Assembly (NCBI RefSeq): GCF_000620845.1
Contig: NZ_KK211189.1
Coordinates: 1,379,662 to 1,443,661, forward strand
DNA length: 64,000 nucleotides
Source of the DNA: Exiguobacterium marinum DSM 16307
Lineage (GTDB): Bacteria > Bacillota > Bacilli > Exiguobacteriales > Exiguobacteriaceae
Reading direction: 5' to 3'
The position numbers and the translations under genes were made by a program. The notes beneath the pieces are model-generated. The model was given only the letters and a program-made list of their open reading frames with translations, was not told the origin of the DNA and made no database searches. Of this stretch, positions 1-64,000 are shown piece after piece (position 1 is the first letter of the stretch; each line of letters begins with the position of its first letter).

Positions 1-383
1 AAGAAATCATCCATATGCGGGTCCATCATAGATACTTCAAGTAATTGCTTGCCAATCCGTTGACCACGAAAGCGTGGGCTCACCTCAATCGCACCGAGTT
101 CAAGGATATACGGGTCGTTTCCTTCACTCCAACGCTCGTACGGGTCAGGATAGAGAAATGTCACGTAGCCGATGACGAGGTCATTTTGTCGAGCGACAAT
201 GATGCGTCCCTCTTTTAAGTCAGCAATACCGACAAGCGCTTCGTGCTGATCTTCCGGTTCGCGAAAAGCTGTTAATCCTTCATCGAGACGATACGTCTGC
301 AACACATCAGCTGCCACCGGACCGTCAATCGTCACTTCGCCTTGTGAGGTCTGCCACAGTTTTGAGTGATATTGTTTTTCCAT
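1..383 (-). CDS. acuA: AcuA-type GNAT protein acetyltransferase, C-terminus cut by window edge
   Basis: The reverse strand encodes a GNAT-fold protein that begins at an ATG at 383 behind a good ribosome site (AAGGTGGTG) and is cut by the window edge, so only about 127 residues are visible. The visible part includes an acetyl-CoA loop-like stretch (SPRFRGQRIGKQLLE). The gene is divergent from acsA, as acuA is in Bacillus. There AcuA acetylates the active-site lysine of acetyl-CoA synthetase and switches it off. The function is inferred from family and position. A different GNAT enzyme is possible but less likely in this place. Confidence 0.82.
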   Translation of the reverse strand, partial: MEKQYHSKLWQTSQGEVTIDGPVAADVLQTYRLDEGLTAFREPEDQHEALVGIADLKEGRIIVARQNDLVIGYVTFLYPDPYERWSEGNDPYILELGAIEVSPRFRGQRIGKQLLEVSMMDPHMDDF

Positions 384-409
384 TGGGTCACCACCTTTTC
401 CATCTTATA

Positions 410-423
410 TTATAGCGCTTTCA
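410..423. promoter_or_regulatory. Candidate CcpA cre site between acuA and acsA
   Basis: On the reverse strand the 14-mer TGAAAGCGCTATAA matches the cre consensus TGWAANCGNTNWCA at all but one position. It overlaps a TATAAT-like acuA -10 element (409-414, reverse strand) and lies about 40 bases upstream of the acsA -35. In Bacillus this divergent region is under CcpA. Repression of acuA by overlap is inferred. Confidence 0.6.
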
Positions 424-463
424 TTGCGTATGAATCACCCGTTTTGATGAATTTGGAAATTCG

Positions 464-492
464 TTGATTTGTCATAATTTTAACACTATACT
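464..492 (+). promoter_or_regulatory. Sigma-A promoter of acsA
   Basis: TTGATT (464-469) and TATACT (487-492) are separated by 17 bases, which fits a vegetative promoter. The acsA start codon lies about 45 bases downstream, behind the ribosome site GGGGAGG. Confidence 0.6.
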
Positions 493-537
493 GAAAGTGG
501 TTATACCAATCTTTACAGGGGAGGCGAATCTTTAACG

Positions 538-2244
538 ATGGAAAAATTGAAAGCGTTAACAGGGGAGCATCAATTAGCGTCGTATGAAGAGGCTTGTCAG
601 TCGTTTGAATGGACACAAGCAGAAACATTATTTTCTTGGAATTTGACGGGGAAAGTCAATTTGGCATATGAAGCAATCGATCGCCATGCAGAGAGTGAAT
701 TGGCGAAAAAAGTGGCATTGCTTTATTTCGATGGGGGTCGGGAAGAGCGCTACACGTATGCGGATATGAAGAGAGAGAGTAATCGTTCTGGTAATGTTCT
801 GAAGTCGATTGGTGTGGAGAAAGGCGACCGCGTCTTTATCTTTATGCCACGTCAGCCAGAACTTTATTTTATTTTACTCGGAGCAATCAAACTCGGAGCC
901 ATCGTAGGGCCACTGTTTGAGGCATTCATGGAACAGGCGGTTCACGACCGGTTACTCGACTCGGAAGCGAAAGTGATTGTGACGACGAAAGAACTATTGC
1001 CACGTGTCCCAGTCGACCAATTGCCACATCTTGAGACGATTTTACTCGTCGGTGACGATGTCGAGGAATCGGGAAAAGCACTCGATTACCGTAAACTCGC
1101 GAACGATGCGACAACAGATTTAGAGTTGACGTGGGTCGATCGTGAGGATGGTTTAATTTTACACTATACCTCTGGTTCGACTGGGAAGCCGAAAGGTGTT
1201 CTCCACGTCCACAACGCCATGATCCAGCATATGATGACAGGCAAATGGGTACTCGACCTTCAACCTGACGATGTTTACTGGTGTACAGCTGACCCGGGGT
1301 GGGTGACTGGGACGAGTTATGGGATTTTTGCACCGTTTTTGAATGGCGCGACGAACGTCATCGTCGGCGGACGCTTCAATCCAGAGTTTTGGTACTCGGT
1401 TATTGAACGATTCGGCGTGACAGTGTGGTATAGTGCACCGACAGCGTTCCGAATGCTCATGGGTGCCGGGAACGAAGCGTTTGAGAAATATGACCTGTCT
1501 TCCTTACGACACATTTTATCGGTTGGTGAGCCGTTGAACCCTGAAGTGATTCGTTGGGGTTACGAGGCGTTTGACCTTCGAATCCATGACACGTGGTGGA
1601 TGACGGAAACGGGTGGGATGATGATTTGTAACTACCCGACAATGGATATCAAACCAGGGTCGATGGGGAAACCGATTCCTGGATGCGAAGCGGCCATTTT
1701 GGACGACCGTGGCAAACCGCTCCCGCCGCATCGAATGGGGAACTTGGCACTCAAGACACCTTGGCCATCGATGATGCGGAAGATTTGGAAGAACGATGCG
1801 AAGTATGAGAGCTATTTCTGGGGAGATTGGTACGTATCTGGTGACTCGGCTTACATGGATGAAGACGGATACTTCTGGTTCCAAGGACGTGTCGACGATG
1901 TCATCATGACAGCGGGAGAACGAGTAGGACCGTTTGAAGTCGAAAGCCGACTCGTCGAACATCCGGCTGTCGCTGAGGCGGGCGTCATCGGAAAACCAGA
2001 TCCAATTCGAGGTGAAATCATCAAAGCGTTCATCGCGCTTCGGAAAGGCTATGAGCCGTCGGATGAGTTAAAGCAAGAAATTCAGCAATTCGTCAAAGAA
2101 GGATTGGCTGCTCACGCGGCACCACGCGAAATAGAATTCAAAGACAAGCTGCCAAAAACGCGGAGTGGTAAGATTATGCGTCGCGTCTTGAAAGCTTGGG
2201 AGTTGAATCTCGAGGCCGGTGACTTATCGACGATGGAAGACTGA
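538..2244 (+). CDS. acsA: Acetyl-CoA synthetase (AMP-forming)
   Basis: A 568-residue member of the adenylate-forming (ANL) superfamily, close to the usual length of Bacillus AcsA. It converts acetate, ATP and CoA to acetyl-CoA, AMP and pyrophosphate in the cytoplasm, for growth on acetate or its recapture. The P-loop motif TSGSTGKPKG is at residues 211-220, and the WWMTETG motif (A5 region) lies in the middle third. The C-terminal small domain carries PKTRSGKIMRR, whose Lys545 is the catalytic lysine known in this family to be acetylated. The adjacent divergent acuA-like gene fits that control. An ATG start follows GGGGAGG at good spacing. A shared terminator separates it from the convergent PBP gene. 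Confidence 0.95.
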   Translation: MEKLKALTGEHQLASYEEACQSFEWTQAETLFSWNLTGKVNLAYEAIDRHAESELAKKVALLYFDGGREERYTYADMKRESNRSGNVLKSIGVEKGDRVFIFMPRQPELYFILLGAIKLGAIVGPLFEAFMEQAVHDRLLDSEAKVIVTTKELLPRVPVDQLPHLETILLVGDDVEESGKALDYRKLANDATTDLELTWVDREDGLILHYTSGSTGKPKGVLHVHNAMIQHMMTGKWVLDLQPDDVYWCTADPGWVTGTSYGIFAPFLNGATNVIVGGRFNPEFWYSVIERFGVTVWYSAPTAFRMLMGAGNEAFEKYDLSSLRHILSVGEPLNPEVIRWGYEAFDLRIHDTWWMTETGGMMICNYPTMDIKPGSMGKPIPGCEAAILDDRGKPLPPHRMGNLALKTPWPSMMRKIWKNDAKYESYFWGDWYVSGDSAYMDEDGYFWFQGRVDDVIMTAGERVGPFEVESRLVEHPAVAEAGVIGKPDPIRGEIIKAFIALRKGYEPSDELKQEIQQFVKEGLAAHAAPREIEFKDKLPKTRSGKIMRRVLKAWELNLEAGDLSTMED

Positions 2245-2248
2245 AGCA

Positions 2249-2283
2249 AAAAAGGCCGACACGAAATGTGTCGACCTTTTTTT
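2249..2283. terminator. Bidirectional terminator between acsA and the PBP gene
   Basis: An inverted repeat (arms near GGCCGACAC and GTGTCGACC, one G-U pair) is flanked by A-rich and T-rich runs on its two sides. It can therefore end both convergent genes. Confidence 0.8.
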
Positions 2284-4763
2284 CATTCACCATCCGAATC
2301 GGCGTTATCTTCAGCTGGTTGATCGGCTTCTTGTTGGGCCTCTTCTTCAGCTTGAGCCTCTTCCTCAGCTTTTTTCTTCGCTTCTTCTTCCGCTTTTTTC
2401 TTGGCAGCAGCATCAGCTTCAGCTTTTCGTTTAGCTTCTTCTTCGGCTTTTTTCTTCGCTGCAGCATCGTCAGCAGCTTCTTGTTTCTTCTCTTCAGCTT
2501 CTTTCTTAGCTTCCTCAGCCTTTTTCTTGGCTTCTTCTTCTTTTTTCTTCTCTTCCTCTTCTTTTTCTTTCTCTTCTATTTTCTTCTTCTCAGAGAATGA
2601 ACCAGAATCTGTGAAGTCTTTTGCAGAGACGCTTGAAGGTTGCGAGAAGCGTGCGCTGACGTTTAGTGCTTTAGGGTTATCTGCATATACACGATTCATC
2701 GTTTGTGACCAAATGCGTTGCGTTCGCTGATAGTAACGCCCATATTCCCAGCTGTCTAGCATCGAGGCAAGTTGTGAATCATAACCAGACCAGACAGCGA
2801 GTGTGACGTTCGGGTTCGATCCAACTAAATAAGAGTCGCGTTGAGCGTTCGTTGTACCGGTTTTACCCATCCAGTCGCCAGGGACGTTGAGTAAGGATTG
2901 TGCGTATGTCGCAGTACCTGACGTGTAAACATCACGCAACATATCGAGCACGAGATAAGAGGTACGTTCCGTGAAAATACGAGTTTTCTTCGGTTTCGCT
3001 TCGTAAATCACTTCACCTTGATATTCGATTTCTTGGATGAAGTAAGGCTCTACATGCTCACCGTAGTTAGCGAGCATCGCATACGACGCTGCCAAATCGA
3101 TTGGCTTTACTTCTCCTGTACCGAGGGCCATTGCTGATGCGTAACGATTTCCTTCGGATACAGGAATCCCCATATCCACTAGCTTCTGTGTATCGGCAGG
3201 TTTTTGATTACGTTCCTCATAAATTTTAACGGCCGGAACGTTCAATGAAAGCTTGAGTGCATCGCGCACTGTGACGATTCCGCGATACGTCTTCCCTTCG
3301 TTTTGAACTTGTTTTTTCGGTTGTCCCGGACCAGTGAACTGATAGTAATATTCTTCGTCAATAATTTGAGTGGCTGGCGTGATCATGCCAGCTTCGATTG
3401 CGTTTGAATAGACGAGAATTGGTTTTGCAGTCGATCCGATTTGACGTTCAGCCCAGAAAGCACGGTTCAAGTCATCCGTCTTACCGTTGATATATCGACC
3501 TCCGACGAATCCAAGTACTTTCCCAGTTTTGTTTTCAATCATAACCGAAGAGGTTTGTTCAGGAAGTGTACGGTCCTCTTCTTCGACATATTGATTCGGA
3601 CCAAAGTTTCCGGCATTTTTAGCCGGTTGTTGCATCGCTTCGTGCACTTCTTTATCGAGTGTCAAACGGATGTTGAAACCACCTTGACGCAACATGTTAT
3701 GCGCACGCTTGGCATAAGTGGATTGAACAGAGTCTTTTTCTTTAGAACTCAATTCATCAATTTCAATTCCATCTTGCTCCAATAAATAGTCTGTCACAAT
3801 CTGACGTGCTTGTAGTTCCGCTTCATCAACAACATACGGATATTTGTCACGGGGCTTCGTCTGAGTCTGCATGAAGTCTTGCGTAATGTCATAGTTGTAA
3901 GCAGCATCATACTCTTCTTGCGTAATCTTCCCGGCGACGTACATCCGGTTCAATACTGTTTTCATTCGGTTGACTGCACCCGATACATCTTCTTTAATGA
4001 CACCACCTTGATAGTAGGGTGTATAGAAGAACGGGTTTTTCGGAATCCCGGCAAGAAAGGCGGCTTGAGGGAGCGTTAACTTCTCTGCCGAAGTATTGAA
4101 TACACCACGAGAAGCTGCTTCAATTCCGGAGATATTGCGTCCCATCGAGTTACGACCGAAAGAGACAACGTTTAAATAAGCGTTCAAAATTTCATCTTTA
4201 TCCATCGCTTTTTCAAGTCGTAGGGCAAGTAAAATTTCTTTTGCTTTTCGTTCGAACGAAACTTCATTCGTCAACATTTGGTTTTTGATCAATTGCTGGG
4301 TGAGGGTTGAACCACCCGTACGATCTTCTGATCCGGTTGCTTCTTGTAAAATCGCGCGTAATGTTGCTTTCGGAACGACTCCGTCGTGCTCGTAGAACTC
4401 GACATCCTCTGTCGCGAGAAGCGCGTCGACGACGTAAGGGGATACTTTCTCTACCGGAATCGGGATTCGGACTTCATCGGTCGTATAGTTCCCGATGCGT
4501 TCCCCGCTCCCGAAGAAAATATTTGAGGTCGATGTGTACGTATTGATTTGTGACGTCATCGTCTTGTATGCAGGGGTAGGCATATCTTTGACAAGGGATG
4601 CGAAATATCCGACACCGATTCCAGCACCTAAAAACCCGATTAACATAACAGAAATGATGGTCAGAAGCAGAACGTTCCACGACACATCATACATAACATT
4701 TGCATAGCGACGTACTTTCAATGACGTCGGATTATTCCATAAGTCTCGAATCTTCTGCAGCAT
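2283..4763 (-). CDS. Class A penicillin-binding protein (PBP1A family)
   Basis: An 826-residue bifunctional peptidoglycan synthase: glycosyltransferase plus DD-transpeptidase, anchored in the membrane with its catalytic domains outside. A membrane segment is at about residues 29-54. The GT51 domain shows the catalytic Glu in ATEDVEFYEHDG (Glu119) and GSTLTQQLIKN (151-161). The transpeptidase domain has the SxxK motif (Ser444-Lys447), SLN (506-508) and KTGTT (634-638). From about residue 726 to the end is a Lys/Glu/Ala-rich tail of about 100 residues that looks like charged helix or disordered linker. The pyrimidine-rich opposite strand creates false reading frames there. A monocistronic gene is likely. 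It is a ponA-like enzyme, but which paralogue is not certain. Confidence 0.93.
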   Translation of the reverse strand: MLQKIRDLWNNPTSLKVRRYANVMYDVSWNVLLLTIISVMLIGFLGAGIGVGYFASLVKDMPTPAYKTMTSQINTYTSTSNIFFGSGERIGNYTTDEVRIPIPVEKVSPYVVDALLATEDVEFYEHDGVVPKATLRAILQEATGSEDRTGGSTLTQQLIKNQMLTNEVSFERKAKEILLALRLEKAMDKDEILNAYLNVVSFGRNSMGRNISGIEAASRGVFNTSAEKLTLPQAAFLAGIPKNPFFYTPYYQGGVIKEDVSGAVNRMKTVLNRMYVAGKITQEEYDAAYNYDITQDFMQTQTKPRDKYPYVVDEAELQARQIVTDYLLEQDGIEIDELSSKEKDSVQSTYAKRAHNMLRQGGFNIRLTLDKEVHEAMQQPAKNAGNFGPNQYVEEEDRTLPEQTSSVMIENKTGKVLGFVGGRYINGKTDDLNRAFWAERQIGSTAKPILVYSNAIEAGMITPATQIIDEEYYYQFTGPGQPKKQVQNEGKTYRGIVTVRDALKLSLNVPAVKIYEERNQKPADTQKLVDMGIPVSEGNRYASAMALGTGEVKPIDLAASYAMLANYGEHVEPYFIQEIEYQGEVIYEAKPKKTRIFTERTSYLVLDMLRDVYTSGTATYAQSLLNVPGDWMGKTGTTNAQRDSYLVGSNPNVTLAVWSGYDSQLASMLDSWEYGRYYQRTQRIWSQTMNRVYADNPKALNVSARFSQPSSVSAKDFTDSGSFSEKKKIEEKEKEEEEKKKEEEAKKKAEEAKKEAEEKKQEAADDAAAKKKAEEEAKRKAEADAAAKKKAEEEAKKKAEEEAQAEEEAQQEADQPAEDNADSDGE

Positions 4764-4881
4764 GACAGCCTCCTTAAATATGGTGTAAAACTATTTTAGA
4801 CAGTAATATATTCGATTATAGCACAATTCAACCTACACCTTACCGTGAAACCGATGTCGCGTGCAAGTTTCGATATGGGAG

Positions 4882-4909
4882 TTGACAAGTCGAAATCGAT
4901 GCTTATAAA
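4882..4909 (+). promoter_or_regulatory. Sigma-A promoter of the tyrS leader
   Basis: A perfect TTGACA (4882-4887) and TATAAA (4904-4909) are 16 bases apart, immediately upstream of the T-box leader. The bases between the PBP start (4763) and this promoter hold no gene. Confidence 0.8.
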
Positions 4910-4924
4910 ATGAATAGCATAGTC

Positions 4925-5158
4925 AACAATATCATGACGCCTTGAAGAAAGCGAAGTAGTCGGTCGGCCTCTTGTCCAGAAAGCTAGTGGTTGCTGTGAA
5001 CTAGCCAACGCCAAACGATGAATTACACTTTCAGAGCGTGCCATTAGGCCGGTTCGAGACCGTTATCTCTCGCTCAAAGCGGTCGCATCATATTGCGACA
5101 AGTAGGGTGGTACCGCGGAATCTCCGTCCCTTCTCATATTGAGAAGGGACGTTTTTTT
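4925..5158 (+). promoter_or_regulatory. T-box riboswitch upstream of tyrS
   Basis: The leader contains the diagnostic T-box sequence AGGGTGGTACCGCG at 5104-5117, followed by a terminator hairpin (GTCCCTTCTC paired with GAGAAGGGAC) and a T-run (5125-5158). A TAC triplet at 5024-5026, followed by ACT as in the pheS leader, is the candidate tyrosine specifier. Uncharged tRNA-Tyr should stabilise the antiterminator and allow tyrS transcription. The family assignment is firm. The exact 5' limit and the specifier are inferred. Confidence 0.93.
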
Positions 5159-5182
5159 ATGTCAATTGAAGGAGTGGAACAA

Positions 5183-6430
5183 ATGGAACTATTAAAAGAT
5201 TTAGAGTTTAGAGGGCTTGTCAACCAAATGACAGACGAAGAAGGATTGAAGGAACAACTCAAGGGTCCGACGACGTTGTACACGGGATTTGATCCGACAG
5301 CGGATTCGCTTCATATCGGGCACTTACTGCCGATTTTGACGTTAAAACGTTTCCAACAGGCAGGTCATCAGGTCATCGCGCTTGTCGGTGGGGCGACAGG
5401 TATGATTGGAGATCCGTCCGGGCGTTCAGACGAGCGTTCTCTTAACACATTGGATACGGTCAAACTCTTTTCGGATCGTATCAAAGACCAGTTAAGTCGA
5501 TTCCTCCCGCTTGAAGGAGAGAATCCGATCACAATCCGTAACAACTACGAATGGACAGAAGAGATGTCGATTATCGACTTCCTTCGCGATATCGGTAAAC
5601 ATTTCCCGATCAGTTACATGTTAGCGAAAGATTCGGTGGACTCGCGTATGGAGAACGGGATCTCTTACACTGAATTTTCATACATGTTGCTGCAATCATA
5701 CGATTTCTTGAAATTATATGAGACTGAAAAATGTCGTCTTCAAGTCGGAGGCAGTGACCAGTGGGGAAACATCACAGCAGGTCTTGAATTGATCCGTCGC
5801 TTCGGCCATTCGGAAAAAGCGTTCGGACTCACGGTGCCGCTCGTCACGAAGTCGGATGGTCAGAAATTTGGGAAGACGGCCGGCGGTGCAGTTTGGTTGG
5901 ATGCTGACAAGACTTCACCGTACGAGTTCTACCAGTTTTGGATTAACGTCGACGATGCCGATGTCATCAAGTTCATCAAATACTTCACGTTCATGTCTCA
6001 TGAAGAAATCGAAGCACTTGCAGCTGAAGTGACGGAAGCACCGGAAAAACGTGTGGCACAGCGACGTCTCGCAGAAGAGATGACGAAGCTCGTCCACAGT
6101 GAAGCAGGGCTTGAGCAAGCTGAACGCATCACGAGAGCATTCTTCAGTGGTGATCTGACATCACTTCAACCGGAAGACATGGAGGACGCATTCAAAGGAA
6201 TGCCGCAATTTGAACTTGACGGGGAACGTAACCTTGTCGACCTCCTCGTCGAAGCGAAGATTTCACCATCGAAACGTCAGGCACGAGAAGACGTGACGAA
6301 CGGGGCGATTTACTTGAACGGCGAGCGTGAACAGGCACTTGATAAAGTCATCACGCGTGCTGACACACTCGGCGAATTTACAATCATTCGTCGTGGTAAG
6401 AAAAAATACTTTGTGATTCGTCACGTATAA
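5183..6430 (+). CDS. tyrS: Tyrosyl-tRNA synthetase
   Basis: A 415-residue class I synthetase that charges tRNA-Tyr in the cytoplasm. The nucleotide-binding HIGH motif is at residues 44-47, and the KMSKS equivalent reads KFGKT at 228-232. A C-terminal S4-like RNA-binding domain covers roughly the last 65 residues. The ATG at 5183 was chosen because AAGGAG sits just before it and MELLKDLEFRG is the family's normal N-terminus. The earlier in-frame ATG at 5159 lies in the T-run of the riboswitch terminator. It is controlled by the upstream T-box and ends at its own terminator. Confidence 0.96.
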   Translation: MELLKDLEFRGLVNQMTDEEGLKEQLKGPTTLYTGFDPTADSLHIGHLLPILTLKRFQQAGHQVIALVGGATGMIGDPSGRSDERSLNTLDTVKLFSDRIKDQLSRFLPLEGENPITIRNNYEWTEEMSIIDFLRDIGKHFPISYMLAKDSVDSRMENGISYTEFSYMLLQSYDFLKLYETEKCRLQVGGSDQWGNITAGLELIRRFGHSEKAFGLTVPLVTKSDGQKFGKTAGGAVWLDADKTSPYEFYQFWINVDDADVIKFIKYFTFMSHEEIEALAAEVTEAPEKRVAQRRLAEEMTKLVHSEAGLEQAERITRAFFSGDLTSLQPEDMEDAFKGMPQFELDGERNLVDLLVEAKISPSKRQAREDVTNGAIYLNGEREQALDKVITRADTLGEFTIIRRGKKKYFVIRHV

Positions 6431-6441
6431 TCATCATGTCC

Positions 6442-6476
6442 GTCCGTTCCTTTTTTGTTGAGGAATGGACTTTTTT
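6442..6476 (+). terminator. tyrS terminator
   Basis: A hairpin with arms GTCCGTTCCT and AGGAATGGAC is followed by TTTTTT, 12 bases after the tyrS stop. Confidence 0.8.
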
Positions 6477-6530
6477 AACCCTTTTTCAGCTATGGTGATT
6501 TGATAAAATGATGAGGTAGGAGGGATGATA

Positions 6531-7157
6531 ATGGAAATAGAAGAGTTTTTCGGTGATCAGTTCCATCAATGGCGCGAACATTTTCGATACTATGAGATGG
6601 CCATCACAGAACTTGAGAGCGACCTCGGGATCATCGACTTAGATTGGCAGACGCGACTCGGGTATTCACCGATTGAACATGTGAAGACGAGGATGAAGAC
6701 GTTGCCGTCCATCGTACGCAAGATGAGGCGCAAAGAATTGCCGTTAGAAATCGAGGCGCTTTGGGAACATGTGCATGATGTAGCGGGAATACGGATTGTT
6801 ACGAGCTTCCGAGATGATATATATGCGATTTTACGTCATTTAGAGGCGCGGGATGATTTGGAGATTATCGAAGTCAAAGATTATATCGAGCATCCGAAGC
6901 CAAGCGGGTATCGCAGCTTACATCTCATTGTGAAGACAAAAGTCTATTTGGCCGAACGAATTATCTGGGTGCCGGCCGAGATTCAGATTCGGACGCTCGC
7001 CATGGATTTTTGGGCAGCGACGGAACATAAGCTTCAATACAAATATCAGCATGCGATACCGGAATCGTCCAAAGAAGAGCTCATTGAGGCTTCTTTTATG
7101 GCCGATGCCCTCGACACACAGATGGGACGTATTCGACAAGAAATCTTAAAGAAATAA
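6531..7157 (+). CDS. relP: Small alarmone synthetase, RelP/YwaC type
   Basis: A 208-residue single-domain (p)ppGpp synthetase that transfers pyrophosphate from ATP to GDP or GTP without a hydrolase domain. Synthetase motifs seen are HDVAGIRI (about 82-89), KDYIEHPKPSGYRSLHLI and EIQIRTLAMDFWA. The N-terminal SPIEHVKTR region and the PKP-GYRSLHLI wording resemble Bacillus YwaC (SAS2/RelP) more than YjbM (RelQ). The ATG at 6531 has AGGAGG at seven bases; the ATG at 6525 directly abuts that site and is unlikely to be used. It sits alone between tyrS and the convergent rpsD. In Bacillus, ywaC responds to cell-wall stress; no such control can be read here. Confidence 0.88.
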   Translation: MEIEEFFGDQFHQWREHFRYYEMAITELESDLGIIDLDWQTRLGYSPIEHVKTRMKTLPSIVRKMRRKELPLEIEALWEHVHDVAGIRIVTSFRDDIYAILRHLEARDDLEIIEVKDYIEHPKPSGYRSLHLIVKTKVYLAERIIWVPAEIQIRTLAMDFWAATEHKLQYKYQHAIPESSKEELIEASFMADALDTQMGRIRQEILKK

Positions 7158-7160
7158 AAA

Positions 7161-7185
7161 AATCCCCTTCTCGAAGAAGGGGATT
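7161..7185. terminator. Bidirectional terminator between relP and rpsD
   Basis: A perfect ten-base stem (AATCCCCTTC/GAAGGGGATT) with loop TCGA has A-runs upstream and T-runs on the opposite strand. It serves both convergent genes. Confidence 0.85.
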
Positions 7186-7192
7186 AAAAGCA

Positions 7193-7792
7193 TTAACGTG
7201 AGTAGTACTCGACGATGAGTTGCTCTTTGATTTGGTCGTTAAGTTCAGCGCGTTCTGGGAGACGTACGAATGTACCTTCGAGTTTCTCAGCGTCAAACGA
7301 TACGAAGTCTTTTGTAGCTGGTGCTACTTCAAGAGCTTCAGCGATTGCTTTAACGTTTTTCGATTTTTCGCGAACTGCAATAACTTGACCAGGTTTTACG
7401 CGGTAAGACGCGATGTCTACGCGTGATCCGTCAACTGTGATGTGACCGTGGTTGACGAGTTGGCGTGCTCCACGACGTGTGCGAGCGAGACCGAAACGGT
7501 AAACGAGGTTGTCAAGGCGTGATTCGAGCAAGAACATGAAGTTCTCACCGTGGATGCCTGGCATTTTACCAGCATCGTTGAAGATGCGGTTGAATTGCTT
7601 CTCGTTCACTCCGTACATGTGACGAAGTGCTTGCTTCGCTTGAAGTTGAAGACCGTATTCTGAGATTTTCTTACGACCATTTCCGTGTTGACCTGGTGCG
7701 TAAGGACGTTTTACTAATTCTTTACCCGTTTCGCTAAGCGAGATGCCTAAGCGACGCGAGAGTTTCCAAGCTGGACCTGTGTAACGAGCCAT
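7193..7792 (-). CDS. rpsD: 30S ribosomal protein S4
   Basis: A 199-residue primary 16S rRNA-binding protein of the small subunit. The N-terminus [16 protein letters not shown] and the S4 RNA-binding domain ([28 protein letters not shown]) are typical. It stands alone, with its own promoter and leader, as in Bacillus where S4 represses its own synthesis. The four-cysteine zinc form is absent: no zinc-binding cysteine cluster is present near the N-terminus, so this is the C-minus type. The ATG start has AAGGAGGAG nearby. Confidence 0.97.
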
Positions 7793-7794
7793 GT

Positions 7795-7980
7795 TTGGAC
7801 TCCTCCTTGTTGTTCATGTATTTTGCACAAAAGAACAACGGTGTCAAAGACGAGTAACGCCCCTTTCAAGGTGCAAGCACCTTCACTTGATAGCGAAGCT
7901 ACGAGATGCCCCTCCGACTAAGTCGAGGCCCGAAAGGTGGATACGTTTGTCAGTGACTGCTATCGTCATTTCATGCACAA
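7795..7980 (-). promoter_or_regulatory. Probable S4 autoregulatory leader of rpsD
   Basis: About 190 untranslated bases lie between the rpsD promoter and start codon. They contain several complementary segments (for example AGGTGCAAGCACCTT and GCCTCGACTTAGTCGGAGG on the two strands). In Bacillus the rpsD leader binds S4 to repress translation. The assignment rests on position, length and visible pairing; the pseudoknot was not modelled. Confidence 0.6.
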
Positions 7981-7985
7981 AGATG

Positions 7986-8014
7986 AGTATACGATGAAAC
8001 GTGATGCTTGTCAA
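7986..8014 (-). promoter_or_regulatory. Strong sigma-A promoter of rpsD
   Basis: On the reverse strand TTGACA (8014-8009) and TATACT (7991-7986) are separated by exactly 17 bases. The -35 box abuts the stop codon of the upstream reductase gene, with no terminator between them. Confidence 0.88.
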
Positions 8015-8497
8015 TCAAATATAGTGAAGTAATGTCTCACAAAAATGTTCGAGTCCTTGACGATCGACTTCGGAGAATCGATTAAATTCAGGGCTGTCGA
8101 TATCGAGGACGCCGATTGTTTTACCGTCGCGCACGAGAGGGACAACGATTTCCGAGTTTGAAGCTGCATCACAAGCGATATGTCCCGGGAATTGATGGAC
8201 ATCGGCCACAAGCTGAGTTTTTTGTGTAGACGCTGCCGTTCCACAAACGCCTTTTCCAAATGCGATGTGCACACAGGCCGGTAGCCCTTGGAAAGGACCT
8301 AAGATGAGACTATCCTCAGAATTTGTCACATAAAATCCAACCCAGTTGATGCGATCTAAAAATTGATTCAGTAAAGCACTCGCATTAGCTAGGTTAGCCA
8401 CTTCATTTGTCTCACCTTCTAATAGTGCAGCGAGTTGCTTATTTAATAGTTCATAACCTGCAGCTAAATCACCTGAATACGATGTCGTTTGGAACAT
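8015..8497 (-). CDS. msrC: Free methionine-(R)-sulfoxide reductase (GAF domain, YtsP-like)
   Basis: A 160-residue single GAF domain. It has the three cysteines expected of fRMsr enzymes: Cys75 in GLPACVHI, Cys85 in GKGVCGTAA and Cys109 in HIACDAASNSEIVVP. Such enzymes reduce free Met-(R)-O with thioredoxin. The equivalent Bacillus gene ytsP also lies just upstream of rpsD on the same strand, so read-through into rpsD is plausible. The ATG start has GGAGGGG upstream. A GAF-only sensor is the alternative, but the cysteine pattern argues for the reductase. Confidence 0.88.
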   Translation of the reverse strand: MFQTTSYSGDLAAGYELLNKQLAALLEGETNEVANLANASALLNQFLDRINWVGFYVTNSEDSLILGPFQGLPACVHIAFGKGVCGTAASTQKTQLVADVHQFPGHIACDAASNSEIVVPLVRDGKTIGVLDIDSPEFNRFSEVDRQGLEHFCETLLHYI

Positions 8498-8732
8498 AGC
8501 AAATCCCCTCCGTCTTTCATGTTTTTAGAATTTAGCATTATGGTACACGCAAATTAGTGATTTGTCTTGCGGAAAAGTTCTGAAAAAATGAACAATCTCC
8601 ATTGAAACCATTGGAAAACCTATGCAAATCATTGGTTCTATAATATGATTAAGTATATCTATTCTTATAAAATACTTCTTTTTAATATAAGGTACATAAG
8701 TCCACGAAAGCGGCTTGGAGGTTGTGACAAAG

Positions 8733-10463
8733 ATGGATTACGGAATTTATGGATTGATCATTGGAATCATCGTCGTCGTATTAGGCGGTATGTTGGGCAG
8801 TATGCTCATTCGAAGGAACTTTTATCAAAAAATTGATGACTTGGATATGAGGAAACAAAGTGTGCTCAGTGCGAGCGTACCTGTTGAACTCCAAAAGTTC
8901 AAACAATGGCCGATGGAAGGGGAAACAAAGGAAAAGTTTGATCGTTGGCATCAGTCTTGGGATGAGCTGGTCAGTGTGCATACAGGTCAAATTGATGAAG
9001 CGTTATATGGAGCTGAAGAAGATCTTGATAAATATCGCTTTATGAAAGTGAAGACCGACTTAAATGCAACAGAGCAACTCATCGAAGAACTCGAGGCGAT
9101 GGTACACGCCATGCTCGATGAGATGGATGAGTTTACAACACACCACACGTCGCTAATGGATATTGTGAAGCAAGATGAGAAAGAACTGTATCAGTTCCGC
9201 AAAACATTGAACTCTCAAAACCATGCATTCGGACCGACCTATGATCTTGTCGAACAAGAGATTGCAACCGCTGAGGCGAAGCGAAGTGAGATGATCAACT
9301 TAAAGCAAGTCGGTCAAGTATCTGAAGCATTTGAAACCGGACAAGCACTTTCGGACAAAGTCGGACATATCCGTGAGTTGATTCGAATCATTCCTCAATT
9401 TGTACGAACGGTTCAAGTTGAGTTAAAACAACAACTCCAACAGTTGCGGGCTGGACATAAAGAAATGCAAATGGACGGATATGCGCTCGAACCGCTCGGA
9501 CTGATGGATGAAATCGACCAAGCGGAAGAACGTCGTGAGGAACTGATGACTCGAATCGAGCGATTGGAATTCGATCATTTCGAAGAGGACATGCAACAAT
9601 TGAGTTCGGATATCGACCAACTATTTGAAGCATTCCGAACGGAAGTCGATGCTCGTCAATACGTGAAAAAAGAATTTGCAGCGATTCAGGAACGAGAACG
9701 TCAATCCACTGAAATCATGAACAACCTACAAACTGAAATGTCTCGACTCGTCAGTAATTATGAAATCAATGCCCGCGTCGGTGAAGAGTTTGAACAACTA
9801 GAACGTGAACTGACGGAGCTTACGGCCAACGTCCTTGACATCGAACAAGCTCTTGTCGCTCAAATGTTGCCGTTTAGCATGATTAAATCTAAAGTGCAGG
9901 AAGCGAAACGATCACTCGACCAATTCAATGCGATGCACGAACGGTTCATTGAAGACACGAATTCATTAAGAAAAGAAGAACTTGAAGTACGACACAAGTT
10001 AGAGACGTGGAAGAAAGAATTGTCTGGCCACCGACGACTTTTGGCAAAAAGTGCGATGCCGGTTGTACCGAGCGACTTGTCGAACGACTTACGTCAACTT
10101 CAAAAAGGTGTCCAGTCGTTAGATGAACAGTTCGATAAGGCGCCGTTCAATATGACATACATCGTAGGGCTCAGCCATGACGTGGAAGAAATGATGGACC
10201 ATTTCCGTGACCGTGTACATGCCCTCATTCGTCAAGTGACGTATGCCGAACAGTTATTACAGTATGCGAACCGTTTCCGTCGTCGTGACAACGAAGTGCA
10301 CATTGCTCTGACGCTTGCAGAAAATAAATTTTTGCATGGTGAGTACGGTACTGCCGTTGAAATCGGTGAGCGGGTGCTTGGGCGATTTGAAGAAAACGGG
10401 GCGCATGAAATTCGTCAACGTGTGGATAAAGGGTTAGAGCAACAAGAGTTACTAAAAAAATAA
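8733..10463 (+). CDS. ezrA: Septation ring formation regulator EzrA
   Basis: A 576-residue membrane-anchored protein with one N-terminal transmembrane helix (about 4-24). A long spectrin-like coiled-coil region rich in Glu, Gln and Arg follows to the end. EzrA acts at the cytoplasmic face of the membrane, restrains FtsZ rings away from midcell and joins the divisome. Length is close to the usual 560-570. The ATG at 8733 gives MDYGIYGLIIG and follows GGAGG by 11 bases; the TTG at 8715 overlaps that site. A terminator follows. The upstream 235 bases carry a TATAAT at 8639 without a clear -35. Confidence 0.93.
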   Translation: MDYGIYGLIIGIIVVVLGGMLGSMLIRRNFYQKIDDLDMRKQSVLSASVPVELQKFKQWPMEGETKEKFDRWHQSWDELVSVHTGQIDEALYGAEEDLDKYRFMKVKTDLNATEQLIEELEAMVHAMLDEMDEFTTHHTSLMDIVKQDEKELYQFRKTLNSQNHAFGPTYDLVEQEIATAEAKRSEMINLKQVGQVSEAFETGQALSDKVGHIRELIRIIPQFVRTVQVELKQQLQQLRAGHKEMQMDGYALEPLGLMDEIDQAEERREELMTRIERLEFDHFEEDMQQLSSDIDQLFEAFRTEVDARQYVKKEFAAIQERERQSTEIMNNLQTEMSRLVSNYEINARVGEEFEQLERELTELTANVLDIEQALVAQMLPFSMIKSKVQEAKRSLDQFNAMHERFIEDTNSLRKEELEVRHKLETWKKELSGHRRLLAKSAMPVVPSDLSNDLRQLQKGVQSLDEQFDKAPFNMTYIVGLSHDVEEMMDHFRDRVHALIRQVTYAEQLLQYANRFRRRDNEVHIALTLAENKFLHGEYGTAVEIGERVLGRFEENGAHEIRQRVDKGLEQQELLKK

Positions 10464-10472
10464 TCGATGCAT

Positions 10473-10516
10473 GAAGATTGACGGAAACGGGAAAAACGTA
10501 GACGTCAATCTTTTTT
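10473..10516 (+). terminator. ezrA terminator
   Basis: Ten-base arms AAGATTGACG and CGTCAATCTT are followed by a T-run just after ezrA. Confidence 0.82.
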
Positions 10517-10537
10517 CAATCAAGGAGGAATCGTCAG

Positions 10538-12109
10538 ATGGGTACGTTATGGGTCAATGGGAACATCTATACGTTAAATAAACCAGGTGAGATGATGCGA
10601 GCCATGTTTGTAGAGCATGGTCGGGTCTTAAAAATGGGAGAAGAAGGGCATCTCCGTCGTACATACGCCGGTCGGATTGAAGAGATTGTGAACTTGGAAG
10701 GGAAAAGTGTATATCCAGCCTTCACTGACTCACATATCCATCTCGTCGGCTACGGAGAAGCGTTAGAACGTGTCGATGCAAGCGAAGCGACCAACCTTCG
10801 AGAATTACTTGAGACGATGAAACAACAAGGGTCTGGGGACGAATGGATTGTAGCCGAAGGGTTTGATGATCGTTTGCTTGGCGAAATGCCGACAAGGGAG
10901 ATGATTGATGAAGTGATTGGTGATCGTCCTGTCGTCTTGAAGCGTGTCTGTCGTCATGTGGCGGTTGTGAACTCGAAAGGACTTGAACGCCTCGGTTTGA
11001 TTCATCATACGGTCATCGAAGGTGGGAAACTCGGCCGAGACGAGGAAGGAAAGTTGAACGGCGTCTTATATGATGCTGCCTTAGACCTTCTTTATAAAGA
11101 ACTGAGTGGGAATCGAAAGAAAAATGCTACCTCGCTCCGTCGCGCAATCGATTCATTATTCTCGCATGGCATCGTGGGTGCTCACACCGAAGACTTATTT
11201 TATCATGGAGACCCACTTGAGACGATTCAAGCGTACGAGGATGTTTTAGAAGACCTCCCGTTTCAGGCGCATCTTCTCGTTCATGAGCAGGTGGTGGACC
11301 GTATTATTCAACAGGATGCGATGACAAAGCGAAAACGGTTTGATTTTGGGGCGATGAAGTTGTTTGTGGACGGTTCGTTCGGTGGACGCACCGCTCTTTT
11401 ATCCGTTCCTTATGCGGATGATCAAAGTCAGCGCGGAATCGAAGTGCATCGACCGGACCATCTCGAAGCGCTCGTGAAAAAAGCGCGGACGTACGGAATG
11501 AATGTGGCGGCACATGTGATCGGGGATGCGGCGGTCGAACAGTTTGTCGGTTTACTCGAAAAATATCCTGCTAAAAAAGGAACGAGAGATCGAATTATTC
11601 ACGCTTCGCTATTAAATGATTCACTCATCAACCGCATCAAATCGCTACCCGTGTTGATTGACGCACAACCTGTATTTTTATCGGATGATTTAGATATGTT
11701 ATTCGAACGGTTAGGGAATGAACGCGTTCATGATGTGTATCGGTTCAAATCATTACTAGATACGGGGGCCCTCTTATTAGGAGGAAGTGATGCTCCGATT
11801 TCATCCGTCGATGTTCGAAAGGGGTTGTTCGGTGCAGTGACGAGACAGTCGTTCAAAGGGTCGAGCACGCTAAATCCAAACGAACGCCTATCGATGTATG
11901 AAGCACTCCGTAGCTTCACTTATTCACCTCATGTTGCAACCGGTACACATGGTAGGAATGGGCTGTTGATTCAAAGTTACAATGCCAATTTCACAGTATG
12001 GGATGAGGATTTCTTTAAATTAAGCGGAGAAGACATTCTTCATAATCGTCTCGTCATGACGGTCGTCGAAGGAAAACCGGTATACGAGGCAGAAGTCATC
12101 ACATCGTAA
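10538..12109 (+). CDS. Metal-dependent amidohydrolase, YtcJ family
   Basis: A 523-residue amidohydrolase-3 family protein. The metal-binding HxH is at His66/His68 (FTDSHIHLVG). The family's later elements RHVAVVNS, AAHVIGDAA and GGSDAPIS are all present, so the site looks intact. Members hydrolyse C-N bonds of imides, formamides or N-acylated compounds, often with unknown natural substrate. No signal peptide is seen, so it is cytoplasmic. AAGGAGGA precedes the ATG. It is a single-gene unit between two terminators. In Bacillus other genes follow ezrA, so this is a lineage-specific neighbour. The substrate cannot be named. Confidence 0.88.
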   Translation: MGTLWVNGNIYTLNKPGEMMRAMFVEHGRVLKMGEEGHLRRTYAGRIEEIVNLEGKSVYPAFTDSHIHLVGYGEALERVDASEATNLRELLETMKQQGSGDEWIVAEGFDDRLLGEMPTREMIDEVIGDRPVVLKRVCRHVAVVNSKGLERLGLIHHTVIEGGKLGRDEEGKLNGVLYDAALDLLYKELSGNRKKNATSLRRAIDSLFSHGIVGAHTEDLFYHGDPLETIQAYEDVLEDLPFQAHLLVHEQVVDRIIQQDAMTKRKRFDFGAMKLFVDGSFGGRTALLSVPYADDQSQRGIEVHRPDHLEALVKKARTYGMNVAAHVIGDAAVEQFVGLLEKYPAKKGTRDRIIHASLLNDSLINRIKSLPVLIDAQPVFLSDDLDMLFERLGNERVHDVYRFKSLLDTGALLLGGSDAPISSVDVRKGLFGAVTRQSFKGSSTLNPNERLSMYEALRSFTYSPHVATGTHGRNGLLIQSYNANFTVWDEDFFKLSGEDILHNRLVMTVVEGKPVYEAEVITS

Positions 12110-12116
12110 ACTATTA

Positions 12117-12159
12117 AAGAGGAGTCGATTCATCCAGGTCGGATGAATCGACTCCTCTT
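12117..12159. terminator. Bidirectional terminator
   Basis: A 19-base perfect inverted repeat (arms begin AAGAGGAGTCGATTC) with a five-base loop lies between the convergent amidohydrolase and NAD kinase genes. Confidence 0.88.
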
Positions 12160-12164
12160 GTTTA

Positions 12165-12974
12165 TTAGAAGAATGAACGTTGTACTTTGTGCCAAAACGA
12201 GTTGGTCCGGAGTTTGACGGTCTTGATGACTTGGTCTGAAAGCTCGATATCAATTCGGTCTGTATATTTTAAACTAAGTGCCTCGTTATCCATACCGATG
12301 ATCGGATAGTCATTTCCGTCTTCGACGATACGAAGCGATAGCTTACGTGAGTCGTGGACGATGAAAGAAGAGCCAAGCGTACGGTACCGATTATTGTTGA
12401 CCGATGCGATTTCGCTCACTTGCATGCAAGGGATGAGTGGATCGACGACCGCACCGCTCAAGGATTTGTTATAGGCAGTCGAACCGGTCGGAGTCGAGAC
12501 CACCATTCCGTCCCCACGGAATGTTTCGAAATGTAAGTCGTCGATATATACCTCGATGGCGAGTGATTTGATGATACTAGATTTAATCGAAGCTTCATTT
12601 AAACAGAGAAGCGGTGTCGATTCGTTGATTGATGAAGAGAGAAGCGGATACTTCCGTACTTCGATGCCTTCTTCGATCCGTGTCGAGTTGTCTGAGAAGA
12701 GTCGGTCAACTTCATCGAGTTTATGTATATCAAAATCACAATAAAACTCGTTCAATCCGCGTCCGAATCCGACATAAATGGCATCTTGACGGAAACCGGT
12801 GTAACGAACAGCCTGCAAGAATGCGCCGTCCCCGCCGACTGCTGCGATAATGTTCGCGTCCTCAGGTTGATTCACGATGTTAAATCCGTGTTTTTCCCCA
12901 ATTTCTTTTAACTTTTTCACTTCTTTAGTGAATTCGTTGACGTTACGATGGTACAAATAGACGTTGTTTCTCAT
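12165..12974 (-). CDS. nadK: NAD kinase (NadK2/YtdI type)
   Basis: A 269-residue ATP-NAD kinase making NADP in the cytoplasm. The GGDG motif is at 47-50, Asn-Glu at 126-127 and TPTGSTAYN at 161-169. It resembles Bacillus YtdI throughout (for example HFETFRGDGM and GAVVDPL.PCMQVSE). The start is ambiguous. The ATG at 12974 gives MRNNVYLYHR, matching YtdI, and is used here. A TTG at 12995 with AAGGAG six bases upstream would add seven residues. The divergent tpx gene is about 140 bases away. In Bacillus ytdI and tpx are also near neighbours. Confidence 0.92.
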   Translation of the reverse strand: MRNNVYLYHRNVNEFTKEVKKLKEIGEKHGFNIVNQPEDANIIAAVGGDGAFLQAVRYTGFRQDAIYVGFGRGLNEFYCDFDIHKLDEVDRLFSDNSTRIEEGIEVRKYPLLSSSINESTPLLCLNEASIKSSIIKSLAIEVYIDDLHFETFRGDGMVVSTPTGSTAYNKSLSGAVVDPLIPCMQVSEIASVNNNRYRTLGSSFIVHDSRKLSLRIVEDGNDYPIIGMDNEALSLKYTDRIDIELSDQVIKTVKLRTNSFWHKVQRSFF

Positions 12975-13070
12975 CTGAGTCATCCCCTTTGTCAATGGTG
13001 TCTCCTTTATTATAACGTGTTTCTTCTGACCAATATAGGGAAAACTGAAACAGAGCCAAAAGCAGGAAGT

Positions 13071-13100
13071 TTGTCAAAGGCTCGAATTCATCGATATGAT
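13071..13100 (+). promoter_or_regulatory. Probable tpx promoter
   Basis: TTGTCA (13071-13076) and TATGAT (13095-13100) are separated by 18 bases, about 30 bases upstream of the tpx start. Confidence 0.55.
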
Positions 13101-13132
13101 GAACAAGTAACTACAACAAAGGGGATGAGTTT

Positions 13133-13621
13133 ATGCCAACATTTAAAGGGAACAACGTGACATTACAAGGGAATCCAGTGAAAGTGGGAGACGAAGCTCC
13201 TGATTTCCGTGTTTTAACGACCGCTTTAGAAGAAGTGACATTAGCAAGTTACCCGGGTAAAAAACTGATCAGCGTCATTCCTTCGATTGATACAGGCGTA
13301 TGTGACGCACAAACGCGTGAATTCAATGAGAAAGCTTCTTCACTTGGCGGAACGGTCTTGACCGTGTCGAACGACTTACCATTCGCACAGCGCCGTTGGT
13401 GTTCAGCATCTGGTCTAGATAACGTGGTCACACTCTCCGACCACCGCGACCTTTCATTCGCGAAAGCGTACGGAGTCTTAATTGAAGAAATGCGTCTTCT
13501 CGCACGTTCTGTGTTCGTCGTCGATTCAAATGGAACTGTGAAGTATGTTCAATACATGGATGAAATGACAGATGAAGTCGATTTTGAAGCGGCATTACAA
13601 GCGTTCGAACAAGCGAATTGA
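13133..13621 (+). CDS. tpx: Thiol peroxidase (atypical 2-Cys peroxiredoxin)
   Basis: A 162-residue Tpx that reduces hydroperoxides with thioredoxin. The peroxidatic Cys57 lies in [15 protein letters not shown] and the resolving Cys90 in RRWCSASG, the usual Tpx spacing. AAAGGGG precedes the ATG. It is followed at once by a terminator-like hairpin and a ytxK-like methyltransferase gene, the same order as in Bacillus (tpx-ytxK-ackA). Confidence 0.96.
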
Positions 13622-13663
13622 TTCGTTTGGCGAAATTGATTAAAATAGCTTACACTAGTATGT

Positions 13664-13698
13664 GAACCGACCGGTCCTCTTATGGGGGCCGGTTTTGT
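13664..13698 (+). terminator. Weak terminator after tpx
   Basis: Arms ACCGGTCC and GGGCCGGT (one G-U pair) are followed by TTTTG. The T-run is short, so read-through into the methyltransferase gene is likely. Confidence 0.5.
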
Positions 13699-13718
13699 AT
13701 GGAAAGGATGAACGAAAA

Positions 13719-14612
13719 ATGGAACGTTTTGAACAACTGTATCGTGATTGGAAAACAGAAGCGAAAAAGCTCGTCAACGACTTAGATGTATTACCGATTG
13801 AGGCGCTTGTACAAGTGTTTGACCACGTCGAAATTGAAAAAGAAAAAATGGATGATGTGCGCAAAGCCATCAGCTTGCTCGTGCTTGAAGAAACGACACA
13901 ACTTCCGCCGAACAATCAACCGACACCAGATGCGGTCAGTTTGTTCATAGGCTACTTGGCAACAAAGCTACTTAAGGACGAGGCGACAATCCTTGATCTT
14001 GGTAGCGGAACGGGTACACTATCGCATGCCGTCCTTTCCCAGTTGAAAGATGCGACAGCGCAAGCAGTCGAAGTCGATGAATTGTTACTCCGCCTTTCCT
14101 ATTCTATAAGTAACTTATTAGGGGAGCCGGTATCGTACTTCCATCAAGACGCCCTCGCTCCTCTATTAGTCGAGCCGAGCGATCTTTCGATTGCCGACTT
14201 ACCGATCGGGTATTATCCGAACGATGAAGTCGCCGCCGAATATGATATGGAGCGAGAAGAAGGTCATTCGTACTCTCATTTTCTTATGATGGAACAAGCG
14301 ATTCGTCATACGAAACCGGGTGGTCATGGATTGTTTGTCATTCCGAACAATTTGTTTGAACAGGATGATGAAGGGAAATTAAAACAATGGATGGACCGCG
14401 AGGCCGTCGTCAAAGGGGTCATCCAGCTCCCGACGACGATGTTTAAAGATGAACGTTATGCGAAAAGTTTGTTGCTCCTTCAAAAAGTAGGGGAAGGCGT
14501 CACGCGTCCGAAACAAGCACTATTTGTTGAACTTCCATCGTTCACAGATGTAAGAGCAGTTGCCAATGTGGTGAAACAGATTGACGAATGGTTCAAAACA
14601 ACACAAAAATAA
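13719..14612 (+). CDS. ytxK: Class I SAM-dependent methyltransferase, YtxK-like
   Basis: A 297-residue protein with a helical N-terminal part (1-65). A Rossmann methyltransferase core follows, with SAM motif ILDLGSGTGTL (91-101) and DLPIGYYP (160-167) where N6-adenine methyltransferases have NPPY-like residues. The layout resembles the methyltransferase subunit of type I restriction systems, but no specificity or restriction subunit is nearby. The Bacillus homologue YtxK has the same place between tpx and ackA, and its substrate is unknown to me. The ATG at 13719 was chosen because the longer frame begins inside the preceding hairpin. Confidence 0.87.
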   Translation: MERFEQLYRDWKTEAKKLVNDLDVLPIEALVQVFDHVEIEKEKMDDVRKAISLLVLEETTQLPPNNQPTPDAVSLFIGYLATKLLKDEATILDLGSGTGTLSHAVLSQLKDATAQAVEVDELLLRLSYSISNLLGEPVSYFHQDALAPLLVEPSDLSIADLPIGYYPNDEVAAEYDMEREEGHSYSHFLMMEQAIRHTKPGGHGLFVIPNNLFEQDDEGKLKQWMDREAVVKGVIQLPTTMFKDERYAKSLLLLQKVGEGVTRPKQALFVELPSFTDVRAVANVVKQIDEWFKTTQK

Positions 14613-14731
14613 TGGACAAAATACTTGAAAAAGGTATGCAAAATCAAGTATCTTCATTATGATACAGTTATCAGTTTTAAATTGAACAGATAAATAAAAG
14701 CGTTTAAAACGAAAGTTAAGAGGTGTATGAC

Positions 14732-15943
14732 ATGACGAAAATTATGGCAGTCAATGCTGGTAGTTCATCGCTCAAGTTCCAGTTACTCGAGATGCCTTCT
14801 GAAGAGTTGCTCGCAGTCGGACTTGTTGAGCGTGTAGGGAAAGAAGATGCAATTTTTACAATCAAGTATGGTGAAGGACAGAAGTTCAACGTGGTCACGC
14901 CACTTCACACACATAAAGAAGCGGTTGAATTGGCGTTGGAGAAATTAATCGAACTCGATATCATCCAATCGTTCGACGAGATTTCTGGCGTAGGTCACCG
15001 TGTGTTACACGGAAAAGAGTTGTATGCTGATTCGGTCGTCATCGACGAAGAAGTGATGAAGAATATCGAGTCTTTCACAGAGCTCGGACCACTTCACATC
15101 CCGCCGAACTTGACTGGGATTCGTGCTTTCCAAACAATCTTGCCAAATGTTTCACAAGTTGCAGTGTTCGATACGGCATTCCACCAGTCGATGCCAGAAG
15201 AGAACTTCTTGTACAGTCTTCCGTATGAATACTACACAGAACACGGTGTTCGAAAGTATGGTTTCCACGGTACTAGCCACAAGTATGTCACACAACGTGC
15301 GGCAGAACTTCTCGGCCGTCCGCTCGAAGATTTACGTTTAATCTCATGTCACCTAGGTAGCGGTGCATCAATCGCAGCCGTCGCAGGTGGTCGTTCAATC
15401 GATACAACAATGGGCTTCACACCACTAGAAGGAATTACAATGGGAACTCGTTCAGGTTCATTGGACCCTGCGCTCATTCCCTTCTTGATGCAAAAAACAG
15501 GGAAGTCTGCTGAAGATGTGTTGAATGTCATGAATAAAGAGTCCGGTGTTTATGGTCTTTCTGGTATTTCAAGTGACTTGCGTGACATCGAGCAAGCTGC
15601 TGCAGAAGGTAACCATCGTGCAGAAGTTTCATTGAAAATCTTCTCGAACCGCATTCATGGTTATATCGGACAATATGCCGCTGAAATGAATGGTGTCGAC
15701 GCCATTATCTTCACAGCAGGTGTCGGTGAGAACTCTGACGTCATCCGTGAGCGTATCCTTCGTGGTCTTGAATTTATGGGAGTGTACTGGGATCCTTCAC
15801 TTAACAGCGGTGCACGTGGTAAAGAATTGTTCATCAACTATCCACACTCACCAGTTAAGGTCATCATCATCCCGACAAACGAAGAATTGGTTATCGCACG
15901 GGACACGGTTCGCATCGCGAACCTCGTCGAAGAACACGCATAA
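14732..15943 (+). CDS. ackA: Acetate kinase
   Basis: A 403-residue acetate kinase (acetyl phosphate + ADP to acetate + ATP), the overflow branch of carbon metabolism. The N-terminal [11 protein letters not shown] motif, [10 protein letters not shown] and the FHGTSHKY region are intact. The ATG at 14732 follows AGAGGTG by six bases; the GTG at 14723 is inside that site. It complements acsA at the left of the window: AckA excretes acetate and AcsA recovers it. A weak 12/14 cre-like sequence lies just before the start (see rejected items). It ends at a strong terminator. Confidence 0.97.
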
Positions 15944-15953
15944 AATAAATCTG

Positions 15954-15988
15954 CCCCACGTTACTTCAAGTAATGTGGGGATTTTTTT
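15954..15988 (+). terminator. ackA terminator
   Basis: Arms CCCCACGTTAC and GTAATGTGGGG with loop TTCAA are followed by seven T residues. Confidence 0.9.
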
Positions 15989-16350
15989 AGGTCTTTTTTC
16001 CTAATTAAACGAAGCGTGAATAGGAAAAAGGATTTTTTGTATGTAACATAAGGCGTATTATTTTGATTGTTTTGTAATGTTTGAGTCATGAACGAACCAT
16101 TTATTGGATGTTAATTATATAAAAATCTCTCTTTCGTTACAGACGGTCGGTTCAACGTAACAAATCGTTCGTTTTGACATCAATTTGTAATGTTCGTGTC
16201 ACTCAAATGAACAGGAAGTGTAACGGCACTAACGGATATTTCATCATATAGTTATTTGGACGAAATATTCATTAGAACATAAAGTTCATCTGTCATATAA
16301 GTGATGATATCGAATCTTAAACAAATTGACGAAGAGAGGACGAAAAACGT
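15989..16350. other. AT-rich upstream region of the SH3-3D protein gene
   Basis: These 362 bases contain no credible gene. They carry several TGTAA(C/T) half-sites. One pair, TGTAAT-N5-TGTCAC at 16186-16202, resembles the WalR box (TGTWAH-N5-TGTWAH). No convincing -35/-10 pair was found; TATAAG at 16296-16301 is the best -10-like element. The length suggests multi-site regulation of a secreted wall protein. Confidence 0.45.
16186..16202 (+). promoter_or_regulatory. Candidate WalR-type direct repeat
   Basis: TGTAAT and TGTCAC are separated by five bases; ten or more of the twelve informative positions agree with the WalR consensus. The downstream product is a YocH-like 3D protein, and yocH is a known WalKR target in Bacillus. 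Confidence 0.4.
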
Positions 16351-16953
16351 ATGTTGAAAAAAATCATGACGCTATTACTTCTCGCCATCGCCGTGTTTGC
16401 ATTTGCCTTACCAACTTCACCAGTGGAAGCAGCTACAAAAAAAGTATATGTTGCAACGAAATCAGGATCGAAATTGGTATATGCAGAGGGGAAATCGAAT
16501 GCACGAGTGATTGGGAAGATTAAGGCGAGTGATCGTCTTCAACGAACGGGCTCTCGAGGTGCTTGGATTCGCGTGAACTATAATGGGAAGGCCGGATGGA
16601 TCCCGACAAAAAACTTACGTACGGTGAGTGCTCCAAAACCAATCAAACCAGCAAGCGTTAAAACATATACGATGAAAGCATCAGCATATACTCCGTATTG
16701 CAGGGGATGTTCTGGTAAAACGGCACTCGGTTGGAATGTCCGCACTCAAAAGCGTAACGTCATCGCAGTGGACCCTCGTGTCATTCCACTCGGTACTAAA
16801 GTTCAAGTATACGTGGGAAGCAAGTTGTTAGGCACATATACAGCGGCTGACACAGGCGGCGCGATTAAAGGGAATAAAATCGATATCTTAATGTACTCAC
16901 ACAGTGCTGCGATTCAATTTGGTCGCAAAACGGTTACCGTTAAGGTGCTATAA
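16351..16953 (+). CDS. Secreted SH3-domain plus 3D-domain wall protein (YocH-like)
   Basis: A 200-residue exported protein. A signal peptide covers residues 1-27, with basic LKK, a long hydrophobic core and a VEA cleavage site. A bacterial SH3 domain follows at about 30-95 (includes RGAWIRVNYNGKAGWIP), and a 3D domain occupies about 107-200. The three aspartates that name the 3D domain are visible in AVDPRVIPLGT, AADTGG and NKIDI. 3D domains belong to the MltA/YocH group of peptidoglycan-active enzymes. YocH has LysM repeats where this protein has SH3. It is probably a wall-bound or released muralytic enzyme; no substrate can be shown. The ATG has GAAGAGAGGA upstream. Confidence 0.88.
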   Translation: MLKKIMTLLLLAIAVFAFALPTSPVEAATKKVYVATKSGSKLVYAEGKSNARVIGKIKASDRLQRTGSRGAWIRVNYNGKAGWIPTKNLRTVSAPKPIKPASVKTYTMKASAYTPYCRGCSGKTALGWNVRTQKRNVIAVDPRVIPLGTKVQVYVGSKLLGTYTAADTGGAIKGNKIDILMYSHSAAIQFGRKTVTVKVL

Positions 16954-16963
16954 TTCCACATCA

Positions 16964-16995
16964 AAAGGGTCTTGCGATTGCGCAAGACCCTTTTT
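16964..16995. terminator. Bidirectional terminator
   Basis: Twelve-base arms AAGGGTCTTGCG/CGCAAGACCCTT, an ATTG loop and T/A runs on both sides lie between the convergent 3D protein and stress protein genes. Confidence 0.9.
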
Positions 16996-17010
16996 AAAAT
17001 AAATGAACAG

Positions 17011-17448
17011 TTATTGGCGGACGATGAGAACGTCACACTTCGCATAACGGACGATGCTCTCAGATACGCTTCCGATAAAGAATCGTTCGACCGCGTTCAA
17101 ACCGGTCGCGCCACAAATAATAAGGTCAATATCATGGTTAGGCGCAATCTTTTTAGAGATAGTTACTTTAGGGGAACCATATTCTATTACGGTTTCAACT
17201 TCTTTTACACCACGTTCTTTAGCTCGATTCACATAGTCTTCAAGCAATTCTCTGGCATATGTCTCAGCGCGTTCAGTGATTGTCCGATCGTATGCTTCGA
17301 CAGTCGCAAACGTTCGTGTATCAATGACGTGACCGACGTACAGTTTTCCTTCGTTACGAATCGCGACATCGATTGCTGTCTCAAATGCGCGTTCCGCCTC
17401 TTTAGAGCCGTCAACGGCAGATAAAATGTGTTTGTATACAATTGCCAT
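17011..17448 (-). CDS. Universal stress protein (UspA family)
   Basis: A 145-residue single Usp domain. The ATP-binding signature G-x2-G-x9-G-S is visible in GATGLNAVERFFIGSVSES, so this is the nucleotide-binding class. The N-terminal strand YKHILSAVDGS is typical. The ATG at 17448 follows AAAGGTTGGG and gives MAIVYKHIL; the longer frame to 17505 would add an unrelated basic stretch. A TATACT on the reverse strand near 17500 is a possible -10. Its role is in stress survival by analogy only. Confidence 0.9.
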   Translation of the reverse strand: MAIVYKHILSAVDGSKEAERAFETAIDVAIRNEGKLYVGHVIDTRTFATVEAYDRTITERAETYARELLEDYVNRAKERGVKEVETVIEYGSPKVTISKKIAPNHDIDLIICGATGLNAVERFFIGSVSESIVRYAKCDVLIVRQ

Positions 17449-17631
17449 GTGAATCCCAACCTTTCGCTCGAAATATACGTTCGGCTTACATATATAGTAT
17501 ACCACTTCTTTCAGTTTTCACGCTTTTTCGTTATGAAAATGAGTGAATTTTTTCATGATGTCGTTCACGACATGTCCAAGTTTGGAATTCGTGTGTTAGA
17601 ACGGGTAAAATAAGGCGGAGGAGGTAAGGCG

Positions 17632-18357
17632 ATGAAACATGTGATGATTACATCTGGTGCGAAAGGAATCGGTCGCGTCGTGACAGAACGTCTTATACAA
17701 GATGGTTGGTACGTCAGCATCTTGCAACGAAACCCAATCGACTGGGAGCACGAACATATACATATTATCGAGGCGGGATTGACGGACCGCGAACAACTGC
17801 TCTCGGCCTATGAGGAAGCGGTCGAACGCTTTGGTGAACCGGACGCCTTGATTTTAAATGCAGGTCCATACATCTTTGAGCGCAAGCCGCTCGTTGAGTT
17901 GACGGATGAAGAGTGGGACGAAGTGCTCACCGGCAACCTATCTGCCTCATTTTGGTTGATGCGACGTGCGATTCCTTCAATGCGAACGAATCGGTTCGGA
18001 CGCATCATCTCTTATGGTTTTCCGGAGAGTGGGTCGGCACCTGGTTGGATTCATCGTTCTGCGTTCGCTGCTGCAAAGACGGCGCTCGTCAGCTTGACGA
18101 AATCGGTCGCGTTAGAAGAGGCCCCGTTCGGAATTACGGCGAACATGGTCAACCCGGGAAATATCGTCGGGTCTCAAAAAGAGATGCGAATCGAGGAAGC
18201 TGAAGTGGATGAAGGAACGCCAGTAGGCCGGCACGGTACGGGAGAAGATATCGCCCGTCTGATTTCCTTCTTGTTACAAGAAGAATCGGATATGATCACT
18301 GGTGCCGTCATCGATGTGACAGGCGGGGTCAACGTCGTGCATCAGTATCGGAAGTGA
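17632..18357 (+). CDS. SDR-family protein with catalytic Tyr replaced by Phe
   Basis: A 241-residue short-chain dehydrogenase/reductase fold. The nucleotide-binding loop TSGAKGIGR (7-15), LNAGPY (75-80), Asn102, Ser127 and Lys149 are in place. The YxxxK position reads F-A-A-A-K (Phe145), so the normal proton-donating Tyr is missing. Family members annotated as FabG-like oxidoreductases in Bacillaceae share, as I recall, the same RSAFAAAK wording, so this may be a conserved non-classical subgroup. GGAGGAGG precedes the ATG. The phosphoesterase gene follows 11 bases after the stop, suggesting co-transcription. The substrate is unknown. Confidence 0.87.
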   Translation: MKHVMITSGAKGIGRVVTERLIQDGWYVSILQRNPIDWEHEHIHIIEAGLTDREQLLSAYEEAVERFGEPDALILNAGPYIFERKPLVELTDEEWDEVLTGNLSASFWLMRRAIPSMRTNRFGRIISYGFPESGSAPGWIHRSAFAAAKTALVSLTKSVALEEAPFGITANMVNPGNIVGSQKEMRIEEAEVDEGTPVGRHGTGEDIARLISFLLQEESDMITGAVIDVTGGVNVVHQYRK

Positions 18358-18368
18358 GGGGTAGAAGG

Positions 18369-19091
18369 ATGAAGATTGGGATTGTGACGGATGTTCACGG
18401 AAATCTAGAAGCGTTACAGGCGGTGCTTCACGCAATGGATGCACAACGAGTTGACGTCGTTTGGTCACTTGGTGATATGATTGCGATGGGGCCGGACTCC
18501 AATGCGGTTATGGAGCGATTGCTGGATCGGGGAGCGCATATGATTTCTGGAAATCATGACGAAGCAGTCATCTCGCTTTTGGCTGGACACGGTCACCCAG
18601 ACAGTTACGCCCATACGCGTCCTCATCATGAGTGGGTCGCGCGTCACCTTGATACGAACTATGTGGATGTATTGGAGTCGCTACCTCGAACGATCACTAC
18701 CGAGTTAGCTGGGCAAACGGCATTCGGTATCCACTACCACATCCCTAATGAGAAGTGGGAAGCCACGATCGTCGAAGAACCATTTCACGATATTCTTGAA
18801 CCAACACTTGAAAATATGCAACGACTATACGGTGAATACGCTGGAGATGTCATCTTATTCGGACATCACCATCCCGTTCATTTGTTTGAAGATGATACGA
18901 AATGCTATGTCAATCCCGGTGCGCTCGGTGTTGCGCGGGATGAACTTGCTCGCTTTGCTATATTGTCAGAGGGAGAGACCGGAATCCGACTTGATTTAAA
19001 AGCAGTCCCCTACGATAAACGTACATTTTTAGAAAAGATGGAACGCCATGAGGTTCCTCAACGAGATGTCATGATGCGCTTATTCTATTAA
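18369..19091 (+). CDS. Metallophosphoesterase family protein (YfcE/Calcineurin-like)
   Basis: A 240-residue dinuclear metal phosphoesterase. Motifs in order are DVHGN (Asp8, His10), LGDM (Asp36), SGNHDEA (Asn62, His63) and a C-terminal GHHHP with later NPGALG, all intact. The group includes bis-nucleotide and cyclic-nucleotide phosphodiesterases and many with unknown substrate. The ATG at 18369 follows GTAGAAGG; the GTG at 18354 overlaps the upstream stop. It is probably in one transcript with the SDR gene and ends at a bidirectional terminator. Confidence 0.87.
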   Translation: MKIGIVTDVHGNLEALQAVLHAMDAQRVDVVWSLGDMIAMGPDSNAVMERLLDRGAHMISGNHDEAVISLLAGHGHPDSYAHTRPHHEWVARHLDTNYVDVLESLPRTITTELAGQTAFGIHYHIPNEKWEATIVEEPFHDILEPTLENMQRLYGEYAGDVILFGHHHPVHLFEDDTKCYVNPGALGVARDELARFAILSEGETGIRLDLKAVPYDKRTFLEKMERHEVPQRDVMMRLFY

Positions 19092-19105
19092 AAGAAGTCA
19101 TGTAA

Positions 19106-19138
19106 AAAAGTGCGATCCTTGAATGGACCGCACTTTTT
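19106..19138. terminator. Bidirectional terminator
   Basis: A hairpin with arms AAAGTGCG and CGCACTTT plus an inner TCC/GGA is flanked by A and T runs, between the phosphoesterase and the convergent peptidase. Confidence 0.82.
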
Positions 19139-19139
19139 G

Positions 19140-20237
19140 TCATTCAATCTCTTGCAGTGTTTTGGGATAGCTCGTCAATGTGATCGGACCGCTCTCGGTC
19201 ATAACGAGGTCATCTTCGATGCGGACCCCGCCGACTCCTGGTAAATAGATCCCTGGTTCGACTGTGAAAGTCATACCGACTTGGGCGGTCGTGTCATTGT
19301 TCGCTGCCATCGATGGGTGTTCATGCACTTCGATTCCGATTCCGTGGCCAATTCGATGGGTGAAGTATTCGCCATATCCGGCAGATGTAATGACTTGACG
19401 GGCTGCAATATCGATTGCACCGAGTGTCGTTCCGACATTCGCCATCTCGATTGCTGCTTCTTCAGCTTGTAGAACCGTTTCATAAAGTTCACGTTGTTTC
19501 TTACTCGCTTCGCCGAAAACGACTGTACGTGTGATATCAGAGCAATATCCTTGCCAGACGACACCGAGGTCAAACAATGCGAAATCTCCTTTTTTCAAAC
19601 GGTTATTGCCCGGCACACCATGAGGGTCAGCGCTATTCTCGCCGAACAATACGAGCGTATCGAATGACATTTCACGAACCCCTTGCTGTTTCATGGCGTA
19701 CTCGATGTCGGCGATGACTTCGAGCTCAGTCACGCCTTCGCGCAGGGAGCGAATCCCAGCTTCGATTGCCATATCTGCTAGCTCGGCGGCCCGTTTCATA
19801 ACGCGAACTTCATCTGGTGATTTGATCATACGTAACGCTTGAAGTTCGTCAGTCAAATCAATGATAGACAAGCCGGCAAAACCGGCACGGAGTTGTTCGA
19901 CTCGATTGAATGTCAAATGCTCCCCTTCGATACCGATTCGTTCAGGAACGATTTGGTTGTCGAGGAATAACTTGACGATTTTGTCCCATGGATTCTCATG
20001 ATCCATATACGTCACGATCTCACCTGACCAGTCACTCGCTTCGACGATCCCTTTTTCAAGAGCAGGGCAGATAATGGCAGTTGTCCCGTTCTTTAAGACC
20101 AAGACGGCGATTAATCGTTCATGGGCTTCCGCATATACACCCGAGAAATAAAATACGGACGCTTTCGATGTAATAAATGCCGCATCTAAGCCTTTTGTTG
20201 CTAGAGATTGTGCAATTTGATTGGTGCGTTGATTCAA
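19140..20237 (-). CDS. M24 family Xaa-Pro peptidase
   Basis: A 365-residue proline-specific peptidase with a creatinase-like N-terminal domain (about 1-130) and a pita-bread catalytic domain. The metal ligands are all visible: Asp in FDLGVVW, Asp in CSDITRT, His in HRIGHGIGIEVHE, Glu in VEPGIY and Glu in GVRIEDD. It cleaves peptides at Xaa-Pro bonds in the cytoplasm. The start is a TTG at 20237 behind AAGGGAAGGG; no in-frame ATG is near. Whether it is a dipeptidase (PepQ) or aminopeptidase (PepP) cannot be decided. Confidence 0.9.
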   Translation of the reverse strand: MNQRTNQIAQSLATKGLDAAFITSKASVFYFSGVYAEAHERLIAVLVLKNGTTAIICPALEKGIVEASDWSGEIVTYMDHENPWDKIVKLFLDNQIVPERIGIEGEHLTFNRVEQLRAGFAGLSIIDLTDELQALRMIKSPDEVRVMKRAAELADMAIEAGIRSLREGVTELEVIADIEYAMKQQGVREMSFDTLVLFGENSADPHGVPGNNRLKKGDFALFDLGVVWQGYCSDITRTVVFGEASKKQRELYETVLQAEEAAIEMANVGTTLGAIDIAARQVITSAGYGEYFTHRIGHGIGIEVHEHPSMAANNDTTAQVGMTFTVEPGIYLPGVGGVRIEDDLVMTESGPITLTSYPKTLQEIE

Positions 20238-20333
20238 GATGAATCCCTTCCCTTCTACCTCTTACGTTGACTTCTCGTCTATTATAGCTGTTTCGAAAAC
20301 AGAAAGGAAATGTTCCAATTTTATTGGTACAGT

Positions 20334-20362
20334 TTGAACATGTTTGACTGATACAGTATAAT
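20334..20362 (+). promoter_or_regulatory. Promoter of the ytoI-like gene
   Basis: TTGAAC (20334-20339), 17 bases and a perfect TATAAT (20357-20362). The -10 box contains the apparent ATG at 20361, which excludes that codon as the start. Confidence 0.8.
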
Positions 20363-20402
20363 GAACATAGTAGAAAATGTATTGAGAGAAGGGACTCCGC
20401 GT

Positions 20403-21713
20403 ATGACCACAAAACATGAACAGATCATAGCACATATCGAATCACTCGATGTTGGGTCAAAAATATCGGTCCGTCAAATTGCAAAAGAATTGGCTGTGTC
20501 TGAAGGTACGGCTTACCGGGCCATCAAAGAAGCTGAGAACCTGGGCTTCGTTTCTACCATTGAACGTGTGGGGACGATTCGAATCAAGCGTAAACAAAAA
20601 GAGAATATCGAGAAACTCACATTTGCTGAAGTCGTTAATATCGTGGATGGACAAGTGTTAGGTGGACGGAACGGATTGCACAAGACGCTATCAAAATTTG
20701 TTATCGGTGCTATGAAGCTTGAGGCGATGATGCGATATATCGATGTCGACTCGCTTGTCATCATCGGGAACCGAGAAAAAGCGCATGAACTTGTCTTACA
20801 ATCAGGCGGGGCTGTGTTGATCACGGGTGGGTTTGATACGACGGACGAAGTGAAGCGAATGGCAGATAAGTACGACATGCCTGTGATTTCTACATCGTAT
20901 GACAGTTTTACCGTCGCTACGATGATCAACCGCGCCATTTACGACCGACTGATCAAGAAAGAGATTTTACTTGTTTCGGACATTGTCATCCCACTCCATG
21001 ACACGTTTTATTTGAAGGCTGATGACACTTTGAAACGTTGGCATGAATTGAACGAACGGACGAAGCATAATCGTTATCCGGTCATCGATGAACAGATGAA
21101 AGTGGTCGGTGTGATTACTGCGAAGGATGTGATTGACAAATCACATGATCATGATATCGAGAAGGTCATGACAAAAAGTCCGATTACGGTCGGGGTGCAG
21201 ACTAGTGTGACCAATGCGGCGCACCAGATGGTTTGGGAAGGGATTGAGATGCTTCCTGTCGTCGATAACTATGGGCGCCTCCTCGGCATCATCAGTCGTC
21301 AGGATGTACTGAAGGCGTTGCAGCTGGCGAACCGTCAACCGCAAGTCGGCGAAACGTTCGATAATATGATCACGAATCAACTAAAGGAAGACCCTGCATC
21401 GAACGGAACGGCCTTCACGGTTGAAGTCGCACCACAAATGACGAGTCATATGGGAACCGCCTCTTCCGGTGTGTTGACGACTTTGTTGGTAGAAGGGGCG
21501 ACGCGTAGTCTGCGTCACATGAAAAAAGGGGACCTGGTGGTGGAGAACATCACAGTTTATTTCATGAAACCAATTCAGATTGAAAGTCAGATTCGGGTGT
21601 CTGCGAACGTCTTCGACCTTGGGCGAAAGTTCGGGAAAGTCGACGTAGAAATGACACAAGGTACACAACTTGTTGCCAAGGCACTCGTCACGGCACAATT
21701 GATTGATCGTTAA
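20403..21713 (+). CDS. ytoI: HTH-DRTGG-CBS-hotdog protein (YtoI-like)
   Basis: A 436-residue multidomain protein, close to Bacillus YtoI in length and order. A winged helix-turn-helix covers 1-62 (VRQIAKELAVSEGTAYRAIKEAENLG). A DRTGG domain covers about 70-180. A pair of CBS domains follows (about 190-310, with NRYPVIDEQMKVVGVITAKDV and MLPVVDNYGRLLGIIS). A hotdog thioesterase-like domain ends it (about 325-436). CBS pairs usually bind adenine nucleotides, so it may be a nucleotide-sensing regulator. No target is known to me. The ATG at 20403 was chosen because the promoter overlaps the earlier ATG. Confidence 0.88.
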   Translation: MTTKHEQIIAHIESLDVGSKISVRQIAKELAVSEGTAYRAIKEAENLGFVSTIERVGTIRIKRKQKENIEKLTFAEVVNIVDGQVLGGRNGLHKTLSKFVIGAMKLEAMMRYIDVDSLVIIGNREKAHELVLQSGGAVLITGGFDTTDEVKRMADKYDMPVISTSYDSFTVATMINRAIYDRLIKKEILLVSDIVIPLHDTFYLKADDTLKRWHELNERTKHNRYPVIDEQMKVVGVITAKDVIDKSHDHDIEKVMTKSPITVGVQTSVTNAAHQMVWEGIEMLPVVDNYGRLLGIISRQDVLKALQLANRQPQVGETFDNMITNQLKEDPASNGTAFTVEVAPQMTSHMGTASSGVLTTLLVEGATRSLRHMKKGDLVVENITVYFMKPIQIESQIRVSANVFDLGRKFGKVDVEMTQGTQLVAKALVTAQLIDR

Positions 21714-21717
21714 CGAA

Positions 21718-21752
21718 AAGAGCACCTGCTACATTTGTAGCGGTGCTCTTTT
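21718..21752. terminator. Bidirectional terminator
   Basis: Arms AAGAGCACC and GGTGCTCTT with an inner GCTAC/GTAGC are followed by TTT, between the ytoI-like gene and convergent ytpI. Confidence 0.87.
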
Positions 21753-22066
21753 TATGAAGGTGTATTCGTAGGTTCTTCCGCGGCGTGCGGATAGATTTTT
21801 CGGTAACGTATAAATCCGACAATCGCATTACCCAAGCCAACGACCAACATGACGATACTGACAATCCAACCGACAGTCGAATTCAATCCGAATCCACCAA
21901 CCATTTGGTTCGCAGCGAATAACGCAAGGAATAAACTTAACCAGATTAAAGCTTGTGTGTTGAACAAAGCTTTACGGTTTGGCGTCTTTGTCAAAAAAGC
22001 ACGGCGCTTGAAGACAAGGTACGCTCCGAGCGCGAACAAAATGAGTCCAATCATGACAAGTTGCAA
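21752..22066 (-). CDS. ytpI: YtpI-family small membrane protein
   Basis: A 104-residue integral membrane protein with three hydrophobic segments (about 3-19, 36-55 and 63-86). The hydrophilic tail ends in EEPTNTPS. It matches the YtpI family in size and place, between ytoI and nrnA as in Bacillus; the function is unknown. The start is probably a TTG at 22066 with AAAGGGG nine bases upstream. The ATG four codons later is the alternative. Confidence 0.82.
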   Translation of the reverse strand: MQLVMIGLILFALGAYLVFKRRAFLTKTPNRKALFNTQALIWLSLFLALFAANQMVGGFGLNSTVGWIVSIVMLVVGLGNAIVGFIRYRKIYPHAAEEPTNTPS

Positions 22067-22141
22067 GTGAAGGAACCCCTTTCTATCTCATAATCTGTTA
22101 TCATCATACCATAATAGTGTGTAGGAAAGTGAGGAATCATC

Positions 22142-23110
22142 ATGACGCAATGGCATGAAGCGGATACAATCAAATCCGAAATAGAGAAGGCAAACACCAT
22201 TTTCATTCACCGCCACGTCCGACCGGATCCTGATGCATTAGGGAGCCAGCTTGGGTTACAGCGTATTTTAAAATCGGTTCATCCGGAAAAACAAATTTAT
22301 GCGGTCGGTGGTATGGTTCCTGACCTCGAGTTTTTAGGGAAGATGGAGCACGTCGAGGAAGAGATGTACCGGGACGCGCTCGTCCTCATTTTGGATACGG
22401 CAAATCAAGAGCGAATTGATGGACCTTTTGCGTTGAATGGTAAGTCGATCATCAAAATAGACCACCACCCTGATGAAGACCCATATGCGATGACACAAAT
22501 TGTAGACACATCGGTCAGCTCAACGTCTGAAATGATTGTGGAGCTTGCCAATCTTTGGGGTTATCCAATCGATCAAGAAGCGGCATTTTTACTTTATGCC
22601 GGAATCGTGGGCGACACGGGGCGCTTCCAGTTCCGAAATGCAACGGCGCGAACGTTTGAAATTGCTTCGTCGCTCATTGCAAAAGACATCGACACAAACA
22701 AGTTGTATCGCCAAATGTATAAGACCAACTTAGCGACTCTTCAATTACAAGGTTACGTGCTACAGCATGTCAACGTCACTGATGAAGGTGTCGGTTATGT
22801 GAAGATTGACAAGGATGTACTAAGGGCGTTTCACGCTTCCCCAGAAGCGGCGTCTCAACTCGTCAATAGTTTTTCGGGTCTTGAAGGATTGAAATGTTGG
22901 GTCATGTTCGTAGAGAACAAAGAAGAGATTCGTGTTCGGATTCGTTCTAAAGGCCCTGTCATCAACGAAGTGGCTAAACGATACCGTGGAGGTGGCCATC
23001 CGATGGCGGCTGGAGCTACGGTTGATACGTGGGAAGAGATGGATGACGTCATTGCTGCTCTGAATGAAGTAGCGGACAGATTCACGTTTGAAGAAAATGA
23101 AGAGGGCTGA
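22142..23110 (+). CDS. nrnA: Oligoribonuclease / pAp phosphatase NrnA (DHH family)
   Basis: A 322-residue DHH-DHHA1 protein that degrades nano-RNA and dephosphorylates 3'-phosphoadenosine 5'-phosphate. Motifs are HRHVRPDPDALGSQ (about 24-37), ILDTANQERI, KIDHHPDEDPY, GIVGDTGRF and the C-terminal RYRGGGHPMAAGA of DHHA1. The ATG at 22142 follows GTGAGGA. Its last codons lie inside a long palindrome shared with the convergent small gene. In Bacillus ytrI/ytrH follow; they are absent here. Confidence 0.94.
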   Translation: MTQWHEADTIKSEIEKANTIFIHRHVRPDPDALGSQLGLQRILKSVHPEKQIYAVGGMVPDLEFLGKMEHVEEEMYRDALVLILDTANQERIDGPFALNGKSIIKIDHHPDEDPYAMTQIVDTSVSSTSEMIVELANLWGYPIDQEAAFLLYAGIVGDTGRFQFRNATARTFEIASSLIAKDIDTNKLYRQMYKTNLATLQLQGYVLQHVNVTDEGVGYVKIDKDVLRAFHASPEAASQLVNSFSGLEGLKCWVMFVENKEEIRVRIRSKGPVINEVAKRYRGGGHPMAAGATVDTWEEMDDVIAALNEVADRFTFEENEEG

Positions 23111-23132
23111 CCGCGGTCAGCTCTCTTCATTT
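23095..23132. terminator. 38-bp palindrome spanning both stop codons
   Basis: Outer arms AAATGAAGAG/CTCTTCATTT and inner arms GCTGACC/GGTCAGC are separated by one G-T pair and a two-base centre. It includes the nrnA stop (23108-23110) and the stop of the convergent gene (23127-23129). It probably terminates or stabilises both messages, though the T-run is poor. Confidence 0.65.
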
Positions 23133-23318
23133 GTCTCCATTTTCTTTTGGAATGAACCATGTGCCGCGGTCGGTCACGTCTTCGACGACATCGAGTTGAT
23201 ACTCTGTAATATACTTTCGAAGCCGGTCGATGATTTCCGGACTGTCCGCAAAAACGGTTTGGCCGTTCTGTAATTTCTCTAACTTATCGCGTGCAATCTG
23301 TCCCCGATTGATAATCAT
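23127..23318 (-). CDS. Small conserved-looking protein of unknown function
   Basis: A 63-residue soluble protein. The start ATG at 23318 has a strong ribosome site (AAAGGGGG), which is the main reason to call it real. The sequence is charged and probably alpha/beta, with no signal peptide, membrane segment or cysteine. It is convergent with nrnA and divergent from dnaE, and no family was recognised. It occupies the place of the Bacillus sporulation genes ytrH/ytrI but does not resemble them. Confidence 0.75.
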   Translation of the reverse strand: MIINRGQIARDKLEKLQNGQTVFADSPEIIDRLRKYITEYQLDVVEDVTDRGTWFIPKENGDK

Positions 23319-23421
23319 ACGCTTTTACCCCCTTTTGTCGTGAGTTTTGTCTATAATTATTGTATCAGAGAAGTGATGAATTGAGTTTGACAATTCAATT
23401 AATATAGAAAGGAGGACAACG

Positions 23422-26400
23422 ATGATTCATCTGAATGTCAGAACTGCTTATAGCTTACTACAAAGTACAATTCGACTAGAACAATACGTCTTGCAGATGA
23501 CCGAGCGTGGAAGTCGTTCAGTTGCGATTGCAGATGATGCCTTTTATGGTGTCCCGACATTTTTATCCTATTGTAAACGATATGGGGTGAAACCGCTCAT
23601 TGGACTGAGGACAATCCTCCGTTTAGACGGACTAGATGTTTCGGTGCTTGCATATGCGTCGAACGAAGCAGAGCTTCAGGAACAATATCGAATCATCAAA
23701 ACGGGAGGAATTGAAGACCGAACGACGATGCCGCTCATTATCCTTCCTGAAAATTGGAAGGCGAATGATCCGGTTCATCGGCGTCGCCTTTATCATCAAA
23801 TGCTCTCCTATGTAGATGAAGATAAGCTCTGGCTCGGACTCCCAGCACCTCAGACGACTGAGCAAGTGCAAGTGTTGAAGCAACTTCGTCTCATGCGCGA
23901 AGAGCTTGCTGTTCAATTGATTCCTGCCCCTGAAACAAGGTATATGCGACCAGAGGATATAGAAGGGTTTCGAGCCGTCTCTGCCATTCGTGAGGGGGAT
24001 GTGATGTCGAATGAAGACGTGCGACAAAAAGGGTTACATGTCCGTCTTCCGAGCGAGATGAACGACTGGTTCACAACAGAAGAGTTAGCGGAACTCAATC
24101 GATTTGAATCACGTATTCAACTCGATCAACTTCCTCATGCGGAAGGGGCGATTCCAGAACTGCCTGATGCTGACCAAAATTTGAAACGACTCGTGGGTGA
24201 ACGCCTGAAATCGATGGAACTCTTAAAGGAACCTTATATCGAGCGAGCAAAGTTCGAACTGGATGTCATTGCAAAGACCGGATTTTCTTCCTATTTTTTG
24301 ATTGTCGAAGACATCATTCGATTCGCCCGAGAATCTGGTATTGAAGTGGGACCGGGTCGGGGATCGGCGGCAGGTTCACTCGTTAGTTTTGCCCTCCATA
24401 TTACAGAAGTCGACCCGGTTCATTACGGATTGTTATTTGAACGATTTTTAAATCCTGAACGCGTGTCGATGCCAGATATTGATTTAGACTTTGAAGATGA
24501 GCGTCGAGAAGAAGTCGTATCGTACGTGTTGTCAAAATACGGGGAAACGCATGCGGCACAAATCGGGACGCTCGCGACGTTTGGAGCAAAGGCAGCGATT
24601 CGAGACGTCGCCAGAGCGCTCGGCATGACATTAGAAGAAGGACAGGCTGCAAGTAAACAAGTGAAATCGGGTGGGTTAGACGAATTGATGTCGAACCCGA
24701 AACAGATGAAATGGTTCGTTGGTAGTCAAAAGCGGCAGCAATTGTTACAAATTGCGAAGCAGTTAGAAGGTTTGCCTCGCCAATCATCGGTTCACGCGGC
24801 CGGTATCGTTCTTAGTCGCCAACCGATTGAAGAAGTGACGCCGCTCCAACCTGGAATAGAAGAGTATGTAACACAATATAATATGAAGGATTTGGAAGAG
24901 GTCGGGCTGCTGAAAATCGATTTACTCGGGTTGCGGAACTTGAGTCGCTTACGAAAGATGGAAGATTTGATTCGAGAAAGTGATGCCCTGTTCTCACTGA
25001 AAACCATTCCGTTACACGATGCCCGGACATATCGTTTGTTAGCTAGAGGAGAGACAAATGGCATCTTCCAGTTCGAGTCGACTGGGATGAAACAAGCGCT
25101 TCGGCAAGTGAAGCCAACTGAGTTTGAAGATATCGTTGTGACGATGTCACTCTATCGCCCGGGACCAATGCAGTTCATCGAAACGTATGCCAAACGAAAG
25201 CATGGTTTGCCTTACCAACAAATTCATCCAGCCGTAGAAGACGTCATGAAACCTACGTATGGGGTACTCGTTTATCAAGAACAGGTCATGAGACTACTTC
25301 GAAAGCTTGGAGGTTATTCATACGCTGAGGCGGATTTGGTCAGACGAGCGATTGCTAAAAAAGATATTGGCACGATTGAGCGAGAACGGGAACGATTTTT
25401 AAAACAGGCAGAAAAGAATAACCGGGATGTGTTGACGCAAATCTTTTCTTGGATTGAAAAGTTCGCGGGATATGGATTCAACCGATCCCACGCTGTCGCC
25501 TACAGTTTGATCAGCTATCGGTTGGCTTATGTCAAAGCACATTTCCCTCGTGTCTTTCATGTGGTGACATCGGAAAAGACGAGTGAACTCGTCAGATTGT
25601 TGCGAAAAGATCAAATTCCGGTGTATCCACCAGACGTCTTACACGGTCACGCCGAGGCGACGCTTGAAGGACCTGGCGTCCGACTCGGGTTAAAAGCAAT
25701 CCAAGGCTTGACCAAACGTGATGTCGAACGTCTGATTGAGCTGAATGGGCAATTGAAAGATGTCAGAACTCTTCAAGAAGCTATGGAGTGGAAGAATAAA
25801 GACCAGTTTAAATTACGTCGTTTACTTGGTGCGGGCGCGCTCGACCGGATGTATCACGGCGACCGGACAAGTGCTTTTGAAGCAGTCGAACGTTTGCGAG
25901 AAGAGGCAGGAACGCATTTTTTGCCCGACGAACTGTCATCGCTTGGACTCAAACAGAAGAAAGTAAAAGAACCAAATTGGTCTGAAGAAGAGAGAGAAGC
26001 GCTCGGAACATGGGTGGTGCACTCTCCACTGACCGCTATTTCGAATGTTGGGATTGAACCGTCTACAATTGACAACATCATAAACGGGACGAATGGTTAC
26101 CTTATCGTTTACGTAGATGACGTGCGTACATTTCTAACGAAAAAGCAGGAACGAATGGGAATCATCATGGTTGACGATGGTATGACACAAGAAGAAGTCG
26201 TCGTATTTCCACGAACATTTAGTCAATTCGGACGCTCCCTTTATGTCGGTAATATTTTATTACTTGAGGTTCATACGAATGAACGAGATGGACGAAAACA
26301 ACTGATTGTCGAACGGATACGTCCGTTGCATGGGCAGGCATTGTTTGTAAGGCTTACATTAGATCGATTCCCCGAACTCGAAGATTGGATACAACGTGCT

Positions 26401-26589
26401 CAGGGAGATGTCCCGGTTGTCTGTCGATTCACGGATTCAAAGGAAGTGAAACAGTTGGCGTCAGCTTACTCAATCAACCCGAATGAGGAGTACGTGGCTG
26501 AGGCGAAGAAAAAATTCGGCGAAGAAAATGTTGTGTTAAAACGAATCGATACGAAAATGGATGGTCCGAAAACTAGTACCAAGTCCTAA
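23422..26589 (+). CDS. dnaE: DNA polymerase III alpha subunit, DnaE type
   Basis: A 1055-residue replicative polymerase of the Gram-positive DnaE class, which extends RNA primers before PolC takes over. An N-terminal PHP domain (1-200) is degenerate: the HxH-type motif reads HLNVRTAYS. The polymerase core has GPGRGSAAGSL and the catalytic PDIDLDFED (Asp352, Asp354). GYGFNRSHAVAYSLISY and a helix-hairpin-helix region follow, then an OB fold (about 880-960). There is no exonuclease domain. Somewhat shorter than the Bacillus protein (about 1115). AAAGGAGG precedes the ATG. Confidence 0.95.
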   Translation: MIHLNVRTAYSLLQSTIRLEQYVLQMTERGSRSVAIADDAFYGVPTFLSYCKRYGVKPLIGLRTILRLDGLDVSVLAYASNEAELQEQYRIIKTGGIEDRTTMPLIILPENWKANDPVHRRRLYHQMLSYVDEDKLWLGLPAPQTTEQVQVLKQLRLMREELAVQLIPAPETRYMRPEDIEGFRAVSAIREGDVMSNEDVRQKGLHVRLPSEMNDWFTTEELAELNRFESRIQLDQLPHAEGAIPELPDADQNLKRLVGERLKSMELLKEPYIERAKFELDVIAKTGFSSYFLIVEDIIRFARESGIEVGPGRGSAAGSLVSFALHITEVDPVHYGLLFERFLNPERVSMPDIDLDFEDERREEVVSYVLSKYGETHAAQIGTLATFGAKAAIRDVARALGMTLEEGQAASKQVKSGGLDELMSNPKQMKWFVGSQKRQQLLQIAKQLEGLPRQSSVHAAGIVLSRQPIEEVTPLQPGIEEYVTQYNMKDLEEVGLLKIDLLGLRNLSRLRKMEDLIRESDALFSLKTIPLHDARTYRLLARGETNGIFQFESTGMKQALRQVKPTEFEDIVVTMSLYRPGPMQFIETYAKRKHGLPYQQIHPAVEDVMKPTYGVLVYQEQVMRLLRKLGGYSYAEADLVRRAIAKKDIGTIERERERFLKQAEKNNRDVLTQIFSWIEKFAGYGFNRSHAVAYSLISYRLAYVKAHFPRVFHVVTSEKTSELVRLLRKDQIPVYPPDVLHGHAEATLEGPGVRLGLKAIQGLTKRDVERLIELNGQLKDVRTLQEAMEWKNKDQFKLRRLLGAGALDRMYHGDRTSAFEAVERLREEAGTHFLPDELSSLGLKQKKVKEPNWSEEEREALGTWVVHSPLTAISNVGIEPSTIDNIINGTNGYLIVYVDDVRTFLTKKQERMGIIMVDDGMTQEEVVVFPRTFSQFGRSLYVGNILLLEVHTNERDGRKQLIVERIRPLHGQALFVRLTLDRFPELEDWIQRAQGDVPVVCRFTDSKEVKQLASAYSINPNEEYVAEAKKKFGEENVVLKRIDTKMDGPKTSTKS

Positions 26590-26596
26590 AAAGTGA

Positions 26597-26622
26597 TATA
26601 ATCGTACTAATTGGTCTGACCA
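26597..26622 (+). promoter_or_regulatory. -10 box and palindromic operator of the GntR gene
   Basis: TATAAT (26597-26602) is followed ten bases later by the perfect palindrome TGGTCTGACCA (26612-26622). This fits the TNGTNNNACNA form bound by FadR-subfamily GntR regulators. Its place at the expected transcription start suggests autorepression. No good -35 was seen. Confidence 0.6.
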
Positions 26623-26665
26623 CTTGAGTGTGATAAGTGATTCAAAAAGGGAGTTGAACGGTCAG

Positions 26666-27220
26666 ATGCATGAAAAATACGCATCCTCATTTCACGAAAA
26701 TATTTCAAAAATACGAATGTTAATCGTTCAATCGTCTTTAGTTCCAGGTGATCGGCTTCCGTCCGAACGTGAACTCGCCGAAACACTGTCGATTAGCCGT
26801 GCTTCTGTTCGCGAAGCGTTACGAGCATTGAGCTTTTTAGGCATCGTGGAGACGAGACGTGGTGGTGGCACATTTTTATGTGAACAAGACCGACACCGTT
26901 ACATTGAGATTTTATCAGAGTTCATTGTGACCAAACAGACGAAAGAGTCCGATATTATCGAGATGCTTCGCTTGTTGGAACGAATGGCGTTTTCAGAAGT
27001 TGAACCGACAATGGAACGGCTGACTCAATTAGAAGCCGTGATTGATAATGATCGATCGTTTCGTCAGCAAATCATCTTTCAATTAAAGAATGAATTGTTT
27101 ATTCGAATTTGGAGCGAACTCAATCGATTTTTTGACGGACTAGACGCTGGAGATCTATATACCCTCGAGGAACGAAAACGATTTCTCGAGATGTGGCGTG
27201 GAATGGGGATGCCGGAATGA
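26666..27220 (+). CDS. GntR-family regulator upstream of accDA
   Basis: A 184-residue regulator with a GntR winged helix-turn-helix at about 10-75 ([47 protein letters not shown]). A short helical C-terminal domain of about 100 residues follows, smaller than a full FCD domain. The ATG at 26666 is preferred, though its GGGAG site is 12 bases away; a TTG at 26654 is possible. The stop is 14 bases before accD, so it is probably co-transcribed with accDA. Control of fatty-acid synthesis is inferred from position; the effector is unknown. Confidence 0.87.
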
Positions 27221-27234
27221 ACGAGGGGGAAGCG

Positions 27235-28089
27235 ATGACTGCTTTTTTCAAGAAACCAAAACGATACATGCCATTGCGTCAAAGAGAGCCAAAGATTGAC
27301 GCACCACAGGGATTAATGACGAAATGTCCATCTTGTAAATATATGCACTATACAAAACAGTTAAATGAAAATCATAAAGTATGTGACTGTGGTTATCATT
27401 TTCCGCTTCATGCACAAGAACGGATTGATATGCTTGTCGACAAAGGGTCGTTTGAACGTTTTGCAGGACCTTCTGTCAAAACGAATCCGCTCAATTTTCC
27501 TGACTATGAAGAAAAGTTAAATAAAGACCGAGAACGGACCGGAATTGAGGAGGCAGTCATTTGTGGAAGGGCGACGATTGATGGACTGCCGCTTGTCATC
27601 TGCGTAATGGATGCCAGATTCAGAATGGGGTCAATGGGGGCTTACGTGGGAGAAGCAATCGCTTCCGCTGTCCGTAAAGCAACATCTCTCGGTCTACCGG
27701 TTGTCTTATTCACGGCATCAGGCGGAGCTAGGATGCAAGAAGGAATGGTTAGCTTGATGCAAATGGCGAATACATCCATTGCATTAAAAGAACATGATGA
27801 GGCCGGACTTCTATATATCGCGTATTTGACACATCCGACGACAGGTGGCGTCTCAGCAAGTTTCGCGATGCTCGGCGATTTGAACGTCGCAGAACCAGGA
27901 GCGCTGATCGGGTTTGCAGGACGCCGAATCATCGAACAGACGATTCGGGAAAAACTCCCGGAGAACTTCCAGACAGCAGAATTTCTACTCGAGTCGGGGC
28001 AACTAGATGCGGTTATTCATCGCGAACAGATGCGTTCGTTCTTGCTGAAAATGATTGGATTACACGATGGGGGTGTTCGTCATGTTTGA
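27235..28089 (+). CDS. accD: Acetyl-CoA carboxylase carboxyltransferase subunit beta
   Basis: A 284-residue beta subunit of the carboxyltransferase, making malonyl-CoA for fatty-acid synthesis with AccA. The N-terminal zinc ribbon has Cys31, Cys34, Cys50 and Cys52. The second pair is CDC, one residue shorter than the usual CxxC. The crotonase-like core carries [12 protein letters not shown] and [12 protein letters not shown]. The ATG at 27235 has GAGGGGGAAG upstream. The 3' end overlaps the accA start by eight bases, so translational coupling with its partner is likely. Confidence 0.95.
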
Positions 28090-29017
28090 CCCAATCAAAG
28101 AAGTGACTGAACAATTAAATAAACTACGTGAAACGGCCGAAACAAAAGGTATCGATCTGTCCCGTGAGATTCGCCATCTCGAGTTAAAGCTCGACCGATT
28201 AGAAAAAGATATTTATGGGAATATGAAACCGTGGGACCGCGTTCAACTGGCTCGAAACCCGAAACGACCGACAACGCTCGATTATATTCAGCATCTGTTC
28301 CCTGATTTTTTGGAACTCCATGGAGACCGGCATGGGTATGACGATGCAGCGATTGTTTCGGGACTTGCGACATTTGAAGGGGTGCCGGTTACGGTCATCG
28401 GTCACCAGCGTGGTCGGAATACGAAAGAGAACATGAGGCGGAACTTTGGGATGCCACATCCGGAAGGATACCGAAAAGCATTGCGTTTCATGAAGCAAGC
28501 TGAGAAGTTCAATCGCCCGATTTTAACATTTATCGATACGAAAGGGGCTTACCCCGGAAAAGCCGCTGAAGAACGCGGTCAAAGCGAAGCAATTGCTCGA
28601 AACTTGTTTGAGATGGCGACCCTGAAAGTGCCGATCGTGTCCGTCGTCATTGGAGAAGGTGGTTCTGGAGGCGCACTTGGAATTGGCGTTTGCGATCGTT
28701 TATTGATGCTTGAGAATAGTACGTATTCGGTCATCTCGCCAGAAGGTGCAGCGGCACTTCTATGGAAAGATGCGAAGCAAGCGGAACGCGCGGCAGAAAC
28801 GATGAAAATTACGGCGCGAGATTTGCTCAACTTAGGGATTGTAGATGAGGTTGTGGGAGAAGTGTATGGGGGTGCACATGTTGATGTGTCATTACAGTCA
28901 TCGCTCTTAAAGACTGTATTATTACAGCATATGAATGAGTTGCTCGGTCAGTCGACTTCTCAACTGATTCAAGGGCGGGCGACCAAATATCATCAAATTG
29001 GCACAATTAGTGAGTGA
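28082..29017 (+). CDS. accA: Acetyl-CoA carboxylase carboxyltransferase subunit alpha
   Basis: A 311-residue alpha subunit, partner of AccD. It has a helical N-terminus ([14 protein letters not shown]) and a carboxyltransferase core with [26 protein letters not shown] and [12 protein letters not shown]. The ATG at 28082 overlaps accD by eight bases with GGGGGTG as ribosome site; the frame open to 28055 would overlap accD more deeply. Its stop codon is also the first three bases of a perfect cre-like sequence that precedes pfkA. Confidence 0.96.
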
Positions 29018-29028
29018 AAACGGTATCA
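29015..29028 (+). promoter_or_regulatory. Perfect cre-consensus site upstream of pfkA
   Basis: TGAAAACGGTATCA agrees with TGWAANCGNTNWCA at every defined position. It starts at the accA stop codon and lies about 150 bases before the pfkA start. A possible pfkA promoter is TTGTAA (29109-29114), 18 bases, TATTTT (29133-29138). That would place the site about 120 bases upstream of the start of transcription, an arrangement that suits activation rather than blockage. Confidence 0.6.
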
Positions 29029-29165
29029 ATGGCTTTGAATATGGCTTTATTCATTCATGAAGTGACTGCTTTATAACATACCCTATGCATTTTTTTCACA
29101 TACTTGTGTTGTAAAACAAAGGTCAGACATGGTATTTTATTTTCAGATTTCGTTAAAACACATAA

Positions 29166-30146
<981 letters not shown>

Positions 30147-30238
30147 ACGATTCACCATGTAGGGAGACGGGAACCGGTCAAAGGCTCCCCGTTTTCCATA
30201 TGTAAGTTGCACCATATCCCCTAGGAGGTTTTTATATT

Positions 30239-31981
30239 ATGCGTAGAACGAAAATTGTATGTACGATTGGACCCGCTTCAGAGAAGCGTCTTCCTGAAAT
30301 GATTGAAGCTGGAATGAACGTTGCCCGTCTCAACTTCTCACACGGTGACTACGAAGAGCACGGCGCACGTATCCGTGACATCCGTGAAGCTGCAAAAACT
30401 GCTGGTAAAGTGGTAACAGTCCTTCTTGATACAAAAGGTCCAGAAATCCGTACTCATACGTTTGAAGATGGAAAAGCCCTTCTCGAAAAAGGAAAAGAAG
30501 TCACAATCGTCTCAACTGAAGAAATCGTCGGAACGAAAGATCGTTTCTCTGTGACGTATGAAGGACTTTACGATGATGTAGAAATCGGTTCGCACATCAT
30601 GCTCGACGACGGTCTCATCGGACTCCGTGTCGTTGAAAAGCTTGAAAACCGTGACCTCCGCTGCGTCATCGAAAACGAAGGAATCATCAAGACGAAGAAA
30701 GGTGTAAACTTGCCAAACGTCAAGGTAAACCTTCCTGCCCTTACAGATAAAGATATCGCGGACATCGAGTTCGGGATCTCACAAGATATCGACGTCATCG
30801 CAGCATCGTTCGTACGTCGTGCATCAGACGTGGTAGAAATCCGTCAACTTCTTGAAAAACATAATGCATCACACATCAAGATTTACCCGAAAATCGAGAA
30901 CCAAGAAGGTGTTGACAACATCGACGAAATCTTGGCAATCTCTGACGGTTTGATGGTTGCCCGTGGTGACCTCGGAATCGAGATCCCGACGGAAGAAGTA
31001 ACACCGGTTCAAAAAGAACTCATCAAGAAGTGTAACGACCTTGGTAAACCTGTTATCACAGCGACGCAAATGCTCGATTCGATGCAACGTAACCCGCGTC
31101 CAACGCGTGCGGAAGCATCAGACGTAGCAAACGCAATCTTGGATGGTACAGATGCGGTCATGCTTTCTGGTGAGACAGCAGCAGGTGACTACCCAATCGA
31201 GTCAGTTCAAATGCAAGCGGCCATCGCTGAGCGTACAGAACGCATGCTCGACTACAAAAACTTGTTGAAAGATCGTCAGAAACGCAGTGAGCACACGGTG
31301 ACGGATGCAATCTCACAAGCGGTTGCCCACACAGCAATCAACTTGAACGCAAAAGCAATCTTGACGCCGACACAATCAGGCTACACGGCTGCTCGTACGG
31401 CGAAGTATCGTCCTGAAGCGAACATCATTGCGGTAACTGAATCTGAGCGCGTAGCACGTCAATTGAACCTCGTATGGGGCGTATACCCAATCGTGGCTGA
31501 GACGATGCCAAACAACACGGATGAAATGTTGGTTCAAGCATCTGAAGCAGCTCGTCACGAAGGATTTGTTACTGACGGTGACCTCGTTGTCATCTCAGCC
31601 GGAATTCCTGCGGCAACAGCTGGTACGACGAACATGATGAAAGTCCACATCGTCGGTCATGCTCTTGCTGACGGACGTGGTATTGGCGAGCGCGGTGTGG
31701 TCGGTGAAGTCGTGGTCGCGAATAATGCGGATGAAGCAAACGCAAAAGCGAAAGACGGAATGATTCTCGTCGCACCATTCACAGATAAAGAAATGATGCC
31801 TGCAATCGAAAAAGCGGCTGGAATCATCACAGAAGACGGTGGATTGACGAGCCATGCAGGTATCGTTGGACCATCACTCCGTAAACCGGTCATCGTAGGT
31901 GTAGAGGCAGCAACATCTTCACTTCGTGACGGTCAAATGATTTCAATCGACCCACTTACAGGTAAAATCTACAACGCATAA
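30239..31981 (+). CDS. pyk: Pyruvate kinase with C-terminal PEP-utiliser domain
   Basis: A 580-residue pyruvate kinase (phosphoenolpyruvate + ADP to pyruvate + ATP). The barrel starts with [11 protein letters not shown] and has the catalytic Lys region YPKIENQEG and the [12 protein letters not shown] signature. A regulatory domain follows, and then the extra PEP-utilising phosphohistidine-like domain (about 475-580, with [13 protein letters not shown]) found in Bacillus-type enzymes. CTAGGAGG precedes the ATG. It ends at a strong terminator. Confidence 0.97.
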
Positions 31982-31994
31982 TTGAACGACAATC

Positions 31995-32028
31995 GAACCG
32001 GCCTTCTTCAAAGGTCGGTTTTTTTTCC
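31995..32028 (+). terminator. pyk terminator
   Basis: Arms AACCGGCCTT and AAGGTCGGTT (one G-U pair) with a CTTCA loop are followed by eight T residues. Confidence 0.9.
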
Positions 32029-32048
32029 GTTCAAAGAAAGGAAACATA

Positions 32049-32513
32049 ATGAGTGCTTATCTTTTTTTATTGATGCTCGTATTAATCGGTGTCATTTCAA
32101 ATAATCAATCGGTTATTATCGCAAGTAGTGTTTTGCTAATTATTAAAGCGATCGGTTTCGGAGATCAATTATTCCCCACACTCGCATCCAAAGGAATCAG
32201 TTGGGGCGTGACCATCATAACGATTGCTGTCCTTGTTCCGATTGCAACCGGAGACATCGGGTTTAAAGAATTGTGGAATAGTATTAAAGGGCCGGTCGGA
32301 ATCGTGGCATTTGCTTCAGGAATGTTCGTCGCCATTGCAGCGGGACAAGGTGTGCAGTTGATGCGTGTCGACCCTGTCGTTACGACAGCCCTCCTCGCAG
32401 GTACGATTCTAGCGGTTGGATTCATGAAAGGGATACCGGTCGGACCGCTTGTCGGAGCTGGGATTGCAGCATTGATTTTAGGTGGATATCAAATCATTGA
32501 AAAATGGTTTTGA
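32049..32513 (+). CDS. ytwI: UPF0756/DUF441 membrane protein YtwI
   Basis: A 154-residue protein with four hydrophobic helices (roughly 2-20, 50-70, 83-103 and 115-150). It matches the DUF441 (UPF0756) family in length and pattern. The position between pyk and citZ is the same as for Bacillus ytwI. The function is unknown. AAAGGAAA precedes the ATG. Confidence 0.88.
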   Translation: MSAYLFLLMLVLIGVISNNQSVIIASSVLLIIKAIGFGDQLFPTLASKGISWGVTIITIAVLVPIATGDIGFKELWNSIKGPVGIVAFASGMFVAIAAGQGVQLMRVDPVVTTALLAGTILAVGFMKGIPVGPLVGAGIAALILGGYQIIEKWF

Positions 32514-32527
32514 TATTTTCTGACAAC

Positions 32528-32541
32528 TGAAGCCGCTTACA
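32528..32541 (+). promoter_or_regulatory. Candidate cre site upstream of citZ
   Basis: TGAAGCCGCTTACA matches the cre consensus at 13 of 14 positions (G for A at position 5). It sits about 20-30 bases upstream of promoter-like sequences (TATACT at 32565-32570). The citZ start is about 160 bases away. CcpA repression of citZ is known in Bacillus. Confidence 0.6.
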
Positions 32542-32698
32542 TTTCTTTTTTGCAATAAATTGTTTATACTATATAAAGGACAGGGTAAACGGAGACTGGG
32601 CGAATGAAGGGGAAAGGCCCATCCCGTATCCTTATTCCCTACAAACAGACTGTTTTTACGGTCGATCACTTTTAAACAAGACTGAGGGGGAGTTATGA

Positions 32699-33811
32699 AT
32701 GTCAACGACAAAAGGGTTAGAAGGTATTGTGGCAGCAGCCTCAAAAGTCAGCTCAATTATTGACGGTCAATTGACTTATGGAGGATACACCATTGATGAT
32801 TTAGCGGACCACGCCACATTTGAAGAAGTAGTTTTCTTATTGTGGAACGACCGCTTACCAAATGCAGAGGAATTGACAGCGCTATCAGAATCGCTTGTAA
32901 AAGAAGCGACATTACCTGAAGAGGTGATTGATACGTTAAAACGTGCACCGAAATCAGCCAATGCGATGGCGACGATTCGTACAGCACTCTCACAACTCGC
33001 TCTATATGATGAAGAATCTGAAGACATGAGTGACGAGGCGAACATGCGTAAAGCGATTCGTCTGCAAGCTCAAGTTGCGACAATCGTGACAGCTTTCGCT
33101 CGTCTTCGTAAAGGGGAACAACCGGTTGCCCCCAAACAAGGTCTTTCTTATGCGGGTAACTTCTTGTATATGCTAAACGGGGAAGAGCCGAACGAAGTAG
33201 CAGAAAAAACGATTGATAAGGCACTCATTTTACATGCAGACCATGAATTGAACGCCTCGACATTCACAGCACGCGTTTGTGTGGCGACACTATCAGACAT
33301 GTACTCTGGCGTCACGGCGGCGATGGGAGCACTCAAAGGACCACTTCACGGTGGGGCGAACGAAGCAGTTATGAAAATGCTTCACGAGATTGACTCGGTT
33401 GATCGAGTTGAAGAATATGTTCGTGGTAAATTCGAGCGCAAAGAAAAAATCATGGGCTTCGGTCACCGTGTTTATAAGGACGGCGACCCGCGCGCGAAGC
33501 ATTTGAAAGAAATGAGTCGCCAATTGACTGCTCAAATCGGCGAACCGAAATGGTATGAGATGTCTGAGAAAATCGATCATCTCGTCGAAACAGAAAAAGG
33601 ATTGAAGCCGAATGTCGATTTCTATTCAGCTTCGACGTATTATGCGCTCGGTCTTGAAGAAGATTTATTCACACCAATCTTCGCTGTATCTCGTATGTCT
33701 GGATGGATCGCACATATCCTTGAGCAATACGCGGACAACCGTTTGATTCGTCCACGTGCGGAATATGTCGGTGAAACGAGCCGTAAATATGTTTCTGTGA
33801 ACGAACGTTAA
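32699..33811 (+). CDS. citZ: Citrate synthase
   Basis: A 370-residue citrate synthase, first enzyme of the TCA cycle. Active-site regions ILHADHELNASTFTARV and GFGHRVYKDGDPRAK are intact. A GAGGGGGAG site precedes the ATG at 32699. About 185 bases of upstream sequence carry a cre-like site and a leader with a small hairpin (TGGGC/GCCCA). icd and mdh follow in the same direction, as in the Bacillus citZ-icd-mdh operon. Confidence 0.96.
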   Translation: MSTTKGLEGIVAAASKVSSIIDGQLTYGGYTIDDLADHATFEEVVFLLWNDRLPNAEELTALSESLVKEATLPEEVIDTLKRAPKSANAMATIRTALSQLALYDEESEDMSDEANMRKAIRLQAQVATIVTAFARLRKGEQPVAPKQGLSYAGNFLYMLNGEEPNEVAEKTIDKALILHADHELNASTFTARVCVATLSDMYSGVTAAMGALKGPLHGGANEAVMKMLHEIDSVDRVEEYVRGKFERKEKIMGFGHRVYKDGDPRAKHLKEMSRQLTAQIGEPKWYEMSEKIDHLVETEKGLKPNVDFYSASTYYALGLEEDLFTPIFAVSRMSGWIAHILEQYADNRLIRPRAEYVGETSRKYVSVNER

Positions 33812-33856
33812 TTCGGGACACATTTTAGACAAAAGTTTGGTAAACTAACAAGTGAC

Positions 33857-33882
33857 GTAGGTCGGCGCACGCGTCGACCTAC
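33857..33882 (+). other. Stem-loop between citZ and icd
   Basis: A perfect eight-base stem (GTAGGTCG/CGACCTAC) closes a loop GCGCACGCGT that can pair further. There is no T-run, so it is more likely an mRNA processing or stability element than a terminator. Confidence 0.6.
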
Positions 33883-33907
33883 AGTAATGTACTTAGGGGG
33901 ATTCATT

Positions 33908-35179
33908 ATGTTGACACAAGGACAAAAGATTACAGTTGAAAACGGTGTATTGAACGTACCAAACGTACCGACCGTACCATTTATTATCGGTGACGGCACG
34001 GGCCCTGACATTTGGAATGCGGCTGTTCGTGTATTTGACGCTGCAGTTGAAAAAGCATACGGCGGCGACAAGAAAATCGAATGGATGGAAGTATACGCTG
34101 GTGAGAAAGCATATAACGAAAAAGGCGAATGGCTTCCGACAGAGACACTCGATCAAATCCGCGAGTACTTGATTGCGATCAAAGGACCACTCACGACACC
34201 AGTCGGTGGTGGGATTCGGTCATTGAACGTTGCGCTTCGTCAAGAACTTGACTTGTATACTTGCCTTCGTCCAGTTCGTTACTTCACAGGTGTTCCATCA
34301 CCAGTAAAACGTCCTGAAGATACAGACATGGTCATCTTCCGTGAGAACACAGAAGATATTTACGCGGGAATCGAATACGCTTCAGGAAGCGATGAAGTGA
34401 AAAAGCTCATCAACTTCTTGCAAGATGAGATGAACGTCAATAAAATTCGTTTCCCAGAGACATCAGGGATTGGCATCAAGCCGGTTTCTTCTGAAGGAAC
34501 AGAACGTTTAGTCCGTGCTGCAATCGAGTATGCGATTGCGAACGACCGTAAATCCGTTACACTCGTTCACAAAGGGAACATCATGAAGTTCACAGAAGGC
34601 GCATTTAAAAACTGGGGCTATGCTCTTGCTGAAGCGGAGTACGGCGACAAAGTCTTCACATGGGCACAATACGACCGCATTAAAGAAGAGTCTGGTGAAG
34701 CGGCTGCGAACGAAGCACAATCAAAAGCAGAAGCTGAAGGGAAAATCATCGTCAAAGATTCAATCGCTGATATCTTCCTTCAACAAATCTTGACACGACC
34801 ACGTGAGTTCGATGTCGTTGCGACGATGAACTTGAACGGTGACTACATTTCAGATGCCCTTGCTGCACAAGTGGGTGGAATCGGGATTGCACCTGGTGCG
34901 AATATCAACTACATCACAGGACATGCAATCTTCGAAGCGACACATGGTACGGCTCCGAAATATGCAGGTCTTGATAAAGTAAACCCATCGTCAGTCATCC
35001 TTTCTGGTGAGATGATGCTCCGTCACATGAACTGGAACGAGGCGGCTGATCTCATCACCCGTTCGATGGAGAAAACAATTGCTTCGAAAGTCGTCACGTA
35101 TGATTTTGCTCGTCTCATGGACGGAGCGACAGAAGTGAAGTGTTCTGAGTTCGCTGATGAATTAATCAAAAACATGTAA
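33908..35179 (+). CDS. icd: NADP-dependent isocitrate dehydrogenase
   Basis: A 423-residue enzyme that oxidises isocitrate to 2-oxoglutarate with NADP. It shows [12 protein letters not shown] and the substrate loop [32 protein letters not shown], the [10 protein letters not shown] metal site and [10 protein letters not shown] are also present. The serine of the RSLN segment is the one phosphorylated in enterics. The ATG at 33908 follows AGGGGG; the ATG at 33887 lies before that site. mdh starts 34 bases downstream. Confidence 0.97.
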
Positions 35180-35213
35180 GTCATTCGAAAGAGTCAATTG
35201 AGGGGGAGAGCTC

Positions 35214-36146
35214 ATGATTCGTCGTAACAAAATTTCTGTAATTGGAAGTGGCTTCACCGGTGCTACTACTGCACTGTACTTGGCTCAGCGCGAGCTAGGG
35301 AATGTCGTTCTGCTCGATATGGAAGAAAAAGTTGGACCGACGAAAGGAAAAGCGCTCGACATGCAAGAAACGGCTCCGATTCAAGGGTTTGATGCTTGGG
35401 TCACAGGGACATCAGATTACGCCGATACGGCCGATTCAGACGTGGTCGTGATTACTGCAGGGATTGCCCGCAAACCAGGGATGAGCCGGGACGACCTCGT
35501 CGCAACGAACGCAAACGTCATGCGCTCGGTTGTGAAAGAGATTGCCATCCATTCTCCAGAAGCCATTCTGATTGTTCTGACCAATCCCGTCGATGCGATG
35601 ACGTATGCTGCGTTTAAAGAGTCGGGGTTCCCGAAAGAACGTGTCATCGGACAATCTGGGGTTCTGGATACGGCTCGTTTCCGTACATTTGTAGCACAAG
35701 AGTTAAACGTATCCGTCAAAGATGTATCGGGGTTCGTTCTCGGAGGACATGGGGACGATATGGTTCCTCTTGTACGCTACTCATACGCTGGGGGAATCCC
35801 GCTCGAAAAACTCATCTCAGATGAACGAATCGAGCAAATTGTGGAGCGAACGCGCAAAGGCGGTGGCGAGATCGTCCAACTATTGGGGGATGGCTCGGCG
35901 TATTATGCGCCAGCTGCTGCTATCGTGGAGATGGTCGAAGCGATTGTGAAAGATCAGCGTCGGATTTTACCTGCCATAGCATACCTTGAAGGGGAGTACG
36001 GATTCAATGACTTGTATCTTGGTGTCCCGACGATTCTTGGTAAACATGGAATTGAGCAAGTGCTTGAGCTCGAATTGACAGATGAAGAAAAAGCAGCACT
36101 TTCGAAGTCTGCTGACTCTGTCCGCTCGGTATTAGGCGTCTTATAA
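35214..36146 (+). CDS. mdh: Malate dehydrogenase (LDH-like)
   Basis: A 310-residue NAD-dependent malate dehydrogenase of the lactate-dehydrogenase-like type. The dinucleotide motif [10 protein letters not shown] is near residue 11, substrate Arg residues lie in [10 protein letters not shown], and the catalytic His is in [10 protein letters not shown]. Asp in the LLDMEEKVG strand end supports NAD. AGGGGGAG precedes the ATG. A very strong terminator closes the citZ-icd-mdh unit. Confidence 0.96.
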
Positions 36147-36151
36147 GAGGG

Positions 36152-36189
36152 AGATGCTTCCTGCAAATATGCAGGAAGCATCTTTTTTT
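36152..36189 (+). terminator. mdh terminator
   Basis: A 13-base perfect stem (AGATGCTTCCTGC arm) with an AAATAT loop is followed by seven T residues. Confidence 0.93.
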
Positions 36190-36330
36190 GCGTTTTGTAT
36201 CTTGTAGGGCATGCTACACTGAAAGTGGATTTGTTTTGTTTTTGTAAAGATTTGCTTTGAGGTTGGTCGTATCAAGGTTTGATTTGTAAAATAGAGAGTG
36301 ACATTTGATGGATCAAGAGGAGGAAGAAGT

Positions 36331-37032
36331 GTGGCTGATAAAGTAATTGTTGTCGACGATGAAGTATCAATCGCGACGTTATTAAAATTTAATTTAGAAC
36401 AAGCTGGCTTTGAAGTAGAAACGGCACATGATGGAAAAACCGGGTTGGAACTGGCTGAAAAAAAGGACGCCGTGCTCATTGTGCTCGATTTGATGCTCCC
36501 AGAAATGGACGGACTTGAAGTTTGCAAGCGACTTCGACAACAAAAAGTCAATACACCTATTTTGATGCTGACGGCAAAGGACGATGAATTTGATAAAGTC
36601 CTCGGTCTTGAGCTTGGCGCAGACGATTATTTAACAAAACCGTTTAGCCCACGTGAAGTGGTCGCCCGTGTCAAAGCGATTTTACGACGTTCAGGCCCAC
36701 AAGAGGCGGTTGTTGAAGAGGATGTCATCCAAATCGGTGACGTTAAAATCGTAGCTTCAAACTACGAAGTGTTCAAACAAGGAGAACGACTCGAATTGAC
36801 GCCGAAAGAGTTTGAACTGTTAGCCTATCTGGCAAAAAACAAGGGTCGTGTGCTGACACGGGACCAATTACTATCGGCCATTTGGAATTATGACTTTGTC
36901 GGTGACACGCGGATCGTCGACGTCCATATTAGTCACCTTCGTGAAAAAATTGAACCAGTGACCAAGAAACCAACCTACATTAAAACGATTCGCGGACTCG
37001 GGTATAAGATGGAGGAGCCGATTTCGGAATGA
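36331..37032 (+). CDS. phoP: Response regulator PhoP
   Basis: A 233-residue OmpR-family regulator of the phosphate response. The receiver domain has Asp10 and phospho-acceptor Asp53 (LDLMLPEMDG), with TAKDDEFDKVLGLELGADDY and KPFSPRE. The winged-helix domain (about 130-230) contains LTPKEFELL and GDTRIVDVHISHLR. It resembles Bacillus PhoP closely. The start is a GTG at 36331, seven bases after GAGGAGG. It overlaps phoR by four bases (ATGA). Confidence 0.93.
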   Translation: MADKVIVVDDEVSIATLLKFNLEQAGFEVETAHDGKTGLELAEKKDAVLIVLDLMLPEMDGLEVCKRLRQQKVNTPILMLTAKDDEFDKVLGLELGADDYLTKPFSPREVVARVKAILRRSGPQEAVVEEDVIQIGDVKIVASNYEVFKQGERLELTPKEFELLAYLAKNKGRVLTRDQLLSAIWNYDFVGDTRIVDVHISHLREKIEPVTKKPTYIKTIRGLGYKMEEPISE

Positions 37033-38756
37033 AGACGTATCGTTCTAGATTCATGACGACACTTATTCTGCTCGTCACGGGCGTCCTTCTTATGCTCGGC
37101 ATCGTGCTCGGACAACTGTTCAAAGACTTCTATTTAGATTCCGAACGAGACCGATTGAAAGAGGACGCTCAGCTAGCAGCCCTTTATCTAGAAGACGGAG
37201 AACTGGATGAAATACGTGAGTATGTCGGTCAAATCGATGATGGGAGTAGTTTTGATATTTTACTCCTTAACAGCAGGATGGAAGTAATTGCAGGAACACC
37301 GTTTCGTGTCGGTACAATCGATTATCAAATTGATCCGAATTTAGTACCGGATGACGGAACATTTGGTGAGGCGGACGAAGATGCATTGATTCAATTCACG
37401 AAACCGATCGATCTCGCTACAGGTGATACCGTATACCTGACATTTATCCGTTATGTGTCTGACCTAGAAGGGGTATATGATCGGATTTGGTTGACGATTG
37501 CGCTCGCGCTCGTCTTCTCGTTCTTCATCATCTTGTTCGTCCTACAGCATTTGACGAACCAATTCATTCGACCGATTGACGAGGCGACCATCGTCTTACG
37601 AGAGTTAGCGGATGGGAATTATCGCGCTCGTGTGTATGAACTGCGAAATGATGAGGAGACTGGCAGTCTGGCAGGTTCCATTAACGTCCTTGCCCGAAGT
37701 TTAGAGTCTATCTCCCTTGGAGAATCGGTTCAACGGGCGAGACTTGAGTCGCTCATCGAATATATGGGAGCGGGGCTTCTTCTAGTTGACGAACGCGGCA
37801 TCGTCACATTAGTCAACCGATCGTATCGGGAGATGTTCCAATACGATGATTTATCAATTGGACAATTTTATCATGGGATATTGCCGAGTCCTGATGTCGA
37901 ATCGCTCATTGAGGATGTCTATCTGACAGAAGAGGTTAACCGTCGTCAATTGTCGATTCGAACAGGTTTCAATCAGAAAACGTATATGGTGTCCGCTGCA
38001 CCGATATTCAGTGACACAGGGATGCTTCGCGGGACAACGTTACTATTCAACGACATCACAGAGCTAAAGCGGCTCGAGAAGATGCGGAAAGATTTTGTGG
38101 CGAACGTCAGTCATGAACTGAAGACACCCCTTACGTCCATTCGTGGATTTAGCGAAACGCTTCTTGACGGGGCTAAAGAAGTACCTGAACTTCGTGACCA
38201 GTTCTTAGACATCATTCAAAAAGAAGCGACGCGAATGCAGATGCTTGTCGAAGATCTCCTTGAACTTTCGAGATTGGAGCGAGATGATTTCCAAATGGAG
38301 CTGGTGTCCGTCGATTTGAATCAACTCGTCGACGAAGTATGTCTCCTACTCAGTCAAAAGGCGAACAAGAAGTCGATTCATCTAGAGACACAACACAATG
38401 GAGAAGTTGTATTGCAGGCTGATTTGAACCGAATGAAACAAGTGATCATGAATTTGGTCGCCAACGCGATCAACTATTCACCGGAAGGAAGTCGCGTTGA
38501 GATTTCTGTAGAGGCGAATCCGGATTCATACAAACTTCGAGTGCGAGACAACGGAATCGGAATTGCCGAAAAAGAAGTGAGTCGAATCTTTGAGCGCTTC
38601 TATCGTGTCGATAAGGCGAGAAGTCGCAACTCCGGTGGAACCGGGCTCGGGCTTGCCATCGTGAAGCACATCATCGATTTGCATCATGCGACCATCGATG
38701 TCGATAGCGTTGAGGGCAAAGGAACGACGTTCACCATCACGTTTCCGCGGGTTTAA
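37029..38756 (+). CDS. phoR: Sensor histidine kinase PhoR
   Basis: A 575-residue membrane kinase, partner of PhoP. The order is TM1 (about 9-29), an extracellular domain (30-150), TM2 (about 155-177), HAMP (180-235), PAS (240-340), HisKA and HATPase. The phospho-acceptor His362 is in NVSHELKTPLTSIRG. The ATP-binding N, G1 and G2 boxes are NLVANAINY, VRDNGIGI and GGTGLGLAI. Translation is probably coupled to phoP through the ATGA overlap. Which signal it senses cannot be seen; in Bacillus it is wall teichoic acid metabolism under phosphate limitation. Confidence 0.93.
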   Translation: MKTYRSRFMTTLILLVTGVLLMLGIVLGQLFKDFYLDSERDRLKEDAQLAALYLEDGELDEIREYVGQIDDGSSFDILLLNSRMEVIAGTPFRVGTIDYQIDPNLVPDDGTFGEADEDALIQFTKPIDLATGDTVYLTFIRYVSDLEGVYDRIWLTIALALVFSFFIILFVLQHLTNQFIRPIDEATIVLRELADGNYRARVYELRNDEETGSLAGSINVLARSLESISLGESVQRARLESLIEYMGAGLLLVDERGIVTLVNRSYREMFQYDDLSIGQFYHGILPSPDVESLIEDVYLTEEVNRRQLSIRTGFNQKTYMVSAAPIFSDTGMLRGTTLLFNDITELKRLEKMRKDFVANVSHELKTPLTSIRGFSETLLDGAKEVPELRDQFLDIIQKEATRMQMLVEDLLELSRLERDDFQMELVSVDLNQLVDEVCLLLSQKANKKSIHLETQHNGEVVLQADLNRMKQVIMNLVANAINYSPEGSRVEISVEANPDSYKLRVRDNGIGIAEKEVSRIFERFYRVDKARSRNSGGTGLGLAIVKHIIDLHHATIDVDSVEGKGTTFTITFPRV

Positions 38757-38810
38757 CGATTCCTTTATCGTTCATTCATATTTACTTTACAAAACCTTGC
38801 TATTCTATGA

Positions 38811-38871
38811 GTGAGACCTCTTCATCATCTCGTGACTCGATCGGTGCTCATCTCCACTGGGTCGAGAATTT
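38811..38871 (+). other. Structured RNA-like segment before the phoR-polA terminator
   Basis: Two mutually exclusive hairpins can be drawn. GAGTGAGA pairs with TCTC-gtg-ACTC. Alternatively CTCGA-T-CGGTG pairs with CACTG-GG-TCGAG. The second leads directly to a strong terminator. It may be a phoPR 3' end, a small RNA or an attenuated leader of polA. Confidence 0.35.
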
Positions 38872-38907
38872 GGCCCTTTTCTATTCGTAGAAAAGGGCCT
38901 TTTTTTT
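38872..38907 (+). terminator. Strong terminator between phoR and polA
   Basis: The 11-base arm GGCCCTTTTCT pairs with AGAAAAGGGCC and is followed by nine T residues (38899-38907). It is more than 110 bases after the phoR stop. Confidence 0.92.
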
Positions 38908-38963
38908 CGAACGCATGTACCCGTATGGTATGATGGACGAAGAGAAGAATGGAGGTCGATTGA

Positions 38964-41558
38964 ATGAATAAACTACTAATCCTGGATGGGAATTCCTTAA
39001 CATATCGTGCATTTTTCGCACTGCCTCCGATGTCGGACGCGTCGGGTCGGAATACGAATGCGGTGTATGGCTTTACGATGATGTTGTTAAAATTGATGGA
39101 GGACGAACAACCTACGCATTTCGCTGTTGCGTTCGATGCGTCGAAAAAGACGTTTCGTCATGATACGTTTGCTGAGTATAAAGGTGGACGTCAAAAAACT
39201 CCTGGAGAATTACGAGAACAGTTCCCGCTCGTACGTGACGTCTGTCGCGCGTTCGGCATCTCTGTCCTTGAGCTTGAACAATATGAGGCGGATGATATCA
39301 TCGGGACACTCTCGAAAGATACATCATTTGATCAAGTGACGATTGTGACGGGAGATAAAGATTTACTACAGCTCATCAATGAGCGAGTGACCGTTTATTT
39401 GACGAAGCGGGGCATCACGGATGTCGAGAAAATGAACGAGGCGGCTTTCCAAGAGCGATATGAAGGTCTACAGCCGATTCAGATGATTGACTTGAAAGGA
39501 TTAATGGGCGATAAGTCCGATAATATTCCCGGTATTCCAGGTGTAGGGGAGAAGACGGCGTTGAAGTTGATTTCAACGTATGGCACGGTCGAAGCCCTTT
39601 ACGAACATACGGATGAGCTAAAAGGGAAACAAAAAGAAAAAGTTGAGGCGAACGAGCGAGAAGCAAAAATGTCAAAACAGTTGGCAACGATTTATACGGA
39701 CGTTCCATTGAATGTGTCTGTAGACGATCTCGTCTTTAAATCGTATGACGCTTCCGTCGTGAAGCCTTTATTCATGGAACTCCAATTCAAATCGTTAATC
39801 GGAAAACTGTCGGACAGCGCTACAGAAGAAACGGTCGAAAAAAAAGCGCGGCCGACAATCGACCTTTCTGAACAAGATTTGTCTCGAGCGGTCCTGTTTC
39901 TTGAGCAACTGCACGATGATTATTTCGAAGAAGAAATTGTCGGGGTGGCGATTGCATCAGAACGTGGGGTGACGATTGGTGACGTGACTTTGTTACAAGA
40001 AGAGCCGGTCAAGGAATGGATTGAAGATGAATCTAGGGCGACGGTTTGTCTCGATTCCAAACAGACAATCATTCAGTTGAAACGTCAACAGCTATCGCTT
40101 CAAGGGTACGAGGATTTACTCGTTGCCGGATACTTACTAAATCTATCTGGTGGAACGTCACTTAGTTCGATCGCTTCTCATTTCGCCTATCATCTTGAAG
40201 AAGATGAAATGGTTTATGGGAAAGGTGCAAAAATTAAAGTTCCTGAGGAAGATGCGTTCCATTCACATCTCGCTGAAAAAGCACATGCGATTTATACGTT
40301 ATTTGAACGTGTCCTCTCCGAGTTGAAGGATAATGAACAGACAGAACTGTATGAGGCACTCGAAAAACCGCTCGTGTCTGTTTTAGCAGAAATGGAATGG
40401 GCAGGCATACATGTTAATATCGAAACGCTTCAACATATGGAGGCGGACCTTCGAGAACGTCTTAGTACGCTTGAAGTGACGATTCATGAGTTGGCCGGAG
40501 AACCATTCAACATCAATTCACCAAAGCAACTAGGGGTCATCTTGTTCGAAAAATTAGCGCTTCCTCCCGTGAAAAAAACGAAGACGGGATACTCGACAGC
40601 GGCTGATGTGCTTGAAAAGTTAGCGCCGCTCCACCCGATCATCGAGAAAATCATGCATTATCGAGAACTTGGTAAATTGCAGTCGACCTATGTCGAGGGA
40701 TTACAGAAAGTCGTGAAGGAAGACGGCAAGATCCACACCCGATACACACAGACGTTGACGCAAACTGGACGACTCTCGTCGGTCAACCCGAATCTTCAAA
40801 ACATCCCGATTCGATTAGAAGAAGGACGACGCATCCGCAAGGCGTTCACTGCAAGTGAACCAGACTGGGTACTCTATGCGGTCGATTATTCGCAAATCGA
40901 ACTTCGCATCATGGCGCACATGTCTCAAGATGAAAAAATGATTGCGGCATTCTTACACGACGAGGACATCCATACATCGACGGCGGCGAACGTCTTTAAA
41001 GTCTCGAAAGAAGAAGTGACTTCGCTTATGCGTCGTCAGGCGAAAGCAGTTAACTTTGGAATCATCTATGGAATCAGTGATTATGGACTTTCGCAAAATC
41101 TTGGAATTACACGTAAAGAAGCACAAACGTTTATTGATACGTATTTCGAACAGTTCCCTGGTGTAAAAACATTCATGGATGCGGCTATTGAACGTGCTCG
41201 AGAACACGGATTTGTTGAAACGATGTTAAAACGCCGTCGAAACATACCGGATATTCACTCTCGTAATTTCAACTTGCGTGGATTTGCTGAACGTACTGCC
41301 ATCAATACCCCGATTCAAGGAACGGCAGCCGATATTATCAAAAAAGCGATGATTGATGTCAATCATGCCCTCAAAACGTCGCACCTTCAGTCAAAACTAT
41401 TGTTACAAGTACACGATGAATTGATTTTTGAGGGTCCTGCTGAAGAGATGGAAGCATTAGAAAAACTGGTGACCGAAGCGATGGAACATACGGTTACACT
41501 CGATGTACCATTACGCGCTGACGGTGCAGTAGGAGCCACTTGGTTCGATACGAAATAA
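38964..41558 (+). CDS. polA: DNA polymerase I
   Basis: An 864-residue PolA for repair and Okazaki-fragment processing. The 5' nuclease domain (1-290) starts LLILDGNSLTYRAFF and keeps YEADDIIGT and MGDKSDNIPGIPGVG. A middle exonuclease-like domain (about 310-470) lacks the DxE metal residues of proofreading enzymes, as in Bacillus. The polymerase domain has YSQIELRIMAHMS, RRQAKAVNFGIIYG and the catalytic VHDEL. GGAGGT precedes the ATG. mutM starts 21 bases after and coaE soon after that, giving a repair and CoA operon. Confidence 0.96.
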   Translation: MNKLLILDGNSLTYRAFFALPPMSDASGRNTNAVYGFTMMLLKLMEDEQPTHFAVAFDASKKTFRHDTFAEYKGGRQKTPGELREQFPLVRDVCRAFGISVLELEQYEADDIIGTLSKDTSFDQVTIVTGDKDLLQLINERVTVYLTKRGITDVEKMNEAAFQERYEGLQPIQMIDLKGLMGDKSDNIPGIPGVGEKTALKLISTYGTVEALYEHTDELKGKQKEKVEANEREAKMSKQLATIYTDVPLNVSVDDLVFKSYDASVVKPLFMELQFKSLIGKLSDSATEETVEKKARPTIDLSEQDLSRAVLFLEQLHDDYFEEEIVGVAIASERGVTIGDVTLLQEEPVKEWIEDESRATVCLDSKQTIIQLKRQQLSLQGYEDLLVAGYLLNLSGGTSLSSIASHFAYHLEEDEMVYGKGAKIKVPEEDAFHSHLAEKAHAIYTLFERVLSELKDNEQTELYEALEKPLVSVLAEMEWAGIHVNIETLQHMEADLRERLSTLEVTIHELAGEPFNINSPKQLGVILFEKLALPPVKKTKTGYSTAADVLEKLAPLHPIIEKIMHYRELGKLQSTYVEGLQKVVKEDGKIHTRYTQTLTQTGRLSSVNPNLQNIPIRLEEGRRIRKAFTASEPDWVLYAVDYSQIELRIMAHMSQDEKMIAAFLHDEDIHTSTAANVFKVSKEEVTSLMRRQAKAVNFGIIYGISDYGLSQNLGITRKEAQTFIDTYFEQFPGVKTFMDAAIERAREHGFVETMLKRRRNIPDIHSRNFNLRGFAERTAINTPIQGTAADIIKKAMIDVNHALKTSHLQSKLLLQVHDELIFEGPAEEMEALEKLVTEAMEHTVTLDVPLRADGAVGATWFDTK

Positions 41559-41579
41559 GAGGATAGGAAGGTAGTAAGT

Positions 41580-42407
41580 ATGCCAGAATTACCAGAGGTT
41601 GAAACAGTCTGTCGTCGACTGCGACCTGTCGTTTCAGGAAAGACGATTCAGGCTGTCGATGTGCTCGACTCTAAAATTATTCGTGGACTCGATGCAGAAG
41701 AGTGGGTTCACCACTTGGTTGGAGAGACCATTATGGATGTAGAAAGGCGAGGGAAATTCATCTTGTTTAAATTAACGAACGGGTACCTCGTCTCACATCT
41801 ACGCATGGAGGGGAAATTCTTTCCGTACGAGACATTCACAGAACCGGTGAAACATACACATATCGTCATCACATTCACTGACCAATCTACCCTGCATTAT
41901 AATGATGTACGTAAGTTTGGTACGATGGAGTTGCGGACAAACGAAACGATTCATACAACACCGCCACTTTCATTGCTTGCTTATGAACCGTTTGACGAGC
42001 GTGTGACCGGAGAGGCACTACATCAGCGTTTAGGGCGGATGAAGTCCCGTGCCATCAAGACCGCCCTCCTCGATCAATCGATTTTTGTTGGATTGGGTAA
42101 TATTTATGTAGACGAAACGCTATTTCGTGCTGGTATTCATCCGATACGAACGGCCGCGAGTCTATCAGGTGAAGAAGTAGAGCGTGTACGGGTAGAAGCG
42201 GTCGCCGTCCTAACAGAGGCAATCGAGCGTGGGGGAAGTACGATACGTAGTTATACGAACCCCGACGGTGTGACTGGAACGTTCCAAGAGAGGCTGTATG
42301 TATACGGGCGAGCCGGTGAGCCGTGTCGTCGTTGTGGTCATGAAATTGAAAAGATGAAACTAGGCGGGCGTGGTACGCATTTTTGTCCGAACTGTCAACA
42401 ACGTTAA
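41580..42407 (+). CDS. mutM: Formamidopyrimidine-DNA glycosylase
   Basis: A 275-residue base-excision enzyme removing 8-oxoguanine. The catalytic Pro2 and Glu3 of MPELPEVETV are present. The Lys of ERRGKFILF is in place, and the H2TH region contains GLGNIYVDE. The C-terminal zinc finger has CRRCG and CPNC. It lies between polA and coaE, as in Bacillus. GGAAGGT precedes the ATG. Confidence 0.96.
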   Translation: MPELPEVETVCRRLRPVVSGKTIQAVDVLDSKIIRGLDAEEWVHHLVGETIMDVERRGKFILFKLTNGYLVSHLRMEGKFFPYETFTEPVKHTHIVITFTDQSTLHYNDVRKFGTMELRTNETIHTTPPLSLLAYEPFDERVTGEALHQRLGRMKSRAIKTALLDQSIFVGLGNIYVDETLFRAGIHPIRTAASLSGEEVERVRVEAVAVLTEAIERGGSTIRSYTNPDGVTGTFQERLYVYGRAGEPCRRCGHEIEKMKLGGRGTHFCPNCQQR

Positions 42408-42420
42408 GGGGTGGGCGAAT

Positions 42421-43029
42421 ATGTTGAAAATTGGATTAACGGGTGGGATTGCAACCGGAAAGTCCACAGTGTCTCGACTGTTTCGAGAGCGAGGGATTCC
42501 GATTATCGATGCTGATTTGATTGCGAGAAAGGTCATTGAGCCTGAGGGAAAGGCAATCGAAGGTGTAAAGGCGGCATTCCCGAAATGTTTTGATGGTGAT
42601 CTATTGAATCGCCCTGCATTAGGACGTGAAATCTTTCATGATGAAACGAAGCGTCAGCAATTAAACCAACTAATGCATCCTGCGATTCGTGAAGAGATGA
42701 AAGAACAGATGCGAACACACGAGACAGCCGGTGAACCGGTCGTCATTTTTGACATTCCCCTTTTATTCGAAGGAACAATGCTTGACCTCGTCGACTATTC
42801 TGTTGTCGTCTATTGTCGCGAAGAAATTCAATTGATGCGTCTCATGGAACGGAATGGGTTGACAAAAGAAGAGGCGCTCGCACGCATCCATTCTCAAATT
42901 CCGATTGAAGATAAAAAGCATCAGGCTGATTATCTTGTGAATAACAACGGGGCATTGGGGGAGTTACCTTCCCAAATTGACCGCTTAGTCGAACAATTTA
43001 AAGCTATACAAAAAAAGGCGAATGATTGA
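42421..43029 (+). CDS. coaE: Dephospho-CoA kinase
   Basis: A 202-residue P-loop kinase for the last step of CoA synthesis. It has Walker A GLTGGIATGKST (5-16), the DADLIAR substrate segment and FDIPLLFE. The ATG at 42421 follows AAGGGGTGGG and fits the family N-terminus MLKIGLTGG; the longer frame overlaps mutM. The message runs into a large nested hairpin element with no classic T-run. Confidence 0.95.
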   Translation: MLKIGLTGGIATGKSTVSRLFRERGIPIIDADLIARKVIEPEGKAIEGVKAAFPKCFDGDLLNRPALGREIFHDETKRQQLNQLMHPAIREEMKEQMRTHETAGEPVVIFDIPLLFEGTMLDLVDYSVVVYCREEIQLMRLMERNGLTKEEALARIHSQIPIEDKKHQADYLVNNNGALGELPSQIDRLVEQFKAIQKKAND

Positions 43030-43030
43030 A

Positions 43031-43153
43031 GGCACTGAAAAATCCTAAATGATTCTAAACAGAGGAGCGTCGTCCCAATCAGGGATGACGCTCCTCTGTA
43101 TTCCTTGCTTTTTCTCTGTTCCTGTAAGGCAAGAGCAGAGGTTTTTCAGTGCC
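43031..43153. repeat. Nested inverted-repeat element
   Basis: An outer 12-base perfect pair (GGCACTGAAAAA at 43031-43042 and TTTTTCAGTGCC at 43142-43153) encloses an 18-base-pair hairpin at 43059-43099 (arm begins ACAGAGGAGCGTC). It also encloses a possible second fold with CTTGC/GCAAG and CTCTG/CAGAG. The whole forms a three-way-junction-like unit of 123 bases between coaE and the convergent protease gene. It may be a shared terminator, a structured RNA or a miniature repeat element. Confidence 0.6.
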
Positions 43154-43173
43154 ATCGAATGATCGCCTTCTTT

Positions 43174-43656
43174 TTAATTCAAAGGGTCGGATTCAGGCGA
43201 TCCTTTTTTCCATGTATCATAAATCGCTCGGCCGTCACTTGGGTGACCACTTGAATAATAAATTGGATAGAGAGAGAAAAAGATATAGTAGAACGAGAAA
43301 TAGGCGAATTGATACGTATAAAGAGTAGGCTCGATTTCTTGTTGAAGAATAAATCCATTTAAAATGAGGATGCTCGCCAAGTTAAAAATTGCGCCCCCAC
43401 CGTAAACGAGAGAGCGAGTAACTTTATTGCTCCACTTCAAATCTGAAAACTGACACCATGCATCATAAAAGTAAACACGATTCACTTGTAGATGCCCTAT
43501 TTTGAACAATTTTTTTCCGGTCCCGATTTGCATATCGAGAGTGCCTCCGAATAATCTTGCGAAGAAATAATGTCCTAACTCGTGAATCAACGTCACAATC
43601 GGTAAAATGATGAAGAACGAAATGAAAAATTTATCGATATCTCCCCAATCAAACAT
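43174..43656 (-). CDS. Small M50-like membrane metalloprotease homologue
   Basis: A 160-residue membrane protein. A first helix (about 11-32) contains HELGH, the zinc motif of site-2 proteases. Two further hydrophobic stretches follow (about 85-105 and 115-137). Near the C-terminus HPSDGRAIYD is a candidate for the aspartate-containing second motif (normally NPxxxxDG). There is no PDZ domain. It resembles short zinc metalloproteases of unknown role; YpdC- or SpoIVFB-like functions are not supported. The ATG at 43656 has AAAGGAGG seven bases upstream. Confidence 0.78.
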   Translation of the reverse strand: MFDWGDIDKFFISFFIILPIVTLIHELGHYFFARLFGGTLDMQIGTGKKLFKIGHLQVNRVYFYDAWCQFSDLKWSNKVTRSLVYGGGAIFNLASILILNGFILQQEIEPTLYTYQFAYFSFYYIFFSLYPIYYSSGHPSDGRAIYDTWKKGSPESDPLN

Positions 43657-43752
43657 CACGACGCCTCCTTTCTCTTTTGCTTTACGAGAAGAAATTTCCC
43701 TCATTTTCAAAAAATAAACAAAGAAAAGTGAAAGAAATGTGACGATTCATAG

Positions 43753-43781
43753 TGAAAACGCTTACAAGTATCCGTTATAAT
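43753..43781 (+). promoter_or_regulatory. gapB promoter overlapped by a perfect cre-consensus site
   Basis: TGAAAACGCTTACA (43753-43766) agrees with the cre consensus at all defined positions. A perfect TATAAT follows at 43776-43781, so the site covers where the -35 must lie. Repression by CcpA in the presence of preferred sugars is inferred. Confidence 0.72.
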
Positions 43782-43813
43782 GAAACCGTAATGTAGAAAA
43801 AGGGGGATCTAGC

Positions 43814-44845
43814 ATGGGGACAAAAGTGGCGATTAATGGATTTGGTCGAATTGGGAGAATGGTATTTCGGAAATTGATGATCGAGGGGCGTCATGAAGTG
43901 GTGGCGATTAACGCAAGTTATCCGGCGGAAACACTCGCGCATCTCATCAAACATGATTCTATACATGGACCATTTGAATTGACCGTTCGCGCGCATGGGG
44001 ATACGCTCGAAGTCGATGGGAAACGAATTGAACTGATTTCAGAACGCGATCCGTCATGTTTGCCTTGGGCGGACCTTGAAATCGATATCGTGGTTGAAGC
44101 GACAGGGAAGTTCAACTCTGATGTCGGAGCTAGACTTCATCTGGACGCAGGGGCAAAAAAAGTGATTTTGACTGCGCCGGGTAAAGGAGATTTGCGTACG
44201 ATCGTGATGGGGGTCAATGATCGTGATTATCGTCCTGAAGAAGACCATATTATTTCAAACGCATCGTGTACGACGAACTGTCTCGGACCGGTCGTGAAAG
44301 TCTTGCATTCGACGTTCGGTATTGAGACGGGACTAATCACGACCGTACACGCCTATACGAATGACCAAAACAATATTGATAACCCGCATAAAGACTTACG
44401 GCGGGCGCGTGCTTGTGGTAATTCGATTATCCCGACATCGACGGGAGCGGCGAAAGCGATTGGGCTCGTATTGCCCGAACTTCAAGGGAAATTGAACGGA
44501 ATGGCGCTCCGTGTTCCGACACCTAACGTGTCACTCGTCGACTTAGTCGTGGAACTCCACCGAGATGTAACAATCGATGAAGTCAATAAAGCGTTCGAAC
44601 GGGCATCGTTCGGAGAAATGACAGGCATTTTAGGCATTTCCCAAGAACCGCTCGTGTCGATTGATTTTAACGGGGACGATCGTTCTTCGATTATCGATAT
44701 GGGTTCGACAATGGTCCTCGGAGGAAACCATGTTAAAGTGCTCGCTTGGTATGATAATGAGTGGGGGTATTCATGCCGTGTCGTGGACTTATTAGACATG
44801 GTGGCTAGCTATCTACAAATTGGACAACGAGAAACACACGTATAA
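43814..44845 (+). CDS. gapB: Glyceraldehyde-3-phosphate dehydrogenase, gluconeogenic type
   Basis: A 343-residue GAPDH with NGFGRIGR and the catalytic SNASCTTNCLGP (Cys). Residues after the second strand read INASYPAETLAHL; lack of Asp there fits NADP use, as in Bacillus GapB. The C-terminal WYDNEWGYSCRV is intact. It runs toward glucose synthesis in that family. AGGGGGA precedes the ATG. It lies directly before speD, as in Bacillus. There is no clear terminator, but speD also has its own promoter. Confidence 0.93.
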   Translation: MGTKVAINGFGRIGRMVFRKLMIEGRHEVVAINASYPAETLAHLIKHDSIHGPFELTVRAHGDTLEVDGKRIELISERDPSCLPWADLEIDIVVEATGKFNSDVGARLHLDAGAKKVILTAPGKGDLRTIVMGVNDRDYRPEEDHIISNASCTTNCLGPVVKVLHSTFGIETGLITTVHAYTNDQNNIDNPHKDLRRARACGNSIIPTSTGAAKAIGLVLPELQGKLNGMALRVPTPNVSLVDLVVELHRDVTIDEVNKAFERASFGEMTGILGISQEPLVSIDFNGDDRSSIIDMGSTMVLGGNHVKVLAWYDNEWGYSCRVVDLLDMVASYLQIGQRETHV

Positions 44846-44893
44846 AAAATATTACGAAGAAAAAAATATTTCTGATTTTTTTAATCAAATGTC

Positions 44894-44922
44894 TTGTAAC
44901 GATGTCCTAAACACGTTACACT
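44894..44922 (+). promoter_or_regulatory. speD promoter with inverted repeat
   Basis: TTGTAA (44894-44899), 17 bases, TACACT (44917-44922). Seven-base inverted arms TGTAACG (44895-44901) and CGTTACA (44914-44920) overlap both promoter boxes and form a possible operator. Confidence 0.55.
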
Positions 44923-44928
44923 CAGTTT

Positions 44929-45076
44929 CGTGAACTTCAATTGGTCTGACAAACGCAACTTAAAGGGTTAGGACCTCTTAGGACTAACTTTCCCCCGTGG
45001 TTGTGGGCGATTCAGGCACAAAGTGAGTGATCATCAACTACTTTGAGACCATTGATGTAAAGGGGGATCCACTAAT
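44929..45076 (+). promoter_or_regulatory. Structured 5' leader of speD
   Basis: About 150 untranslated bases. A hairpin at 44967-44988 has arms GTTAG/CTAAC plus inner CCT/AGG. A second at 45019-45045 has CAAAGT/ACTTTG. TCCCCC (44991-44996) can pair with the Shine-Dalgarno GGGGGA (45062-45067). This looks like a translation-controlling leader. No known riboswitch class was recognised. Confidence 0.45.
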
Positions 45077-45463
45077 ATGGATACTATGGGACGTCACATT
45101 ATTACAGAACTTTGGGAGTGCAATCCCGACAAATTAAATGATATCGACTACATCGAGCGTTTGTTCGTCGATGCTGCTCTTCGTTCGGGCGCTGAAGTCC
45201 GCGAAGTCGCATTCCACAAATTTGCGCCGCACGGCGTGAGTGGAGTCGTCATCATTTCAGAATCACACTTAACGATTCACAGTTTCCCTGAACATGGGTA
45301 CGCGTCAGTTGACGTGTTCACATGTGGAGATCGAATCGATCCGGCTACGGCATCGCAGTATATCGCCGAAGGCTTGGATGCAAAAGTACGTGAAGATGTT
45401 AAACTTGAACGTGGAATGGGACCAATTCGTGTTCCTGAAGCACAAGTTGCATTAACTAAATAA
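45077..45463 (+). CDS. speD: S-adenosylmethionine decarboxylase proenzyme
   Basis: A 128-residue class 1B SpeD that gives the aminopropyl donor for spermidine. Self-cleavage before Ser63 (in [14 protein letters not shown]) would form the pyruvoyl group; His68 and Cys83 are the expected helpers. AAGGGGGA precedes the ATG. It ends at a terminator. The spermidine synthase gene is not in the window. Confidence 0.95.
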
Positions 45464-45481
45464 TTCTGAAGAACCTTTTGA

Positions 45482-45510
45482 GGCTGGCCGTTTAACGGTC
45501 AGCCCTTTTA
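45482..45510 (+). terminator. speD terminator
   Basis: Arms GGCTGGCCG and CGGTCAGCC with a TTTAA loop are followed by CTTTT. Confidence 0.78.
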
Positions 45511-45575
45511 AATGTTTTGTTGTCGCCTTAATTTTGATATGCTTAACGTATATAACTCAAGCGTTGAGGTGAATT

Positions 45576-45947
45576 ATGGGACTGTTAGATAAGTTACAAA
45601 CACATATTGAAACGAAAGACACTCATAAAAACGAGTCATTACAGACACGCTACTATGCGGCATCTCCGAATGCCATCATACAGTGGCTAGAAGAACTCAT
45701 TCAATCAAAAGGTCAGTCGGTACGTCGAATCGATACGAACCGTGGAGAACTTTCATTCATCGGAGAAGGATGGGATGGACTCGTCACAATCGTACAAGTT
45801 GACGGGGGGCGTACAGCGGTTGACTTCACACTGAATCGTGAACAGCGCCTCGGTGTAGACCTTGCACAAATTGTATCTCACTACTACGAGGCACTCTCAC
45901 AGCAATTCCCGCTACGTGCTATAGGAAATAAAACTGTCGAACGATAA
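45576..45947 (+). CDS. Hypothetical protein upstream of nrdR
   Basis: A 123-residue soluble protein with no signal peptide, membrane segment or cysteine. Alternating hydrophobic residues (GELSFIGEG, LVTIVQVDGG, AVDFTLN) suggest a small alpha/beta fold. GAGGTG precedes the ATG. It lies 12 bases before nrdR and probably shares its transcript. No family was recognised. Confidence 0.82.
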   Translation: MGLLDKLQTHIETKDTHKNESLQTRYYAASPNAIIQWLEELIQSKGQSVRRIDTNRGELSFIGEGWDGLVTIVQVDGGRTAVDFTLNREQRLGVDLAQIVSHYYEALSQQFPLRAIGNKTVER

Positions 45948-45959
45948 GGAGGCTTGAGC

Positions 45960-46427
45960 ATGCGTTGTCCGAAATGTGATCACAATGGAACGAGAGTGCT
46001 CGATTCCCGACCGGTGCAAGACCATTATTCGATTCGGCGTCGTCGTGAATGTGAAAAGTGCGGCTATCGGTTTACGACATTTGAGACAGTCGAACAGACA
46101 CCTCTCATTATTGTAAAGAAAGATGGAAATCGTGAAGAGTTCAGTCGTGAAAAAGTACTCCGCGGGATCATTCGGGCGTGTGAAAAACGACCGGTTACCT
46201 TAGAGCAACTTGAAGGAGTTGTGACAAAAGTAGAACAGCAACTTCGAGCCCTCGCGCAGTCGGAGATTCCGAGTGAGCAAGTGGGGGAGCTGGTGATGAA
46301 TGAACTGGCGCGTGTAGATGAAGTCGCATATGTTCGATTTGCCTCAGTTTATCGCCAATTTAAAGACATCACGGTGTTCTTTAAAGAACTTGAAGATTTA
46401 ATGAAGCAAGAAAATTCGACCAACTAA
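45960..46427 (+). CDS. nrdR: Transcriptional repressor NrdR
   Basis: A 155-residue repressor of ribonucleotide reductase genes. The N-terminal zinc ribbon has CPKC (3-6) and CEKCG. The ATP-cone domain (about 46-136) shows [18 protein letters not shown]. It binds ATP or dATP and reports the dNTP pool. The ATG at 45960 has AAGGAGG seven bases upstream. Its neighbours are dnaB and dnaI, so dNTP control and replication initiation are co-located, as in Bacillus. Confidence 0.96.
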
Positions 46428-46453
46428 AGGGCGGCCTGCTGGTCGCCCTTTTT
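46427..46453 (+). terminator. nrdR terminator or attenuator
   Basis: Arms AAGGGCGGCC and GGTCGCCCTT with a TGCT loop are followed by TTT. It overlaps the nrdR stop and ends 15 bases before dnaB, so partial read-through is likely. Confidence 0.65.
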
Positions 46454-46467
46454 CAAGGGAGAGAGCC

Positions 46468-47820
46468 ATGGAGAAAGAACGTACAATTTTTGGGACAGAC
46501 GAACTATTGATTATGAGTACAGGTCTTGTCGACCGTGAATCGTATCAGTCCCTCTATCACCTATATCAACCGGTTATCGGGGTGAAGGCGCTCGCGCTTT
46601 ATCAGACGCTATGGAGCGAATTGAAGCCCGGTAAAATGAAATCGAACTATATGTCACACAGTGCATTGTGTGAGATGTTAGAGTACTCAATCAATGAATT
46701 GACCGATAGTTTATTTCGGCTAGAAGCAATCGGATTAGTACGTACCTACAAAACGAAAGATGCCCGATTAACTCAATACGTTTATCAGTTGCGAGTTCCG
46801 CTCGCACCGCACACGTTTTTAAATGATGGGCTGTTATCAAGCTTCCTTTTTTATAAAGTTGGAGAAGTGCGTTTTAAGCAACTGCAAGGACGTTTTACAA
46901 TCGACCCATTGCCGGCCGGTATCGTCGAAGTAACGAAAGACTTCAATGAAGTGTTCGACGTCAAAGGAGTCAATCACCGGGCGTTCACTCAAAAGAATTA
47001 CGAAAAACCGGATCGTGCGAAGATTGAAATTAACTATTCGTTCGATATGGGCATTGTGAAAAAACTGACGAATTTCCCAGTTGGCTTTTTTACAAAAAAA
47101 TTAGATGAAACAATTACGAAACTTGCGTATGTTTCTCAACTCGATGAAGAGACGATGGCCGAGATGTTGAAAGAATATTTTGTCCACGAAGCATATCTTC
47201 CGCTCAGTGAACAAGAAAAACGGGACGGCTGTCGTCAAATGGTATTGCAGCTGAAGAAGAAACAGACCCGTCACCGAAAAGAGAAAACGGTGGAACTTGA
47301 GGAGACGAAGCTTGGGGATCTTCATGACCCAGAGGTGATGGAGTCCGCGCACCCTCATCAATACGTGTCTACTTTACGAAAGACGCCACAACTCTCTAAA
47401 AGTGATGAGCAGTTAGTCATCGAACTTGTCGATACACTCGGTCTCGCTCCGGGTGTCATCAACGCGCTCTTCTATTATTGCATTGAAGTGAAGAAGCAGA
47501 CTCGTCTGAACGAGAACTACGTCCTTCGCATTGCGACAAGCTGGAAGACAGCAGGCTATACGAATGCGAAAGAAGCGCTAGAGCGTGAAGAGACACAAGA
47601 TGCACTGATTGAGAAGAAACAGCAAAAACGAGAAAATGGGCAACGAACGACTGTTGGGTCACGTCGTAAGAACCAACAAGGAGACATGCCGAAGTGGCTC
47701 GAGGATGAAGCGAAACAACAACGTTCTTACGATCAGGCAAGGAAGAAGGAACTCGAATCGTCCGTCCCAGATGATGCGGAGCTTGTGAAACTATTGAATG
47801 AATTGAAAGAGAAGGGGTGA
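46468..47820 (+). CDS. dnaB: Replication initiation and membrane attachment protein DnaB
   Basis: A 450-residue Bacillus-type DnaB, not the helicase. It has an N-terminal winged-helix domain (about 15-110). A C-terminal DnaB/DnaD domain (about 300-400) includes VIELVDTLGLAPGVINALFYY and the YxxxIA-type TSWKTAGYTNAKEA. The last 50 residues are basic and charged. It loads helicase with DnaD and DnaI at the origin and in PriA restart. GGGAGAGAG precedes the ATG. dnaI follows after four bases. Confidence 0.93.
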   Translation: MEKERTIFGTDELLIMSTGLVDRESYQSLYHLYQPVIGVKALALYQTLWSELKPGKMKSNYMSHSALCEMLEYSINELTDSLFRLEAIGLVRTYKTKDARLTQYVYQLRVPLAPHTFLNDGLLSSFLFYKVGEVRFKQLQGRFTIDPLPAGIVEVTKDFNEVFDVKGVNHRAFTQKNYEKPDRAKIEINYSFDMGIVKKLTNFPVGFFTKKLDETITKLAYVSQLDEETMAEMLKEYFVHEAYLPLSEQEKRDGCRQMVLQLKKKQTRHRKEKTVELEETKLGDLHDPEVMESAHPHQYVSTLRKTPQLSKSDEQLVIELVDTLGLAPGVINALFYYCIEVKKQTRLNENYVLRIATSWKTAGYTNAKEALEREETQDALIEKKQQKRENGQRTTVGSRRKNQQGDMPKWLEDEAKQQRSYDQARKKELESSVPDDAELVKLLNELKEKG

Positions 47821-47824
47821 GGGG

Positions 47825-48739
47825 ATGGAACGAATCAACCAAGCGCTGTCTCAGTTGATGAATCGAAAAGAAGTGCGTGAGGCGTATGAGTCGATTCGCA
47901 AACGAACTTTAAATCACCCGGGTGTGATTGCTTTTTTAAACGCTCATCCTGAGTTAGAGGAGAAAGCGATTGAAATCGGATTCACGAAACTGAGTGAGTA
48001 TGCTGAACAGATGGATGGCAAAACGTTCATCGACGAACAGGCTGTCATCCCGGGTCATCAACCTGTGCTTTATGTCGATTTAGGGCAGATCGCGATTCGT
48101 TACGAAGAAACGGTCGCCCATCGGCAAGCAAGACGACAAAAGGAGATGGACCGGAAGTTTAAGAGTTTATTTTTGCCGGAGGAAGTGCGCGAGGCGAGCT
48201 TCGAATCATTTGATTGGGCAGATGATGCACGTAAAATCGCACTTCGTGAAGCCATGCGCTTCGTAACGGGAATGAAGTCGGGACAAAAAGTGAACGGCCT
48301 CTATCTACATGGTAGCTTCGGCGTAGGAAAAACGTATCTACTCGCAGCAATCGCCAACGAGTTGAAAGTGGCGGATGTCGAGACGATTTTGGTCCACGCC
48401 CCTGGCTTTGTATCAGAAGCGAAACGGAAAATCCGCACAGACTCGTTCGATTCGTTTTTAACATCGTTTCAACATGTTCCTGTTTTGTTGATTGATGATA
48501 TCGGGGCTGAGGCGATTAGTCCTTGGGTACGTGATGAGCTGTTTGGGATCATTCTTCAATATCGAATGATGCATCGATTACCGACGCTCTATAGTTCGAA
48601 TTTTAGTGGAGAAGAACTTGAAACACATTTTTCAATCGATGGGTCCGCGCAAAATAAAATGAAGGCGCAGCGTCTCATGCAACGGATTTCAACGACGACG
48701 ACCCAAATTGAACTAAAGGGTGAAAATCGCCGTCGGTAA
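47825..48739 (+). CDS. dnaI: Primosomal helicase loader DnaI, no zinc cysteines
   Basis: A 304-residue AAA+ helicase loader. The C-terminal ATPase has Walker A GSFGVGKTYL (about 161-170), Walker B VLLIDDIGAE and sensor SSNFS. The N-terminal domain (1-115), which contacts the helicase, contains no cysteine; in fact the whole protein has none. Bacillus DnaI holds zinc there through three Cys and one His. Only the His (GHQPVLYV) has a counterpart. The fold may be kept without zinc. It is probably translated together with dnaB. Confidence 0.92.
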   Translation: MERINQALSQLMNRKEVREAYESIRKRTLNHPGVIAFLNAHPELEEKAIEIGFTKLSEYAEQMDGKTFIDEQAVIPGHQPVLYVDLGQIAIRYEETVAHRQARRQKEMDRKFKSLFLPEEVREASFESFDWADDARKIALREAMRFVTGMKSGQKVNGLYLHGSFGVGKTYLLAAIANELKVADVETILVHAPGFVSEAKRKIRTDSFDSFLTSFQHVPVLLIDDIGAEAISPWVRDELFGIILQYRMMHRLPTLYSSNFSGEELETHFSIDGSAQNKMKAQRLMQRISTTTTQIELKGENRRR

Positions 48740-48743
48740 AGGA

Positions 48744-48772
48744 TTGTATTTATTGGCCGAGTTGACTATACT
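48744..48772 (+). promoter_or_regulatory. Probable thrS promoter
   Basis: TTGTAT (48744-48749), 17 bases, TATACT (48767-48772), just after dnaI and before the T-box leader. Confidence 0.6.
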
Positions 48773-48783
48773 AAGAACCATAT

Positions 48784-49013
48784 AAGTGATGCATAGAAGA
48801 GGATATGAATCATTGAGACGAGTTTTAGCGAGGGAAGGGCGGTGCAAGCTTCCTAACGACGACGATGTATTTACTCCCTCCGAGCACCGTACGGGCTAAT
48901 CGTGCGGCGATTCACACTCGTTATCGTGTGTTCGAGCCAAGCATATTGCTTGGGAACGAGGGTGGTACCACGAGAATCAAAGCTCGTCCCTTTTTGAGGG
49001 ATGGGCTTTTTTT
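48784..49013 (+). promoter_or_regulatory. T-box riboswitch upstream of thrS
   Basis: The T-box sequence AGGGTGGTACCACG is at 48959-48972. A terminator hairpin (AGCTCGTCCC with GGGATGGGCT) and seven T residues follow at 48981-49013. The stem I lower helix GAGGGA/TCCCTC is visible. The threonine specifier could not be placed safely. It should respond to uncharged tRNA-Thr. Confidence 0.92.
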
Positions 49014-49038
49014 ATATTCTTTTTTGAGAGGGGACAAG

Positions 49039-50982
49039 ATGTACATGATTCAATTAGCATTTCCAGATGGCGCCGTAAAGGAGTTTGAGGCCGGTATCAC
49101 AGCAGAAGACGTCGCAGGCTCAATCAGCCCGGGACTTCGTAAAAAAGCAATCGCAGCAAAGATTGACGGGAAACTCATTGATTACCGTCGCCCGATTGAA
49201 CATGACGGAAAAATCGAACTCGTCATGCCAGATTCAGAAGATGGGCTCGATTTGATGCGTCACTCTTCAGCACACTTGATGGCACAGGCAATCAAGCGTC
49301 TGTATGGGGAAGACAACAATATCTATTTTGGAATCGGTCCAACAATTGAGAACGGATTCTATTACGATATCGAAATGGACCGTCGAATCAACGAGGAAGA
49401 CCTTCCTGAGATTGAAAAAATGATGAAACGCATCGTCGATGAAAACTTAGAGATTACACGTGAAGTTGTCTCTCGCGATGAGGCGCTCGCTCGTTATAAA
49501 GAGCTCGGAGATCCACTTAAGATCGAATTGATTGAAGACATTCCAGCTGAGGAGACACTCACAATTTATCATCAAGGTGAATTCTTCGACCTTTGCCGAG
49601 GGCCACACGTCCCATCGACTTCGAAGTTGAAAATCTTTAAATTGATGAGCGTGGCCGGTGCATACTGGCGTGGTGACTCTGACAACAAGATGCTACAGCG
49701 TATTTATGGAACGGCTTGGGCGACGAAAGAACAACTCGCAGAACACTTGCGTCTTCTTGAAGAAGCGAAAGAGCGCGATCATCGTAAACTCGGAAAGGAA
49801 CTCGACCTTTTCTTCGTCTCACAAGAAGTAGGTCAAGGTCTTCCAATGTGGCTTCCGAAAGGAGCAGCGATTCGCCGTACGGTTGAACGCTATATCGTCG
49901 ATAAAGAACTTGAACTCGGATATCAACACGTGTACACGCCGGTTCTCGGTTCGGTAGACTTGTATAAGACTTCTGGGCACTGGGACCACTACCAAGATGA
50001 CATGTTCCCGAAAATGGAGATGGACAACGAAGAACTCGTCCTTCGTCCGATGAACTGCCCGCATCATATGACGATCTACAAACACGAGCCACGTTCGTAC
50101 CGTGAACTCCCACTCCGTATCGCTGAGCTCGGGGGAATGCACCGTTATGAGATGTCTGGAGCACTCACAGGATTACAACGTGTCCGTTACATGGTCTTGA
50201 ATGATGGGCATACGTTTGTCACACCAGAACAGATGAAACAGGAGTTTAAAGACATCGTTCATTTGATTCAAGAAGTATATGCTGATTTCGGTATTAAAGA
50301 TTATCGTTTCCGTCTCTCGTATCGCGATCCCGCCGATAAAGAGAAGTACTTCGATAACGATGCGATTTGGGAGATGGCGCAGAGCCAATTGAAAGAGACG
50401 ATGGACGAGCTTGAGCTTCCGTACTTCGAGGCAGAAGGAGAAGCGGCATTCTACGGACCGAAACTTGATGTACAAGTACGTACGGCGCTCGGGAAGGAAG
50501 AGACACTCTCGACTGTCCAACTCGACTTCTTACTTCCAGAACGTTTTGATTTAACGTACACTGGTCCGGACGGGAAAGACCACCGTCCGATCGTATTGCA
50601 CCGGGGTGTCGTCTCGACGATGGAACGTTTTGTTGCATACTTGATTGAAGAATACAAAGGTGCATTCCCAACGTGGCTCGCACCGGTTCAAGTGAAATTG
50701 ATTCCTGTCTCGCATGTTCACGACGAATACGTCGCTGAAGTGAAGGCAGAACTCGTCAAACGTGGTGTCCGTGTCGAAACGGATCTCCGTGACGAAAAAC
50801 TCGGCTATAAGATTCGCGAAGCACAAATGAAGAAGATTCCGATGACGCTCGTTCTTGGAGACAAAGAGCGTGATGAACGTGCGGTCAACATTCGCCGCTA
50901 CGGTCAGCAGGAACAAGTTTCTGCGTCACTTGATGAATTCATCGCATCGCTCACAGAAGAGATTGCGAATCGTTCACGCTAA
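49039..50982 (+). CDS. thrS: Threonyl-tRNA synthetase
   Basis: A 647-residue class II synthetase. A TGS domain covers 1-65, an editing domain about 65-225 ([16 protein letters not shown] and the CRGPHVPST metal motif), the catalytic core about 270-530 ([22 protein letters not shown]) and the anticodon domain the C-terminal 100 residues. The ATG at 49039 follows AGAGGGGA; the longer frame reads through the T-box. It is T-box controlled and ends at a terminator. Confidence 0.96.
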
Positions 50983-50988
50983 GTGAGG

Positions 50989-51021
50989 GACCACCTTTCC
51001 AACCAGAAAGGTGGTTTTTTT
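50989..51021 (+). terminator. thrS terminator
   Basis: Arms ACCACCTTT and AAAGGTGGT are followed by seven T residues. Confidence 0.9.
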
Positions 51022-51085
51022 CGGTCTATAGACGGATGTGTATTTGGTCATCTACACGTATCGTAAACATAAGGAGTGATAATTG

Positions 51086-51958
51086 ATGAATTATATGAAG
51101 CCGGTATTGGCACTTACCATCGGGACCATCGTCTTTACGGGTGCGCTTCCGAAAGTCGGGGCGGAAGCGATCGTCAACGACACGATTGTGACGCTTGGTG
51201 AATCTTTATCTTCAGAACAAGAGAAATGGGTACTTGAGCGCATGGAAGCACCAGAAGGAATCGAACCGATTATCGCGACTGCCGCGGATGAAGAGAAATA
51301 TTTAGGAGACTCCGTCCCACAGGCGCAACGTGGGGGCGGCATGTATTCTTCGGCCCGAATCAAATTGACAGATGGGACCGGCCTCGATATTCAAACGGAG
51401 AATGTGACGTGGGTCACGAAAGATATGTATGCGAACGCCCTCGTCACAGCTGGTGTAACGGATGCGGATATTTATATCACGTCGCCAATTAACGTGACGG
51501 GTACGTCCGCATTGACAGGAATCATGAAGGCGTATGACCAAACTGCGGCCGAAACGGGGATCAAACTGTCTGATGAACGAAAAGAGCTCGCGCAAGAAGA
51601 ACTTGCGGTCACGTCTGAAATCGGTAAGACGGTCGGTCAAGAAGATGTGGCAGGTCTCATGAACGAGATTAAGGCTGAAATCGCGAATCAGATGCCGGAG
51701 ACCAATGTTGAGATTCGTGACATCGTCATTCAAGTATTGAATCAAAATAACGTTCAGCTATCTGAAGGGCAGCTCGATCAATTGACAACCCTGTTCGAGA
51801 ATATGCAACAAGCAAATTTAGATTGGTCATCAATCAGTAATGGATTAAAAGATGCGGGACAAGACGTTCAGGCTTTCCTCGAGCAAGAAGAAGTAAAAGG
51901 ATTCTTTGCTCGTTTGTTTGAGGCAATCAGTAACTTCTTCAAATCGCTCACGAACTAA
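51086..51958 (+). CDS. Exported DUF1002 protein (YpuA-like)
   Basis: A 290-residue protein with a signal peptide (about 1-27, ending VGA-EA). A DUF1002 domain follows with the ADIYITSPINVTGTSALTGIMKAY region. The C-terminal part has amphipathic helices. Bacillus YpuA is a homologue, induced by cell-wall stress; no biochemical role is known to me. The ATG at 51086 has AAGGAG nine bases upstream. It is a single gene between terminators. Confidence 0.88.
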   Translation: MNYMKPVLALTIGTIVFTGALPKVGAEAIVNDTIVTLGESLSSEQEKWVLERMEAPEGIEPIIATAADEEKYLGDSVPQAQRGGGMYSSARIKLTDGTGLDIQTENVTWVTKDMYANALVTAGVTDADIYITSPINVTGTSALTGIMKAYDQTAAETGIKLSDERKELAQEELAVTSEIGKTVGQEDVAGLMNEIKAEIANQMPETNVEIRDIVIQVLNQNNVQLSEGQLDQLTTLFENMQQANLDWSSISNGLKDAGQDVQAFLEQEEVKGFFARLFEAISNFFKSLTN

Positions 51959-51966
51959 AGGGTATT

Positions 51967-51992
51967 AAAAAAAGGGCGTTGCCCTTTTTTAA
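51967..51992. terminator. Bidirectional terminator
   Basis: Arms AAAAAAGGGC and GCCCTTTTTT with a GTT loop. It overlaps the stop codon (51989-51991) of the convergent small gene. Confidence 0.85.
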
Positions 51993-52198
51993 TACCACCG
52001 TTTATGAATATAATTTTGTGCTGACTCGTGATCATCGACGATTTTCAATGTGATACGATTCATTTCTTCTAATAAGTCCGTTAATACAGCTTGCAATTTT
52101 TCGTCCTCTAAGCCGTGTGCTTGCATTGTTTTACTGACAATCTGCTGAACTTGCTCGTGATAGTCATGTTCTCGCGAGACGTCTTTTCGCCAATTCAT
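51989..52198 (-). CDS. Small charged helical protein, function unknown
   Basis: A 69-residue protein, probably all helix. The start ATG at 52198 has a near-perfect AAAGGAGGG site, strong support that it is expressed. There are no cysteines, membrane segment or signal peptide. It is divergent from infC and convergent with the DUF1002 gene. No family was recognised; a small regulatory or adaptor protein is a guess only. Confidence 0.78.
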   Translation of the reverse strand: MNWRKDVSREHDYHEQVQQIVSKTMQAHGLEDEKLQAVLTDLLEEMNRITLKIVDDHESAQNYIHKRWY

Positions 52199-52310
52199 GT
52201 AAATCCCTCCTTTGATATTTGATTATTCCCTTTGAAAAGGTATTGCGAAACGAGAGAATGACTGGTATCATCATAAAAGTGTGAGCTACCAATTATTCAT
52301 GCGCGACATC

Positions 52311-52339
52311 TTGACATCTTTTCCTGCTAGTGCTAAGAT
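52311..52339 (+). promoter_or_regulatory. infC operon promoter
   Basis: A perfect TTGACA (52311-52316), 17 bases, TAAGAT (52334-52339). The bases from 52199 to here hold no other element I can name. Confidence 0.82.
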
Positions 52340-52344
52340 GACAT

Positions 52345-52500
52345 AGTGATTAAAAACAACAAAGTAGAAGCACCCGCTTTTCACCTCGTCTGAGAGTCAT
52401 CAGGCAGGTCCATCAAGTTCTTGGTTCATTCGGCGTCGTGTGCCGTTTTATGACCTCAACTGATGTGTGGGTGGGAAACTGCCGACGCTTTTTTTATTGC
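52345..52500 (+). promoter_or_regulatory. L20-type leader of infC-rpmI-rplT
   Basis: About 155 bases of leader contain AGAAGCACCCGCTTTTCACC, a segment typical of the Firmicutes L20 leader. It ends in a terminator in which GGCGTCG (52432-52438) can pair with CGACGC before a seven-base T-run at about 52489-52495. L20 binding is known to promote termination and so control the operon. The recognition is by position and motif. Confidence 0.85.
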
Positions 52501-52554
52501 CATGTTGTCTTGTCAATCTAAATCTCGTGCAATTGCACGATGGAGGTGCTAACC

Positions 52555-53070
52555 ATTAGCAAAGAGCTCTTTATCAACGAAAACATTCGTGCCCGTGAAG
52601 TACGTCTCATTGGCGCAGACGGTGCACAACTCGGTGTACAATCACGTAACGATGCGTTACGTTTAGCTGAAGAAGCGGAACTAGACTTGGTCTTAGTCGC
52701 GGATAAAGCAAACCCACCGGTCGCTAAAATTATGGATTACGGGAAGTACCGTTTCGAACTCCAGAAAAAGGAGAAAGAAGCGCGTAAAAACCAAAAAGTT
52801 ATCCAAATGAAAGAAGTACGTCTCAGTCCAACAATCGAGGACAACGATTTCCAAACAAAATTGCGTAACGCACGCAAGTTCCTTGAAAAAGGAAATAAAG
52901 TGAAGGCTTCGATTCGTTTCCGCGGACGTGCCATCACACACTCGGAAATCGGGAAACGTGTTTTGGACAAAATGGCAGTGGAATGTGCCGATTTGGCAAC
53001 AGTTGAACAAAAGCCGAAGATGGAAGGACGCAGCATGTTCTTAGTGCTGGCTCCGAACAAAGAAGATTAA
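52555..53070 (+). CDS. infC: Translation initiation factor IF-3, AUU start
   Basis: A 171-residue IF-3 with an N-terminal domain ([14 protein letters not shown]), a linker rich in Lys (about 70-85) and a C-terminal domain ([23 protein letters not shown]). The start is an ATT codon at 52555: GGAGGTG lies six bases before it, and [12 protein letters not shown] is the family N-terminus. The ATG at 52540 overlaps the ribosome site. AUU lets IF-3 repress its own synthesis. First gene of the operon, under the L20 leader. Confidence 0.95.
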
Positions 53071-53100
53071 TCATCGATTCTCAGTGGGGAGGAAATACTC

Positions 53101-53295
53101 ATGCCGAAAATGAAATCGCACCGCGGTGCTTCAAAACGTTTCAAACGTACAGCATCAGGTAAACTCAAGCGTTCACACGCTTACACTAGTCACTTGTTCG
53201 CGAACAAATCGACTAAAGCGAAACGTAAGCTCCGTAAAGGCGCTATCGTATCAGCTGGAGACTTCAAACGCATTCGCAACATGATCGCGAAGTAA
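53101..53295 (+). CDS. rpmI: 50S ribosomal protein L35
   Basis: A 64-residue basic protein with the L35 signature [15 protein letters not shown] and [23 protein letters not shown] precedes the ATG. It lies 30 bases after infC and 28 before rplT in the classic operon. Confidence 0.97.
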
Positions 53296-53323
53296 TACAG
53301 AAACAATTTAGGAGGGAATCCAT

Positions 53324-53683
53324 ATGCCACGCGTAAAAGGCGGTTATACGACTCGTCAACGTCGTAAAAAGCAAATTAAACTTGCCAAAGGATACTTTGG
53401 TTCGAAACACATTCTATTTAAAGTAGCAAAACAACAGGTCATGAAGTCACTCATGTACGCTTACCGTGACCGTCGTCAAAAGAAACGTGATTTCCGTCGT
53501 CTTTGGATCACACGTATCAATGCGGCAGCACGTACAAACGGTCTCTCATACAGCCGTATGATGCACGGCCTCAAGCTTGCAGGAATCGACATTAACCGTA
53601 AGATGCTTGCTGAGCTTGCTGTGACAGATGCACAGGCATTCGCGTCACTCGCTGAAACAGCTAAATCAAAATTGAACGCGTAA
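53324..53683 (+). CDS. rplT: 50S ribosomal protein L20
   Basis: A 119-residue basic L20 ([16 protein letters not shown], then [22 protein letters not shown]). It binds 23S rRNA early in assembly and is the feedback regulator of this operon through the leader. AGGAGGG precedes the ATG. A strong terminator follows. Confidence 0.97.
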
Positions 53684-53696
53684 TCGTTCAATCGAC

Positions 53697-53731
53697 AGCG
53701 CCGAGACACTCTCTCGGCGCTTTCTTTTTTC
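53697..53731 (+). terminator. rplT terminator
   Basis: Arms AGCGCCGAGA and TCTCGGCGCT (small loop) are followed by TTCTTTTTT. Confidence 0.9.
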
Positions 53732-53769
53732 TTAAAAATTTTTTAGAATGAAGAGAAGGAGGAACGTTT

Positions 53770-54024
53770 ATGAATCAATCGATTGTGGCAATCGTTGCAC
53801 TTGCGCTCATCGTCTTGAACATATACACCTATATCCAAGCCAAACGGTATACGCACGGCAATGGCGATTTCAACGTACTATACGCTTATGCGGGAGGAGC
53901 CATTGGTGCCTTGTTCGGTCTTCATTTGACTCGCAAAAAGACTGTTCATGCCCCAAAATTGCTCCAATTACAAGTATTGATTTTAGCGGTGGGCTGGTCT
54001 TTAATGATTTTAGTACTGCTATAA
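53770..54024 (+). CDS. ysdA: DUF1294 small membrane protein YsdA
   Basis: An 84-residue protein with hydrophobic segments at about 4-22, 36-52 and 67-84, fitting DUF1294. The motif GGAIGALFGLHLTRKKT is typical. Bacillus ysdA holds the same place after rplT. The function is unknown. GAAGGAGGA precedes the ATG. The dUTPase gene follows after 24 bases. Confidence 0.86.
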   Translation: MNQSIVAIVALALIVLNIYTYIQAKRYTHGNGDFNVLYAYAGGAIGALFGLHLTRKKTVHAPKLLQLQVLILAVGWSLMILVLL

Positions 54025-54048
54025 GTTGAAATAGAGGAGGAACATCCG

Positions 54049-54531
54049 GTGAACTGGACAACATTGTTTGATCGACAGCGCGAATTAGACGAGCGGATCA
54101 AAGAACAACATGGATTAACCGGTAATCAATTCGATGAACGGTTACTGGCGCTGCTTGTCGAGCTCGGTGAACTGGCTAACGAAACACGTAGCTTTAAGTT
54201 TTGGTCGAAGAAAGGACCGTCGCCTCAAGATGTGATCTTAGAAGAATATGTGGACGGTATTCATTTCTTATTATCACTTGGACTTGCGCTCGGATATGAA
54301 CGAGACGTCTTTCCTACAGGAAGCTCATATCTTGATGCGACTGATGCTTTTTTAGATATTTATCGAAAAGTGACGAACTTTGGTCTTTCGAAAACAGAAG
54401 CCATGTACGAGACGCTGATGGCAGCTTATCTTGAACTTGGTTATACACTCGGTTTTAATGAGCAACTCATATTAATGGCGTACATGAATAAAAACGAAGT
54501 AAACCATGAGCGACAAAATCAAGGATATTAA
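54049..54531 (+). CDS. All-alpha dimeric dUTP diphosphatase
   Basis: A 160-residue member of the all-alpha NTP pyrophosphatase (dUTPase_2/MazG-like) group that hydrolyses dUTP to dUMP and so keeps uracil out of DNA. Metal motifs are ELGELANE (about 43-50) and EEYVDGIHF (about 65-73). The start is GTG at 54049, eight bases after GAGGAGG; no nearer ATG fits. It overlaps the next frame only beyond the likely start of the peptidase gene. Confidence 0.88.
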   Translation: MNWTTLFDRQRELDERIKEQHGLTGNQFDERLLALLVELGELANETRSFKFWSKKGPSPQDVILEEYVDGIHFLLSLGLALGYERDVFPTGSSYLDATDAFLDIYRKVTNFGLSKTEAMYETLMAAYLELGYTLGFNEQLILMAYMNKNEVNHERQNQGY

Positions 54532-54550
54532 TATAAAGGAGCGGATGGGT

Positions 54551-55630
54551 ATGAATGAATCGTTACATATGTTAAAGCGTTTGACGGATGCGACGGGAGT
54601 CCCGGGAAATGAGGGGGAAGTCCGTCAATTGATGCGTGAATACCTCGAGCCGCATGTCGAGTCGTTTGAACAGGATGGGCTCGGCAGTCTGTTTGGACAA
54701 GTGACAGGAGACGCTGAAGGTCCGCGCGTCATGATTGCGGGTCATATGGATGAAGTCGGCTTTATGGTGACGCGTGTGGAAGAAGGCGGTTTCCTTCGTT
54801 TCCAGGCGCTCGGTGGCTGGTGGAACCAAGTTCTCTTAGCACAGCGAATGAATGTCGTGACACGTGCTGGTGAAAAAATTCCAGGAGTGATCGGTGCGAA
54901 ACCACCGCATGTGCTTCCGCCTGAAGCACGTAAAAAGCCGGTTGAAATCAAAGATATGTTCTTAGACATCGGAGCAACGTCTAAAGACGAAGTAGCTGAA
55001 TGGGGAATTCGTCCGGGTGACACAGTCGTTCCACATTGTGAATTCACAGTCATGAAAAATGAAAACTTCTTGATGGCAAAAGCATGGGATAACCGCATTG
55101 GATGCGCGATTGCCATTGAAGCTGCGAAACGGTTGAAAGAAGAATCGTTCCCAGGTGTCGTCTATACAGGGGCAACCGTACAAGAAGAAGTCGGATTACG
55201 TGGAGCCATAACGGCGGCTAACTTGATTCAACCAGATGTAGCAATCGCAGTCGATACGGGCATTCCGAGTGATACGCCGGGAATGACTCCGGCAGAAGGA
55301 CTGTCAAAGCTTGGCGACGGGGTTCAGGTCATCTTCTTTGATGCGACGACGGTTACGAATCCACGGCTTGTCGATTTAATCGTTGACGTGGCCAAAGAGC
55401 AAGACATTAAGTATCAATTGGACTTAACGCCAGGTGGCGGAACGGATGCTGGGCGATTCCACCTTTCTGGAATCGGGATGCCAGCCATCGCATTGACAGT
55501 GCCGGTCCGCTATTTACACACGAACGTGTCAATCATCCATCAAGATGATTACGAGGCAGCCGTACAACTCGTCGTCGCATTGACGAAACGTTTAGACCAC
55601 GAGACGGTCCAATGGTTGAAAGAGGGATAA
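54551..55630 (+). CDS. ysdC: M42 family aminopeptidase (YsdC-like)
   Basis: A 359-residue M42 metallopeptidase (glutamyl aminopeptidase/endoglucanase M group). Ligands are His65 and Asp67 (AGHMDEVG), Asp180 (AKAWDNRIG), catalytic Glu212 and Glu213 (VQEEVGLRG), Asp235 (VDTGIPSD) and the late His of RYLHTNVS, all present. The family forms large tetrahedral complexes that trim peptides. The ATG at 54551 is best spaced from AAAGGAG; the ATGs at 54506 and 54545 are too early or too close. Confidence 0.92.
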   Translation: MNESLHMLKRLTDATGVPGNEGEVRQLMREYLEPHVESFEQDGLGSLFGQVTGDAEGPRVMIAGHMDEVGFMVTRVEEGGFLRFQALGGWWNQVLLAQRMNVVTRAGEKIPGVIGAKPPHVLPPEARKKPVEIKDMFLDIGATSKDEVAEWGIRPGDTVVPHCEFTVMKNENFLMAKAWDNRIGCAIAIEAAKRLKEESFPGVVYTGATVQEEVGLRGAITAANLIQPDVAIAVDTGIPSDTPGMTPAEGLSKLGDGVQVIFFDATTVTNPRLVDLIVDVAKEQDIKYQLDLTPGGGTDAGRFHLSGIGMPAIALTVPVRYLHTNVSIIHQDDYEAAVQLVVALTKRLDHETVQWLKEG

Positions 55631-55631
55631 T

Positions 55632-56378
55632 ATGACGAAGATTACGTCTACGAAGAGCGAGACGATTAAGCGATTAAAACGACTCATGACAAAAAAGGGT
55701 CGTCAAGAAACGGGTCAATTCCTTGTAGAAGGAGAACATTTAGTAGATGAGGCCATTCGTGCCGGTCGACTCGTTCAACTCATCATGGCTGAGTCGTATG
55801 CACCAAAAGGAACGTGGCGACTAGAAGATATGCCGGTTCTCGAGTTATCCGATCACGTCGCCGACCTTCTTTCAGAAACGGAGAAGACACAAGGTGTGTT
55901 TGCCGTTGTCAAGATGACACCGGTTGAACGGAAGATGAAGAAAGTACTCGTATTAGACCGAGTACAAGACCCGGGTAATCTCGGTACGATGATTCGGACG
56001 GCAGATGCTGCCGGGTTCGATACGGTGTTACTCGGGAAAGGGACGGTCGATCCGTTCAACGCTAAAGTTGTACGCGCCACACAAGGGTCCTTGTTTCACG
56101 TGAACGTGACCTCGGTCGACTTGCTTGAAAAATTGCCCGAGCTGAAAGAGGATGGATTCCACGTATATGGGACAGCCCTCTCAAAAGCGACATCGTATGA
56201 ACAAGTTGCATTCGAAGACAAGGTGGCCCTAGTCATCGGGAACGAGGCGCAAGGTGTGCACAATGATGTGTTGTCACTCTGTGACACCCGTGTGCATATT
56301 CCGGTGCTCGGTGACGCAGAATCGCTCAATGCAGCGGTCGCTGCCGGTATTTTAATGTATCGCATCGCGTTACAATAA
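55632..56378 (+). CDS. ysgA: SpoU/TrmH-type RNA 2'-O-methyltransferase (YsgA-like)
   Basis: A 248-residue SPOUT methyltransferase. It has an N-terminal RNA-binding substrate domain (1-85) and the trefoil-knot domain with motif 1 DPGNLGTMIRTADAAG, motif 2 ALVIGNEAQGV and motif 3 HIPVLGDAESLNAAVA. The start is one base after the ysdC stop, so translation is probably coupled. It precedes pheS as ysgA does in Bacillus, but without the spore gene sspI between them. The target nucleotide is not known. Confidence 0.9.
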   Translation: MTKITSTKSETIKRLKRLMTKKGRQETGQFLVEGEHLVDEAIRAGRLVQLIMAESYAPKGTWRLEDMPVLELSDHVADLLSETEKTQGVFAVVKMTPVERKMKKVLVLDRVQDPGNLGTMIRTADAAGFDTVLLGKGTVDPFNAKVVRATQGSLFHVNVTSVDLLEKLPELKEDGFHVYGTALSKATSYEQVAFEDKVALVIGNEAQGVHNDVLSLCDTRVHIPVLGDAESLNAAVAAGILMYRIALQ

Positions 56379-56380
56379 TC

Positions 56381-56409
56381 TTGTCAGCGCGTGAAAAACG
56401 TGATAGGTT
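56381..56409 (+). promoter_or_regulatory. Possible pheST promoter
   Basis: TTGTCA (56381-56386), 17 bases, TAGGTT (56404-56409), directly before the T-box leader. The -10 is weak. Confidence 0.45.
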
Positions 56410-56414
56410 AAACA

Positions 56415-56660
56415 CATCGATGAATAGGATATGACGTTGAAAGAACATAGTAAGCGAATGACCGATTCCGTTCAGGGAGCAATGGCCGTGACTGAGAGCC
56501 TTTGCCGGATTCGTCGCTGAATTCACTCTGGAGTCGTGTTGGAGACAACACCGGTTTGGCATCACGATATCGATGCTGTTCAAGTGGGCCATGAATTGGC
56601 CAAGTAGGGTGGTACCGCGATGATTCGTCCCTTCAGTCAACGACTGAAGGGACTTTTTTA
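56415..56660 (+). promoter_or_regulatory. T-box riboswitch upstream of pheST
   Basis: The T-box sequence AGGGTGGTACCGCG is at 56606-56619, with a terminator (GTCCCTTCAGTC/GACTGAAGGGAC, then TTTTTT) at 56627-56659. A TTC triplet at 56522-56524, in context GAA-TTC-ACT, is the likely phenylalanine specifier. It should respond to uncharged tRNA-Phe. Confidence 0.93.
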
Positions 56661-56681
56661 TGTAGAGGAGGAAGCAAACAC

Positions 56682-57704
56682 ATGAAAGAACAATTAGAAC
56701 AGTTACAGGTGGAAGCGTTAGAAGAAATCAAACAGGCATCCACACAAAAATCATTAAATGATGTCCGTATCAAGTATTTAGGTAAAAAAGGACCGATGAC
56801 TGAGGTACTTCGTGGTATGGGCAAGTTATCTGCTGAGGAACGTCCTGTCATCGGTGAGTTGGCCAATACAGTTCGTACAGCGATTCAAAGCACACTAGAT
56901 GCTCGAATTGAAGAAGTGAAGGCGATTGAACTCGAAGAAAAACTAAAAGCGGAAACGCTTGACGTAACACTTCCAGGGCGTACATCGACTCCTGGACAAA
57001 GTCATCTCTTACAACAAATCATCGACGAAATGGAAGACTTGTTCGTTGGACTCGGGTATACAATCGCAGAAGGTCCTGAAGTCGAGACAGATCTTTACAA
57101 TTTTGAAATGCTCAATTTACCAAAAGACCACCCGGCACGAGACATGCAAGACTCGTTCTACATCACCGAAGAGACGTTGCTCCGTACCCATACGTCACCT
57201 GTGCAGGCTCGGACGATGTTAGAGGCGAACGGGAAGCCAATTCGTATCATTTGCCCAGGCAAAGTGTATCGTCGTGATGAGGACGATGCGACGCATTCGC
57301 ATCAGTTCATGCAAATCGAAGGACTCGTTGTCGATGAATCCATCTCGATGGCAGATTTAAAAGGGACGCTTGAAGTATTCGTGAAGCAGTTATTCGGTGA
57401 AGCGCGCGAGATTCGTCTCCGTCCGAGCTTCTTCCCGTTCACGGAACCATCGGTCGAAGTGGATATCTCTTGCTTCAAATGTGGTGGAAAAGGCTGTAAC
57501 GTCTGTAAAGGAACCGGATGGATTGAAATTCTTGGAGGCGGGATGGTCCACCCACATGTACTAGAGATGGCCGGCTATGACTCATCAATTGTGTCAGGAT
57601 TCGCATTCGGAATCGGGGTTGAGCGTATGGCGATGCTCAAACACGGTGTCGATGACATCCGCCATTTCTACACAAATGACTTACGTTTTATCGAGCAATT
57701 CTAA
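56682..57704 (+). CDS. pheS: Phenylalanyl-tRNA synthetase alpha subunit
   Basis: A 340-residue alpha subunit. It has a coiled-coil N-terminus (1-85) and a class II core with [22 protein letters not shown] split motifs, the [15 protein letters not shown] substrate loop and [13 protein letters not shown] (motif 3). A CxxC pair ([12 protein letters not shown] in the window's wording, without the F here) forms a small zinc-like knuckle. GAGGAGGAA precedes the ATG. pheT follows 12 bases later. Confidence 0.96.
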
Positions 57705-57716
57705 GGAGGAAGACAG

Positions 57717-60092
57717 ATGTTACTTTCAAAAAAATGGTTGAATCAATATATTGATGTATCCGATTTAAGCGGAGAAGCGCTCGGTGACTTGATCACGAAG
57801 AACGGGATTGAAGTCGAAAGTGTGACGAATCGCGGAGAGGGACTTTCTGGTATCGTCGTCGGTCGTGTCCTTTCATGTGAGAAACATCCAGAAGCAGATA
57901 AATTAAATGTGACGAAAGTAGACATCGGGGAATGTGACCCTGTTCAAATCGTCTGCGGTGCACCGAACGTACGCGAAGAGCAACATGTGATCGTGGCCAA
58001 AATTGGCGCGCGCTTACCAGGACTTAAAATAAAAAAAGCCAAACTTCGTGGAGTTGAATCACAAGGGATGATTTGTTCACTCGAGGAGCTTGGATTCGAG
58101 AAGAAACAAATTCGGGAAGACGAGCAGGACGGGATCCACACATTCCGTGAATCTGTACAAGTCGGTGCAGATGTACTCGATTTACTAGACTTGAACGATG
58201 AGGTCATCGAACTCGGTTTGACTCCGAACCGTTCAGATTGCTTGAGCCTGTATGGAATCATTCATGAGGTTGCGGCCATCTTGGAACGTCCATACACGTT
58301 GCCGACAGCAGATGTCACATCGTCATCACCATCTGATGTGTCCATCGAACTCGCTACACCGAACTGTCCGTACTATGCAGCGCGTGAAGTAAAAGGGGTA
58401 ACAATTTCAGAATCACCACAATGGCTAAAAAACATCTTGATTGCAGAAGGTGTCCGTCCAATCAACAACATTGTCGATGTGACGAACTATGTGATGCTTG
58501 AAATCGGACAGCCACTTCACGCATTCGATGCGAAAAAACTCGGCAACTCGATTGTGGTCCGTCAAGCTGAAAATGGAGAAGAGATAATCACACTTGACGA
58601 CGTGACACGCACGCTTGATTCATCAATGATGGTCATCACGGACGGGCAAGCCCCGGTCGCAATCGCGGGCGTCATGGGTGGTGCCAACACAGAAGTGGAT
58701 GCCAGAACGACAGATATCGTCATAGAGTCAGCATACTTTGATCCGGCATCCGTTCGTAAGACAAGCCGTACGCTCGGTCTTCGTTCAGATTCAAGTGCTC
58801 GCTTCGAAAAAGGGATAGACCCAGAACGTGTCATGCTCGCGCTTGACCGCGCTGCGCAATTGATTGTGGAACTCAGTGGAGGGACCGTTCAAGATGCGGT
58901 ACGTTCGGGTGAAGCAGAATCACGTGCCCGCCAAATCGAAGTGTCGATTGACTATATCAATAAGCGCTTAGGAATGTCACTCGATCGTCAGACGATTGTT
59001 CAAATCCTGGAGCGTCTCGGTCTCACGACAGAAGGGGATGACGTGCTGACGGTTCATATTCCTTCACGTCGTCCGGACTTAGAACTTCCGGCTGACATTA
59101 CAGAAGAAGTGGCGCGTCTATACGGATATGATAGTCTCCCGTCGACGTTACCTGCCTCTCAATCGAAAGGTTACTTGCCAGCAATCAACGGATTGCGCAG
59201 ACAGACACGTCGCTTGTTGCAAGGTGTCGGCTTATCACAAGCCATCACTTACTCGTTAACGAGTGAGGCACATGCGACACGCTTCGGAGGAGAAGCCAGT
59301 CAGCTTGTTCGTCTGGCGATGCCGATGAGTGAAGAGCGCTCTGTCCTTCGTACGTCGCTCGTTCCAGGGTTGTTGGAGACGGCACGTTATAACACGGCGC
59401 GTCAACAATCGAACGTCGCACTGTACGAGACGGGACGCGTCTACACGGAGCATGGCGATACGTTACCGCGTGAAAAAGAAAGAGTGGCTGGCGTTGTCAC
59501 AGGTCTTTGGATGGACCATCGTTCGCAAGGAACACGGGTCCCGGTTGACTATTTCGTCGCAAAAGGGATTGTCGATACGTTAGTCCAAACGCTTCGCCTT
59601 GATGTCACGTATGAGGCCGTAGCGATGCCCGATATGCACCCAGGCCGTACGGCGAACATCTTGATGAACGGAGAGGTCATCGGATATGTTGGACAAGTAC
59701 ATCCAGGAACTTCGAAAGACGTCTACGGTATGAAAGAAGTGTATGTATTCGAACTCGACCTGTTAGCACTTCGCGGGGACGAAACGCTTCTTTATCAAGA
59801 CGTACCACGGTATCCATCGATTTCACGAGACTTGGCACTCGTCTTACCACGTGCGATTCCGGCTGGGACAGTGGAACAAACGATCCGCCAAGCGGCTGGG
59901 CCACTCTTGATTGACCTCGTCTTGTTTGACGTTTATACAGGTGAGAATGTTGGAGAGGATGAGAAGTCGATTGCCTTCTCACTCAAGTTCCAAGACCCGT
60001 CAAGAACGTTACAAGACGAAGAAGTAACGGCAACATATGAAACGATCGTTGAGGCAGTACGTGCTGAGCACGGGGCTGAACTACGAGCATAA
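57717..60092 (+). CDS. pheT: Phenylalanyl-tRNA synthetase beta subunit
   Basis: A 791-residue beta subunit. An N-terminal tRNA-binding OB domain covers about 40-150 (EKHPEADKLNVTKVDIG). The B3/B4 editing domain includes INNIVDVTNYVMLEIGQPLHAFD. B5, the catalytic-like core and a C-terminal FDX-ACB anticodon domain (about 695-790, with YPSISRDLALVL) follow. AAGGAGGAAG precedes the ATG. It ends at a long bidirectional terminator. Confidence 0.96.
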   Translation: MLLSKKWLNQYIDVSDLSGEALGDLITKNGIEVESVTNRGEGLSGIVVGRVLSCEKHPEADKLNVTKVDIGECDPVQIVCGAPNVREEQHVIVAKIGARLPGLKIKKAKLRGVESQGMICSLEELGFEKKQIREDEQDGIHTFRESVQVGADVLDLLDLNDEVIELGLTPNRSDCLSLYGIIHEVAAILERPYTLPTADVTSSSPSDVSIELATPNCPYYAAREVKGVTISESPQWLKNILIAEGVRPINNIVDVTNYVMLEIGQPLHAFDAKKLGNSIVVRQAENGEEIITLDDVTRTLDSSMMVITDGQAPVAIAGVMGGANTEVDARTTDIVIESAYFDPASVRKTSRTLGLRSDSSARFEKGIDPERVMLALDRAAQLIVELSGGTVQDAVRSGEAESRARQIEVSIDYINKRLGMSLDRQTIVQILERLGLTTEGDDVLTVHIPSRRPDLELPADITEEVARLYGYDSLPSTLPASQSKGYLPAINGLRRQTRRLLQGVGLSQAITYSLTSEAHATRFGGEASQLVRLAMPMSEERSVLRTSLVPGLLETARYNTARQQSNVALYETGRVYTEHGDTLPREKERVAGVVTGLWMDHRSQGTRVPVDYFVAKGIVDTLVQTLRLDVTYEAVAMPDMHPGRTANILMNGEVIGYVGQVHPGTSKDVYGMKEVYVFELDLLALRGDETLLYQDVPRYPSISRDLALVLPRAIPAGTVEQTIRQAAGPLLIDLVLFDVYTGENVGEDEKSIAFSLKFQDPSRTLQDEEVTATYETIVEAVRAEHGAELRA

Positions 60093-60136
60093 AAAATAAG
60101 GAGCGTTGTCCACATGTGACAACGCTCCTTATTTTA
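60093..60136. terminator. pheT terminator
   Basis: A stem of about 17 bases (arm AATAAGGAGCGTTGTC) with a short loop is followed by TTTTATT. A-rich sequence on the other side lets it act for the convergent hydrolase gene too. Confidence 0.9.
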
Positions 60137-60174
60137 TTGGATTTCGAGTGCGAGGTTACCGAACTTCGTCCAGA

Positions 60175-60987
60175 TTAGCTCATTTTTAACGAGAGTGCTT
60201 GAATCTGATCATCGATAAAGTTCATCGACAATGTATTGAATTGGTCGGGCTGATCTACGTTTACGACATGTCCAGAATCTGTGACAATCTCAACATTTGC
60301 CGTAGGCTGATGTTTTGCCGTTCGTTCGACAGCTTCGAGGAACATATAGTCCTCGTCCCCCATTATATACAGAATCGGTACGTTCGTTTGTATCGATGTG
60401 AACTGATTCAATAATGGGTTGATATTTTCCGTCATCTTGAACCAACGGATAAATTCACGCTGACACAAGTTCGCTGCGTCGCGAACGAACATCATCCGTG
60501 ATTTTTTATGACGTTTTTTAGGAAGTAAAATCCACGCAAATAACTTGTATAACCACATATAAGGGACGAAATTTTGGACGAGACTGCCGAGACGGATGAG
60601 CATCGTGGAGCGGACATTGAATTTGACGATCGCTCCTCCGAGGATGACTGATGCGATGCGATCCGGATAATGTTCGAACATCGCTTGAATCACAATCGTC
60701 CCTAAAGAGAGACCGACCATGTGACCTTTCTCGATATCTAAGTGGTCCATGACTTCGATTACATCTTTTGCAACGACATCAAATGTATAGGCGTTCAAGG
60801 GTTGATTAAGCGATTGTTCCTCATCATAAGAACCACCATGACCACGCAAATCGACGAGTAACACATTATATTTTTTACGGAATGGGCGAAGTTGACGATA
60901 CCAATGTGACAAACTTCCACCGGCGCCGTGTATGAAGATGACCCAAGGATGGTCATCACTAATCGTATAGGTTTTATAATGCAACAT
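60175..60987 (-). CDS. Alpha/beta hydrolase
   Basis: A 270-residue alpha/beta-hydrolase. The oxyanion region is FIHGAGGSLSHW (18-29), and the nucleophile elbow GLSLG has Ser94. The acid Asp lies in MGDEDYMF (about 213) and the His in DSGHVVNVDQP (about 243), so the triad is complete. A hydrophobic and basic cap region lies at about 130-175. There is no signal peptide. It may be an esterase or lipase-like enzyme; the substrate cannot be told. GGAGG precedes the ATG. Confidence 0.87.
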   Translation of the reverse strand: MLHYKTYTISDDHPWVIFIHGAGGSLSHWYRQLRPFRKKYNVLLVDLRGHGGSYDEEQSLNQPLNAYTFDVVAKDVIEVMDHLDIEKGHMVGLSLGTIVIQAMFEHYPDRIASVILGGAIVKFNVRSTMLIRLGSLVQNFVPYMWLYKLFAWILLPKKRHKKSRMMFVRDAANLCQREFIRWFKMTENINPLLNQFTSIQTNVPILYIMGDEDYMFLEAVERTAKHQPTANVEIVTDSGHVVNVDQPDQFNTLSMNFIDDQIQALSLKMS

Positions 60988-61058
60988 GAACGCTATCCTC
61001 CAAAAATTTTAAGTTCATTTAACCGTAAAATGAGTATATCATATTTGATGCTGTACCT

Positions 61059-61973
61059 CTACAAGCGACGTTCGTTCAAGTTGATTGCTTTTTTTGTATT
61101 TGCAAAATGGACTTTGGCAATCTTTTGTAAATAGTCTTGGCCATGACGTTGGATGATTTTTGCGGCCACTTGATCGACTTTGGCGCCTGCTCCTTTGGGG
61201 AGAGTGACACCGACTTGTTTACTTAACTTGTCCATCTCTTTTAAGAAGAATGCACGAGCTAAAATCGAAGCGGCTGCGACCGAGACGTGAAGACCTTCAG
61301 CTTTCGTTGAAAAGTAAACATCATCGCGAACGACATCGCGCTCTGATCGCAGGTGTTGATAGTAAACCGGTTTTTCAGCAAACTGGTCGATTAAAATGGC
61401 ATCAGGTTTTTGTTCGAGTTTTTCAATCAATGCATGAAGCGCAGCATTGTGGGCAATTGCGGTTATCTTCCCTTGCGTCATTGTCCGTTGCATCTTGTTG
61501 TAGGTTGAATTATGAAGCGTAGCTTTCTGATAAGGAATCGTGGCGTGCAAATCTCTGGCGATGCGGATAATTTCCGGGTCAGATAACTGTTTCGAGTCTT
61601 TGACACCGAGTTCTTTGACGAGAGCGATTTGATTGCGTGAGACAAATGCTGACACGACCACGAGCGGTCCGAAATAATCTCCTTTTCCGACTTCATCGCT
61701 TCCGATGACTGACCAATCTGAAAATCCTTCAGGCAATATCGTGTTTGGTGCGGATGCTTTTTTCTTCTCGGCTGGCGTTCCCCATTTGACTGCCTCGGTC
61801 TCAGCATCTTTTCCTTGGAACATCACTTTACCCGATTGGTAAATCGTCACAACAAATCCGGGTGTCTTTGCACTGAATGTCGCATATGGTGGTGGCGTGA
61901 CAGCATACTTATGATACAGATTTTTTAATTTTTCTTGTGATGCGGTTGATAGTTTAATGACTTGGTTGCCCAA
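61059..61973 (-). CDS. rnhC: Ribonuclease HIII
   Basis: A 304-residue RNase HIII that cuts RNA in RNA-DNA hybrids. An N-terminal substrate-binding domain (1-85, with FSAKTPGFVVTIYQSGKVMFQG) precedes a type 2 RNase H core. The GSDEVGKGDYFGP motif holds the Asp-Glu pair; further acids lie in ILIDQFAE and AAASILARA. The start is probably TTG at 61973, eight bases after AAGGAAG, giving MGNQVIKLS as in Bacillus. The ATG at 62006 has no ribosome site. Confidence 0.93.
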   Translation of the reverse strand: MGNQVIKLSTASQEKLKNLYHKYAVTPPPYATFSAKTPGFVVTIYQSGKVMFQGKDAETEAVKWGTPAEKKKASAPNTILPEGFSDWSVIGSDEVGKGDYFGPLVVVSAFVSRNQIALVKELGVKDSKQLSDPEIIRIARDLHATIPYQKATLHNSTYNKMQRTMTQGKITAIAHNAALHALIEKLEQKPDAILIDQFAEKPVYYQHLRSERDVVRDDVYFSTKAEGLHVSVAAASILARAFFLKEMDKLSKQVGVTLPKGAGAKVDQVAAKIIQRHGQDYLQKIAKVHFANTKKAINLNERRL

Positions 61974-62092
61974 AATGAGCACTTCCTTTCTTCCTGGCAA
62001 ATTCATTTTACATTTTTTTATGTTTTTTTGAAACCGAAGATGAAGTTTTATCGTATATGAAAGTGATTAGAGAAAAGTGAGGTGAGGTGGAC

Positions 62093-62491
62093 GTGTGGTG
62101 GCGCGATGACACGCATCAAGATGAGGTAGAGGAATTATACAAGCACATTCTCGAACTCGAGGCGAGGATTGCTAAATTAGTGGCTCATCAAGTGAGAGTG
62201 CGTCGGCTACTGATGCAAGATTCTTCTGAGGACGTGACGGAACAAGTTATTCAAGTTCAAAAAGAAGTTGAATATTTTTTAAACATGATGCGACTTGAAC
62301 GTCAAGAACTTGTCGACCTTTACAATCGACGACGTATTGAACGGTCCATCGGTCGGGCTCGGGAAGCGAACGACTTATCCACGTCACCGCTTTCAGAATG
62401 GGATGCGATTGAAGATAAGCTCGCACTAGAAGTCGAACAACTTCGGCGTGTGTTGATGATGGAACGAAGACGTCGACAGGAGGAGTGGTAA
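62093..62491 (+). CDS. Coiled-coil protein leading the NfeD-flotillin operon
   Basis: A 132-residue, highly charged helical protein with heptad-like stretches at about 10-45 and 60-80. There is no membrane segment or cysteine. The start is a GTG; the one at 62093 follows AAAGTGAGGTGAGG, and that at 62087 is inside the site. The stop overlaps the NfeD start by one base (TAATG), so translation is coupled. No family was recognised. Bacillus yuaF-floT lacks, as far as I recall, such a first gene. Confidence 0.75.
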   Translation: MWWRDDTHQDEVEELYKHILELEARIAKLVAHQVRVRRLLMQDSSEDVTEQVIQVQKEVEYFLNMMRLERQELVDLYNRRRIERSIGRAREANDLSTSPLSEWDAIEDKLALEVEQLRRVLMMERRRRQEEW

Positions 62492-63012
62492 TGGAAGCAA
62501 TCGATCAACTGTATTGGTGGGTGTTGATCATCGCTGGTTTTGGAACCTTTATTTACATGTTGTTCTCCGATGCGTTCGATATGTTTGAGGGATGGTTTAA
62601 CCCTGCGGTTATCTTATCTTTCTTGGCGCTTGGAGCAGGAATCGGACTTATTTTAAATGCTTTGGCGCATGTCTCTCCGATGATTGGACTCGCTGTCGCG
62701 TTAGTTGGATCTTTCGCATTGACAACGCTGCTTTACTTGTTTGTCCTGTTACCACTATCAAATGCTGAAGAATCAATCGGTTTGACGGATGAGGCATTAA
62801 TTGGACGAGTCGGTCGACTGACTGTCCCTATTCCTGAAGGGGGATACGGCGAAGTCATGATTGAGACGGTGACCGGATCTCTTTTGAAGACAGCCCAAAG
62901 TATGGACGGGACAACGATTTCGACTGATCATCGAGTAGTCATCATTGAAGTGAAAGGCAATATTGCAATCGTCATGATATATGACGAACCTACGATTCGA
63001 GAGGAGAAATAA
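62491..63012 (+). CDS. NfeD-like membrane protein (YuaF-like)
   Basis: A 173-residue protein with three membrane helices (about 8-26, 37-58 and 62-86). An OB-fold domain follows outside the membrane region (about 105-170, with IGRVGRLTVPIPEGGYGEVMIE). This is the NfeD1b arrangement of Bacillus YuaF, which works with flotillin in membrane domains. The ATG overlaps the upstream stop by one base; GGAGTGG is the ribosome site. The flotillin gene starts three bases after its stop. Confidence 0.88.
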   Translation: MEAIDQLYWWVLIIAGFGTFIYMLFSDAFDMFEGWFNPAVILSFLALGAGIGLILNALAHVSPMIGLAVALVGSFALTTLLYLFVLLPLSNAEESIGLTDEALIGRVGRLTVPIPEGGYGEVMIETVTGSLLKTAQSMDGTTISTDHRVVIIEVKGNIAIVMIYDEPTIREEK

Positions 63013-63015
63013 CAC

Positions 63016-64000
63016 ATGAATACGGCTATTTTAGTCAGCATCATCGTCGGGGTCATCATCCTCGCACTCGTGTTTGTATTCGTATTGAAATATCGCACAG
63101 TCGGACCTGATGAAGCTTTGATTGTAACAGGTAGTTATTTAGGCAAAAAAAATGTACATAGTGACGCATCCGGAAATCGTGTCAAAATTATTCGCGGTGG
63201 CGGTACTTTCGTCCTTCCCGTATTCCAACAAGCAGAACCACTCAGCTTGCTCTCGAGCAAATTAGAAGTCACGACACCTGAAGTATACACAGAACAAGGT
63301 GTACCGGTCATGGCGGATGGGACAGCCATCATTAAAATCGGCGGTTCAATCAGTGAAATTGCGACAGCGGCTGAACAGTTCCTCGGTAAACCTAAAATTG
63401 AACGTGAGAACGAAGCACGAGAAGTACTTGAAGGACATTTACGTTCGATTTTAGGGTCAATGACGGTCGAAGAGATTTATAAAAATCGTGACAAGTTCTC
63501 TCAAGAAGTGCAACGCGTTGCATCACAAGATTTGGCGAAGATGGGATTGATCATCGTATCGTTTACCATCAAAGATGTTCGAGATAAGAACGGTTATTTA
63601 GAATCACTCGGAAAGCCTCGTATTGCACAAGTAAAGCGTGATGCCGATATCGCGACAGCGGAAGCGGACAAAGAGACGCGTATCAAACAGGCGGAAGCCA
63701 TGAAAGATGCGAAGAAGGCAGAGCTCGAGCGCGCGTCTGAAATTGCTGAGGCAGAAAAAGAAAACCAGCTCCGGATTGCGGCTTACCGTCGTGAACAAGA
63801 CGTCGCCAAAGCTCGGGCCGACCAGGCGTATGAGCTTGAAGAAGCACGTGCGAAACAAGAAGTTACTGAACAACAGATGCAAGTTCAAATCATCGAGCGT
63901 CAAAAACAAATCGAGCTCGAAGAGAAGGAAATTATGCGTCGTGAGAAGCAATACGATTCAGAAGTGAAGAAAAAAGCCGATGCGGACCGTTACTCGATCG
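63016..64000 (+). CDS. floT: Flotillin, 3' part beyond window
   Basis: The first 328 residues of a flotillin-like protein. An N-terminal membrane hairpin (about 4-24), an SPFH domain (about 28-180, with IRGGGTFVLPVFQ and LEGHLRSILGSMTVEEIY) and then the Glu/Ala-rich coiled coil are seen. Flotillin scaffolds functional membrane microdomains. It forms an operon with the NfeD protein and the coiled-coil protein. The coding frame is open to the window edge. Confidence 0.93.
   Translation, partial: MNTAILVSIIVGVIILALVFVFVLKYRTVGPDEALIVTGSYLGKKNVHSDASGNRVKIIRGGGTFVLPVFQQAEPLSLLSSKLEVTTPEVYTEQGVPVMADGTAIIKIGGSISEIATAAEQFLGKPKIERENEAREVLEGHLRSILGSMTVEEIYKNRDKFSQEVQRVASQDLAKMGLIIVSFTIKDVRDKNGYLESLGKPRIAQVKRDADIATAEADKETRIKQAEAMKDAKKAELERASEIAEAEKENQLRIAAYRREQDVAKARADQAYELEEARAKQEVTEQQMQVQIIERQKQIELEEKEIMRREKQYDSEVKKKADADRYSI

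Follow-up and report, generated by a model that had tools for sequence, protein, structure and literature searches.

The window, a 64,000-nucleotide stretch of the Exiguobacterium marinum DSM 16307 genome, contains two convergent genes, coaE and a small M50-type peptidase gene, which are separated by a compact set of nested inverted repeats. The stop codon of coaE (TGA, 43027–43029) lies at the left junction of the element formed by these repeats. We assign the following features to the locus, with the ATG start of coaE picked by eye:

42421–43029, plus strand: coaE, dephospho-CoA kinase (Pfam CoaE, 3.5e-56, and TIGR00152, both on 42427–43026)
43010–43021, plus strand: left half of the original coaE terminator (A-run and stem arm), from the sequence and its relatives
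43020–43027: left target-site duplication GAATGATT (other parse, exact CGAATGAT at 43019–43026)
43028–43156, plus strand: very probable IS1182-family deletion derivative of 129 bp, from the homology of both ends, the flanking direct repeat and the unsplit site in relatives
43031–43042, plus strand: terminal inverted repeat of the left end, GGCACTGAAAAA (shared by relatives, usually as GAGGGCACTGAAAAA)
43031–43108, plus strand: IS-left-end stretch (82% identical to a full copy across 78 aligned columns)
43059–43099, plus strand: subterminal hairpin of 18 pairs from the IS left end, which in full copies precedes the transposase gene
43110–43153, minus strand: IS-right-end stretch (44 bases with 80% identity to the G006 right end; the final 22 are 95% identical to the G005 copy)
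43142–43153, minus strand: terminal inverted repeat of the right end, GGCACTGAAAAA in complement (95% identity with the full IS right end over the rightmost 22 bp)
43157–43164: right target-site duplication GAATGATC (other parse, exact CGAATGAT at 43156–43163)
43163–43175, plus strand: right half of the original coaE terminator (stem arm and T-run), overlapping the stop of the convergent M50 gene
43174–43710, minus strand: small M50-type peptidase gene, convergent to coaE (Pfam Peptidase_M50, 1.8e-07)

The length of 129 bp counts the terminal triplets GAA and ATC, and the distance from one 12-bp repeat to the other is 123 bp. No transposase gene was found in the 129-bp element, which contains no ORF of at least 50 amino acids.

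The inverted-repeat layout that an earlier note had described from the letters of the sequence is correct in each of its parts. The outer pair, GGCACTGAAAAA against TTTTTCAGTGCC, is exact over 12 bp, and the inner hairpin (43059–43076 with 43082–43099) has 18-nt arms in which 17 of the 18 pairs (94%) are strict and the remaining one is G-U. The interleaved pentamers are likewise present, as CTTGC (43104–43108), CTCTG (43114–43118), GCAAG (43129–43133) and CAGAG (43136–43140), and the main stem in the window runs straight into GTATTCC and not into a T-run; 12 of the 19 other rows of the alignment have GTTTTC in that place. Moreover, the structure is more than chance would produce: the fold of 43005–43215 reaches −94 kcal/mol compared with a shuffle mean of −50.3 (z = −10.9), and none of 200 shuffles folded as well. 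Absent from the earlier description were the split coaE terminator that surrounds the element and the 8-base direct repeat CGAATGAT just outside the outer pair. This direct repeat is the decisive feature of the locus. Parsed symmetrically, the duplication is GAATGAT(T/C), 8 bp long with one mismatch; the exact 8-bp parse, CGAATGAT, requires unequal element ends of 4 and 2 bases. The flanks outside the direct repeat, AAAAAAAGGCGA on the left and TCGCCTTCTTTTT on the right, together form a terminator.

The undisturbed form of this terminator can be seen across the genus. coaE is present in all 19 genomes of the genus that were searched, and in 14 of them the stem of the coaE terminator is unsplit, with the stop codon in or beside the loop. 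In 13 of the 19, an arm-pattern script located the right arm CGCCTTCTTT at a distance of 3–6 bases, counted from the first stop-codon base of coaE; all 13 have a plain terminator of the type AAGAAGGCGA-TGA-TCGCCTTCTTTTT; the fourteenth, G009, has kept the stem GGCG/CGCC and has a degraded tail in which the T-run is missing. The stop-to-arm distance in the window genome is 137 bases, and the unsplit terminator predicted for this species is AAAAAAAGGCGAATGATCGCCTTCTTTTT. At coaE, none of the other 18 genus genomes has a match to the element. On sequence comparison, the coaE terminator of the four other genomes is interrupted or rearranged, with different sequences. The right arm follows the coaE stop at +64 in G003 (L094), where the interrupter is a short hairpin element with the ends TGAACTG...CAGTTCA, at +1156 in G001 (L088), which may be a chance match, and at +1468 in G011 (L099), where an insert of about 1.5 kb lies at coaE; in G013 (L092) it was not found 3′ of coaE. 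With the window counted, the coaE terminator has thus undergone interruption or rearrangement more than once in the genus, by different sequences. The end of the coaE product also differs: 42997–43029 encodes a C terminus of QKKAND in the window genome, whereas in the 18 relatives it is KEGE or KEGD (16 genomes), KEGV or KEGES (one genome each). Judged by eye, a shift of one base within the A-rich run that precedes the element apparently gave rise to the QKKAND end.

Further copies of the element occur in the genus. The 123 bases match 12 of the 19 genomes, including the window's own, at E ≤ 0.001, the stronger matches spanning about query bases 1–78, and a separate search with the IS right end gave matches in 10 of the 19 at E ≤ 0.1. 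Among the copies are nine that are full length, with 1,824–1,827 bp from 12-bp repeat to 12-bp repeat and the ends GAGGGCACTGAAAAA; seven are in G005 and two in G011. One of these full copies (L081) contains a 488-amino-acid ORF that scores 339.3 bits against the NCBIfam model NF033551 (transpos_IS1182; cut-off 270) over residues 13–482 and carries the Pfam domains DDE_Tnp_1, DDE_Tnp_1_6 and DUF772. The transposases of the other eight align to it over 487–488 residues without stops. That the transposase lies inside the repeats is shown by the ORF for L081 and by position for all nine. With a family transposase and flanking terminal inverted repeats both in place, the parent element is, as judged from sequence, a member of the IS1182 family.

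Both ends of the window element correspond to this parent. Positions 43031–43108 align to positions 1–77 of a 1,827-bp G005 copy (82%) and 43132–43153 to its positions 1806–1827 (95%), and the bases in between, at about 43110–43131, have a weak likeness to known right ends. Five other internal-deletion copies were found, of 341 bp in G018, 353 and 758 bp in G004, 509 bp in G005 and 1,549 bp in G015; their sizes and breakpoints all differ, which suggests that they arose independently. The window element is shorter than any other of the 16 copies that have both ends. Its inner 18-pair hairpin lies, in the full copy, between the left end and the transposase gene, and the same hairpin recurs at IS ends in unrelated sites. 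Covariation gives this stem modest support: 4 of the 18 pairs have changed on both sides, compared with a shuffle mean of 1.6, and 12 of 500 shuffles reach as many, whereas the covariation score is equalled in 7 of 500 and the number of further pair types in 61 of 500, all with the relatedness of the sequences not removed. Thus further copies and two-sided changes, whose joint absence would have spoken against the earlier note, were both found, and its interpretation as a whole is partly supported.

An RNA model built from 20 such copies matched 18 of the 19 genus genomes at E ≤ 0.01 and 30 places in 11 of the 19 at E ≤ 1e-9; weaker matches were not counted as copies. Several candidates were set aside. 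The match of the IS left-end model to 60081–60155 of the window, minus strand (E = 0.008), is a plain terminator, AAGGAGCGTTGTC...GACAACGCTCCTTATTTTTT; L003 and L040 have a similar hairpin and no recognised terminal repeat; and an exact 12-mer at G000:C2:1962299 is a chance occurrence, with no partner within 401 bases and no similar flank by eye. The phage collection held no match to the element, and among plasmids one Exiguobacterium record matched, with 80.8% identity over 30% of a 241-base query.

Taken together, these data make us highly confident that the region is a non-autonomous, internally deleted (MITE-like) copy of an IS1182-family element inserted into the centre of the coaE terminator. 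Both ends are homologous to full IS copies, the element is flanked by a duplication, the site is unsplit in relatives, and the group prefers the centres of hairpins, as set out below. With its interior missing and no transposase of its own, it is by its sequence a non-autonomous derivative. The transposase would have been supplied in trans, or from the parent copy before the deletion. Insertion would have been into the centre of a bidirectional terminator serving coaE and the M50-peptidase gene, by cuts lying 8 bp apart on the two strands and placed symmetrically around the axis of the hairpin. Such symmetrical staggered cuts would leave the loop duplicated and both stem arms kept on either side, so that the nested repeats would be the terminal repeats of the IS, its left-end hairpin and the split arms of the host terminator, all on one axis. 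coaE has kept a stop codon, since the sequence as far as the loop is restored by the duplication, and termination would probably continue after the insertion because the stems of the element bring the old arms together. The left-end hairpin itself may, as a guess, block outside transcription from entering the transposase gene.

Other readings of the locus account for part of this evidence. The earlier note had raised a structured RNA, and a cis-acting RNA of coaE or the peptidase gene, such as an attenuator, a riboswitch-like element or a small RNA, would fit the very stable fold (z = −10.9) and the two-sided changes in 4 of the 18 inner-stem pairs. However, the region is located 3′ of the coaE stop, in the space between two convergent genes; it has no counterpart at coaE in the other 18 genus genomes, 14 of which have the unsplit terminator stem instead; and its hairpin is found at IS ends in unrelated sites. 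No Rfam family reached its gathering score in 42900–43300, where a permissive scan gave four sub-threshold matches, led by frnS (23.3 bits, cut-off 60) and MIR9486 (22 bits, cut-off 100). Nor is the suggested pseudoknot conserved: GCAAG is missing from the last 75 bases in all 15 relatives aligned, and chance is therefore the simplest reading of the interleaved pentamers. We consider such an RNA extremely improbable. That the locus is only a double terminator, formed in place when host sequence was duplicated locally and with no transposition involved, is barely credible, even though the site is a terminator between convergent genes to which hairpins have been added, and TTTTT follows the right-hand hairpin, albeit as part of the terminal repeat. 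Against it stand the exact terminal repeat, the target duplication, the unsplit site in relatives and, above all, the homology of both ends to mobile copies elsewhere, which already refutes the idea in its pure form. The earlier suggestion of an unusual double terminator is nonetheless partly apt, because the element brings hairpins into a host terminator, and it may still act as one.

Closest among the options raised earlier was membership of a miniature repeat family, inasmuch as copies do exist in the genus; they do not, however, form an independent repeat family, and are ends that belong to an IS1182-family insertion sequence and to its deletion derivatives. In its stronger form, this option would make the element part of a recently active MITE family in its own right, mobilized in trans by a resident transposase. 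The short length, the exact 12-bp terminal repeats and the deletion derivatives in four other genomes (G004, G005, G015 and G018) would suit that proposal, which we nevertheless regard as very unlikely. No second copy was found in the window genome, where, besides the reverse strand of the hairpin, only a 42-base resemblance to the hairpin was seen, and no transposase of the matching group was detected there at E ≤ 1e-60; the four IS1182-type copies of the genome whose ends were read have a different end, GAGGCTGGGACATAAC. Given the lack of a matching transposase in the genome, the window element is probably immobile at present. A single copy here and other sizes, with seemingly independent breakpoints, elsewhere fit a single deletion derivative better than a MITE family. 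MITEs in general are short, non-autonomous elements with terminal inverted repeats, a target duplication and a capacity to form hairpins. The window element shares these general features; it differs in that it is a single copy and seems to derive, by simple internal deletion, from an IS that congeners still carry whole. Among bacterial MITEs, the available part of a review names SPRITE, RUP and BOX (PMC10969869).

The IS1182-family deletion derivative is thus a transposon scar, whose layout is unusual but well explained; in itself it is ordinary, and the target rule of its parent group is the more useful part of the analysis and the part that deserves attention. We scored the 16 genus elements with both ends, the window included, counting three terminal bases (mostly GAG) as element and leaving out five stretches with one end found (L143–L147). 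A direct repeat outside the element is exact and 8–9 bases long in 14 of the 16, and has one mismatch in the window (8 bases) and in L136 (10 bases). For the hairpin test, the flanks were joined with one copy of the repeat, and a stem-loop with its axis near the middle of the repeat and a score of at least 17 was required. Such a centred hairpin was present in 13 of the 16 elements with an axis shift of up to ±1.5 nt, and in 12 at ±1 nt, compared with about 0.8% of window positions that reach 17 under slightly stricter (±1 nt) settings. An A-run leads into many of the genus targets and a T-run follows them, a layout typical of intrinsic terminators. Three elements do not lie in a clear hairpin: L129, an ordinary full-length copy whose duplication is exact, and L136 and L142, both of them rearranged or composite.

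The same pattern extends beyond the genus. In a class-level search at E ≤ 1e-80, 26 of 398 genomes, three from this genus, had relatives of the transposase; a scan of the genome collection for the transposase gave three loci, all in Exiguobacterium. Outside the genus we examined 25 loci (L163, L168 and L175–L197) of the 35 matches listed, a list in which no genome had more than three scored. An end pair was located in 23 of the 25, L168 and L187 being left out for want of one, and these ends resemble either GAGG(C/G)CACTGAAAAA or GAGAGCCCTGCAAAA. An exact duplication of 6–9 bases flanks 19 of these 23 copies, the other four having no exact duplication, and a centred hairpin scoring at least 17 was found for 18 of the 19 and for 19 of the 23 overall; by comparison, among 52,246 control positions flanking the class loci, 1.3% reach that score. 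The target hairpins of class and genus differ in sequence and have no obvious sequence in common, which fits recognition of an extruded hairpin.

A mechanism that would produce this pattern can be outlined. The target may be recognized as an extruded cruciform or hairpin; the DDE transposase would then join the element ends to the two strands of the palindromic target at points symmetrical about its axis and 6–9 bases apart, and gap repair would duplicate the loop. Whether a widespread IS1182 subgroup with GAGGSCACTGAAAAA/GAGAGCCCTGCAAAA-like ends does recognize terminator hairpins or cruciforms, cut the loop symmetrically, duplicate 6–9 bp and keep the arms, and whether such loop-splitting is a mode distinct from the stem-loop replacement of IS1272, form one joint reading that we judge to be evenly balanced between true and false. 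If it is true, splitting the loop can spare an upstream stop codon and lengthen the stem, which would make terminators a low-cost landing place. That most readable copies lie in the loop of a terminator-like hairpin makes a structure-guided DDE transposase directly testable, by asking whether the extruded hairpin is needed, and strongly nested inverted repeats at gene ends can be IS scars and not regulatory RNAs.

Related behaviour is on record in the IS1182 family. The available sections of two papers (PMC5678879, PMC4923244) describe the staphylococcal family members IS1272, TnSha1 and TnSha2 as targeting hairpins with no primary-sequence specificity, five of the seven TnSha1 sites A–G being confirmed transcription terminators; they also describe IS1272 as deleting or replacing the stem-loop, with no target duplication. 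By sequence, the present group resembles these elements in that a hairpin rather than a sequence appears to be the target (13 of 16 in the genus, 19 of 23 in the class), but it keeps the arms and mostly has an exact 6–9-bp duplication centred on the loop. The window element did not replace a stem-loop in the IS1272 manner: both arms and the duplication are present. One branch of the model figure in PMC5678879 depicts insertion into the loop with duplication of the loop alone, and the present group fits that branch as drawn and not the replacement branch; loop-splitting would then be a second outcome beside the replacement published for IS1272. Duplication as such is not new in the family, to judge from the accessible parts of two sources: PMC3281130 lists a 4-bp duplication for ISPse1, an IS1182 member from Paracoccus, and PMC12056078 describes IS1182-related transposases that act with or without target duplication and recognize sequence or structure. 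Our limited literature search, in the portions of text it covered, returned no report of an observed loop duplication by IS1182 members, and we claim no priority. In the accessible portion of a large-scale survey, IS1182 is among ten families over-represented where both neighbouring genes point at the IS (PMC9208149), an excess that fits terminators as targets.

The parent of the window element scores above the family cut-off (NF033551) with DDE and DUF772 domains, and the window element differs from the family in having no transposase. It also differs from the IS1182-type copies resident in the same genome, which end in a different terminal repeat and, by eye, show no duplication. The window genome has six DUF772 matches, of which four are these copies and two are shorter. 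The four copies (L075–L078, G000:C2 near 111431, 229690, 517656 and 1694784) have 1,839 bp between GAGGCTGGGACATAAC ends, and some of their flanks end A-rich and start T-rich, as if the stem of a terminator had been replaced. In L075 (688–2589), the IS1182 transposase frame continues into a PspC domain, giving an open frame of 633 amino acids.
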